This document shows, one piece after another, positions 1-64,000 of a stretch of DNA of 64,000 bases. The notes under the pieces were generated by a model. The model searched no databases and was not told where the DNA came from. It saw only the letters and a program-made list of their open reading frames with translations. Origin of the DNA: Numida meleagris (Eukaryota > Chordata > Aves > Galliformes > Numididae); contig NC_034424.1 of the NCBI RefSeq assembly GCF_002078875.1, positions 9,438,959 through 9,502,958 on the forward strand, written 5' to 3'. Each line of letters starts with the position of its first letter. The stretch's first letter is position 1. Position numbers and translations under genes: made by a program.

Positions 1-508
1 AGTTGTAAGCTGATTTTCCACAGTTACACTAAAAAATAAAGTGCAGTCATCTTTCAGTTCCAAACACCTCTGTGTTTCTCTTGTGTTGCCCTTATCTAGA
101 AAGAGACCCACAGGGCAGCCTCCTGGTGCACCATTCTGTGGCTGGCTGGCTGTCAGCAGCTGTCTGTGCCATTGCCACTTGTGCTTGCAGCCCCAGGAGT
201 TTCTGTGCGGTCAGAGCACAAGTTGCACGGACGTCTGGTGGAGGTCTGTGTTCTTTTAGAACAGGTATAATTGGTGATTATGCTTTTAAGTATTAAAATC
301 ACTCTGACTTTTTTGAAAGAGATAGATTGCTCCTTTGCAAAAAAACATGCATGTGAGCTTGAGTGGCTTAAATTCCATGTCTTTGTGATGGTGCGAGGCA
401 AAAAGGTCAGGATTTACTGTCTCTGTAACTTCTTTTGTTGAAGAAAAATAACTAGAAAATCCCATTTGATTCAGTAGACCCATACTAAGCAGGTTTCTTC
501 ATCCTCAG
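1..508 (+). other. GOLGA1 intron (left edge)
   Basis: No splice-bounded open exon continuing the coiled coil was found upstream of the acceptor at 507-508. The short ORFs here show no golgin-like composition. Read as intron of GOLGA1. Confidence 0.6.
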
Positions 509-3500
509 ATCATGAAGCCGCATTGCTGCAAATGCACCAGTTGCAATCTGACATAGAGGCAATTAATAGCCAAGCAATGGAGAAAGAAGAAACAGCAAGG
601 AAGGAAATAGAAGAATTGAAGCTGCAGATACAGGAGTTCCTGTTGGCCAGAGAGCATGAGAGAAATGTGAGTGCCAATTGCGAAGCTACTGTATTTACAC
701 TTTTCAGGAAAATAAGTAGGTGTGCAAGAGATCTCAGTTCTGTCATGCCGTGGTGATATGCCATTATTTGTTGTTCCCTGTCTTCTGTAAGAAAGCTGTT
801 TGCTGTCGCAACTGTGACTGGTGTCTTTCACAAGCAGTTATACAGTGTCTTGAAGGGATTGAAGGAGGCGAGACCCAAAAGCACTGGGCAGGCCACTGGG
901 AGACGTTGTAGCTGAGTAGATTGTCACTACTGCTTTCTGGTTTAAAAGACAAACAGACAATGGGCCAAAATGGAAAAAGGAACCAAAACCACCTCTATCC
1001 ACCTATTCCGACACACCAAAACAAACAAACAGAAACAAACAAAGGCAGTGAAGTCTAGTTTTCTCTCTGAAGGCTGTTAATGGGCTGCAAATATCATACC
1101 TCTGCAATTTGCTGTTTTCATTTGTATAGGTTTCAGAACTAGAAGAATCGGCGAGAGCCTTGAACGAGCACTTACATCTTCCAGAAAATCGTGTGACAGA
1201 ACAGAATGGAGAGGTAGCAGCTACAGATGTCATTCAACTTCAGAAGGATAATAGAGAGCTGGAACAGCAAATTGTTGAGAAAAACAAGGTAAACTAAACA
1301 ACAGAAACACCTGTTTTAGTTAGGAAGCCTAATAATAGGTGCTACCCATGCCAAAGCCTTAGAAAGATAGGCTTGAACAGGCTTACAAAAATGAGAGATC
1401 CAATGTGAATCCAGTGTTCTATGAGTATTTCCCCACCCTAGATTGTATAAGGGTATAGCCATAGCGAATGAAAATTGCAGCCAGAATTGTAGAGAAGTCT
1501 CTGTGGCACGTTCAGCTTCTGCTCTTTATCTATTTTGGAGAAAAGAAGCACAAAATGATACCAGTTACAGCTTTCCTGCAGAGCCCTTTTGTTTGAATTC
1601 GGTTCATTTCTATCGTGCTGTTTGTCACACTGAGGCCCAAGCGTCCTATCACACACCTGCTAATGTTTGCAGCTAGAATGGTGAGACACCCAGATTGCTG
1701 CTTTGGAGCTGTCAGTTTGTTTAGTGATTGCTTTATTCTTTACATTCATTTGCCATGTTTTTCTTCAGGTACTTCTGTGTCAATATCTGCCCTAACAGTG
1801 AATGCTGTGTTAACGCTGTCCTTTGCTCTGCTTACAGATGATAAAGCAGCTACAGCAAAGAATGACAGAACTGAAAAAAACCCTCCAGAAAGAGTTGGTA
1901 AGTGTTTTGTTTCTCAGCTTCTCCAGCTGGCACTTGCTGACAGTTACTTACAGTTGAAATTCCAAAAACTTAATTGAAAGCTATGGTTCATTTATTTATT
2001 TACTAAGAATGCTTGCATTTTCCTGAGGATTGCAGACGATCTGTGAACGTTTAAATTAAGGAAATATGTCATTCTGGGTCAGTATTTACTGAATAGATGG
2101 TGTGATGGGTAGCCATCACTCTTCAGAAACTGCAACACTGAAGTTTAGCAATGGACTTGTATTTGGTAGTGTCCAGTATCTAATACGTTTCTGTACAGTG
2201 CATAGCTGGGATTTGGTTGCTACTCAGCTGTCATTCAGCTAAGGTTTCCCAGGGAGAGATGTCAGCCATGGGAAAAAGTTCTTCTTAAAATAGTTTCCCT
2301 CTCTGAGAAAAAGCCCTTGTATTTTAAACATTTTAAAAGTGAGTTTAAAATATTCAAATGGGATTTTTGTTCTGAACTTGAGAATTGTTTTGGAGAAAGG
2401 GTGCATTTGAAACACAGAGCAAATTAATGGTGAAAGAAAAATGATCAGATGTCAGTTTCTAGCCTGGAGCCAGTTCTGCTGGTTTGGGTCACGTAGACAT
2501 AACTCTTAACAGCAACTAGTTTCTCTCCTAGAGTCTAGGGAGATGTAAAGATATACTCCTCTGCTGTCATTCCCTGAAGGATGAGAAGCTTGTCCTACTG
2601 ATGCCCAGGTTGTACCCATCTTGTGGGTACAAATGCTGTGCGTTAGATATCTCAGACTCAGATTTTCTCGCAGCATCGAACTGACACAGCCTATAACATA
2701 CTTCTCTTTTTCTTTCAGAAAATAAGGCCGGACAGTGAGGTACCTGAAGTACGTGAAAAAACAAATTCTGAAGTGCCTAATGCTTCTGTGACTGTCACAA
2801 ACAACTCCGATTTAAATGACTCAAGGGAGATAAACTTTGAGTACCTTAAACATGTTGTACTAAAATTCATGTCCTGCCGGGAGTCTGAGGTAAAGAATCC
2901 TAGAAAGACTGGGGTTGGTATGCTCATCTTCTAAGTCTCTCTGTCTTTAGAAACTGGCACATGGTAAGAATACTTCTATGCCTGTTCAATACTTGCACTT
3001 AAAAAGTGATTGACTGATGCAGCACGATAAAGCAGAATAGCTAACAGCAGCATGTTTGGAAGTACAGATCATTAGGAGCTAAGTGAAAGGTAGGAGGTAG
3101 TTATGTCTAGAAGTTAAAGACTTGAAGCTGCAAGGCATTCCCTCTGCACTATTCTAAAAAGCGTACGGAGTATATGTAATTAAAGTAGCTGTATATTTAA
3201 GAAAGATAGCAACAGAAACCAGAAAGGACATAAAGCACGTGCTGTTGAGGTGATACTTATAAGAGGTAATTCTTTGTTCATTTGGAGCTCCTTTATATTC
3301 TCTACGTTGTGTGGAAAAAGATACAGGTAGAAAGAAGGCGTGCCAGAATATCCTTTTCTTAACTGTAGGACAAGACAGTAGATAGGATGAAGAAATAATT
3401 GTGCAGCTCCACAGTATGCAGAGTGTTTGACTCCTTGACTAGCTCTGCATGACGTATCTCACTTGCACTCCTAGTGCTGTGCAGTTAATACACCGTGTAT

Positions 3501-4313
3501 ATAAAACAGCATGATTCTTACCTGTGTACATGCTGCTACAACTTTTTAAAACTTAAAAACAAACAAAACAAAACAAAAAAAACCCACAGGATGCTGTCAG
3601 AGCCAGGCTTCTTCTCTGTTCTAACCATTTGTTTTCTTTCCCCAAAACATGCAAGCCGCAGAAAACTAGGAAACACAAAAAAGGAAATAAGATACAGGCT
3701 GTCCTAGTCTATTGTAATGGGGTATAATGGAAGGTTTTGCTGTTCTGCTCTTTGCAGTTGTAACTAAAAAGTCTTTGACTGAGCCTGCAGAAAAACTGTG
3801 CTGCACTGCAGTCCAGAACGCAGAGCCTGAGAGCATCACAAGCAATAAGACACTGTGGTTTCTTTCAGGCGTTCCATCTTATTAAGGCTGTATCTGTGTT
3901 ACTGAATTTTTCCCAAGAGGAAGAAAATATGCTTAAAGAAACTTTGGAGTACAAGGTAAGGATTCTGCTGCACCTGTAGCCTATAACTGGACTTGCAGCA
4001 AAAGACATGAATACTCTTAGATGCAGGGAGATGATGAAAAGTGGTTGTTCCTTCCAGATTTGATCATGTGAAACTGTTCTCACTTTCATAATCTGAAGTC
4101 TGCAGAGTTCTGTTTTATAAATAGTTTCCATCGCATGATGGGGAGATGCATGTATACCGTATTCTTGTTCCAATCTTCAGCTTCTTAAAAGTGTGAACCT
4201 AGCATGATATGTTTTGTGCTTTCCTGTCCTAGATGTCGTGGTTTGGGTCAAAGCCATCTCCCAAAGGCAGTATCCGGCCCTCTATCTCAAGCCCAAGGAC
4301 ACTGTGGTCTTAA
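509..4313 (+). CDS. GOLGA1: Golgin-97 C-terminal part (coiled coil + GRIP domain), 5' end outside the window
   Basis: Golgin-97 is a trans-Golgi tethering coiled-coil protein that binds ARL1-GTP through a C-terminal GRIP domain. Six coding exons join in phase: 509-666, 1130-1288, 1838-1897, 2719-2889, 3869-3955, 4233-4313, each with AG/GT borders. The first three give heptad-rich, Glu/Lys/Gln-rich coiled coil. The fourth holds an acidic linker and the start of GRIP ([12 protein letters not shown], with the conserved Tyr that golgins use to contact ARL1). The fifth continues GRIP ([19 protein letters not shown]), and the last encodes the tail beginning [13 protein letters not shown] and stops with TAA at 4311-4313. 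The gene runs in from the left, so the N-terminal coiled coil is missing. It ends tail-to-tail with ARPC5L. Identity is from recognised GRIP and tail sequence. Confidence 0.93.
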
Positions 4314-5755
4314 GGGATCCTGAAAATGGGCAGTCAGCATCTAGCCACTTTTTTCTGTGAAAAGAACACTGAACACACCATTTCAGGTGTGTCTTAATCA
4401 CTGTCATTGCAGTATTTTGTACAAGAACTTTGACGCTGTTTACAAAAGTAATACTGTGCAAGGAGAAACCTTCACTACAAACTCTGACACCTCTGGTGGG
4501 CTGGGATCAGGGACCTTTGTCTCGATAGTCTCTCAATGGAAGTCAGCTCCTTGTGCTCACCAGTCCGTTTTCTTGGCACCAAAGGGTAATGTTAACCTCA
4601 CTAACATGGGTGCTGGCAGTTCAAGCTTCTAACACGTGCATCTGTTGTGACGGTGATTCCAGCTTATGTTAGGAAGTGCTAGGGTTGGGTAACTCTAAGC
4701 ACAGTAAAGCTTCCTTGTCTCATTGTGGAAAGCGGTGGAAAAAAAAACGTTGGCAATACTGTACTGAATTTTTGACTGTTTGAAGTGACTTTCAAAGGAC
4801 AGGAGCAGGAGCTTTAACCAAAAAAGAAATTTGCCTTGCCTTGTTATACTGACGTAACTAATAGTCTGCATCTTTTCATATCACTGTGTAATTTAAGGTG
4901 CATATATCCTGGCCTGCAGTCCTGAAGGCTGCATGTTGATCATGATTATTTAATTTGAGAGCACAACTTTAGAGTTGTCTGATTTTACTTTTCTTAAAGA
5001 AAAATATTTAAAATGGTCTTAATTATAGTACCTAATGCTCAGTCGCCTTTAAAACTAATCTGTTAGTGTGTACCATAGGTTGTTAGCACTGGGAAGAAGG
5101 AGTAGTAAGTAAACCATTTTAAATTTTTAAAACTGAATTCCAGGTATTGTAAATGTACACTGAAAATACTTTTTATAATTAAAAAGAAAAACGAAAAAAA
5201 AAGATATATATATATATAATAGATATACATTGAAAGAGAGTGAATAATATTGGTACTAAGCACTTTGGGCTTTCTTCCTTAACAAGTCTGTTAGCAACAA
5301 AATTTCTCATAGCCAGTATCTTTTCTTGTGGTTTTGTGTAGTTCAGGTACTGTCGCTTAAAAACTGTTCTGAGCATGTAGGGCTGTTAACTGTGTCCTAA
5401 CTACACGATGAAAGAACACTGCTTAGGAGCTTTTTGTTTTTGAGGGCAAAATTCAACTCTAACGAATCAGTGTTGGTTCTGGCAGCTTGCTTGCTTCTGC
5501 CTTAGGAAAAGGGGACCAAGCTGGCACAAAGTGGAAGCACAATTTTGTCCTTCAGTTTTAACACCACCACAGAATCTAGATGAATATAGGAAGCAGCAAT
5601 CAGACTTACTTCTTAAAACTTGGATATATATCTATATATAAGAGATTTGAGGAGCAAGCTGCTATTCTGGTAGTTCTCTTACAATGAGGTTTGTGTTACT
5701 AACAAAGATTTTTATTGAATATATTTTTAAAATAAATTCTACTTGTCCTGTAGTG
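4314..5755 (+). other. GOLGA1: GOLGA1 3' UTR with poly(A) signal
   Basis: From the stop codon the first convincing AATAAA on the plus strand is at 5731-5736, followed by T/G-rich sequence, giving a 3' UTR of about 1.4 kb. It contains a short (TA)n run near 5205-5219 and a TATATC/TATATA run near 5623-5640. The end point is inferred from the hexamer only. Confidence 0.55.
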
Positions 5756-5759
5756 GAGA

Positions 5760-7290
5760 TGTGGTCACATTCAGAGTTCTGACAGCTTTGCTGACAGGTG
5801 CCGTGAGCAACCTTGGTGGTGGCAGGTGGGATAGTGTTAGTTACAGCGTGGCAGCTGCTCCCACACACACTCGTGCTGTGATGAAGATGGAAGTATTCTA
5901 CACGAGGTCAGTTAACAGAGCAGTAAACATGCTGCAGATCTATACCCTAGCAGACCCGTTTTTGTTAAGCAGCTGTACCCAAGACGTAGCTACTTGCAGT
6001 AGCTATTACCTTGGCACAAGTGACACTCCTTTAAAGAGCTAGGCTCTACTTAAATTCAGTAAAATCAACAGGACTCGCTCATCTACTAAAACTCAATCCA
6101 TGGCACTTAATTGTATAGAATAGGGAAATTTATGGGAAGAGTGCAACTCTAATATGAAAACAGACAATCAAAAAGTAGATTTATATCAGTTGCTCCTGTA
6201 TTGAAACAAAGCAGGGACAAGATGACCTGCCTAGGAAGGGTCTGTCTTTAGAATGTCCCCTTGCCCTGCCCTGCTTCTGTGGGACCTGAGGCCATGGGAC
6301 AGGGTTCTCCCTGGTCATGCTGCTGCAGGCTGAGTGACAAATTGGTTTCAGTTGCACCTGGCTTGAACGGTTGCTGCTGTCCAGTAACGAATGCAGTACA
6401 GTCAGCCTAGAAGAAAGAGTGATACATAAATTTTAGATTATATTACTGACTAACACAACTTTAGTTTAGGATCCCAAAGCTCGTACTTACCCAAAGTTTG
6501 TTAACTTACCATAAACGAGTTCTCAAGTGTTGAATTTTCTTCAGATATCAGAGCAAGAATGGTGTGTGTGTGTATGTATATATGTACATATATATTAAAA
6601 AAAAAAGCTAATGCACTTTTCCTTGTACAAAAACAGTGGTAACACAATCCTTTCTATGGCTGTTGAATTTCTTTCCTTCTATGCTGTAAATATGGATTGT
6701 ATTATGAAACACTATGACATTTGTGGTGCAATACATTTTGGATTGAAACTCTGATCTTGATTTCTTTCGCTTTCTTTGTGGTCCTGATTGTGTCCGCTGG
6801 GATGCTGTAGCTATTTGGAACAGTTTTAAAGCATGAAACAAAGCTTCAGCCTGTGCTAAGATTGGGTAGTCATGTAATTAAGGCCTGTTTCTCATAGAGA
6901 ATTAGGCTGGGAATGAGGCAGGGTGCTTCTGCCTCCTGAAATTCTCTCTAGGGACAGCTGCTACTTGTGCTCTTAGCAGGTGCTACATACAGACTGGTTG
7001 GATTACAGCCTCCCTTTGCAGCTGTGTCAGGTGGTAGATGCAGTTGTGCCTAAAGGGAGCTAGGCCCAGGCTCTGTGCAGCTGCACTCTGAGTGTCAGAG
7101 ATGCTGTAACCTGAACACTGAGCTAGGCTGCTGCAGCAGCCAGCACAGCTGCATTTGAAGACGAAGTTTGGAAGGAGTTGGAAATGAGTGCTCATGTAGA
7201 GGCAGGCACTTAGCTTAGAAATGCTATACTGGGGGCTTGATTTCGAGTATCGTGTTTAAGAGTAATCCAAAAATCAATGACTGACTTAAC
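5760..7290. other. Intergenic, GOLGA1-ARPC5L (tail-to-tail)
   Basis: No coding exon or RNA gene was recognised. The stretch holds a mixed (TG)n/(TA)n microsatellite at about 6560-6597 and otherwise looks unique. Both flanking genes converge on it. Confidence 0.5.
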
Positions 7291-7307
7291 TTATATGACC
7301 CAAGAAC

Positions 7308-7313
7308 TTTATT
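7308..7313 (-). terminator. ARPC5L: ARPC5L poly(A) signal AATAAA
   Basis: TTTATT on the plus strand reads AATAAA on the minus strand, about 500 nt past the ARPC5L stop. It sets a 3' UTR of roughly 7295-7810, which includes a (TA)n run at about 7371-7389. Confidence 0.6.
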
Positions 7314-7810
7314 GATGCAGCAGGCACTTTACAATGAAACCAACCCCATAGTCCAGCTGTCCTCTGACCATATATATATATATATATACATAGAAAATCA
7401 TCTTTCTAATAAACACTTCTCCCATTCATAAGCTGTCAGAATCTTGCATCTGCTGAGACCATAGCTCCCTCTTAAATAAGCAGTACAGACAGGATCTTGT
7501 ATCACCACACTTTGATAAAGCAGCATCTGAAAATACCTGCTCACGTTCAGTAGTAGGAGGCAGGAGTTTGCCTTCTCTCTGCCGTAAAAGAAGCAATCAG
7601 GAGAACGTCTTGGCTCCTGTATGGGATAGTCAGAATATACAGGAATACCTTTACTCTTTCCCCACCTTTAAGGTTAAAAGCAGTCCAAGAGGAGGTTTCC
7701 GTAGTATTTCAGTAGATTGTAATCTCTAATCAAGAGGGACCAGCGTCACTTCAGCTATTCCTTCTTCTGGGTCCAAAACTGATGGTCGTCTTGGTTCGAG
7801 TTAGTAGTCT

Positions 7811-10800
7811 TTAAACAGTCTTTCTTGCTGTAAGAACTCTTACTATGGAACCTAGTCCACCTACTGCTAGTGCCTGTGGGGTGGGAGAAGGAGACAAGAT
7901 TGGTGTTACAGTCACACGCAGCTCACACGTGGGCAGGCTGCAGCTCATCTTACCCTTTTTTATTCTCAAATCTTTAAAACATTTCCTTGGGGAAAACAAA
8001 GAGGTCTTCCCCAGAATATGCAGACATTAGAGACATTTCAAATAGTTTTAGATACTGAACTTCACTGCGCAGCATCAGGTTTCCATGATGAAACCTTCAC
8101 TGTTCTTAACAGCCTGCAGGGCTGGCAGTGGTTCTGCCGGTACGACCGTTCCGTCACACAAACACGCGCTGTACTGGTTAACTCCTAAGCAATTTTTTTA
8201 TGCTAATTGCTACCACCAGAGCAGGAAATTCAGTTCTCAAGTTGTTCCACCCCTCCATGCCTGCACTGCTGCCACCTCAGCTTCCTGCGGTAATGAGTTC
8301 TACGTTCACACACTTATTCCTTTGTCACATTCAGCTCCTTGCTTGTTCCTGTCTTGGGCCGTGATCTTGCGAGCTCTGTGCCCCCTACCCCCTCTGACCT
8401 TACAGACGAGTGCAATCTTTGACCCAGTACCCACAGTACTATTCTATAAACATGCTGTAAATGTAAGAAGTAAGTAAAGGGCAGACAAAACAGATCACGG
8501 TAACATGTCCCACTAAATCTGAAGGTTAAGGTACATTCTCCAAAACCTTACAAACTGACTTTTGCATCTAGTGAAGGACACGATGTCACTGGTGACACAG
8601 AATGCCTCACGTCTCTTCTGTTCCTGAATGGGGAAAGGAGGAAGGGCTCGGTTCGGTTTCATTTGCATCCTTAATGTAAATGACACATCCTTCTAAAGTA
8701 TAGAAGGAGACGGATGTAAGGGATCAGCGCCAGACCTGACGGACACGGGGATGGCACTGGGCCTTTCCTGGGGACAGGCAGGTGCTGCTGCCCGCAGTCA
8801 GAGCGAGCTGCGTGTCCTACCTGTGCTGCTGGAAAGCAGAACACACACAGCTTTAAACACGGCAGACCTGCCGTGTTCTTTCAGAACAAAGGGGAAGAGA
8901 TGCTTGCATGTGCCTACGTGTTCTGAGCACTGTCTTCTTTCCAGTCAGGGCAGTCTTGTGTAACATTACACATAGGGAGCATCAACCCACGGTGACCCAA
9001 AAACAGACTCCAGTGGGAAGAACACCCCAAAAAGTCAAGCAGAAACATGTTCCTTCTTGCGAAATTTCCTCCTCCTCCTGCCCATCAACATTCTGCAAGG
9101 CTGGGGACAGCTGCTAGTAGCTGGAGTCACTATTGCACAACTTCTGTCTTAACTCATCACAAGAAGCAAACATACCTCTTGCAAATGACATAGCCTCCGT
9201 GCGGGCTGTACTGCGCAGCACAGGCCACTCAATGAACAGCAGCATTCCTGAGAATCATTTTTCCTAGGAGAAGCACTGTCTGTCAGCACAGCTGGGAGAG
9301 ACTGAAGCCATTTTACTGGGATTCCTGCCTGACAGCGGTGGCACAGCAACACAAAAGGAACAAAAGCAGCCAGCTGTGAGCACAGCACACCCCTCCTGCC
9401 TTGCTGTGACCATTCCACAGAAACACCACAGAGTGCCACTGTGGGTCCCAGTGGCATCTTTTCAGAGACATCCAAAGCCTTTACTGTGCAAACTAAACAG
9501 GTTTGCTATATCCTGATAAGCTTGGACGTGTACTCTGTGACACCACTTCACTGCTGAAAAAATGTCACACCTGAGCCATCCTGACCCCCAGGAGCCAAAG
9601 GGTTCAAACAGTTACACCTCCACTCCACTTTTGCTCCTTGTTGGGGGAAACCACTGCACCATCAGACAGAAAGCGTGATGCTTCCTGCAGCAGACGCTGC
9701 TCTGCCACACGTCCTGCCCCTCCTGGCTGAGGAAAGCTCTGAAGTACAGGCAGAGGCTTTGTAAGCCCAACCTCAAGGGACCAAAGACAAAAGGCAGCAC
9801 CAAGCACTGCTCCTCAGGGAAGGATCGCCCCCCATCACACACTTCTCTTCCAGGGGGTTCTCCTGAAAGCACTGACAGAGACTGGAGAGCACATAGCAAG
9901 CACCCACCTTTTCATGCCATTGGAGTAATACTGCACTGCTATTTTCTGTTGGCTTTTCAAATCCTTTATAAATATACTTCATTAACAAGTCAATGCCGTT
10001 TCTGTCTAAGGAGTTCACTGCTTGTTCAATTTCACTGCTTTTAAAAGACGTGAGGACTCTGAGCATGGTTCCCTGTGCCTGCTCCTGCAGAGGAAAGGAA
10101 GATGACATCAGGACCAGCAAAACCAGACACGACCCCAAGAGCCGCGTGCAGCAAAGCGCTCAGGGCAGCAGCTGCGCTGACAGTGGCGCAGGTGCCGCAG
10201 CCGAACAGGAGAACATTTTACACTTCGAGTTTCAGTAGTGAGCAGAAAGAAGGGGAGAGCTCTTCAAAACTGGACTTATCGGTACTCCTACCTCAGGAGA
10301 GCCACCCAAAGTGCACTGCAGAACTGTCTGCTACGCTGCAACAAATCTACAGTCTGATACCAACATCGTGGTTCTGCAACACACTGCAAGATCCCCGCGG
10401 ATGTACTTCGGGACTTGCTCTCTCAGCCATCAGTTGCTGCGCCGAGCGGAGCACGGCTGGGTTACAGCCCGGCGCGTTTCCCCACATCACGGGCCGCTCC
10501 CTGGGCGCTACGGCACGCAGCGGCACCGGGCTGTCCCCGCGCACAGATCACACCGCGGTTCCTCAAGAGCGGACGAACGGAAGGTGCGGCAGCGGAGCAC
10601 GAGGACAGCGCTCTCACTGCCGGCGCGGGGCGCGCGGGTCCCGGGGCCGCACTCACCTTCAGGGCCGCGCTGCGCGTCTGCGCGGGGGCGCTCCGCAGGG
10701 CCGCGTGGAGTGCGCGCAGCGCTTCGCCCCTGCGGCGCGAGTCAAGGAGCAACGGCGGCACCGGGAACCCCGGACACGGCGCGACCCGGGGTGAGGGGGG

Positions 10801-11135
10801 AGGAGGGGAGAAGGGTGCTCTGCCGGGGGGACGCGGCAGCCGAAGCTACGGCCTCCGGGCAGCACCAGTGCGGGACGGGACGAGACGGGACCGGGGGCAG
10901 TACGGGGAGCAGCACCGGGCTGCCGCGGGCCGCGCTCCCGCCCTGGTAACGTTCCCGGGGCCCCCGGCGACAGCGCGGGCCGGGCCGAAGGATACTGCCT
11001 CAGCAGCGCCTCCACCTCGGGGCTCGCGTCGGTCTCGGCCGCCGCCGCCTCCTCGGGCTCCTCCACGAAGCGGTTCTCGTCGTACTGGTCGATGTCGAGT
11101 CGCCGGAAGCGGGACGAGAGCGTGCTCCGCGCCAT
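7811..11135 (-). CDS. ARPC5L: Actin-related protein 2/3 complex subunit 5-like (150 aa)
   Basis: This is an alternative p16 (ARPC5-type) subunit of the Arp2/3 complex, which nucleates branched actin in the cytoplasm. Four minus-strand exons join in phase: 10996-11135, 10657-10729, 9908-10084, 7811-7873 (453 nt, 150 aa plus stop; the human protein is 153 aa). The start [12 protein letters not shown] is preceded by a GC-rich promoter. An acidic/Ala-rich N-terminal segment follows, then the helical p16 fold with the near-invariant stretches [29 protein letters not shown] and [16 protein letters not shown], and the tail [16 protein letters not shown]. The first donor is CA|GTATCC, which restores the conserved LLRQGE junction. 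ARPC5 proper is excluded by the N-terminus and the LDRNG...KYIYKGFE form. Confidence 0.95.
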
Positions 11136-11300
11136 GCCGCCGCCGCCGGAACCGGAACCGCTACCGCCGCTCCGCCCCGCCGGAACCGGAAGCGCGGAGC
11201 CCGCCCCGCCGGAACCGGAAGAGCAGAGCCCGCCCCTCCCCGCCCCGAGCGAGTGGGAGGGTAGGGCGCCCCCCGCCGGCCCGGCCCGCACAACGCCGCC
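11136..11300 (-). promoter_or_regulatory. ARPC5L: ARPC5L promoter: CpG-rich with tandem ETS cores
   Basis: Immediately upstream of the ARPC5L start codon the sequence is almost pure G/C and carries three runs of GCCGGAACCGGAA, each with two ETS cores. Two of the runs lie in a 29-bp direct tandem repeat (11173-11201 and 11202-11230, three mismatches). There is no TATA box. GC-box-like CCGCCCC strings are interspersed. Function is inferred. Confidence 0.6.
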
Positions 11301-11362
11301 CCCCGCCCCGGTCCGCCCGGCGCCACGGAGAGGACACGCCACTGAAAAATCAGAACCATTCC

Positions 11363-11368
11363 TTTAAT
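11363..11368 (-). terminator. PPP6C: PPP6C poly(A) signal ATTAAA
   Basis: TTTAAT on the plus strand reads ATTAAA on the minus strand, 415 nt beyond the PPP6C stop codon. It predicts a 3' UTR of about 11345-11782. The signal is only about 230 bp from the ARPC5L start codon on the same strand. The more proximal plus-strand AATAAA strings at 11665-11730 are in the wrong orientation. Confidence 0.5.
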
Positions 11369-11782
11369 GTACAAAGTGGGAGGCGGCAGCACGCGGCGCG
11401 GCCCCGCGCGGACGGCCCCGGCTGCGGGAACTTTGCTGCTGAAATCTCTTAAAATCTACAGAAAACGAAAAAGCCCAACAGCGCTCGGGGACCGAGCGGA
11501 TCCCGTGCGGTACGATCGTAAAACGAACACGCTTCGCCTCCACCCAGCGGCACGCCGGGCTGCGGGCAGCACGCAGAATGCCGAGGGCGTGGTGCAGCTG
11601 CGCCGAAATCAATCCGGGGGAGGAGGGGCAAAAAGGAAATCGCTAGACACCGTAATGCACAATAAATTTAGATAATTTAAAAATAAAAAAGGCAAGAGGC
11701 AGCATTTCAGCAGCAAAGTGCTCAATAAAAAGTATATTGTCAAGGGGCAGGACGAGGGACGGGAGCAGCAGGCGGGGGGGGC

Positions 11783-14655
11783 TCAGAGGAAGTAGGGGGT
11801 GGTTGTTCTGGGAGGGATGACTCGTTCTGAATCTGGGACTGCGCGGAATAGCTTTGGTTCTCTTGTATTTACATCTTTAAAGACCATGATTGAAGCAATG
11901 TTTCCGCAGCGATAGCAGTAATTGGGAGCAGACCACACCGTTACCAATTTCTCATCAAACATGAATTTATAGCCTTCGTGAACCAGCTGATGTGCTCTGC
12001 AGATGAGTTTCAAGTTGTTGATGTGAACGAACTGCAAAGAAAAAAGGCACATCAGTACTGTGTGAGGGCCTGCGCACCAGCTCCTGCCCCGGCAGCGCTC
12101 CCGCAGCGCTGTGTGGGCTCAGCTACGAGCTCTGCAGCACTGACCTGCCCGCAAGTTTTTCCAAGATCTCTGTCAGGTGCAGGCTGTGCCAAGGACACTG
12201 CCCCGGCTCCCAGTGCAGCGCTGCTGCCCCCAGCCACATGCAAGGATCCCCCTGCGCCCAGCACCCCCAGCAGCACCCACGGAGCTGGCGCTAACGGTGC
12301 TGGGAGCAAACCTCTCAGAGCACAGAGAGGGCACTTCTGGGTTTTGAAACCTGAACAGAGAGAAACGCTCCTGCCCGTGACAGCCGTGGTGCCTATGCCT
12401 GCACTGCCAATGCTTTTCAATCCTTCCTGAATATGCTGCAGAGGACCACAGAGAACAATGCACAGCATGGGTCAGGAATTCATCTTAGGGTCGGTTCAGA
12501 AGCCTGGGAAGTTCAGTGGGTCTTAACCTCAAGAAGCCTGCTTACTACTTTGCAAAGTAACAAAAATTAAGTCAAAAATTGTTAAGAAAAATAGTATTTC
12601 TTCTTCCAAATCGTTAGAAAAGTATTCCACACAAAGCCTAGCAATACCAGTTAGTCTCACTGCATTATACTTTTTAAAAAGCAAGATCTGTGCCTTATCT
12701 CACTTGGCACTTTCTGAAGGGACAACAATAAGTCACAAGCAAACCTTCACCTCCACACCAACTCGCAGCTCCCTCACAAGGAAAGTTCCTGTCCCACAGT
12801 GCCCTTAATCCACTCAGCCCAGGGTAAAGCTAAACGCTTTATCTCACACCTGCAGTTATGGAATGCGGCACAGAACGGCATCATTACCTCATTTGTCACC
12901 TTAGCACCAAACAGCCAGCCCGCTCCTCGCGGACTGATCGCCCATGTATCTACATCTTCTGGATCAGACCAAACCAGGTCACAGAAGGCGCCTTTATGAG
13001 GAATTTCTTGATTACGTTCAATGGTTCGAATCTGATCGAGTGTCTTGATGTCTGGAGACAAGCCACCGTGCACACAGAGAATCTGCTCATCTATTAACTG
13101 GAGAGAAAATGAAGCACACAAAATACTCAGTATTCCAATCAAACCAAGAACTTCCCTAGCACGACCCTTAAAGGCCACCAATTCTAGAAGTCATATTTAG
13201 ACAATCTACTTGTGTCTTTTTTAGTGAGGTGTTTACACTTACAGCTGCTATTGTGAGCATGTCAAAGACTTTGGTACAGTATCTCCAAGCATTAGCATTT
13301 CCGTATTTGGTTTGGCACTCATCTGTTAAATAGAGAATTTTTTTCTTCTTAACACACCGGAAGAAATTCAGACAATGTGATCAGAAACAAACAGAACAGA
13401 ACTTGAAAAGTCAGATGTATAACAAAAAGCAAACAAACAAATAAAAAACAGCTGGGAGCAACCATTAAGTACTGGGTGGAAAGCACTCTTTTCATTGTTT
13501 CTGTGGTCCACCAGCAGGGAGAGGACCTCAGTATCTACTGCTCTTTCTTACTTCAGCAACAGAGAAAAAAGATCTCAAGCAACATGACTGACAGCGCCTT
13601 ATCAGCTTCCCACCACTGGCTGGCTGGGAACGGACAAAGCAGACTTCAAAAGGGAAATACGAGATAGCTGTTTATGGCATGCTAGCCCCCATTCAGAAAT
13701 CACTTGGATAAAGTCTTACCATAAAATCCATACACTTGCGTTATCTGCCTGCTTTCATGATTGCCTCGTAACAGCGTGATACGATCGGGCCATTTAGCTT
13801 TTAGTGCGAGAAGATAAGTGAAAGTCTCAAGACTATAGTAACCTCTATCTACAAAGTCACCCTGCAAAGTCAAAAAAATAATCATAAATGAAGAAACAGC
13901 GAAACTGAAAAATGCAAAGCCACACATCCATCTTTAACTCCTCGGTGCATAAAGAAACCTGATGCTGAATGGAACCTGCAGCCGACCGGAGAGGACGCGC
14001 TCTCTGCTCCCCGACAGGTGGTTCACAGCCCCCTGCACGGGACTCCCAGCTCTGCCGGCCCTGTGCTGCCGCCCCAGCTCGGCCCCGCGGGCAGCAGCCG
14101 GGGGAGGAAATGCACGGTGCTGCCGCCGGGGCTGGCACCCAGCACAGGTCCGGGCCCGACACGAGCTACGAGGAGTGAGGTGGCGCCGGCACGTACCATG
14201 AAGATGTAGTTGGTGTCAGGCACCTGCCCGCCAGTCCGGAACAGCTCGCACAGGTCATAGAACTGCGGGAAGGGGCACACGTCAGCGCGGGCGGCGGCAC
14301 CGAGCACTGAGGTGTGTCCCGGCGCCGCGCCGTTACCTGCCCGTGGATGTCCCCGCAGACGGTGACGGGTGTAGAGACGGGCTGCACGTTGGATTCCTCC
14401 AGCAGCAGGTCGCACACGTAGTCGCACAGGCGCTGCGGGAGCACAGTGGGTAGCACCAGCAGCAACAGCACCGGGGTGCGCAACACCAGCAGCAGCACCG
14501 GGAGAGCAGCAGCACCAGCACCGCCACCGCCACCAGCACCGCCACCGCCGCCCGCCCCGCCGCGCCCCGCCCGCGCCCACCTTGAGGTCGTTCTCGGGCA
14601 GGTACTTGCAGAGCCGTGCGATCTCCACGTACTTGTCCAGGTCCAGCGGCGCCAT
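11783..14655 (-). CDS. PPP6C: Serine/threonine protein phosphatase 6 catalytic subunit (305 aa)
   Basis: This is a PP2A-like metallophosphatase catalytic subunit acting with SAPS/ANKRD subunits in cell-cycle, DNA-damage and NF-kB signalling. Seven minus-strand exons join in phase: 14581-14655, 14337-14432, 14197-14262, 13720-13861, 13243-13322, 12888-13097, 11783-12031 (918 nt, 305 aa plus stop, the family length). The PPP signature motifs are intact: GDIHG (52-56), GDFVDRG (80-86), GNHE (112-115), HGG (163-165), RGAGWLFG (210-217), RAH (235-237) and [11 protein letters not shown] (257-267). The C-terminus TTPYFL keeps the PP2A-type Tyr-Phe-Leu tail used for carboxymethylation and holoenzyme control. 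It is divergent from RABEPK across a shared promoter, and head-to-tail upstream of ARPC5L. Confidence 0.98.
14433..14580 (-). repeat. CAGCAC/CCACCG low-complexity tract filling PPP6C intron 1
   Basis: The 148-nt first intron is built largely of AGCAGCAC, CACCGCCAC and similar trinucleotide-type units between about 14455 and 14560. The units translate to Ser/Thr/Pro/Ala-rich shadow ORFs that are not real genes. Confidence 0.6.
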
Positions 14656-14835
14656 CTTCGGACGGCAGCTCGGAGCCGGAAACGGAGCACTCCACTTCCG
14701 GGAAGCGGCGCGGGCCTCCGACGCTAGCGGAAGTTCCGGGCACTTCCGGTGGCGCACCGGAAGGTGGTGGCTGGAGCCGAGTGGGGCAGCTCCGTGCTGA
14801 GAGCGGAGTTCGGAGCGGCCCGGTCCGGCCCCGCT
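14656..14835. promoter_or_regulatory. Bidirectional CpG-island promoter of PPP6C (-) and RABEPK (+)
   Basis: Only 180 bp separate the two start codons. The interval is GC-rich, has no TATA box, and carries at least six ETS-type cores in both orientations between about 14675 and 14765 (CCGGAA, ACTTCCGG, CGGAAG, TTCCGG, ACTTCCGG, CCGGAAG). This is the usual architecture of divergent housekeeping promoters. Transcription start sites cannot be placed from sequence alone. Confidence 0.7.
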
Positions 14836-16826
14836 ATGGGGCCGCGGGTGCTGCCGTTGCTGGAGCCGGGCTGCCGCCCGCAGCCGGGCAAGTGGTAAGC
14901 GGGCCGGGCTGGGCCGGGCCGGGCCGGGCTCGGCCCGGCTCGGCTGCCTCTCGGCGCGGCTGAGCACCGCCCGTCGCTCCCCGCAGGTACCGGCTGGCAC
15001 CGCGCGGTGAGTGGCCCCGCGGGCGCGTGGGCCACGGCTGCCTCTTCGTGCCGGGAGGGCCGGGCCGCGTGCTCCTCCTGGGCGGCGCCGACCCCGCGGG
15101 CGCTTTCGCGGACGCCCACTTCGTGGAGCTGGGTGAGGGCCGGGCCGGGCGGGGCGCGGGGCCGCCTCTGCTCCCCCTAACCGCGCCCCGTCCTCCCCAG
15201 GCGCGCACCTCTGGGCCCCGGCTGCCTGGCGCGGACTGCGGCCGCGCTACGAGCACGCCACGTTCCTGTCCGCCTGCCGTCCCTCGCGCCTCTGGGTGTT
15301 CGGCGGTGCGCACCGGGCCGGGAACCGAAGCTGCGTGCAAGTGCTGGACCCTGGTGAGTGCCGGCCCCCCGTCGGATGCCGGACCCAGGCAGAGGGGACG
15401 TGAGTCCGAGTCGGTGGCACGGAGCGGCCCTGCGGAGCTCACGCGTGGCTGCCACGTTTGCTTTCTTAATTTAATGTCTTAATTAGAAATAGGAACCTGG
15501 GAGAGTCCTGAGGTGACAGGTGTTCCGCCGCTGCCCAGGACATTCCACACTTCCTCAGCAGCTATAGGGGACTGTCTGTATGTCTTTGGAGGGGGAGACA
15601 AAGGAGCAGAGCCGGTTAAAGACCAGCAGCTTCACGTCTTTGACACAGGTACCTCTGAGTGTGTCATGGGCTGTGCCAGCAGTGGAAATAACCACCCACT
15701 GTGCTAGAGGTCTGCCTCCCAGATGTCATCAGCCCCTGCCTTGGCTGCAGGTGTAAAGGAAGGGCTGAAGGTTGCTGCTGACACGTGCTGGGAGTCCCAG
15801 CGAGACTCAGGGGCCACTGGTTTGTAGAGCTGCCAGTTTTCCTCCTCATACACACACATTCCCATTTTTCAGTTGCTTTGACATGGACCCAGCCTGACAC
15901 CCATGGTGATCCCCCTTCTCCTCGGCATGGACATGTTGTAGTTGCAGTTGGGACCAAGCTTTTCATACATGGAGGTTTAGCTGGTGATATTTTTTACAAT
16001 GATCTGTTCTGCATTGATACAAGTAAGTATGGCCATAGGTACGCTAGAACAATAGCCGTGCTATGGTGTGTTTTGCTTTGTTGTTTTTTTTTTAATAATG
16101 CATAACAATATCTGTGTTCTTTGTCCAACAGCTGACATGAAGTGGGTTAGGATAGCAGCCACTGGTGATGTGCCAGGAGGACGGGCATCCCACTCATCGG
16201 CTGTGTTTAAAGACCACTTATACATTTTTGGTGGAATAGGTCCAGATGGGACGCTAGATACTACATACAAGTATCATATAGGTAGGGAGACTTCTCTCAG
16301 CTTTGTAATGGTAAATGCCAGTCTGTTTGAAAATACATTGTGGTTTTAGTTCCTGAGCTTCATTCTCTCAGCAATCAGTGTCACTGCACTGGAGATACAC
16401 CAGTACAAGACCAAATAGTTAAGGCTGTATGGTGCTGCAGACTAGTGCATAATTAGCGAGGGTACTGTTCCAGCATGCTTTTTGAGACTGAAGCGATGTT
16501 TAAAGATGTGAATGTATTTTTGTACTGCAGAGGAGCAGCACTGGACACTCCTGCAGTTTGATTCTCCTCTACCTGCTGGGAGACTGGACCACGCCATGTG
16601 TGTCATTCCCTGGCGGGCTGGCAAGAATGGTAACACGGGAACTGTCACTGGGGAAGATAAAGCTGAGCCAGCTGCGTCAGCTAGTGACAGGGCTGACCAC
16701 CTCTGCAGAGGCCAGGCTGAGAAGGGATGTACTGAAGACACAATGGTGCATCTGCTGTTAGTATTTGGTGGGATGGATACACAAGCGGAGATACATAGGG
16801 ACTGCATTGTAAGTTTGATTGAATAG
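14836..16826 (+). CDS. RABEPK: Rab9 effector protein with kelch motifs (p40), 371 aa
   Basis: RABEPK/p40 binds Rab9-GTP and is linked to endosome-to-TGN recycling of mannose-6-phosphate receptors; it is a kelch beta-propeller. Seven exons join in phase: 14836-14894, 14987-15132, 15201-15353, 15487-15648, 15873-16022, 16132-16281, 16531-16826 (1116 nt, 371 aa plus stop). Kelch blades show the expected Gly-Gly and Tyr/Trp signatures: VLLLGGADP, RLWVFGGAHRAGN, CLYVFGGGDKGAEP, KLFIHGGLAGD, HLYIFGGIGPDG and LLLVFGGMDTQAE. The variable Gly/Ser/Asp/Glu-rich insert before the last blade (encoded around 16615-16740) is also present, but different in sequence, in mammals. It is divergent with PPP6C and convergent with HSPA5. 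Confidence 0.95.
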
Positions 16827-16904
16827 TCCAGCTGCAGTCCTTTGTGGCACCATCCCTTTCCTTAAAAGTTTTTGTAGCAGTGTCTGATTAAGTTCATTTT
16901 TCCC

Positions 16905-16910
16905 AATAAA
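16905..16910 (+). terminator. RABEPK: RABEPK poly(A) signal AATAAA
   Basis: The hexamer lies 79 nt after the RABEPK stop and is followed by T- and G-rich sequence. It implies an unusually short 3' UTR of about 100 nt. Confidence 0.65.
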
Positions 16911-16929
16911 CAAATTCTTGCCCTCATAA

Positions 16930-17990
16930 GGCTGGCAGTGCTCCTCCATCCCTGTGGCATTCCTGCTTCGTGTGTGCAGTCATGCTTACAAGTAGGTATG
17001 GCAGACCCTTTGGAAGGCTGTAGCAGCTGTGGTTACAGCAGGTTCTTGGCTCATGTGTTGCTGGAATAGGAAAAACTGGAGGAGGTTGTAGTGGTTTTGG
17101 GCAGTTTTCTCCCTGCAGCCCACATTCCCCTACTTGACTATAAAGCCACTTCTACCTGCAAAGCTACATTATCTGCGAAGATTTGGGGTATAATTAAGGG
17201 GATTTGTCTTCTACCATTTTGAAAATAAGGGAATGAGAAACCTTGTAAGAGGCCCCTGCACCAGGAAGGCCACCTTTCAAGAAGGTAGAGCAGGTGCTTA
17301 GACCTGCCCTTAGCTACTCCTAGTACTACACTTGAGAACTGCTGTTGTCACATGTGAAGACTGACCTGCAGGGAACTGGTTTCAGTTTTTGTTCTTAAGA
17401 AAACTCAGTTGCAGGTGAGCTTTGTTCCCTTTCCTCCTGTACCAGCTTTACGAGCTCAGATCAACAACATACCTCTCCTTTTAGTGCTTGTTACTTATGA
17501 AGCTGCACACAGAAGTGATAACCCCTGCTAGTGGTTATCCACGTTAACTACCTTGCTTTTTGTTTTGCTCTGAGTGCATGATGTCATTAGCTTTAAGTGC
17601 AGTGCTGCACTGCAGAAACAGAATTTAGTACATAGAAGTACTTGTCATTCAAGCAGTGGCACTAAGTCCATGCTTCTGGAGCTGTTTGCTGCAGCCTGCT
17701 TGATGTAGAAAATGGCTGAGCAGAAATGGAGAAGGCTGGAACCATCTTTTGGCACCAAGGAGCAGCATAGTTGAGCTTTAATGCTTTTGCAGCCTTCTCT
17801 GCATTAGACTCTAGGATACCTAACCTGAACTCTGCAGACAAAGCTCACAGTTACATAATCCTGTTAGTCCTACCTTGAGGAGATGCTGTATCTACAGTTA
17901 CTTGAACCTTAGTGTTTGGAGTATCATCTACCTTCTCCAAAGAACTAGAAGCTACTCATCAATACAAATTACAAGCTGTAACAAAAATCC
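16930..17990. other. Intergenic, RABEPK-HSPA5 (tail-to-tail)
   Basis: About 1.06 kb between converging 3' ends. No ORF, RNA gene or recognisable transposon was found, and the sequence appears unique. Confidence 0.5.
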
Positions 17991-18005
17991 AGTGTAAATA
18001 ACAAA

Positions 18006-18011
18006 TTTATT
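18006..18011 (-). terminator. HSPA5: HSPA5 poly(A) signal AATAAA
   Basis: TTTATT on the plus strand reads AATAAA on the minus strand, about 300 nt beyond the HSPA5 stop codon, giving a 3' UTR of roughly 17990-18311. Confidence 0.65.
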
Positions 18012-18311
18012 GTGGTCACTTCAGGTAGAAAAGTTCTACACCAAATTCACATGACCAAGCTGTTAAATAGAATGCTTCCATGGCCAGTATTTCTAAACCC
18101 AGTTCTCATTTACATTCCCACCCCTACTACCCTTCCCTCCCCAGACATCAAGCAACTGCTAACGAAAAGCAGTAAACAGCCACTTTGGGCTAGCATTTCC
18201 AGCTCCACTCACAAGTGAAGATTCAAAGTTACATTCCAAATTAAGAGTTCAATATTTTAACAAGTGTTCCTGAGTCCAATATATACACACAACATTCAGA
18301 GATGCCAGTAT

Positions 18312-21864
<3,553 letters not shown>

Positions 21865-21868
<4 letters not shown>

Positions 21869-22008
21869 GCTGCCCGCTCGCCGCTCTGCCAAGAGATGCC
21901 GGTCACAAAATGGAGGCGCCACATGCGCAGGGCGGACCGGCCCGGACCGGCCCAACCCGGCCTCATGGCCTCATCACCCCACCGTGCCCAGTACCCTCGA
22001 GCCGCCAT
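21865..22008 (-). CDS. Upstream ORF in HSPA5 leader (47 codons), stop overlaps BiP AUG
   Basis: Starting at the ATG at 22008 (G at -3 and G at +4, a strong context), the minus strand stays open for 47 codons. It ends in TGA at 21865-21867, so the stop and the BiP ATG (21866-21868) share an ATGA overlap. An in-frame internal ATG lies at 21966. A separate M-R-P-stop minimal ORF sits at 21963-21974, its TGA overlapping that internal ATG. The TATA box at about 22129 predicts a start site near 22098, so all would lie in the mRNA leader unless the leader is spliced. No protein family is recognised; any role would be translational control. Confidence 0.4.
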
Positions 22009-22121
22009 CCCCCCAGTCAGGCCCCGCGGCCTGCGCAGCAGATCCCGCTGCCGCCCCTACCGTCACTAACGAACCGCCTCGCCTCCAACTGCCGCTGAAC
22101 ACCCAGGCCGCGCCGCCCGCC

Positions 22122-22129
22122 CTTATATA
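22122..22129 (-). promoter_or_regulatory. HSPA5: HSPA5 TATA box
   Basis: The minus strand reads TATATAAG, about 255 bp upstream of the start codon and just gene-proximal to the ER-stress elements. It predicts transcription initiation near 22095-22100. Confidence 0.75.
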
Positions 22130-22145
22130 CCCTCCGTTACTCCTT

Positions 22146-22164
22146 CGTGGAGGCTCGCCATTGG
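22146..22164 (-). promoter_or_regulatory. HSPA5: ER stress response element 1 (perfect CCAAT-N9-CCACG)
   Basis: The minus strand reads CCAAT, nine bases (GGCGAGCCT), then CCACG. That is an exact ERSE, bound by NF-Y plus ATF6 (and XBP1), in the sense orientation and about 17 bp upstream of the TATA box. This matches the known arrangement of mammalian GRP78 promoters. Confidence 0.85.
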
Positions 22165-22177
22165 CCGCAGAGCCCTC

Positions 22178-22354
22178 GCTGGAGCGCGCCCATTGGCCGG
22201 CTGCTACTAAGCTGGCCTCCCTTGATTGGCGAGGAGCGGGTTGTCGCTCTGACATGCCTGGCGCGCACCCCTCCTGCCACCCGATTGGTTCACCCCGCCG
22301 GCATCGCGGGCCAATCAACAGAGAAGCGTGAGCCAAGCGGAAGGAGCCCATTGG
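22178..22354 (-). promoter_or_regulatory. HSPA5: Distal ERSE-like / CCAAT-box array of HSPA5
   Basis: Further minus-strand CCAAT boxes keep the nine-base spacing to a C-rich half site: CCAAT-N9-CCAGC at 22178-22196, CCAAT-N9-CCAGC at 22211-22229, and a weaker CCAAT-N9-CCGCT at 22336-22354. Two more CCAAT motifs (near 22283 minus and 22311 plus) lack a half site. All three spaced elements point toward HSPA5. Half sites deviate from CCACG, so they are graded as ERSE-like. Confidence 0.6.
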
Positions 22355-22408
22355 TTGGGGGTGGCCGTGGCGGCGAGGCCAGAGCAGGGGACGGGGGGGA
22401 GGGGGACG

Positions 22409-22430
22409 TTCTGGAAGTTTCCATGGTAAC
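22409..22430. promoter_or_regulatory. Perfect heat-shock element overlapping an X-box-like palindrome
   Basis: TTC-N2-GAA-N2-TTC (22409-22421) is three perfectly phased HSF units. The overlapping GTTTCCATGGTAAC (22417-22430) matches the RFX/X-box palindrome GTTGCCATGGCAAC at 12 of 14 positions. The site is about 310 bp upstream of the predicted HSPA5 start. Binding is not demonstrated. Confidence 0.5.
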
Positions 22431-22439
22431 CGACCCCGG

Positions 22440-24520
22440 TTCTGGGGACGGGCCTGGCGACGGCGCACCCTCTCGGCCGAGCGTAGCAGAGACCGAGGAG
22501 GCCGCGGAGACCCGGGCGGGGTGTGGGGGCAGAGCCCTGGCTGAACAGGCCCTAGGGTCGTGCCCGGCGGTCCGCCTCGTCCCTGCGGAGCTGTGGGGCC
22601 CCAGGAGACTGCGGGCCCTCGCTATCCCCGCAGAGCTCGGGTCGGGGCCTCGCCAGGGCTGTCCATGTCAGGAGTGCCTTGCTCAGTGCGCAGCCCGTGG
22701 GCTCTTGGCCTGGGCCCTATATGCAGCTGGCGCCTGGACACCGACTCACGGTGCCCTCACCCCGATGTTAATGCTGGGTTCCATCAGCCCCAGGCCAGGG
22801 TGGGGAACACCCTCAGAGCTGCCCTAGAGCCAGCAGGGCCGTGCCTCCACACGCCAGGGCCTGGGGCCATGCCTGCATGCTGACATCTACAAAGCTCCAA
22901 TGTAAAGAAACAAGTGTCTTGATCAAGAATGACATGAGAAAACTGAAATTGTGAATTCATCTTTGGGTGATAGCAGGGCTGAATCGTAACAAAAATATTT
23001 CCAGGTTGTATAAAAGCGTGGCTCCAAATCAAGCACGGAGCTGTGCTCTGTCAGAAGACAGCTGTGGTGCTGCCCCTGTGCCAGGAGGCCCCGCAGCCTG
23101 AGTCCGTCACTGCTCCGGGGTGAGCGCCGTCCAGCACCGCACAGCAGAGCTGTAATTGCACTGTTCCCAATACACTTCTTTAAAAGCTGTTTTGGTCTGG
23201 ATACTGTTCTTCCTATTCTGAAGTATATTTCAGAATCGTCTATATGTTGTTGTGGAATTGCTTTCTTTTACTCAATTATTTCTGCATTGAATTCACATCT
23301 TCTTTGAAAAATCCTGACAAGGGGACAGTTTGATGCTTCCAGGCCTCAGGCTCATTCCCCTCTGTTCTCTAAGGGCAGTCATGCTGTGTTCTGCGTTACA
23401 GCCAGGAGCACAGTGCGGCAGCTGGCTGTGTTGCAGAGACGTAGCAGTTTGCTGGTGTGGTGTGTGTTTGGGCTCAAGGAACAGTTTTTTGTTGTTATAT
23501 TTCTGTTTGCCATAGTCATTTCTAAAATGTCATTTGGATATTTAAAATTTAATTATATAAGGCATTTTATCAGAGCAGAGAATTTGAGGCTGCACCTGCG
23601 TCAGCTAAGGAAAAGGCACATACATAATAGTTCTGAGATTGAGAGATACAAAGCATTGACGGATGGTTGCTGTGCTGAGCCGGCATTCAGAAGAGCTCTG
23701 CAGATGGCTTAGGCATGAAAAAGCAGGGACAGTGACTCAGGAGTGTTACTTTCCCACCCAAGTCACCGCTGCCCCATACTGCAGCCTGGATGCCATGCCC
23801 TGACCACAGCATGCTGAGGCTTGGATAATGCTGCCATTACGCACTGCAACAAGGTGCCCAAGCAAGACCTGGGCTGCAAATGGTGCCTCCAATTACCCCT
23901 TTTCTCCCTAAGAGAACAAGCTTAATAATTTTTCATGTAATAAATTATGTCCTAAGACGGAGGTTTCCCTGATATTTCTACTTAAGCTACATGTGTTATG
24001 AGGAGCATGGGTGGGTGAGGCTGGGGGTGGGTTTGGGCTCTGTACCTGTGCGTGCAGCTGTCTGATCTCAGCCTCCTGCTTCCCATGGTGAAGCTGTGCA
24101 AGGCCCCATCCTGCGCGCAGCCAGAGAGTTGTGTTTTCTGAGGATCCTGGGACAGCTGAAAAAGAAGGGCAAAGTTAAAATCAGTCTGTGACCATCAAGC
24201 AGTAATCACCTTTGATTGTGGAGTCGCACATGATGCTGGTTATGATTACACAGTGCTATTACGTGAGGCAGATTGCTCCACGCAGTGCTGTTACTCATTG
24301 CATACTCTACAACTTGTCACCGTGCATTTCGACCCGCAGGGCTGGCTGACCGCCACGGCCCTTCCTTGTAAAGCAGCTGCAGGAGAAGGGCAGCGTCTGT
24401 CTGGACGCAGCACAGGGAGAGGTGCCCATCAGTGCCACGCAGCGTGAAGCGACCGCTCCGAGCCCAATTTTTCCCCACGCCACCCATGAGCAGCCCCACA
24501 TCAGAGATGCTCCGCTGTAA
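22440..24520. other. Intergenic, HSPA5-GAPVD1 (head-to-head)
   Basis: About 2 kb between divergent promoters. The first 400 bp are still CpG-rich; the remainder is ordinary unique sequence. Long ORFs over the CpG-rich part have GC-driven composition and no recognisable domain. Confidence 0.5.
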
Positions 24521-24539
24521 TGCAGCCTTGGTGGGGGCT

Positions 24540-25240
24540 AAAGAAAGAATACGGGCCGGGGCCGTTTGGGCCGGGACTCCGTACCCGCGGGACTGCATGG
24601 CCGCGGGACTACATGTCCCAGGAGCGCGGCGTCGCCGCCCGCCGCCTGCGCAGTGCCGCGCCGCGCCTGGCTCGGGGCCGCAGCGGAGCCGGGCGGCGGT
24701 GGAACCGGGGCCGGGTAGGGGAGAGCTCGCAGCCCGCGCGGCGGGGGCCGCCGCTCGGCTCCCCCCGGCGGTGCGGGGGAAGGGAGCGGGGGAGGGGGAG
24801 GGGAAAGGGAAGGGGAAGGAAAGGAAAGGAGAGAGGAGCCCGGGCCTGACCAACCCCTCTCTGCTTTTTCAGGGAGCCGAGTGGGAAGCGCGGCTCGCAG
24901 CGCGGCGAGGAGCAGGCCGACGCCGAGGTGCCGATCTCGTCTGCGTTCCCTGGGTGGGGGGAGGCTCCCAGCGCCGGGCGGGGGCCGCGCTCGCAGCCCG
25001 CGCCGTGGGAGCTGGCCGGGCCGCGCTCCGCCTCGCTCCGCCCGCAGCCCGGCGGCCCTGCTGCCATGTTAGCACCCGGCGGCGCCGGGCTTCGCGGCGG
25101 TGGCCGCAAATCTGGAGCGCTTCGTGGCCGTGGCCCTTCGTGCTCTGCTGCGCCGGGACGGCGCCGTGCGTGGCTGCGGAGCGGCGTGAGCGCCGGGACC
25201 GCCAGGTTTGCGGGTTCCGTCTGACGGAGGTTTAGAACTT
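24540..25240 (+). promoter_or_regulatory. GAPVD1: GAPVD1 CpG-island promoter and probable non-coding first exon(s)
   Basis: A dense CpG island on the side facing GAPVD1. ACTACATGTCCCA at 24608-24620 matches the ZNF143/THAP11 motif ACTACAnnTCCCA, typical near start sites. A donor-like G|GTAGGG near 24714 and a good acceptor (pyrimidine tract ending CAG near 24872) suggest a small non-coding exon pair. A polypurine GGGGAA/GGAAA tract lies between them at about 24776-24838. Exact first exon(s) cannot be fixed without transcript data. Confidence 0.55.
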
Positions 25241-28200
25241 GTAACTTGGGCAGCGTCGGGACTTCCTTTTTTTTTTGTTACTGATAGAGGCTTCGTGCCG
25301 GAGGACTTTGGTCGGACGAGCGTCTCTTTTCTTGCAAAGTCATGACAGCGTGTTCTGAAGGAACGGGCCGTGCACGGCGGTAAGGCGGAGCGCTGCGCTC
25401 AGGTGCGGGCTGCCCCCGCCGCGGGGCCGTGCCTTCGGGCGCGCAGCTGCGCCTTGGGTAGGAGCTACAACTGGGGGGGCACAGACAGCGCGTGGGATCC
25501 GAGAGAACCACACTTCTGTAAAATTGGTGTCAGCTGCGGTGGTGGCTGCAGGAAAAGGGCATCAGAGCGGCTGCGCTGCGGTGGGTTCCAGGACGCTGCG
25601 GGCGCTGCGTGAGGGTTTGGCTGTGTGATACATCAGGTCCTGCAGAACTCGCGCTGCCCTTGGGAGCAGGCACCCTTCGTGGAGCTGGGATGTTTCAAGG
25701 AGTCGGTCTCGAGATAGGAGCTGGGAACTTCAAGTTCTGCACTTCTGCCTGAAAGTTAATTAGTGTGACTCATTATGTAAGGGGAACAACTCTTTCTAAC
25801 ACATGAGCAACTGGAGTAGGCTTTAGTGTAGTTACGTGCCCCTGTTGACTCTTGTGCACCACAGTAATACCACAGCTGACAATTTAGAAGGCAGCTGAGC
25901 CTGTGCGTTCCTGATACGCCCTGTTAATAAGGGACCCAAGAAGTGAAGTGCTCGTTGCACGTAGATCTTGTGTTCAGTGTTAGCTGTGCAGCAGCCACTG
26001 AGCAGAAACAAACTCAAGGTATGTGTTTCATATTAATGTTAATTAGATAGTTGAATTGCAGCAAATTGAAATGCATTTTGCATGTTGTGTGTGTTTTGAT
26101 GCGGTGGGTATTGTAATGTGAGGGTTCAGCAGATAAATCCTAAGTCATGGTGAACTGAAAAATGTGTTTTTTTTAGCTCAACTTTGGGAGATAGGTTGTT
26201 AGCTTATGTAAAGAAGGCTTGTTTGTTGTTACTGTAAATATTAATGAATACGAGATATTTTCATTTGGGGTAAATTAGCATGGAAGCTATTCAAGCTTGT
26301 TTAATTCTTTCTCAGTAAGACAGAACGATCTCAGTTGGGCCTTACCCTCCCCTGCCTGCAGTAGATCTGCCCAAACTTGCTCTGGAAGTTGAGTCTCGCT
26401 CAGCCAGATGCAGGAAGAACAAATAACCCTGAGCAGGAAATGTTGGAGGAGGAAGAAGAATTTGGTGTACTGTGGCAGTATTTGCTGCTTTGCTTAATCT
26501 CTTTTCTGTCAGATGGGCTGCAGAAATGTGTAACAGAGGTGCCACTTGTTTCTGTGTGCCATAATTCAAAACACATGTTCTGTGTGCTGCTATTCAGCAC
26601 CCAAAGATTAAAGGGAGTGCTTTACAGGACTTCTAAATACAAGAAGCAGTCTATGTCCCGTGTTTACCAAAGGCGTAGATTGCCTTGGATTCTGAAGAAC
26701 TTAGGGCATGCTGATAGTGGGGCAAAACATCTTAGATACTGTCAGCTCACACAATCTGTTGTTGTGGTGGGGCATCATGAGGTGAAATTGTTTGAATTGC
26801 TGTGATAAGTTTTCCAATTAGTGGCTTATTAAGTGGTCTTACAAGAAATGAAGTATTTTCCTATCAAAATGAAGTTACCAGGGTTGAGAAATAGTTTGCA
26901 GATAGCAGGAGTTATTTAATATCTGTTGTTTCTTCAGATGCATCAGATAGTTGGATTTCTAAATTTCCTAAAACTTCTCCTTCATGCAATTACACATTAG
27001 ACATCTTTTATTTCAAGTTTGACGAATGATCGTTATAAAGTAGGTAATTGGGTAATTATGGGTGGCTTCTTTATGAGAAACTGATAAACAGGAACTAGTA
27101 GCAGCTGAAGCTGCTGCCGTTCTCTGTTCTGTTACCGCCTGCTGCAGTGCATTACCAAATACGTAAGTGTGGCTAATTGCTTCTTAAAGCTCTTGTCCTG
27201 AGCGCTGGCATGGCGTGAATGCCGCGCAGCGTGGGAAGGGTAGAGAATGCAGCTGCTGTCTGCTTGTACTGATCGTGAAGGGAAGAGGTTTTTGGAGGGG
27301 AGCGGTTCATCATATGAGTATATTAACGATGGAATAGTTTCTCCTTTCAAATATAGGCTATGTGAATACGAGCGTGTGAAGACAGCAATAGCACGTGCAT
27401 CTTGCTTAACTGGGTTGGTCGGTTTGTTTTTGACTGTGCTGTATGCTTTCTTCAGAGTGAGTCTGGAGTCTGCTGAAGGCCTGTATGTGTCACGGTTCCA
27501 GCTTTCCATCTCTAGTGTTCTCAGACATCTGCCAGACGTGGAAGGTGAACACCCACTTGCTTGCACTGTTATTTGCTGTGCTTGCATGACTTTGGAATAA
27601 TTCGTTTTAAAAACTGGTAATAGGAGTGAATGAGGTGTTCCTCATCTGCAGAGGTATATTTTGGTAGCAATTGGTAGTTGCCAGCAAGTTTAATGTTTTG
27701 GAGGACTGTAAAGCCAAGGAAGCTGCTGATCCCTTTCTCGTGTACGTAGGGCACAAACTGCTGTCAAGCAGTCTGCATCTTGCCCTGTGGATTTTCACAG
27801 TTCCTGAGAAAACAGCCGTGCTTACTAACCTCCCACAGCTCAGTTTCGAAGCAGTTCTCCTCTCACTTTCGTTACGTTTGTGTTCTGCAGTGGAGATAGA
27901 GAAGAGACTCAAAGATAGTGGCAAGTTGATAGGGTATTGATAGGTGACATTACAGATTCAGCAGTGTTGTTCTGTGGAAGTCTTTTCTACTGTTCTGTTG
28001 CACTTTTTGCTTGCTGACCAGACATGTTGTATGCATGCGTATTCAGACTCCAGGCTATCTGGGTGTTGTACTTGCTTTCTGAGTATTAACTGATTTTTTT
28101 TTTTAATTTCTCCTTTGATTGATTGCCCTTAGCTCTAGAAGAAGTTATTGGTGATCTAAAAGCTGCATCAATGATTGCTTACTAAGAAATAGTGTGTTCT

Positions 28201-30419
28201 TTCCAGGCTGCTGTTGTCTTTTGTGCTGACTGGAATTCTGGGGGAACCACTTGAACTAACTTTCTGTTCAGAAACATAGAGCCTCCAAGTGAACACCTTC
28301 AGTTAATTAAAACCATTAAGGTTTGGGGAACTATGAGCACCTTTAAATACAGCCTTACACTGGAAAGCATCTGAAAAGACGGAAGATAGTTCTACAGATC
28401 TCATAGTAGGTACAGTTAAATGGATTCCGCTTCTTTTCCCTAGTTGATATCAATGGCTGATAATCCAAAACAAAAGTTATTTTTTTGCAGACAGTATCAA
28501 GTTTGGTGCTATTTTCCTGCAAGCCCTAAAATTCTGTGACTAAAAATAAAAATGAGTTGCAAGAAGTTATTGTTCGTTTCTCAAAGAACTTTAGCAGTGA
28601 TGTCAGTGTTTCTTTTTTTCTAATCATTTGTCTGAGACTGCCCTAGTTAAGTACATCAGAATCACTGCATCCTTGAAGTTCCGTGCTCAGTCTCATCTTT
28701 GAGTAGCATAAATGCATGAGCTGTAACCACTGCTTACGGGGTCACTGTTTTTTGTTTGCTTGCTCTTCTTTTTTTTAGAAGAGCTTTATATATGGGTTTG
28801 TCTGTATTTGCTAGGAACGGCATTTGAATTATCGGGTGTAATAAGATGTATTTCTTTATGCATAAAGATGTGGCAGTATCTGTTTCTGTCTCTGCTAGGG
28901 TTTTTGTTCTTTCATTTATAGTTTTAACCTGACATAATTACACACCCAAGGAGCGGCCATCACTGCCAGCGTGCCTGTTTATCAGGCTCTCACACTGGGG
29001 AAAAAAACCACCAGCAAACACCAACAAATGTAAAACCTTGCCTGATTAGGGAACTAATCTGTATTCTTCAGAGGAAAATTATCTCCTGCTCTGCTGAGCA
29101 GTGAACCACAGATCTTTAAAACAGTAAAAAGAGAGGTAAATTATTTGTAGTTTCTCAAGCATGGAATAAATGGTCTCGTAGAGCTGGGCTTCTCTAGGAT
29201 GACTGCAGATTACGGAAGTAAGTTTTCTGTTCAACTGTAGCACAGCTTTCAAGGGTTCTTCACCATGTCCCTCTGACAGCCCTGACGTATAGCCATTGCC
29301 AGTGTATCTGACAGCTGTGTATTATATCTGGATCAAACCCTTTTTCTTCCCAAATTATCTAGTATTGCTGTTAATTGTGGTGATGAAGAAGCCCCGTGGC
29401 CTACTATTAATTCTATGGAGACATAATTTGATCTATGGGGCTGTACCCTCTCCCATGTCAGCATTATGCAGTTGATGTTATTTTTCTTCAATGGAGTTAA
29501 CTTTTAGATGGATTTGCTGCTTGAACTTGTTTTGCGTGGTGTGGAACTCTTCTGCTCACGTAGTGGTAACAGGCGTAAGCTCTGACTGTACAATTAGAAA
29601 ACACTGAGACAGAACAGTGGCTAGTGTTGATTGATTTATTTTGTCACTACTGTGATAGGAAAACCTCTGGTTGTTTCAGTTTCTCTCTTTAAAAAACACT
29701 CTTGGATTGGCTCTCCAAAAATACTCTTACAAAAAAAGTATTTGAGGAAATTTTTCTGAATGAGACCTACAGCTGAGCAGCATCCCCAGACTTATTTCCG
29801 GCTGCTGCCTTGTCTAGCTATTGATGCTCCTCAGTTTCATTCATTAATTCATCTAGCAAAAAAAGTCCAGTTACGCATAGGTGAGAGGTGGTATTTGTTT
29901 TAGCGGTCTAGAGATAACCGTGCCTGCGTGCTTGCATAGCGCTATGTTATGTGGCATGCTTTAGGGGAAAGTAGAAAGCACAAAACTTTTTTCCCATCCG
30001 CCACGCAGGTGGCACAGTGGGACTCCTCCTCTCCATCTCCCTGAGCTTGCATCACCCAGGCTGTGACACTGGGCGCTGCTCTCCTCGTGCCCATTTCTTA
30101 CCCTGTGTGCTGGAGTGAGGTGTAAGCCTCGTGGCGTGGCACTGTGTCGCTGCTTCAGTTGGTGAGTGTGAGCTGGAGATACCATTGGCTGCAGTGCAGG
30201 CATCCCTGATGTGCTGACGTGACAGGGGTTAATGAAACTGACAGCCAGGGAATCTTGCGTGGAGGCAGAATGGGCACAGAAGTATCAACTGCTAAGCTTA
30301 TGGCCTTCTTACTTCATTACTTATGCTTATTACTTCACTGGGGCTGACAGAACTTGTGTCCATTACTGGTGAAATTCACCGATTTCATTCCTTTTTTCCT
30401 TTCTTTCAGCAAGTACTGT
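25241..30419 (+). other. GAPVD1: GAPVD1 5' UTR intron
   Basis: About 5.2 kb separates the CpG island from the acceptor (AG at 30418-30419) of the first coding exon. Nothing convincing was found inside: ORFs such as 26377-26805 lack splice context and family resemblance, and no RNA gene or transposon was recognised. Confidence 0.5.
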
Positions 30420-30436
30420 GTAGTCTGCTGTCAAAG

Positions 30437-33400
30437 ATGGTGAAGCTGGATATACACACGCTGGCTCATCACCTCAAGCAGGAACGACTGTATGTAAACT
30501 CAGAAAAGCAACTGATTCAGAGGCTGAATGCAGACGTATTGAAGACAGCTGAAAAGCTGTACCGCACAGCATGGATTTCCAAGCAGCAACGGATTAACTT
30601 GGACAGACTGATCATAACAAGGTGACTTGGAGGGGTGGTGGCCCTGGGGATAACAAATGCCTAAACTTCTGTGAATTGCAGCAAGACTACCAGATTTTTC
30701 ATGCTTAGTATCTGGAGTCCTTTGCTGTACTAATTCTAAAAATAGTACCTTTTTAAAACAAATCTAAACTGGGGTATCTGACTCACCAGAGACTTGTTTG
30801 TTGTCTGTTTAAACTACCATCTTTCTAATATGTGTATTGGTTTTGCTTCTCTTTGTGGTTTATGGGAACAAACTGTTCTTATTCCTGAATTTGGAAATCA
30901 TTTGAGTTAACTATATGGAAAGACATTTTTCCTTTGTGGTAACAGATTGACTATGTGACATCTGGTAAATTTGTTTGCTTAAGAGTTACTTAGAGTGTTT
31001 CAATGTTCTTCTTTAAGTGCGGAAGCTTCTCCTGCTGAATGCTGTCAGCATGCTAAAATCTTGGAGGATACGCAGTTTGTGGATGGATATAAGCAGTTGG
31101 GATTTCAGGAGACTGCTTATGGAGAATTCCTAAACAGACTGAGAGAGAACCCTAGGCTTATTGCGTCCTGTCTGGTTGCTGGAGAGAAGCTCAACCAGGA
31201 CAACACTCAGAGTGTCATTCACACGGTCTTTACCTCCATTTATGGCAACTGCATTATGCAGGAGGATGAGAGCTACCTCCTGCAGGTCCTTCGTTACTTG
31301 ATTGAGTTTGAACTTAAGGAAAGTGACAACCCTAGGCGGCTGTTGAGACGAGGCACTTGTGCTTTCAGCATCTTGTTCAAACTTTTCTCTGAAGGACTTT
31401 TTTCTGCGAAACTCTTTCTTACTGCAACTTTACATGAGCCAATCATGCAGCTTCTGGTCGAAGATGAAGATCACCTGGAAACTGATCCAAACAAATTAAT
31501 TGAGAGATTCTCTCCAGTCCAACAGGAAAAGTTGTTTGGAGAGAAAGGCACAGAAAAATTCAAGCAAAGAGTTCAAGAAATGGTTGACTCCAATGAGGCG
31601 AAGCTGGTGACCTTGGTGAACAAATTCATTGGCTATCTCAAACAAAATACGTACTGTTTTCCACATAGCTTGCGATGGATCGTGTCACAAATGTACAAAA
31701 CGCTCTCATGCGTAGACAGGCTGGAGGTTGGGGAGGTCAGAGCAATGTGCACAGATCTCCTTCTAGCATGTTTCATCTGTCCTGCAATTGTTAATCCAGA
31801 ACAGTATGGGATAATTTCTGATGCTCCTATAAACGAAGTGGCAAGATTTAATCTGATGCAGGTATGACTCTTTTTAAACTAGTCTGAAAAAGACGTGGAG
31901 AGAAATGTTCTTGGTGTTTTTTTCTCTGCTGCAACAGGTGGTACTACATTAAAAGGTAAAGAGTATTGTCCATCCTATATATATATAACACAAATGCTAA
32001 TATAACGTTTGTGTCATCATTGCTCAGAAGGCATGTTTAAAGTTAATGTGCATGTTTGCTTAAAATATTAACTTTAAAAACGCTGTAGCATGAATTCCTT
32101 TCTCTCCTACAAAAGTCGCAAATATACTTAATGAGAGCTACTCTGAGGAGTGGAAGCTAAAGTGTAAATGTAACTGTAAGATGAATTCTGGAATGTGTGT
32201 GAAGTAACTTTGTACTATGCCAGGTATTTAACAAAATAATATTTTGCCAGCAAAAAATGTTATCAGGCAGTAGCAGGCAGTTTGTCTGCTGGTAGTGATC
32301 TCCTGTTTTATTAGACCTTAGGGCATTCCTCAGCCCTCATGAGAAATGTTTGTGTAAATCTCAAACAATTTAATGACAGAATATAGAACTGTTGCCTGAT
32401 GGTATTAGGCATCATTATATTTAGTGGGGGATATTCCCCACGCATGTAACAGAACCTACTTTTAAATGTCTATGAACTGGACAGTAAGTGGTTACCACAG
32501 AAAATTACTCTGGCGAATTTCACTTGCTACACTTCTACTAACAGGACCTTGCAGTATTTTTCAGAGATACATGAGTAATCTTGTCCAGTGTTGCTGTCTG
32601 CGTGTTGTAACAGAGCTTGCAATTGACAACTCTTTAAAACAGAGAGTGGTTTGCAGTTGGTGATTAATAAGGATTATTTTCTCTGGTCTTGACTTGGCTC
32701 TCTTCCTATTTTTTTTTTTCCTCCAACTTTCAGTTAATAAAATATATACAGCCATTCAAAATGTCTAGGTTTCAGATGTCAGAATTGAGAGTTGAATCTA
32801 GGTCATGTTGTAAAAACAAATGTGCTTTGTTCCTAGGAAGGAGTTATGGATACTCATAGTATACCGTGTGTGCAGATTTTCTAGTTAAATGCTACAACTG
32901 CTTTTGATTTTTTTATTATTATTGTTTGTAGAACGGAACAGTTGTCTTAACTGATTGCTATAACAGGGTCCATCATGATGTTGTTTTGAAAGGCTTATTC
33001 CACACAGTTCTTCTCTTTCCAGGTTGGGAGACTTCTGCAGCAATTGGCAATGACAGGTTCTGAAGAGGGAGATCCACGTATGAAGAGCAACCTTGCGAAA
33101 TTCGACAAAGTAAGAGTCTAGTCTAAAAAAAGCTAGGACTCCCAAGCGCGCCTCATCCTTCTGCAGCTTCTTTGTTCTGACACTGCAAAGGACTTGCTGA
33201 GCAGTTGATTTATGAGTTACATGTACTGAAAAGCAGACTAAATCCTGCACAGAGCTGGGAACAAAATCTTGAGTACTAGATTCAAGGTTCAGGGATTCTC
33301 AATTCTACTCTGGCATAATGCTGCTTTTTAAAAGGAAGTACAAAAAAGACATTAAAGCAAGTTGCATTTTCCACTGAAATGCTGAATTGCTGTCTGTGTT

Positions 33401-36400
33401 TTTCTTCTGAATCTAAAGGAAAACCTCAGATCTGCAGGCAACTTCTATGTAAAATGTAGTGTTGGAAAAAGTAATTTGTTAGCACAGGGAACTTCTGTTC
33501 CTTTCTTGCTTTTTTTGTTCACCTTTTCCCCTGCCAGTGTCAGTCCTCTGTAGCAATTCTGCAATTACTTCATCGGGACAGTGAAATGAATGGGTTTTGA
33601 TTTACTGCTGTATAGTTTACATAAACAAATCAACTTTTTTTTTTAACTTGAAGGCTTTCACTAATTACAGTTGTGCAGTCATCATACAAAGTGACACATT
33701 TATTATACAAGTAACAGGTTAGACAGCGATGCTGCATGGTGTTTCCTTGTTTCACTTTTAGTCTGTGCTTAGCACTTTCTTCAGGAAAGGTGCCATAAAC
33801 AGTGTAATTCCTATTGAAAATCTGAACCTGCTCCTATGCGATGAAACGCTTCAAAACTGTAAAAACACTTAACTGAGCAGCACTTCTGAATGTGGTCAGA
33901 AAGGGGAACTGAAACTGCAGGCTTTCCTTACGTTACTTTCAGTGGTTTTAATGATATGTGGTATTTTATCCTAAAGTCTTAAAAGTTGGAAGCAAAGCTT
34001 ATATTACTGTGTAAAATATTTAGCTCTTGTGTTAGTGAACTGAAGTTCTTTTCGATCTCTGGTAAATGGTCTTTCGTTTCCAAACTTCTTCCCTTGCAGA
34101 GCTGTGTTGCAGCTTTCCTGGACGTCGTTATTGATGGGCGTGCAGTTGAAACTCCTCCCATGTCTTCAGTTAACCTTCTGGAGGGGCTGAGTAGAACAGT
34201 GGTTTACATGACGTACAGCCAGCTAACTACTCTGGTAATCTCTTAAGGTTTTAAATAGAAGTAATATAAACTTGCCCCCGTATGTTTGCAGGTAGTCGTC
34301 AAACAGAGCTGATAATTTACTCTGTAATTCTTAACAACACTAATTCTAAATTTGTAGGTTGGTTTTATGCGAAATGTAATGTTGAGCGATCAGCTTAAGG
34401 AAGATCGGATGGCTTTGGAAAACTTGCTAGCAAACTTACCCCAGAACAAACCAGGGAAAAGCAGCAGCCTTGAGATGACTCCGTATAACACCCCACAGCT
34501 CTCTCCTGCTACCACTCCAGCTAACAAAAAAAATCGATTACCGATAGGTAAGGACAGCAAGCAGACTTCTTGTATGCTTTTTGATACCATGATGCATTCT
34601 TCTTTCCTGTTTTTTCAGTCTTCTTTTAGGTGTACTCTTTGCCTGCACCTTCAGTTCTACTTTTTACGTGTAGATGGTGAAGTGTTTTCTTTTGCATAGA
34701 CAGGCATCTGTACTACTTTCTGATGCAAGCATGGTGAGCTTCTCCACGCTGGATTGAGCTGGAGAAAAATGCTGACATAGCTGTTATTCAGGCCAGTGCG
34801 AAGGGTAATAAAGGGAAAATTTGAAGATGGGAAGTTTGCTGAGGAAAGTGGTAAGATGGAAGCTCTGACACTTAGTAGGACAGAATAAGATTAAAATGAT
34901 TGACTCTTAGAAGGGAGCTAATGTGAAGGAGGAAGAAGGAGTAGAGCTTTTGGAGTATGTGTTAAGAAGACTGTTAAGAGACTGTCTCTCTTTTTTTTTT
35001 TTTTTCTCCCCTATCTGCCTGATCTAATTCTGGTAGTATACTGTAATGTAATTTTATATTGTTTTTTTTTCCCCTTTTTCAATATCATTTCTGAATCTTG
35101 AACTTTTCCATTTCGGTAATGTTTTCTGTTAAAATAGGAAGTGTGGTGCTCTTCTCTGGTGTAGATTAATGTTGGTATGACCACATGGGATATTTTTGTT
35201 CATTTGATGGATTTGGTGTTAGTTTGTAGTCGGATCCAACTATATGGAGCCAGTTAAGAGGCACAGGAACCCAAACCCCCAAACAAACCTATCCCATGTT
35301 GTTTTAACTCTGCATCTGAATGGTTCTGGTCTTAGATATTTAAAGTATTGGCACGGTAGCATTTATTTTATGGTAAAAAATAGTGTCATTGCTCAACATT
35401 TTGATTTTTTTTTTTGTTTCATTTTAATGCTTTCGAAATCCAGGACAGCAATTGGCAGCCATTACTGCCTGGGATACCTCTGCTACCAATCTTTCAGCTC
35501 ATATAACTCTAGTAACCCCTTTTGGTGGGTAATGCCCTCTTTCCGTTCTTTTCTGTGAAACTTTTGTTTGTAACACGATCGTGATACTTCAGCATGCCTT
35601 TGGTTTTCTTTGGCAGTTATTTGCTTTTTCAGATTTCTTCACTGATTTCTGTATGAAGCTCCTTTTATATGTACATGTAGTCTAAAACAAACAAACCAAC
35701 CTTATGTGCATTTGTGTGATAATTTTAAAATCAAAGTTTGTCCTGTTAGTTCCGCACACTTGTCTGGTTTTTCCTAGATCAAATAAAGAAATGGCTGGTG
35801 TCATGCTACTGTACTTAGCAGCCTTAATTCCATGTGGGCGTTTTTCCTTTCATGGTGCCAAAGGGGGGAAATGAGGCTACTTGAAAATGCTGATAAGGAG
35901 TCACACAACAGTCAGACACCTGATGTTGAATTTTTGCATCTGTGTTTCAGACAACTGCTTGAATTACTTTTCTCTGCTTCTTATGAGAAAAATTTCTGAA
36001 CGAATTACAGTGTTAAGCCACAGAAACCTCGACCTTATCAGTTGGTCACAGACTTCTTAATGTTCTCTACTTACTTCCAAAGGGTCTTTCTGTGATTGGA
36101 ATGTACAGTTTCACAAATGCAGAATCTGTTTTTCAGGAGATCTTTTTGTTTCTTTTTTGGTGCTTTGTAAACTTTTCCCTATTTATTTAGACCAGAGGCA
36201 GTCTCTTGTTGAGGATACGTGGTTTTTCCTAGGTTTCTGTGGGTGTGAATGACTACTAGGTATACTCAAAGTATATTTCGAGATCCCTTTGAATTACATG
36301 GATGGAGTAGTCTTTTTAACCAAATAAGTGCAGACGATATATTCCCACCTCCAAGTACAGCTCCTAAGTTGCTCTTCTGTGGCCACCACGTTAAATCTGC

Positions 36401-39400
36401 TGTTACTTCTTGGTTTTATTTTGACTTCTCGTGTCAGAAGGCTGGGCCAATTAAAGGTACTGAAATTGGTGCTGATCTTTGGTGTAGAAATTTGTGTAGA
36501 CAAACAGGATGTAATGTACCGTGTTTCTCTAAACTTTTCTGTTAAAATTGCTTTTTCACAGCCCAGTATTCGATTTTAAACAGTAGCTCCTTCTCTCAAA
36601 TTCTAGTAAGATTCTGTATTTTATAAGTTTCTTAGCATGCATGTTACCAACTGAAAATGTTACAGCTCAGTATTTCCATTTTATTGTATTTTTTTTCTCC
36701 CTGAACAAGGAAAAGCTTTCTAATGTTGACATTTCAAAATACTTTCTTAGCAACTCGTAGCAGAAGTAGGTCAAATATTCTCATGGATCAGCATGGGGAT
36801 CATGAGGGGTCCTCCCAGGAGACCATCCCAGAAGTTCAGCCGGAAGAAGTGCTGGTGATTTCCTTGGGAGCAGGTCCACAGATTACTCCAGGCATGATGT
36901 CAGAAAATGAGGTATGCAAAATCATCGAAGCTCAGATATTTTGAAAAATACAGTCTCCATGTTCTCTAGTAGCAGAACAATGAACTTGGGACACTTCAGT
37001 TTGGGCAATAAATCCAGAACAGGAATTAACATACTCACTTTGTTTTACTTGTCTGTTTGCTTTACTGAGCTTGGGTATTTTTGCTGTCAATCCTCCCTGC
37101 GTTAGAAGTTGTTTTCCAGCAACTTCATACATCTGCAAGGTCTGAAAGTCAGTATATTAACACAGGAAAGATGAAGCTGGCAGATTTATGTAGACACTTT
37201 GTCATCTAGCATCCTTAAGAGCAAACCAGGCCTGCATAAATTAATTCCATTACCTCCACATGTGCTTTGTCCTTTGCGTCGAGTGGCGTATGTGAATGAC
37301 AGCACTGGAATGCCGATCCCAAAGTTTTTGGCAGCTCAAACTTGCATCACACCAGCCAAGCTTCTTGTGAGGTGGAGCCATGGCCGTGCTGCCACGAGTG
37401 CCCTCAGACCGCCCCGAGGACAAGGCTGCTCATACAGCCTCCTCCTTCAGCAGACACAGAACAGCGTTCTGCTTTCATCTTTGCCATCTTGCCCGATAGG
37501 TCAGATTATCTCCTCTTCCAGCCTTGTTTAACTGCGGGTTTACATGTTAGGTGAGAGGGCCAGGATTAGGAGGGAGCTACAGCTTCTGTTGTTAGCAGGA
37601 TTTGCCTTGTGTTCACGTCTTGGTTACCTAATGTTTTCTCCAGGCACTTTGGAGATAACTTTATTTTTTTTCAAATGGAACGTTAGAAATTTGGTTGTAC
37701 CATTAGCATCTAGGAAAAAAAAGAACACAAAAATGTGTGCAATGTTTTGTTTACTGTGTAATTATCAGGAAAAAAATAGATTATTTTAAGGATGTATTGC
37801 TTCATTCCCCCACTCCCCAGGTCTTAAATATGCAGCTTGCAGATGGCGGACAAGGAGATGTCCCTGTTGATGAAAACAAACTCCATGGTAAACCTGATAA
37901 AACCTTGCGCTTTTCACTCTGCAGTGATAATCTGGAAGGAATATCTGAAGGTGAAGGGTTACTTAAGTCTTGAAGAAGTTTTGTCCCTTTTTTTTTCCTC
38001 TCCTTAACTTTGAAAGGAACTTCTGTTAAATATAGCATGTCATCTCTGCTGTTTTAAAGGTCATGCTATGTTACCCTAAGAGCTTTTCTTTTCTGTTAGT
38101 CCTTCAGAGAAAAAGGTCTAGAACTGAAATTTGACCTGCAAATACATAACTTAGACTGAGAATTACGGCAAAAAGAAGTGTATTTAAAAGATGAAAACAG
38201 AGGGATTTTTTTTAAGTTAATTGCACTACTTACGTTAAGGTAAACTGGCTTATCTCTAATTTTAGAGATCTCAGACTTTTTTCATCATGTTTTAATTAAC
38301 TGTTGCGTATCTCAGAGTGGTTTCTGGACTCAGGACAGTTCTTCTGTATGAACCTCAGACACAACAAAGCAGGGTTTATCTGTGGTATTGAAGAGGTTTG
38401 TACAAATTATTTAGTGGGCATTATTTTGTGTAACTTCTGTCACGTAGTTTTTACTCTTCTCAAAATGAGCAAACAAGCTAATGAACAATTAAATGTGTTA
38501 ATGTCAAAGTCTGTATTGACTCTTAGTCAAAGTATGGTGATGGTGAGATTCTAGTCTTCACTGGTAACGTATTTTTAGATTATTATAATCAGTATGGTCC
38601 TTTATGCGTGTCGAATACAAATCAGTGCAGGTTAAGTAGCTATAAAGTAGAGATTAAGAGTAGAAGGACACTTAGCTTATCTGTTTGATGTTTTATATTG
38701 GAACTACTACTTAATTTCATGTTTTTGTTTTCGTCAATTGTCTTCTGGATTGTTAATCCTGTATATTTAGGAACTGGTATTCAAATCGGATTTACAATAA
38801 AATATTTTTCACAGGTCCTTCAAATCGTTCCAACTCAGTATCATCTTTGGATTTGGAAGGGGAGTCTGTGTCAGAGCTTGGTGCGGGTCCCTCTGGGAGC
38901 AATGGTGTTGAAGCTCTGCAGCTGCTGGAGCACGAACAAGGTAGATGCAAATTCTCTGAAACAAGTGCCTGTGTGGTGCTGTAGGTGGTAAAGCCAAAGT
39001 TCTGTGGGAAAAGATTGAGAAATTGACTAGTTTGGGGCAAAAATAAGTAAATACTCTCCCTGTACAAACAATTTTGCATTTATTTTTGTTTGGATTTTTT
39101 GTTGCTGCTGTTTTGTTTTTCCCTGGAAATATTTATTGTGGTCCATAGGAAAAGAACGGGATTTTGAGACTTAAGTCCTTTATAGGAAAGTGCATTTAAA
39201 GTTTTGCTGGATACATGACTTTTCCTTCAAAGGAATAGGGAGGTCTGGATTGGCGTTGTCTTAAAGCACCTGGCTGGCTTTTTTAAAATATGTATTTGTC
39301 AGACACTGGAATGAGTTGCCCAGAGAGGCTTTGGAGTCTCGAACATTGTAGATTTTCAAAACGTGACTAGACGTGCCCTTGAGCCAAACTGTAATTTACC

Positions 39401-42400
39401 ATGTTTTGAGTAGAGGGGCTTGGACTTCAGTTACCCCTTCCAGCCACAGCAGTTCTGTGAGAAGTTCTTTGTGGAGGAATTGTCTTAAGTTTCCTGATAG
39501 CGTGTTAGTTTTATCTGTAACTTTGTCTATTAGTTTATGTCACCATATATAGTTCAAGATTTTTCTTTATGCTTCAAATGTACTTGAGTGCTTTTAGGCA
39601 CCAACTCTTGCATACTGTAAGAGTACTTTACAAGCAATACTTTTAAATGCTATCTTATCTGACAGAGTTAGAGATTGTGGTTTTGTTTTTTTCCTTTAAT
39701 GTACTCCTCTACATTTTCAATTAGAAATAATTGGAGAGGCCTTTCGAAAAATTCAGTACTCTTTATTTTCACATAGCCACAACTCAGGATAATCTTGATG
39801 ACAAGCTCCGTAAATTTGAAATCCGTGATATGATGGGGTTGACTGATGACAGAGATATATCAGAAACTGTGAGTGAAACTTGGAGTACAGATGTCTTGGG
39901 TAGTGACTTTGATCCAAATATTGATGAAGATCGCTTGCAAGAAATTGCAGGTAACTCAGTAGTACACCTGATACATTAAAATGCTTCATGCTTGCTCTAA
40001 AATGGTCAATTTGGAAAGCTCTTCTCATCTCTTTCTAAATAAGTGTTTGCATTTGTTAAAGCAAATCTTCTCTATAGGATGATTTTGTGCACGTGACCTG
40101 TATTGCATTTGGTCACTCATTTCTATGTTTACAATATTCTTTCATAGTTACATTAAGTACACTTAAAATGTATTCCTATTTTTCTCTTGCATTAGATCTG
40201 TCTTGGAAGCGTATGTGCCGCTATACATTTCTGCTTTACTTTTGCAGGTGCAGCTGCAGAGAACATGCTAGGCAGCTTGCTGTGTTTACCAGGTTCAGGA
40301 TCTGTGTTGCTTGATCCTTGCACAGGTTCAACCATATCAGAAACCACAAGCGAGGCCTGGAGCGTGGAAGTATTACCAAGTGATTCAGGTCAGAATTGTG
40401 TCGTTCGTGTTTGTCTCTTTAGTGTGAACTAGAGGCATAATAATAATTCAAAGCAACACCTTCTGTCTCAGATTCCTCAAGAAACTATTGCCCTAACACC
40501 CTAACATTCAACAACATTACCTTCATGTTTGTGAATGCTTTTAGTATTAAAGGATGAAGTATTCCTAGGCAGAGAGACTTACTTTTACTTACAAAGTTCT
40601 TAAGTGCTAAAAAAGAGAGAGAAGGGATTGCAAAGCAAAATTCTGTTTGCTTTCTTTTCCAGTGATGCTAAGTAGTGCTATCTTTGATCACAATTTATAT
40701 TGGTTAACTTGTATACCATCGTCTCTAGGTAATAAAATACTTAATCCAGTAAAAACTTGCTAAATGCTTATGCACTTAGGGTGCTGCTATCTCGCTGAAT
40801 TGGTTCCGTTAGCTTAAAACTTAGTATGCTAAATCAAGCCCCTCACTCTTCCTTCTGTGGGTGAGTTTTAAGGGAGCCTTGCATTGAGTAATGGTACTTT
40901 TTTCTCTCTTCTCTCTGTTCTCTCTGTTTGTAGAGGCCCCAGACCTAAAACAGGAGGAAAGACTGCAAGAACTGGAAAGCTGTTCTGGGCTGGGCAGCAC
41001 ATCAGATGACACAGATGTAAGGGAGGTCAGTTCTCGACCCAGTACACCAGGCCTCAGTGTAGTATCAGGTGGGTTTAATTGTCTCTGAAAATACCTTGCT
41101 GTATTAGAACACAATTAGCATCTACTTTGCTGCACTTGCTTTAATTTAATGAGAAAAATTAGTTATAACTTTTTATATTCATTCATGAATTTTCAAAGCA
41201 GTAATTCTTACAAAAGAAATAAAAAAATGGTAGCAGTGCATCAAATAATCTGTGCTACAGTAGGAATGGTTAGCAGTGGAGTGTTGATTTGGAAGAAATA
41301 TCTACTTTCTTGCATTTTGTTTATTATGATGACTTTAAGTAAATCAACACATATATACACTTCAGCTCTCAGTTTTCCATAAAGTATTTATCAGAATGAA
41401 GCATTTTTCTGATGCCAATTTTCAAAGTGTATTCATGGCTATGTTAAAACCATTGAAGATATAAAGCAGAGACAATAAAGTCTTATTGTAGGAGTATAGG
41501 AATTGAGAATGTCTCTAGATACTACGGTGAGTTAGGACTTGATTATTACTGTGCTCATCAAGCATTTTAGCAGCTTCAGGGTTTTGCCTCTTTGTCTGAA
41601 AGACGAATAAAGATGCTTCTTTTTGTTATATGGAAGGTATTAGTGCAACATCTGAAGATATCCCTAATAAGATTGAGGATCTCAGGTCTGAATGTAGCTC
41701 TGACTTCGGGGGGAAAGATTCTGTGACAAGTCCTGACATGGATGAAACAGCTCATGGTAAGTAAGATACCTGCAAATGTGTTCTCAGAACATTGGTTAAA
41801 ATCACATGTTTAAAGTCCTTACATTTTACATCTTAGTAGGAGCGCAGTAGAAATTGAGAATGAAAGAAAACTTCCTCTCATTTTTTTCCTATTTCAAAGC
41901 TCTGCTGACCAAGAAGCTTAACGTTTTCCTTATTTGCTAGCGCTGTGTTTGTTTGACAAAGGGGCCAGTATTCTGTAGCACTAGAAACTGATCTTCCAAT
42001 CTAAGATCACCTTTTGCTAATTCTGTTTGTTTACATCGACTGTGATCCCTCTCACGCATTGGGATTGGTCTGCACCTCAAGATTTCCCATTTTTGTGATG
42101 CAGTCCTTCAATCATTTTTTGCATCTTTCAATATAATATTTTAAAAATATATACACTTCAAGCATATTTAAGTATTTCTAAAATATTTGTAAACTGTTAC
42201 TGAGGGCGTTTTCCAGTTTTTCTTATGTGCAGGTAGTTCTTTGCACAGTGCTAACTTTTGTTTACCTGTATTTCAGGAGCCAGTCAGTTGACATCTCCTC
42301 CTTCTCAGACAGATTCTTTGCTTGCATTGTTTGACCCTCTGTCGTCAAATGAGGGTAAGCTGTAAAGAAAAGGCTGAAAATTGGCATTCAGTACTTCTGT

Positions 42401-45400
42401 GCTAGTATCAGCTTATTTGGATGAGTGTTAACAAAAATGTGTGTGGCTTCCTTTATTACCGCAGGTGCATCAGCTGTCGTACGGCCTAAAGTACACTATG
42501 CTAGACCATCTCACCCACCACCGGATCCGCCAATTTTGGAAGGAGCTGTGGGAGGCAATGAGGCCCGATTACCAAACTTTGGGTCTCACACTTTAATTCC
42601 AACTGATTTAGAAGCATTCAAGCAGAGGCACTCTTATCCGGAGAGGCTTGTACGCAGCAGGAGTTCAGATATAGTGTCGTCAGTTCGGAGACCTATGAGT
42701 GATCCTGGGTGGAACAGACGTCCTGGTAATGAGGAGAGGGAGCTTCCAATGCCAACCACCAACACAGGGACAGCTGTTTTGATGGCTACATCTCAGTCAT
42801 CATCTTCATCTCCCAGTAAAGACTCCTCTAGGGGAGAGGTGAGGCTCCTATTTATCATTTCATGTTTTTTTTTCCCAGTGTGCCCAATATAATTATTTCT
42901 CTCGTGCCAGAAAAAATGGTATTAAATGTGTTTAACCAAGGAATTACAATATACTTCTGCAGTCTTTTTTAAAAATTGACCAATAATGTTTTACAAGTGA
43001 AAACTACAGATGTTCAGGGTGACTTAAATATGCCTGGTTCCTCTTAAATTTACTGGAAAAGATCCTCATGACTTAGTGGGACTTCAGAAATAGTTTGGTT
43101 GAATTGTTTAAGTTTAAAAGGCTGCAGGTCCTGAGAAACAGTTTAAAAAACAAACAAACAAAAAAACCACCTAGATTTCTTTGCAGTTCTGGCTTTTCAT
43201 ACTTATACTTCCCTCTTCAGGAGGGATGATTCTCAATTCTTAATCTGCTCTGGCTTTCTGTGCTCTGCTATAGTTCTGTTTTTTTTTCTATCTATTGGTA
43301 GAGTGTAACCTGTAGATGTCAAGGAGAAATTCTGTCTTTACATGTGATGTGATGCGTATTAAAATATAAACTCCATCCTTCCACAGATTGATGAGCGAAA
43401 AGACAGCGATGATGAGAAGTCGGACAGAAACAAGCCATGGTGGAGAAAACGTTTTGTGTATGCCATGCCCAAAGGTAGGATCATGTCTGTCTCGTTTGGG
43501 TACCGTAGGGCATGCTGCCTTTATTATATCTTCAGTGACTTCACTAGAAAACATTTATTGTATCACTTTGAGCAGCTTATCAGACTGACATTGGGTTGGT
43601 ACACAGTAGTAGCTGTCCTCTTAAAACATTTCTTCAATCTGGCCATTATCTCAGCATAGTCCCTGATAAGTTACCATGTATTTTTCAGCTCCAATTCCAT
43701 TTAGAAAGAAAGAAAAACAGGAAAAAGACAAAGATGATATGGTACCTGACAGATACTCAACACTACAAGGTACGTGAACAACATCATCATAGTAATTTTC
43801 TCTCATAATGTGCCCTGTAGATTTCCACAGTGCCCATTAGGTGTCTGTTTACAGAAAGGTATGGGCTATTGTATTTAATATTCACAACTGGCTTTCCGAA
43901 TAAGAAAGTGAATGATGATTGTTGCCTTGAAGACTGGTTTTAAATTGTCATGCTTCAGTCGCTATGGATAGTGCTGGGATCTTGACTAAAGTCTTCACTT
44001 ATTTATTTTTTAAAACGTTCATTAAGAAGCTTATGTCCTTATCACAGCTGAGCTGTAAGGATAGCTGCAGACACGTTCCTATGATAATTCCTGAAGTGCT
44101 AAATTGAAGTTGATTTGGACCTGGGTGTTTTCTGTTCGCTTAGTTGTTTCTAGAGGACTTCAAATACACAAGAACTGTTTGTGTATACACTATAAATATG
44201 ATAACGATCTGATTTTATTTGCTCACTTTTATAGTCCTTTTTTTCTCCTGCTTTTGCTTAGGACTTTATAAGTACATTTGAATTGTGGTTACATGGAACA
44301 CAAATAGCTGTTTGTTGTGGATAGAATCTGAATGCATGAGTGTAAATTTTTTGTATTTTGCTTTCAGTTGGCATAACTCAAGGTTTACTCCTTTTGTTCA
44401 TAATGGCTTTTTTCAGATGATCCGAGCCTGAGGCTCAGCACGCAGGCTCAAGCTGCGGAAGATATTCTGGACAAGTACAGGAATGCAATTAAGCGAACCA
44501 GTCCTAGTGAAGGAGCTTTAGTAAACTATGACAGTGGAGGTGAGAACCTGACTTTTATAGTCCTCACCGACATAGTTTCTCCCTCTTAAAGATAAAAAAC
44601 ACTTCAGTGTTCTAGGCAAACATAGTGCTAACAGCATAACAGTGTGAGCTCTAAAACAGGAATATTTTCTCATGTAACCTGTGGCATAGTCCCTCTGAGA
44701 CTGGGAATGAAACTAATGTTCCCAAGAATGGGTCGTCTGTGTTGCCACTGAGGTGGTGATTTGTTACTAGCACATCTCTTACCAGTTCGCTTTTTTAATG
44801 GAAACTGAAGAAGTGTATTACCTTTGAAAACGGATACAATTTCTTCTTAGGGACTTGCAGATGGTGTATTTTAATATGTCCTTTCAACTTAGAACAAATG
44901 ATCTTACTTACTGTCTCCATTTTTCCTCTTGTACTAACAAGAACAAAACAGAGGATGTTAGTCTAGGTTCTTCTGGCTACTCAAGTGTAACTTTTCCTTC
45001 CCATAGAGACTACAGGGGATGGTGAGAGTGTGCATGACTCTCCACGTGATGAGGCTTTGCAGAACATGTCTGCAGATGATCTACCGGACTCTGCAAGTCA
45101 AGTAGCTCAGCCACAGAGTTCTGCTTTCTCCTATAGGTAAATGCATTTTCAAATTTAGGCTTACCCACAAAGATGATTTGAAAGCTGACGCCATGTGATC
45201 GATTCCCCACAAAAAAATATTAATGTGAATAATAATGTCCTCCTTAATTGTAAACTTCTATATGCTTTCAGGTTTAAGCCTCTCAAACTGTTGTATTTCC
45301 AGTGAGGTGGGAGGGGGATAGGAAAACAATTCAGTGTTTAGGAAAATTCCTGTGAAACTGGTTTAGATGGTATATCAAAAGAAGTGACACTCTTCTGTCT

Positions 45401-48400
45401 TGACAGTGTTGGTATGTTCAAATTATGTTACATAACTTTTAGTCAGTATTTTAGAAAGAAAAAGAAAAAAGTATAGATAACTTAATGAAGAGGCAGTCCT
45501 CGCAGCAACCTTGTTAAGGAAATGTTTTTTCTCTTTAAGGGATGCAAAGAAGAAATTGAGGTTGGCTCTCTGTTCAGCAGATTCTGTTGCCTTTCCAATG
45601 CTGACACATTCAACGAGGAATGGTCTACCAGATCACACGGACCCTGAAGGTAAATTTTCTTTATACATACAGAAGTTTTGTATTGTATGCATCTCCTTTT
45701 TTCCTCTGTCTAATGGCACCTGGACTGCGCTACTTACGGTAACTTCCTGTTTGTCGTCGCTGTGGAAGACACAGGCCTTCTTAGTCACCCAGAAAGTTGA
45801 CTGCCTACTAAATCTGGTCTCTCTCTTTTTTTTTTTTCATGAAGTATCTCATTACAGTCAGAGCCTGAAGCTATAGAACAGACTCCCAAAATACGTGCAC
45901 TGTTGGGAAGTACTCTGCAGTAGCAAGATGGAGGCTTGAATGACTTACTGAGTCTTCCCTTATCACATAATTTGTATGTCTTGTGTTTGCATCCCTCCAC
46001 TGTATGTTTATTTGCAGACAGGTGAATCTGTCTCCTTATCTACTCCTCTCTACGTTTCAGAATAGTTCTCAATACTAGATAAAATAATGATAGAAAAATG
46101 TATTCCTTGATATCTGGAAGATTCAAAGGCTTAATAAATGAATGCTTATTGCTTCGTGTGCAGAAGTTTTTGTTTAAACTGTTACATCTGTGTTTCCCAT
46201 AGTCAAGAACATTTTTTTCTGTTTTGATGGTGCCTATATTTCATATCCTTAATAATTTTCCTTTGTTCTGTATTAGATAATGAAATCGTGTGCTTCTTGA
46301 AAGTTCAGCTAGCTGAAGCTATTAACCTTCAAGACAAGAACTTGATGGCCCAGCTGCAAGAAACAATGCGATGCGTAAGCCGGTTTGATAACAGGACCTG
46401 TCGGAAGCTGCTAGCCTCTATTGCAGAGGACTATAGGTAGTTTATTCTGTATCTTATTATTAATGGGTTTCTGAATGTATACATTTGTTCACTAGTGGAT
46501 TAGAAAGATACTTTATTTAAACTGTGTGTTACCAAATAAGTTTATTACATTTCTACTTTCCCACAAAACAATGAAGTTGTCTCTTCCTTCTGGGAATGAC
46601 TTATAAAAGCTTGAACCTCAGGTCAGTTCAAGTAGTGATAGACTTGAATTAAATCAGCTTGTGGCTAACATGCAGCTCCAACACATGAAGAGATGCAGTT
46701 CAGAATTTGCTTTAGTCTTGCATTCTGCAGTGCTGCGAGGGCAGTGAAGTCTGTGTAAGATTGAACTTCCTAATTCAGGTGTTATCTTTGTTTTAAAAAC
46801 AACAGATTGAGGATTCTTCTTGCACTACAGCTTAGCAGTTTATAAAGCTATTATTTTCTATCTTTTCTATGAACCTGATTTAGAACATTTCTTTTAGGAA
46901 AAGAGCTCCATATATCGCTTATTTAACTCGATGTCGCCAAGGCCTGCAGACAACGCAGGCACACTTGGAAAGGCTATTGCAAAGAGTTCTGCGAGATAAA
47001 GAAGTGGCCAATAGATACTTTACAACAGTGTGCGTGAGGTTACTGCTGGAGAGCAAAGAAAAGAAAATCAGGGAGTTTATTCAAGGTAAGATTAATGCAG
47101 ACTGGATTATTTTTGTTCCTTCACTCCTTACTTACGTGCTAGCTTGTATTAGTGTTTCAAAGCACAACTTCCAATCTGAGGAGCAGATTCCTAAAATAGC
47201 CTTCATTTCAGCTCAAATGTACGAATTGCTGTGATTTAACGGTGTGTTGTGTCAGCTGTGGTAACTGTGTTCTTCATAGGCTAGGAGAGTGAAAGTAATT
47301 TGACTTTACCTGTCCTAAAAGGTTATGCCAAGTCATATTATCTAGCATCTGCTCCAAGCATGAATACTGTTAATTACTTCAGATCAACTTACAAATTAAG
47401 AAATGATAAATTAAGTTGCAGCATTCAGTTATCAGTACAGATGCTGTGGTTGTACCTTGGAAGATGTGGTGAGAATATATAGTACTTTGAATCACATGTA
47501 CTGAAGATACAGAAATGTTTTTCTGTGCCAATATTCTTTATGCTATGACAACTCTCAAAACAGAGTTTCTTGAAATAATTTCTATGTTATGTATGCACAA
47601 ACCTGATGTAATGAAAATTTAAGAAACTTGGAGTCAGTTCTTGCTCCTGGAGTGTACAGTGCTACGTATTAAATGTGTCTATATAGCCTGGTCTTTAGTA
47701 AGAATTTGTGTCAACTGACATTAAAGTTCTACTAGTAAGATTCAGTGACCAAGGAAGGAGTTAAGCCCTTTGATTGGGCTGAAAGGAGGCATCTATTCCT
47801 GGATGACCTAAAAGAGAAATTGGCAACTGTGGCATTTAGGCTGCTGGCAGATGTGAGTGGCAGTTGTCTTCTGGTACAGAATGCTATAAATATGATGCTG
47901 ATGAATTGCCAGTGATTTGGTCATGCTGCATTAACTTGGCTGCACCACTTGTCCTGTATTTTGTACATAAACATGAGTGTTGCAGCTATACTTATTTAAT
48001 AAAGGTAGGGCTAAAAAATGATACACGTGAGTTTTCTTGATTCTTTTTTGTCTCTCCTCTACCATCTGACAACTTTGCACGCGCTGATTCCTACCAGCAA
48101 CTGTTGTAGTGATTATTCTGGGTGTTATCTCTGTGGGTGGCAAGAATTGGTACTGCAAAGGAAGTGATTAGCATAGTATCAAGTAGGGTATTGTGAGCCT
48201 ATGCTTAGCTGACTGTGTTCTACATACTTCTCCTTTAATTCCTGTATTTACTTCAAGTGTTCTCACTTGAATTTTCCTGACTAGGGTGTGGGCAAAACAG
48301 AGCCCCAGTGCTGCCAGGCAAGAAGTGCAACATGGATTCTGAGCTCTTCTTTCCAGAAAAATCTATTGGAAATAATGTTTTTCACCTTAACTGAATGTGT

Positions 48401-51197
48401 TCTTTTTATGTTTTATCAGATTTCCAGAAACTTACGGCAGCAGATGATAAAACAGCCCAAGTTGAAGATTTTCTTCAGTTCTTATATGGAGCAATGGCTC
48501 AGGATGCCATATGGCAGAATGCCAGTGAAGAACAGCTTCAGGATGCACAATTAGCTATAGAGCGCAGTGTAATGAATCGTATTTTCAAACTTGCATTCTA
48601 CCCTAATCAGGACGGAGATATTTTGCGTGACCAGTAAGTCACAGTAGTTTGAAATGTGTGGTTTCTCTTTTGCTGTTGGTGCAGATGGCTGCTTTTTGGT
48701 CTTAATGTGACAGACTTGATTCTCTTAAGGCAGCCATGCCATACAAACTTATGTTTCATTTCAGAATGTCTTGTATGAGAGCCAAGAAGTGCTTTGGCAT
48801 TATGTGCGAAAGTTTGTGTTTGCAACAGACCACAAGAGCAGAATAAAATTAAAAATGTAATGACTTAGATACAGGCTTTCAGTTCTGTATGCATGCTGAG
48901 AGAATGAATAAAATCTGTTTCAGGACTCCTTCCTTCCATTTTCTGTTTTGGTACAGTACTTTCCATCTAGGGTTTTTGTTTTATTTTACAGAACATCTTT
49001 TTTGAATGCTTTACCAACTGTGTAGTTGTACTTGGTTGTATGGGAAAATCCTCTGTGTTGCTTATTGACCTAATGTCCATTAGCTGGGACCATCATGATA
49101 TGCATTCCTGAGGATCTCTCTTGTAGTATACCAAACTAGTGGGAAACCCCAGGGGACTGCTGGCTGCTGCTTACTTCTTACTCTTCTTTTTTGTTTGTTT
49201 TTAGGGTCCTTCATGAGCACATACAGAGGCTATCTAAAGTGGTGACTGCAAACCACAAAGCACTTCAGATTCCTGAGGTAAGAACTTCTTCTTTCCTTCA
49301 CTCCATATGTTGGGGTTCTTTGGGTTTTGATTGTGTTTGTGATGAGGAGAGGGTCACTTTGCTCTACGTTTTGAAACACGGCTGTTTTAGCCATGCAACT
49401 GAAATACCCTGCAGGAAAAAAAACACACTGCACCAATACTTTGGGATCATCCACTGATCTTTTCAAATTCTTTTTTTTTTTCTTGAAATTTTACCACTTC
49501 TGTCCTGATGGTAAGATTGAAGCAGTAATACTCTACTGCACTAAGATGCAAACTTTCTGATAGTTTCCTTTAAAAGACAAGATTTCAACCCTTTATATTT
49601 CTAATGTGACTTACATTCTCTGGCTGTGGTTTGTAGTTACCAAATTAGCTTTCAGAACTGGCCATCGCTAATGGAACTTTGACACATCTATGAATTTGCC
49701 CAGTGTTTTCACTTTTCTCAGGGTAAGAAGGTAACTAAAAGTAGATTGGTAGACTTAAGTCTGTGAGAGGCTGAATGCTTGCAGTCTTCCTAGTTCAGTG
49801 TTTGAGCTGTGTGACTGAAAATGGTAAACATTCATGAAGCTGCTTATATATGGAAGACAGACGTGCAGCTCTACGTTGTTTCAAAATAGGGTACTGTAGA
49901 AGTCAGGAGAAAGTACAGTCTAATTATGTTAATTGCACATACAGTGCTACCTCCATATGATCTTTCATTATAACACAGCAGGAAGCCACCTTTATTCTGT
50001 GTGCAGTGGAACCTTATTGACCTAGAGCTTTCCATTTATCTGGAGCCTTGCTCCTGCCTCTGGTACCGTGGATCCTCTGTGGTGCACAGTAGTAGCCTGG
50101 ATAGATGAAAACTGTCGATGGGTTTCTTTTTCCTAGGTATATCTCCGGGAGGCACCGTGGCCATCTGCACAGTCTGAAATCCGCACAATAAGCGCTTACA
50201 AAACCCCCCGAGACAAAGTGCAGTGTATCCTGCGAATGTGTTCAACCATTATGAACCTGCTTAGCCTGGCAAATGAAGATTCAGTGCCTGGGGCAGATGA
50301 TTTTGTTCCTGTTCTGGTCTTTGTTCTCATAAAGGTGAGTTCTTCTGCAGAGATCACAAACTGCAACTAATTCTTTTAATGAGCAAGCAAATTTTAGGAA
50401 AAATGATAATGCATTTGGGTAACTAGGAGCATGCTAGACTTTAGAAGCAGAGCTAATCCAGCAGGCTTAAATAGAAATGTGTCGCAGTTAAGGTTTTAGA
50501 GTCCAAGCAAACTTTGCAGTTGGATTTAGAGGGGTGGTGGTGGTGGTTTTCGTTGTTGTTCTTCTTTTGGGTGGTTGTTTCTCTTGTTTTTTTTTTTATT
50601 TTTTGAGAAGTGTCTGCCAGCACCTGTCACTTGGGCGTGCTTAATGTTTTTCTCTTTGATGACCAAGATCCACATTAGTACTGACTTGTATTTTTTTGAA
50701 ACATGAGAGTTTGGAGAATGGTCTATGATGTATACAAAGCTAAAATAATAGGTTAATGTGCTGAAGTCTTTGATGACTTTATAGATTCTGCCTGTGATTT
50801 CCTTCTTTTTCGTGGCCTGCATGTCATTTCTCTGTGTTAGACAAATGCTTCTTTCATTGAGTCACATTCCTCCTGAGGGAGTAAAGTGGGGGTGCTCAGG
50901 ATAAACAGTCACTACCCTGCACTGTATTACATAATCACATGTTAGGTGTTTGTGAGGATCACTGCAGAAATAGAATTGTACTTTTATTCTGCATCTTGTA
51001 ATTCTCTAAGTTTAGTTTTGAAAACAAACTGTGTCTTTTTCTTCTTTAACCCTCAGGCAAATCCACCTTGCTTGCTGTCCACTGTTCAGTACATAAGTAG
51101 TTTCTATGCCAACTGCTTATCTGGAGAAGAATCCTATTGGTGGATGCAGTTCACAGCTGCAGTTGAATTCATTAAAACTATTGATGATCGCAAGTAA
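30437..51197 (+). CDS. GAPVD1: GTPase-activating protein and VPS9 domain-containing protein 1 (GAPex-5/RAP6), 1461 aa
   Basis: An endocytic regulator with an N-terminal RasGAP-type domain and a C-terminal VPS9 domain (GEF for Rab5/Rab31). Exons: 30437-30621, 31018-31861, 33023-33109, 34100-34234, 34358-34547, 36751-36911, 37821-37950, 38815-38940, 39777-39950, 40248-40388, 40934-41068, 41637-41756, 42277-42354, 42465-42838, 43387-43474, 43689-43769, 44417-44539, 45007-45136, 45540-45649, 46277-46436, 46898-47085, 48420-48633, 49205-49277, 50137-50334, 51057-51197; total 4386 nt, in phase throughout. RasGAP (about 150-370) shows LLRRGTCAFSILFKLFSEG and CFICPAIVNPEQYGI. The middle is Ser/Pro/acidic and disordered, with a basic PWWRKRF patch. 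The VPS9 end includes LLSLANEDSVPGADDFVPVL and ends AAVEFIKTIDDRK. The start codon is in the second transcript exon. Confidence 0.95.
34989..35006 (+). repeat. Poly(T) tract in GAPVD1 intron
   Basis: A run of at least 15 T between exon 5 and the candidate cassette exon. It could be a simple-repeat expansion or a retroposon remnant; no flanking element was recognised. Confidence 0.5.
35444..35524 (+). CDS. GAPVD1: Candidate 81-nt in-frame cassette exon of GAPVD1
   Basis: Between coding exons 5 and 6 lies an 81-nt open segment with a CAG acceptor after a T-rich tract and the donor TTTG|GTGGGT. Its phase (enters with two bases, leaves with one) fits exactly between the neighbours, so inclusion adds 27 residues (beginning GQQLAAITAWDTSATN) without a frame change. 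It sits just after the TPYNTPQLSPATTP segment. It is not counted in the 1461-aa chain. Confidence 0.55.
39300..39470 (+). mobile_element. Truncated, decayed CR1 LINE 3' end
   Basis: The segment follows the conserved CR1 3' region in order: ACTGGAATGAGTTGCCCAGAG, a GGAGTCTC string, a TTCAAAAC...GACTAGACGTG string, TTTGAGTAGAGGGGCTTGGAC, and CCCCTTCCAGCC...GTTCTGTGA. Only the last ~170 bp of the element survive, with many substitutions and a degraded 3' octamer repeat. It lies in GAPVD1 between coding exons 8 and 9 and contributes no exon. CR1 is the dominant retroposon of birds. Confidence 0.85.
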
Positions 51198-51770
51198 CTC
51201 AGCACATACATGGGCAGACTGTTAGCAGAAGAGTCTGACAGAATGTACAACAGCTGCGAAAGCTAAGAAGAGACTTTCCTTGTATAATATTGTACAGAAT
51301 CGAGGCATTTTAAAACACACCTTTACTAATCAAATTAATTTAACAGGTTTTCCTCTTCTCTTTTGGTTGCGTTTTTCTCCCCTATAGATACTGGCACTGC
51401 AAAAGGGACCACAGTTTTCAGGTATTTTGGAATCTCAAAACATACAGGAAAGTCTTTGTGGTTTTTCCACCACCCCTTTTCCTGAATTCTTACTCACATG
51501 GATAATTCACTTCATTTCTAATGGAACACTGAAACAAGAAGAATCAGGGCAACCACTTAGTGTACTTTCTAGCTTAATACACCTTTTCTTAATAAAACAC
51601 CAGCCACACTGAAAGTTTGTAGTAGGTGACGTTAGTTACCAACTGTATTTCACCTAAATTGAAAATCAGAGAGGACAGTGTAAATATTATATAACTATAT
51701 TTAATGCATTGCAATTATCTTTGGACTCATTATCCTTTGAATAAACAAGCGAAAGCCTCTCTGACCTCTA
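51198..51770 (+). other. GAPVD1: GAPVD1 3' UTR, proximal poly(A) signals
   Basis: Plus-strand AATAAA strings occur at about 51590 and at 51740-51745. Another lies near 52027, so longer 3' ends are possible. The sequence is AT-rich and non-coding. Confidence 0.5.
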
Positions 51771-54735
51771 ACAGGTTGTTACGTACTGCGTTTTGGTAAA
51801 TGAAAGGACTTCCTCAAAAAGGCAAAGATTAAAAAAGGGCAAACGGAACTATTTATTAAAATGTAATTAAGAGTACTGAAATTCCCAAAACTGGAATTTA
51901 TAGTAGACAGGGCTTGTTAGATAGCTAAACACTTTTTGGCTAGGGCATTAGGGCACTATAAAGGTTTGAATATGTAAAGGAGAGGGTCTGTAAGTTACAA
52001 TAGATAAGCCTAATATAAAAGAGGAGTAATAAAGTACCTTACTGTAATATTTTTTCTGAAATATTGTGTATACTGTACAAACCCCAAACAGAGATCCTTA
52101 ACAGAACCTTGGGCTGTAATATATATTTTGATTAGTGACATTAAATACATATACCAGGGGTTTCAGTGAATGTTTTTACTAAATGTTCTTCATGTTGTCT
52201 GCTATGCAGCAGTGCAAGTTTTACTGTTCATATAAAATATTTTAAAATATAACACTGTTCTTTATGAAACATATCATGACATCAGTTCAGGGTGTTTTAT
52301 AGATTTCCCACCCCACCTTTCCCTTAAACTGACAATTATGAATTCAAAGAAGTTTTTATGCACAATACCACGTGGATTTTTCATGAATGAAGTGGTCTGA
52401 GTGATGGCCGGTGGCTGTCACACGTATACAAGCAATTGCTGTTCTTTTTTTAGCTAGAATTACACTGAAAAAGGACAGCGAGCCTTTATGTTTTTCATGT
52501 CAGTATTATTCTTTGCTCTTCCCGGAGCGTGGAGCGCACTTCTGACAGAAGGACACGTTAAGATGTGGTGTCTGTGAGTGGCAAAGGAAAGAAAATCTTT
52601 CTCACGTTCTTTGCAAAATACGTTTGTTTTGGTTTTGTGTTCGTGTGTGTATTTTGATGATTAAAACCTGTAAGCAACTAGTACTCCAGAAAATAATTTG
52701 GTTAACTGAAATTAGAACAAGTTATTTAAATTATCAAGTGCTTGGTTTGGCTGTGCTACTTGTCAAGGCATCATTAAAGAAACTTATTTACTAGGACTCT
52801 TCTAATATGTAATTCGGTATGGCACTTTTGCCAAGCTAATCCTAAGTGAGAGAGTGGAATGGAAACTTTTATTTAGAGTCTTTCTGCTCTGTGAGAGACT
52901 TCATTCTGTGCAGGAGCGATGCTCGATAGAAACGGAATTCTCTGATTGCCTTACTGCGGTAACTCAGTGTGCAGCACTGCAATACTCCGGTTATTTAGCC
53001 TTGATGGGTTTTTGGTGCTGAACATGTAACTTAATATTGCAAGCACAGCCCTGACCAATAACACTCAGAAGCGAAGCACAAATATGCCCTGGAAGAAATG
53101 GCCAGATCATATCTAAAAGCAATATAAACTTATTTATAGTGAAGTCTCCTTAATATTTAATTATTACTTGAGTATTAGAGATGTTAAGACCAATGTATGA
53201 AAGTTCCTTTAGTCCTGCAGTTTGGCTTTTAGTTGAGGAGAATATCTGATCCTTAAATTGGTCTTGTTCTGAATTGTACTCGTTTAAAGGATGGCACAAA
53301 GACACTAAGCTGGTGGTCGCCCTGTGCATCGCTTCCCTTTGCCTGCTGGCAGACGGGGTTTAATCAGCATCATCACGTCTTTCAGATTTGCTCTCCTTTA
53401 TGGAAGGGGTAAGAACCATTTCCTTTGCAATCTGTATTACGTTGTGTGGGAAAATGCTTAAAAGAACTGGAGTCATTCTGAAAAATTATTTTAAAAACAG
53501 TATTTGTTTCGATGTGCCCCAGATTAGGTGAGAGTCCTCATTGCAAAATTGTCCTTTGCTTTTCTTTTTTTTCTTAAACAACTCCAAAAGTTCCTTAGAT
53601 AGCATTGCTAGGTGTAGTTAGAGAATTAGGTTTTCTGAAGAATTAAAAATCTTCCTGTAATATTTTCCCCTGGTGTCCTGTAATGTTTTATTTTAAAATT
53701 ATAAATTACATGTATAGGAAGTGATGTTGTTAGATTTTGGTGTGCAATAGTAAATGTGAAAAGACAGCGCATAAAGGACCAAAAGTGACAGAACTGTTGC
53801 CAAAAGGTGCCAGCCAACCACGTACACCTGTTTCTGTAAACTTGGTGCTTTCTCTTAAAATGACTTCAACAACCGAAGGACAAATGGGACATTTGGAGGG
53901 AAAGGTTATGGGGGGGTCATTCGCAGTAGGTTGCATTTGTAGACTGGAGGCCTGGCTGCTGACTTGAGCTCTGGTTGTTGGCTTGTCTGGAGGAACTGCC
54001 AAGTTAAACAATGGCATAACTGTCCCTGTTAATTTTGCTAAGGTGGTGGTTTCCTTTTTTGGGGGAAGAGGAGTGAAAGAAAAGGGCTGGTTCTTTCACC
54101 CCTGAGAAATTACCGTTTTTTACTCTTAAGTAAGAATTCTCTTTAAGGCTTTTTTAGATCCTCTTTAAGGAGAATTGGAATGGGTATGGCCTATTAATTA
54201 TTTGAGTTTAGAGGTTTTTGTTTTGAAGACCTTATACTACCAAATGCTGAATGTAACTGCCATAAATTTCAGGAAAAAAAGCCACGATCCTGTTTCCTGT
54301 AGGTGAGTTTCTGGTGAGCACAGTGTCGGTTCGTCGTGCTTGGAAACGTTAACGTTCTTTAAGCCAAATTAGAGCGGAAGTTTGAGAACTGACTGCTGCG
54401 TTAAAACGGCAGCGTGTAGAGGAAGGCTGGTGGGGCAGAAAAGGAGCAGCAGGAAAAGGCAGACCTGTTTAGCAGCAAAGATTCAAGCAAGTGAAGCATG
54501 TGTGTGTGAAATCGAGTGTAACTTATGTGGCTGTGCTGCAGCACCGACTGTGCAGCCTTAGGCTGGCAGCAGGACGGGAGAGCCGGAGCAGCAGGACAGG
54601 GCGGGCGGGCAGCTCTGAGCTGGGTAACAGCTGGTGCCTTGGTTGAGCCTGTACTACTGGAGAATTAACCTCTGCTGAGTTCGTAGTGTGTGTTCTGTAC
54701 CTTTTAATTGTGCTTTACCTCTATTTAAAAGCTTT
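51771..54735. other. AT-rich non-coding stretch after GAPVD1
   Basis: About 3 kb without a credible exon. It may be the distal part of a long GAPVD1 3' UTR or intergenic DNA. No coding exon of MAPKAP1, the human neighbour, was recognised on either strand. Confidence 0.4.
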
Positions 54736-54737
54736 GT

Positions 54738-54900
54738 ACTGCCTCTCCTGTTTGAAACTGGTAAAGCCTTTATACGTCTAAATCAGTGAGCTTGCACAAT
54801 CTTGTACACAGGAAATCCATCTTGTCTCTAACGTGATTATTCATGTATTATTCTGTAAAATCTGATTAAAAGGAGAGCAGTTGACCTGGCTGGAGTCCCT
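54738..54900. promoter_or_regulatory. Non-coding element, copy A of a duplicated pair
   Basis: An AT-rich element with a diverged second copy at 59896-60060 in the same orientation. Shared blocks in order: CTCTCCT, TCTAAAT, GAGCTTGC/AAGCTTGC, ATCTTGTCT, a CATGTATTAT/GCATTATATC block, and CTGATTAAAA followed by GAGCAGTT. It sits at the left edge of the TAAT-rich non-coding domain. Regulatory function is inferred. Confidence 0.5.
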
Positions 54901-55169
54901 GTTTCTGTGCTGTGCCCGTGGGCCTCTGGCGCGGGGACAGCACAGCGCAACGCGCCGGGACCGGGAGCAGCTGCTGGAGCAGGGGAAAGCCGGCTGCCTG
55001 CTGCTGGGGAGCTGCTGCGTCGGTGGGAGCTTCCTGCAGTCACCGTTCTCAGTGCTGGCAGCGGGCAGGAAGCAGCGCCTGAAAGAGCACTCTGCTACGT
55101 GCATTCCCTTTTTCAGCTTTGGAAAAACGGCAGAATTGAGTAATTAGCGTTCTCTGGCGGAGGGCCGGG

Positions 55170-55460
55170 TACAGAACTGCAGGATCCCGTGCGTAACGCG
55201 GGAACGGAGCAGGCCCAACAGCGCGCGGCGCCCGAGCCCTCCCGGCGCGCGGAGGCCGCGTTCGGGGCGGAGCTGCCCCCTGGCGGCCGCGCGGGGCGGT
55301 GCAGCACAGCCCGGCTCTGCGGGCGGCACGGCGGCGGTCCCCGCACGGCCCGGCCCGGCCCGGCCCCCCCAGCGGCGCAGCCCCGGGAGCGGAGCGAGGT
55401 CGGTTCTGCCGCCCGGTGCGGCCGCTGAGCGCGGGGCCGCCGTGAGCGCGGTCCGCGCCG
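55170..55460. promoter_or_regulatory. Isolated CpG island with a CTCF-like core
   Basis: A compact, very CpG-rich segment flanked by AT-rich elements and far from any recognised gene start. TGCCCCCTGGCGGCC at 55274-55288 fits the CTCF core GCCCCCTGGTGGC with one transition. A (GGCCC)n-like run lies at 55345-55370. It could be a boundary element or the promoter of an unrecognised transcript. ORFs in it are GC artefacts. Confidence 0.5.
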
Positions 55461-55479
55461 TGTTATTGACCTTGATTCT

Positions 55480-55735
55480 CTCTCATTTGCATCCGGCATT
55501 TTTCATCCTCTGGAATATGGTGTTTGGGGACCTTTCCATCATTAAGTGGATTTACAGCAATTTCCTTATGTGTTTTCTCCAAGGGATTCTGTTATGAGAG
55601 GCACATTAAATCTCCATTAATACCTCATTATCCGACTGATAAGATTACCATGATAATGAGGCAGAAATTCTAATTGTTTCACTTCTTATTGTGCCTTTCA
55701 TTAAATCATATACCTGGAAGTTGCCGTTGGAGCGA
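55480..55735. promoter_or_regulatory. TAAT-rich putative conserved element with 10-bp inverted repeat
   Basis: About 250 bp of AT-rich sequence with repeated ATTAA, TTAAT and CATTA cores between two GC-rich segments. It contains the perfect inverted repeat CCTCATTATC (55623-55632) and GATAATGAGG (55652-55661). No coding potential. It is called regulatory from composition and motif density only. Confidence 0.45.
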
Positions 55736-56159
55736 GGAGCTGCAGCCCCTGGGTTGGAGCCCGTTCCTGTGTGCTGCCCGTGGCCCCTGGGGGTGTTGGC
55801 ACAGCGGGGACCCCCCGGCCTCCTCCTCCTGCTGCTGCTGCTTGCCCATGGCTCTTGGGCTGCATAGGGCCGGTGCCCGCCTGGCTGGCTGAGCACAGCA
55901 CGCTGTGGGGCAGTGCAGCAGGATGAGAATAGGCTCACAGGGGTTGGTGGCTGCCAGGCTGCGGGACTTGGGCTCTGGTGATGCTGGCACCACTCTCCTC
56001 TCCGTCAGTAACTGCAGCGCTCTCTCAGAGGCTCAGGCGTGGGCCCTGTCCCTGGCAATTACCCTCCCCTGGGCCTAGCATGGCCTTAGCGCCTGCTCAC
56101 GTGCCAGGGCCGTGGCTTCTCACTGCTCTTTCCTGAGGGCTTCCAGGTGCAGGGGTGTA

Positions 56160-56345
56160 CAGCGTGTCACAGCCTCCTTTGAGCTGTTACAGCCCATCAG
56201 GTCAATGATCCATGAACTAAAAAGTCTCTAAGCAGGAGCAATTATTGTCTATCATGTGTCAAAGGCGCCTGTATTGACCCCGATAGATGGAGCCATTATG
56301 GCCTGTTGAGTCAACGATCCATGAACCTCAGTCCCTGGGAGTGGA
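56160..56345. promoter_or_regulatory. Putative conserved element with repeated 17-mer
   Basis: GTCAATGATCCATGAAC at 56201-56217 recurs as GTCAACGATCCATGAAC at 56310-56326 (one mismatch). Between them lie GAGCAATTATTGTC and a TATTGACC string. It is an AT-balanced island in a GC-rich surround. Confidence 0.4.
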
Positions 56346-57009
56346 GGTCCTGCCTCACTGTGCTGGCACGGCCTGTCCCCCGAGATGAGCTGCGTTGTGT
56401 CCGCGTGGCCAATCCCCCTGTTCTGGGTGGCTTCTCTCCCTCTGCTGGGCAGGGCCTGGACCAGGCTGGTGGCAGCTGTGGGGACAAGGATGGGGAGACG
56501 GAGCCCTGGCCTCGTGTTAGTGCCCCTACCCGTGCTGCTCATGTCTGGATCTGTAGTGGCAAATAGTGTTATCCTGCACAAGTGGAATTGGTTAGGCTCC
56601 TCCTGCGCTAACAAGGCGATGTCTCCATAGTAACCAGCGCATTTGGAGGGCAGGAGGCACAGGGGAGACAAAGCCTGCGCAGGAACGGCGGCCGAGCCCA
56701 CAGCACACGGCCCAGCAGGGGCGATGCGTTCCCCCGTGATGCTGCTCCGGCCCCGCTGCAGTCCTGCAGGGAGCTGGGTCCAATGGTGCAGCCCTGGTGC
56801 TTGTTGTGGCCGCGCAGCAGCAGGGCGATGGCTGTGGCAGGGTGAGGTCCTGGCACTGACCTGCTGAACCACGGCCACCCACGTGCCTGTGGTCTGGCTG
56901 TGCTGCAGCAGCTGTGCCAGGCAGGTGTGGGGCTGGCGGGGCCCTGCCGTGCTGCCCACCCTGCCAGCAGCATGGCCACGTCCCCGTGTCGCCAGCAGAG
57001 CCACTGGGC

Positions 57010-57300
57010 TGGGGTTAATCAACATTCATTCATGTTTCCAAGTGTAAATTGAGCATTTGTTTAATTACGTGTAAGTAGCAATACATTCTGGCCATTATCT
57101 AAATCACTATTTTATTTCCTGGATGTGGTTTCATAATGCTGGGTTTGTGCTCCAGCCTCTGCATCATTAACAGAGAAGAGTTAATGAATATAAAAGCGTA
57201 AAGGCTAATTACACTTTAATTTACAATCATGGTCTCATTTTGGGACCACATGAAATCTGTTTTGAAAACAATTAAAAAAAAAATCCCAGTGAAGGTCTGT
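57010..57300. promoter_or_regulatory. TAAT-rich putative conserved element
   Basis: Dense homeodomain-type cores (TTAATCAACATTCATTCATG, TTTAATTACG, GTTAATGAATAT, GGCTAATTACAC) in about 290 bp, with abrupt GC-rich borders on both sides. No ORF or repeat similarity. Confidence 0.4.
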
Positions 57301-57419
57301 CTGGTGAGCAGCGGGGTTTTGGCACTCAGTGAGCGGTGCCAGCAGTGGGGCACGGTGTGCGGGGCCGGGGCTGCCCTGGGTACAGAGCAGAGAGGAACGT
57401 AAAGCTGAGCCTGAGTGGA

Positions 57420-57560
57420 GAGCACAGTTCACCTGAAGGAGACAAAGATTTATAGGGCTGCAGATGTTGAAAGCAAAATTCAGCAGGACTGCTGACTCGA
57501 GCACTTTGCAGTATTTACAATTACTGGAGATATAATGGTGTGCTTTGCGGGAGCGGGGCT
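57420..57560. promoter_or_regulatory. Putative conserved element
   Basis: AT-balanced island (around GACAAAGATTTATAGG and TTTACAATTACTGGAG) between GC-rich stretches. Weak evidence, from composition only. Confidence 0.3.
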
Positions 57561-58359
57561 GGAGCAGAGGAGGAATCGGAGCCCAGATATCGCGGGGTGA
57601 CGCGATCTGAAATTGAGGCTTGTAGCACAAGAGGCGAAGGAGAGCAGCTTAGGGCTCCAGTTCTGCTGTGACACCTGCGGGGACTGCGCTTGTGGACTGG
57701 TGTGCATGTGTACATGCGGGTGTGCACCTCCACTGCTGTGGTGGCAGCAGGTGAATATCTCTGTGTTTCCTTCATTGTTCTGATTCTCTCAAAAATGAAA
57801 AAAAAACTGAGTGCCGACTTCAGGAGGGAGTGGGGCCTGTTCTTCGTGCTGGGCTGGCTGCCTGCAGCGGAAATAAATCTCCCCAAGAAAACCACTTTGC
57901 TCTCACAATTTCAATCCAGCAGGGCATAGTGGCATCACTCACTTCTTGTTTTATTTAGCTGATAATCCTTTATTGGGCCGGCAGAGCTCTGTGGGAGCAC
58001 AGTGCTGTTCCAGGGCTGCGGGCAGTGATGTCTGTGAGCAGATCTGTGCTGGGGCTGCAACCCGAACAAGGACAGGACATGTCCTACTGCTCCCAGGCAG
58101 TTCTGGAGGCAGCTCTGGGCCATCTGCTCAGGGTTTTGAGGACTCAGCACTCACGGTGGCCCAGAGGCTCTGCAAATGCCGCTGCTGGTGATGAATGTGC
58201 TGAGCCCCGGACGAGGGGGCTCCGCCAACACTGGGGCATGGTGTGGGGCCGTGAGCTGCTGAGCCTAGCGCTTGGCCATCCCCGCTGCCCTCCCCCTTCT
58301 GGCACCAGAGCTCTGTGCAGCTGAAACCCTTCCGAGTCCCTCAGACAGGTTTGTCATCC

Positions 58360-58515
58360 ACTTGTCACTGAGCAGCAAGGCCGTGTCACTAATGAACACA
58401 TCCAGCGCTCTGAGTGCCTGCAGTTGCTAATTGAAAGCATTCACAATTGGGAATTAATGTGGGTTAGGCGCACTCACTGCACTAATAAAGATTTGCCTTT
58501 CAAAAGCCTCTGTCT
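58360..58515. promoter_or_regulatory. Putative conserved element
   Basis: Contains GTCACTAATGAACAC, TTGCTAATTGAAAGC, GGGAATTAATGTGG and CACTAATAAAGATTTG: four TAAT cores in about 120 bp within GC-rich sequence. Confidence 0.4.
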
Positions 58516-58739
58516 GCTGAAGGCGGCAGCGGGGCGGTGCTGGGGAGCAGCACTGTTGGCCCAGTGGCACCACACTGCACAGTGTGCCCCATCCACACCA
58601 TGTCCTGCTGCGGGCAGTGCTGCAAAGTTCTCGGTGCTGTGTGGGCAGCCTGTGCCCTCCAGCAGCAGCTGTGGCTGAGGTGGCTGCTCTGCACAGCACA
58701 GGCCGTTCTCCCAGTCCCCACTGCCCCGGTGTTACTGGT

Positions 58740-59010
58740 CGTGGGTTTGTATTTACTTCAGATCGCGGATGGAAGTGTTGAATGTCACCATTCGATGACG
58801 ATTCCCCATTGACAGCCGCTTTCTGAGAGCTGTCAGTCAGTAGGTTCCTAATCCTTTTAATATGTGCTCTATTGATATTACATAGAGCTAATTTTTTAAT
58901 CAAAACGTCATGTACTATTAAATCAAATGCCTAACAGGACCTGCGCGTACCGCCGCTCCTCAGTGACTTTCATTAGTTACACTTTTAAATTCGGAGAACA
59001 AACCCAAATT
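58740..59010. promoter_or_regulatory. Putative conserved element with TALE (TGACAG/CTGTCA) and TAAT sites
   Basis: TTGACAGCC near 58810 and AGCTGTCAGTCAG near 58829 provide paired TGACAG-type TALE homeodomain sites. They are followed by CCTTTTAATATG, TTTTTTAATCAAAAC and TATTAAATCAAATG. Non-coding; sharp composition borders. Confidence 0.45.
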
Positions 59011-59895
59011 TTTTGATGAGCCCCAGTTAGCTGCGAGCTGTGCTAGCGGGCACCAGCAGCACTGCCTTCCTGCAGTGACTGGATCTGTGCTCAGCTCTTC
59101 AGCTGCGTTCTGCAGCACTGGTGTTGGCTGGAGGGGATCCCAGCGCAGCGCTGGTGCTCAGGAGCGCGGCGGGGGCCCTCGGTGCTGCAGGCACTGTGCT
59201 GCGTGCCGCAGTCTTCTGCTCCATGGCACCAGTAGCTCTAGGTGGGCTTCTGCAGTGAGGTGGGTCCTGAGGCTGTGGTACCCACGTGTCCAGTGGTGGA
59301 TCCCGGCCACAGGGATATGGGGACACGGACACGGGGCTGGGTGAGTGGCGTGGCCCCGCTGCCACCTGTGCTGGGTGAGGAGCGGGGCAAGGGCACTTCA
59401 CGGTTAACGGCCCGGTGGGGAAATGGGAATTTTCTTCCTGTATTGGATGCAGCCTCTGACCTGAAAACAACCAATCCAGCCTCTCCTGGACGCGGAGCAC
59501 GCACAGGCGTGCAAATGCGAGATGACAGCCCATGGCACACCAATATGGTTACCAGCTGTCCGGCCGCCATGGGCCGTGCTGTCCTGGACACAGGTGCAGC
59601 CGGGGAGGGGATGCAGGTGGGGGCAGGGAGGGGCGGGCGGGGGCACACTGCCCATTGCCACGGGCTGAGCATCCACACCGCCCCCACATCTCGAGGGGCC
59701 CCTGGCAGCCGTGCCCCCGGCTGCACAGCAGCCTCATGAAAAGCTCTGATTCTGGAGAGCAGCCATTGTTTGTGCACCTCCCTTAATTCCTGGGCTAACT
59801 TCTTCCTCCCATCCCCTCGCAGCATCTCCCTGCTTGGTCTCTGAGCTGCGGGACCCGCGGTGGGGGTGGTGGAACCCCATGCTGGGGCTTTGCCA

Positions 59896-60060
59896 TGTCT
59901 CTCCTCTTCAGATCAAGCAACTCTTTGTAAATCTAAATTAATAAGCTTGCCCGGCTATAGACAGAGGAACACGTACTGTATCTTGTCTTTGTCGATCAAT
60001 GCATTATATCATCCCATAAAACTGATTAAAAAGCAGAGCAGTTCATCTCGCCAGGTTCCA
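59896..60060. promoter_or_regulatory. Non-coding element, copy B of a duplicated pair
   Basis: Second copy of the 54738-54900 element, same orientation, about 5.16 kb away. The blocks CTCTCCT, ATCTAAAT, AAGCTTGC, ATCTTGTCT, CATTAT and CTGATTAAAAAGCAGAGCAG align in order with only small gaps. Confidence 0.5.
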
Positions 60061-60235
60061 CGTCTCAACATTATAAATTTCATATTATGGTTAATGATTG
60101 TCAGTGCAGACGGAGTACATGCAAGCTGATCAGTATTGTAGTTTATAATTAATTATTGAAGTGTTGCTGCAGAGGACACCAAGGAGGGGGTGGCTGCTGA
60201 TTAGCAATTTGTTCTCTCTAAAACACCGAAGGAGC
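60061..60235. promoter_or_regulatory. Putative conserved element with TALE/HOX composite site
   Basis: Directly abuts copy B. Contains ATGATTGTCAG (60094-60104), one mismatch from the PBX-MEIS composite TGATTGACAG over its core, and the 12-bp palindrome ATAATTAATTAT (60145-60156). Confidence 0.4.
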
Positions 60236-60499
60236 GATGGGAATGGTGTGTGCCTGGCACTGCTGGCAGAGGGGTGGCTGCTGGCACACAGAGCTCCGCT
60301 GGGACCAGCACCACCGCTGCGTGCATGTGGCCCTGTGGCAGTGGGCGGTTGGCCATGGTGCATGCTGAGCCCATTCCCCAGCCCTGCGTGAGTGGTGCCA
60401 CATTTGTGCCCGAGGCCCAGGGCTCTGCTCCGCAGCCCCACAGCCCCGGCCCTGTCTCACCGCTGTGTGCTCTTCCCACAGCTGGCACCGGTTTTTATC

Positions 60500-60690
60500 C
60501 AGAGATGGGAAAGGCAGAAATTCTGCAGGAGAGGAAAAAAAACAACCCCAAAGTTCCATTAAAGGCGAACTACCATTGGCAAGTGTGCACTGTAATTGGA
60601 TTAGGTCTTTATCAGATCTTCCCATTTGCGGAGGCGTGAGCAGTCCCGGGGCTGCGCAGAGTCAATCAGCGAGGCCGGGGGGGGCCGTCT
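60500..60690. promoter_or_regulatory. Putative conserved element with PBX site
   Basis: AT-rich core (CTGTAATTGGATTAGG, TTTATCAGATC) followed by GTCAATCA at 60661-60668, the reverse complement of the PBX octamer TGATTGAC. No coding potential. Confidence 0.4.
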
Positions 60691-61079
60691 GCTCCTCCGC
60701 GGGGGTGCCGGCTGATCGAGGGGATTTAGCTTTTATTGACTAATAATAATGTTTTACAAAGGGAGAAGCGGGGCCCTGCGCCAAAGGAAAGTGTCTGAGC
60801 TCGCAGAGCGACTGGCTCACAGCGGCGGTTTGTGTTTGTTTATTTTCCATTCCCGGGTTTATCACGGTGCTGATTTCAATCCCCCAGCAGCGAAGCAATG
60901 AGAAGCACCAAACTGGAATGCAAACGGCCACGTTTCCCCAGAAGACGGTTTTCTGTGTGAGTGAAAGCTTCCAAATGGCATGGTGGGAGGGCAGCGCTCG
61001 GAAAGGGGCATCTGCAGCGCCCGACTGCAGAGCAGCGCGTCCCCGCATCCCCAGCCCTTCGAGCAGCCCAGTGTGTGAG

Positions 61080-61270
61080 AACGTATGGTAAAAGGATATT
61101 AAAGCCTAGGACAAGATTGACATGGAAATATAGTGTTTAAATATTTTCTCTCAGAAACCCAGATGCTTAACAGTTTGTAGTACAGACAAATTTTATCATT
61201 TTAGAAAGAATTAGCTTTGAAACGTTCTTTGTGTGTACCCACTGGGTTAACACATGGGTCAGCAAGGCAG
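61080..61270. promoter_or_regulatory. Putative conserved element
   Basis: About 190 bp of AT-rich, non-repetitive sequence (GACAAGATTGACATGG, GTTTAAATATTTTC, AATTTTATCATTTTAG) between GC-rich segments. Composition-based call. Confidence 0.3.
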
Positions 61271-61614
61271 CAGGTCATGGTACTAGTGTTCATGGTACCC
61301 CCACTCATGCCACTGCCGTGCTGCAGGCTGGGGCAGGGACGGGACTGTGAGCACACGGCTCCCCACGGTCCTCCTATCCCCTTGTGCCGCTGGGACGAGT
61401 GTGGAGTCCCCGCTCCACCCCACATGGAGCTGCCCCAGCCCCAGGCATGGGGACGGGGATGGCCGGAACAGGGCCAGGATGGGGTCAGGATGGGGCTGTG
61501 GCACTGTGTGCGCATGCTGTGCGGTGCCGGAGGGCTGCAGGCAGCGGCCTCAAGGTGGCACGCTGGGAGTGGGAACCACGCTGCAGAACAAAGGCGGCTG
61601 CGTGCAGCCCAGCC

Positions 61615-61698
61615 TGCAGCTCATCCTGCCGCTCATCCTGCACCTCACCCCACAGCTCACCCTGCAGCTCACCCTGCAGCTCACCCTGCAGCCCCAGC
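61615..61698 (+). repeat. 12-bp minisatellite, about seven units
   Basis: Tandem units CTGCAGCTCACC and close variants (CTGCAGCTCATC, CTGCCGCTCATC, CTGCACCTCACC, CCACAGCTCACC). The last three full units are identical, pointing to recent homogenisation at one end. Shadow ORFs across it encode four-residue repeats and are rejected as genes. Confidence 0.85.
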
Positions 61699-62189
61699 CT
61701 GGCCCCAGCTGCAGAGCCAGCACCTGCTCTGGGCAGGAACACGGTGCAACGCTGACAGCCAAACCCCATGGTTATCTGGATGGTGTCATCGCAGATGAGC
61801 AGCATGAAAAGGAGCTGTCCGTGCACGAGGAATTGGGTGACTCTGTAGCACCCGTGCTGGGGCACTGGCATGTGCTTTCCTGCTGGTGCCAGCGTTAGTC
61901 CCACATCATTCCCTCCTGTGCACACATCGGTGCAACGTGCTGGCTGCTGGTGGGGCCGTGAGCGGTGCGCACTCTCAGGCAGAGGTGGCACAGCTCCAGG
62001 CAGAGCTCCCAGGCTGTCTGTGTCATCAGCGCTCGCATGGCCCCGTGGTGGCAAAGTTTTGCCCATCTCATTTGGTGCCAACCCGCGCCTGCGGCCGCCC
62101 GCACCATGCCAGCTGTGTGCCTGCTCCATGCCGGGGCTGTCCTGCAATTACTGCGTGCTGGGGGGAGCTGCTTGGTGCTGCTGCCTTGA

Positions 62190-62600
62190 CATTGAGACCT
62201 AAATTTGCCATAAAACCAAATGGATGCATACACCCACATTTCTGAGGCTTTTAGTTCAGCAACAAGTGAATCCATCAAAGCCCAGCACCTAATTTAATAG
62301 CAATAATGAAAGGTGTGCGTCACTATTAATTTAAGCACTTCAACATTAGCCTTGCACTTAGAAACCAGCAAGGCAGAGCTATTTACAAATGAATGTACCG
62401 GGGCAATAAATTGAAAGTACTGGTTTGACCTGCGGTGGCTGCTTTTTCATTTATACTCAGATACATTTCTATAGAGGAATTTACTCCCGTCTCTTTAGCG
62501 AGGCCTCCCTAATTAAGTTGAAGTGGCAGTGGAAGTGTGGCAGTAAGTGTAGAAAGAAGCGGCTAAAAATGTATTTAATTCATTATAAATAATCTTTGAT
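62190..62600. promoter_or_regulatory. Largest TAAT-rich putative conserved element
   Basis: About 400 bp of AT-rich unique sequence. Cores include CCTAATTTAATAGC, CACTATTAATTTAAGC, CCCTAATTAAGTTG and GTATTTAATTCATTATAAAT, with the surround reverting to GC-rich. No ORF or transposon. Confidence 0.45.
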
Positions 62601-62814
62601 ACCAGAAGGTTGGATAAAGGTTTGCAGTATCAGAGCAGGCTGCCGAGGAGGCCAAGGAGATTGCTCGTGAGCAGCAAAAGCATTTGCATGGCTGGGTTTG
62701 ACCTCGTCACACCGAGGGAAGGAGCTGCGGGTGGAAGGGGGGGCTGCCGGCACCAGAGCTGGCAGTGGGACGGGTGGGGGCTGCAGCGTGGGGTGCCGGC
62801 TCTCTGCTGCGCGT

Positions 62815-63025
62815 GCCCCCGGGATGATAACGTATGTTAAGAGGAAGGTGTATGTCACCCACATTAAAGGAGTTTAATGCGCTCGGAGTCACATTATTGT
62901 ACCCTTGTAGAATACATTATCTGTCATGCTGCCTTTACAGGCTGTCACCTCGCAGAAAGGCTACAGTGTTCCTGGAAACCATTATCAGACTGATGATATG
63001 ATCAAAATTGGAGCGAGCTGCGTGG
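62815..63025. promoter_or_regulatory. Putative conserved element with inverted repeat and CTGTCA pair
   Basis: Contains CATTAAA (62862-62868), GGAG spacer, TTTAATG (62873-62879), a perfect inverted repeat. It is followed by ATCTGTCATGC and GGCTGTCACC (two TALE-type CTGTCA cores) and CCATTATCAGACTGATG. Non-coding. Confidence 0.4.
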
Positions 63026-63269
63026 TGGGGGCTGCGGGGCAGCACCGCGGCGGCCGGGGCTCTCTGTGCTGCGCTGCAGCGCTGTGGGATGGGGCTGCCA
63101 GGGCTGGCAGGTCGGGGTGGGGGATGGGGACGCATCACCACGGGACCCCTCGGACAGAGCTCAGCTCCGAGGCCGTGCCCTGGGTGGCTCAGCACTGCTC
63201 AGAGCGGCACCGGCCGGAATGTGGCGGGAACTGGTGAGCGTCGGCCTCTAAATACCGCCCTTCCCTTTC

Positions 63270-63680
63270 GCTGTCAGGTAAAATTAAAAAAAAAGGAGCC
63301 TGCTTTTTTTGGAGTGTAATCTTCCGCCTGCGACAAGAAGACGCGTAAACTGATAAATTGCAGATTAAACGAGTGCCACACTCCACTCCAGTCCCCGGCT
63401 GTTAATTCCCCTGTTGTGCAATTCCCGGCTTTCAGGGCCTGTCAATTCCACCTAATCGCAGGCGGCACTAAAACACCCTGCCCTGACAGCCCGGGCCGCC
63501 AGCCCCCCGCTCCTCACTCAGGTGGATTGCATGCATCACTTATGCACAAATCAGCAATATGCCAGCGGGGAGGAATTATGTCGGATGACAGCCCCGACAC
63601 GCGGTGCAGATTGCAGAGCGCGTGGCCGCAGCCGCCTTGACAGATTGCGGTGCACGGCTGCGCTGGTGCGGGAGTGGCTC
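63270..63680. promoter_or_regulatory. Putative conserved element cluster
   Basis: AT islands (GGTAAAATTAAAA, GACGCGTAAACTGATAAATTGC, GGCTGTTAATTCCCC, CTGTCAATTCCACCTAATCG) with repeated CTGTCA/TGACAG cores near 63273, 63438, 63485, 63588 and 63640. Composition and motif based. Confidence 0.4.
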
Positions 63681-63934
63681 TGGGACGCAACCGGCCCTTC
63701 TGTGCTGCGCCGGGCCACGGTGCCATGGGCACCTCGTGTGTGGGCAGTGCCCAGCCCCACAGCACGGGTCAGCAGGCACGGTAGTGCTGCTCGTGGGGCT
63801 GTTCTGCTGCTTGTAGAGCTGTCCTGGGGCGCAGGGCAGAGCCCAGAGCGGGTGCAGGAGGTGCTGGGCCCGGTCTGGCCGTGGGCTGGGGGTGGCTCTG
63901 TGTGCCCCAACGCCCGGCCATGCGTTAGCATTTA

Positions 63935-64000
63935 GATCGCCTCAGAAGTTTAAATTGACGACAACCTTGCAGTTGCTCATTAATAATTGCTTCATTACTT
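63935..64000. promoter_or_regulatory. AT-rich element running off the right edge
   Basis: TTTAAATTGACG and CATTAATAATTGC resemble the other TAAT-rich islands; truncated by the window end. Confidence 0.3.

Follow-up and report, generated by a model that had tools for sequence, protein, structure and literature searches.

The window analyzed here is a 64,000-nucleotide stretch of Numida meleagris contig NC_034424.1, in which five of the eight open reading frames scanned gave Pfam matches. On the minus strand, metallophosphatase exons occupy 12.8-13.9 kb; kelch repeats lie at 15.8 kb, and plus-strand exons at 48.4 and 51.0 kb matched DUF5601 and VPS9, respectively. The genes concerned were taken to be PPP6C, RABEPK, and GAPVD1, in this order. 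The terminal part of the final coding exon of GAPVD1, the gene with the Pfam VPS9 domain, spans 51060..51197 on the plus strand, with its last codon ending at position 51194 and a TAA stop codon at 51195-51197. Downstream of this stop codon, a non-coding element of ~180 bp is present in two copies, copy 1 (54715..54905, core 54738-54890) and copy 2 (59871..60066, core 59896-60051), both on the plus strand and delimited by alignment and nhmmer. Further along this contig, a MAPKAP1-type gene was detected through its CRIM-domain exons on the minus strand (9551527-9555728), 52 kb past copy 2, and the second CRIM match contains one stop. PBX-type (PBC) exons follow on the plus strand (9594983-9675638), 96 kb past copy 2, together with a homeodomain match at position 238141 in window numbering. 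The SIN1_PH family gave no match, and none in any control genome either. GAPVD1, MAPKAP1, and PBX3 thus follow one another in this order, with both copies situated between GAPVD1 and MAPKAP1.

Passages of PMC3436827 describe the neighbourhood FAM125B, GAPVD1, MAPKAP1, and PBX3 as a vertebrate block of 42 ultraconserved elements, and class this PBX3 block as a 'winner' in five fish genomes. In excerpts of two other papers, PBX3 and LMX1B have one conserved-element cluster in common (PMC526512), and PBX3 is among the highest of the transcription-factor genes in a human-fugu comparison, with 29.16 conserved bases per kb of human sequence (PMC2148067).

An earlier, sequence-only reading had proposed that segments 54738-54900 and 59896-60060 were diverged, related copies ~5.2 kb apart, and had named alignment against a shuffled null as a check. 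Local alignment of these segments gave 108 identical columns out of 143 (75.5%), with 21 gap positions and a score of 79.5, above all 3000 dinucleotide-preserving shuffled pairs (mean 19.8, sd 3.1, maximum 41.5). A wider alignment contained 120 identical columns among 167 (71.9%), 27 transitions, and 20 transversions, corresponding to a JC distance of 0.35. The similarity was thereby borne out, while the 'roughly two-thirds' identity estimated by eye was slightly low relative to the measured 72-75% of aligned columns. The main common blocks that had been listed were recovered in both copies and in the same orientation: CTCTCCT, TCTAAAT, AGCTTGC, ATCTTGTCT (54819..54827 and 59980..59988 by alignment), and CTGATTAAAA with GAGCAGTT. 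The last two delimit a tail block, located by pattern search and motif scan at 54862..54882 in copy 1 (TGATTAA at 54863, ATTAAA at 54865) and at 60022..60043 in copy 2 (TGATTAA at 60023, ATTAAA at 60025). Alignment and seed search additionally placed a block TCTAAATNANTNAGCTTGC at 54777..54795 and 59932..59950.

When each copy was used as nhmmer query against 264 kb (22,814 of which were N), the sister copy was recovered with E-values of 2.9e-7 and 1.3e-7. In a search of 38.8 kb, the homology extended over 54715-54894 and 59871-60055 (E 2.4e-10), and local alignment set its right edge at 54905 in copy 1 and 60066 in copy 2. Plain blastn recovered only fragments of the sister copy (best E 0.009) and, in a whole-genome DNA search, each copy recovered itself alone; both methods were therefore considered too blunt for such divergence. 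Neither local alignment nor nhmmer detected anything in common between the flanks of the two copies. In a self-comparison of 156 overlapping 200-base queries from 54.4-70 kb with the region 51.2-90 kb, the two copies formed the only pair with an E-value better than 0.003. A larger segmental duplication was rejected: among 21 rows at E ≤0.02, six represented the copy pair and the remaining 15 (E 0.0031-0.019) were about as many as expected from the number of queries. These results demonstrated that the segments 54738-54900 and 59896-60060 are homologous and stem from one local duplication.

Copy number was investigated in the whole assembly (1,043,257,979 bases). The tail pattern CTGATTAAAAN{1,5}GAGCAGTT had exactly two matches, at copy 1 and copy 2, and its reversed control had none. 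Looser seeds matched more often: TCTAAATNANTNAGCTTGC with one mismatch occurred 41 times (reversed control, 3) and CTGATTAAAANNAGAGCAGTT with two mismatches 74 times (reversed control, 14). CpG is rare in genomes of this kind and, since the reversed TCTAAATNANTNAGCTTGC pattern contains CpG, nothing was concluded from the excess of TCTAAATNANTNAGCTTGC matches over this control. The two seeds occurred within 250 bases of each other in copy 1 only; the spacing of CTGATTAAAANNAGAGCAGTT suits copy 1 and not copy 2, whose tail is spaced differently, so that copy 2 is absent from the two-seed count and known through the tail pattern. Alignment of all 39 non-copy TCTAAATNANTNAGCTTGC matches gave best local scores of 46 and 43, as compared to 93 for the copy pair and a maximum of 39 for 342 random stretches (400 drawn, from which N-containing or locus-near ones were dropped). 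A further exact seed match (C2:80375054, L034) showed little similarity past the seed, and the 2 and 5 stretches that matched exact patterns among viral and prokaryote contigs, respectively, were taken as chance.

At the seed-chosen places, the best nhmmer E-values were 0.00096 (L070), 0.0037 (L045), 0.0087 (L072), and 0.0096 (L058). Over 278,001 bases, a two-copy sequence model (R1) reached at best 0.0066 (L063), 0.0072 (L070), 0.014 (L039), and 0.026 (L066), whereas the copies themselves, from which the model was built, had E-values of 1e-39 to 1e-40. These weak matches span 35-96 bases, none represents a convincing third copy, and their scores are inflated because the places were selected for carrying the seed. 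Within the window plus 200 kb downstream (264 kb, 22,814 N), no third copy was found either by nhmmer, for which the next matches had E-values of 1 or worse, or by the two-copy model. A dispersed repeat, with many copies at unrelated loci, was rejected at the sensitivity of the tail pattern, looser seeds, nhmmer, and two-copy model, at which two copies only were found and more diverged copies could escape the seed patterns. This absence of a further copy indicated a local duplication rather than a scattered repeat. Of the two explanations originally offered, local duplication was thus upheld by the common orientation, the 5.16-kb spacing, and the lack of a third copy, while a SINE-like ancient repeat remained without support, with families of very few or very diverged members lying beyond the reach of the searches.

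Both copies form AT-rich islands (GC 0.386 and 0.385) between four flanking stretches with a GC content of 0.54-0.73. Several further stretches of the region are AT-rich islands as well. A coding element was rejected on the basis of the gap lengths (4, 6, 1, 1, 1 and 5, 2, 1) and of stops in 11 of the 12 copy-frames; one plus-strand frame of copy 2 runs without stops across 196 bases. No Rfam family reached its gathering score in the window. Fold stability on the plus strand corresponded to z-scores of -1.57 for copy 1 and +0.21 for copy 2 (-0.25 and +0.12, respectively, on the minus strand), and 14 of 200 shuffles folded as well as copy 1, a marginal result, as did 120 of 200 for copy 2. A consensus fold of the two sequences, too few to decide much, contained 24 pairs, six with changes on both sides; its outer stem is similar to that in copy 1's own fold. 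A structured RNA was not supported, as a fold beyond shuffles was not found in both copies and no Rfam family attained that score.

Motif scans showed TGATTAA, in the tail, and AGGAA at homologous places in both copies. We take these to be a homeodomain-type (PBX/HOX-type) and an ETS-type site, respectively. In permissive scans, few matches were common to both copies at homologous places and most differed. Copy 1 alone showed an E-box, C/EBP-type sites, and a half-site of nuclear-receptor type, and copy 2 alone FOX and CDX/HOX-type sites; SOX-type sites occurred twice in copy 2 and once, at a different place, in copy 1.

The AT-rich islands and the common TGATTAA and AGGAA sites at homologous places are the grounds for reading the copies as two diverged PBX3 enhancers. 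Between GAPVD1 and MAPKAP1/PBX3, local duplication of a ~180-bp non-coding element gave rise to two copies of like orientation, which were retained while diverging to ~72-75% identity. According to the mechanism proposed here, each copy would act within the PBX3 regulatory block as a distal cis-regulatory module (enhancer). Ancestral transcription-factor sites common to both, including the PBX/HOX-type TGATTAA site in the best-kept tail, would have been preserved, and the differing other sites could have led to partly redundant or subfunctionalised enhancers. We infer enhancer function, PBX3 as the target, selection, and subfunctionalisation from the locus and the motifs. On balance, we favor local duplication of one cis-regulatory element, of which both diverged forms were kept as putative PBX3 enhancers. 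The further-reaching account, in which the pair descends from an ancient in-place duplication of one PBX3 enhancer and selection has since maintained both copies as their functions diverged, is put forward only tentatively and is rather doubtful.

A neutral origin, in which ~180 bp was copied once by an accident of replication or repair and both copies have been drifting without function, is unlikely but retains an appreciable share of the weight. Clustering of identical columns along the alignment does not exceed what chance would give (p 0.17 for the longest run, of 16 columns; p 0.18 for the sum of squared runs), so that the alignment itself gives no sign of selection. The neutral rate in birds is ~2e-9 substitutions per site per year, and drift could reach the JC distance of 0.35 in roughly 90 million years. 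It is on these two points, and on the comparison being within one genome, that neutral duplication keeps its weight. Against it stand the persistence of both copies as AT-rich islands amid GC-rich surroundings and a neighbourhood that, in the parts of PMC3436827 and PMC2148067 cited above, is rich in constrained elements in other vertebrates. Flanks without detectable similarity fit constraint, but would equally be expected from a duplication of just this size.

Less probable still is that the pair represents an ancient transposable element of low copy number, either a UCON/Eulor-type family or a short DNA transposon, of which two copies were retained here. Many such ancient families are contained in Repbase, as described in part of PMC5753468, and the ends of copy 1 (ACTGCCTCTCCT...AGGAGAGCAGT) are nearly inverted, to a degree that random placements reached in only 0.37% of cases within 51.2-64 kb and 0.16% within the whole window. 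However, these ends were chosen by eye, after the fact, the homology begins 23 bases further to the left than they do, and the ends of copy 2 are at chance level (36 and 34% of random placements, respectively). The short DNA transposon was considered improbable, the inverted ends being confined to copy 1 and picked by eye; with regard to a tRNA/5S-like head, no Rfam family reached its gathering score in the window. A transposable element is further disfavored by the genome-wide searches, in which, at their sensitivity, no further copy and only weak matches (best E 0.00096 with nhmmer and 0.0066 with the model) were found.

An element acting at the RNA level, in which the GAPVD1 3′ UTR would extend as far as copy 1 and use its ATTAAA as poly(A) signal, copy 2 being a duplicated, unused or alternative 3′ end, is quite improbable: although ATTAAA occurs at a homologous place in both copies, GC content goes up after copy 1, and the 60 bases after its ATTAAA have the highest G+T content (63%) of the 17 signals listed in 51.2-60.2 kb, nine other AATAAA/ATTAAA signals lie closer to the GAPVD1 stop codon, from 51591 on, G+T content downstream of the copy 2 signal is 47%, and plus-strand folds exceed shuffles marginally in copy 1 and not at all in copy 2. 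The runner-up among these signals, at 52140, is followed by 62% G+T, a narrow margin to copy 1.

As a pair of putative PBX3 enhancers, the two copies can be compared with known systems. Duplicated conserved non-coding elements were reportedly described by McEwen et al. in 2006. The present pair is like them in consisting of two diverged non-coding copies in a developmental-gene regulatory block, and at least two homologous non-coding copies were found in one genome; unlike them, the copies share one locus, at a spacing of 5.16 kb, and were not found near paralogous genes from whole-genome duplication. Around the further PBX-type genes, on C10 (5.72-5.81 Mb; presumably PBX1) and C1780, the seed lists contained no match, with diverged copies liable to escape them. 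Shadow enhancers need not have common ancestry. The pair resembles shadow or tandem-duplicated enhancers as related putative regulatory modules near one target, and differs from shadow enhancers in that its members, known here from sequence alone, have a common ancestry. With UCON/Eulor ancient repeats it shares a short, old, low-copy, and non-coding character, but those repeats occupy several loci, a distinction from the two neighbouring copies that follows their description in part of PMC5753468. Likeness to the block of 42 ultraconserved elements in the cited passages of PMC3436827 lies in the same gene neighbourhood, by which alone the comparison was made.

Sections of a review (PMC5728398) state that most conserved non-coding elements are single-copy, describe non-unique ones as apparently resulting from whole-genome duplication, and raise the question whether elements of one block are more alike than those of other blocks. 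A same-locus pair has a different origin from whole-genome-duplication pairs. No earlier report of the GAPVD1-PBX3 element pair was present among the matches listed in a search of literature titles and abstract starts.

The question behind the finding is how blocks of conserved non-coding elements gain members. If the in-place duplication is old and selected, local copying, one element at a time, is a way in which an ultraconserved block can grow, and the pair would be a counter-example to the view of such elements as either single-copy or whole-genome-duplication pairs. If datable in other genomes, the pair, lying at one locus upstream of PBX3, would make it possible to test enhancer duplication and subfunctionalisation directly and, should both copies prove old and constrained, would provide a clear case of regulatory block growth through local copying.

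At four places elsewhere in the genome (L063, L070, L039 and L072), each fetched for matching one short seed of the non-coding element, 30-96 bases of the element were matched, slightly better than at the other seed places. Because of the way in which these places were selected, the matches are likely due to chance.

A second local repeat, smaller than the element pair, was observed at 56181-56217 and 56290-56326. These segments, spaced by 109 bases, showed 73% identity over 37 bases, with 15 of the 16 final bases identical (TCAAYGATCCATGAAC). Their local alignment scored 34, and the best of 3000 shuffles 33, though adjacent windows elsewhere in the region gave higher scores, several of these windows lying in a tandem array (61593-61702; 12-base unit, seven registers) or in the GC-rich stretch at 55201-55400. 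At 55201-55400, approximately 300 bases beyond copy 1, GC content was 0.85 with 35 CpG in the 200 bases, which may mark a CpG island or a promoter that has so far escaped annotation.

The GC-rich intergenic region also contained six further AT-rich islands (55451-55750, 57001-57350, 58751-59000, 60050-60200, 61051-61300 and 62201-62700), which are candidate conserved elements of the block of ultraconserved elements around GAPVD1, MAPKAP1 and PBX3 (PMC3436827).
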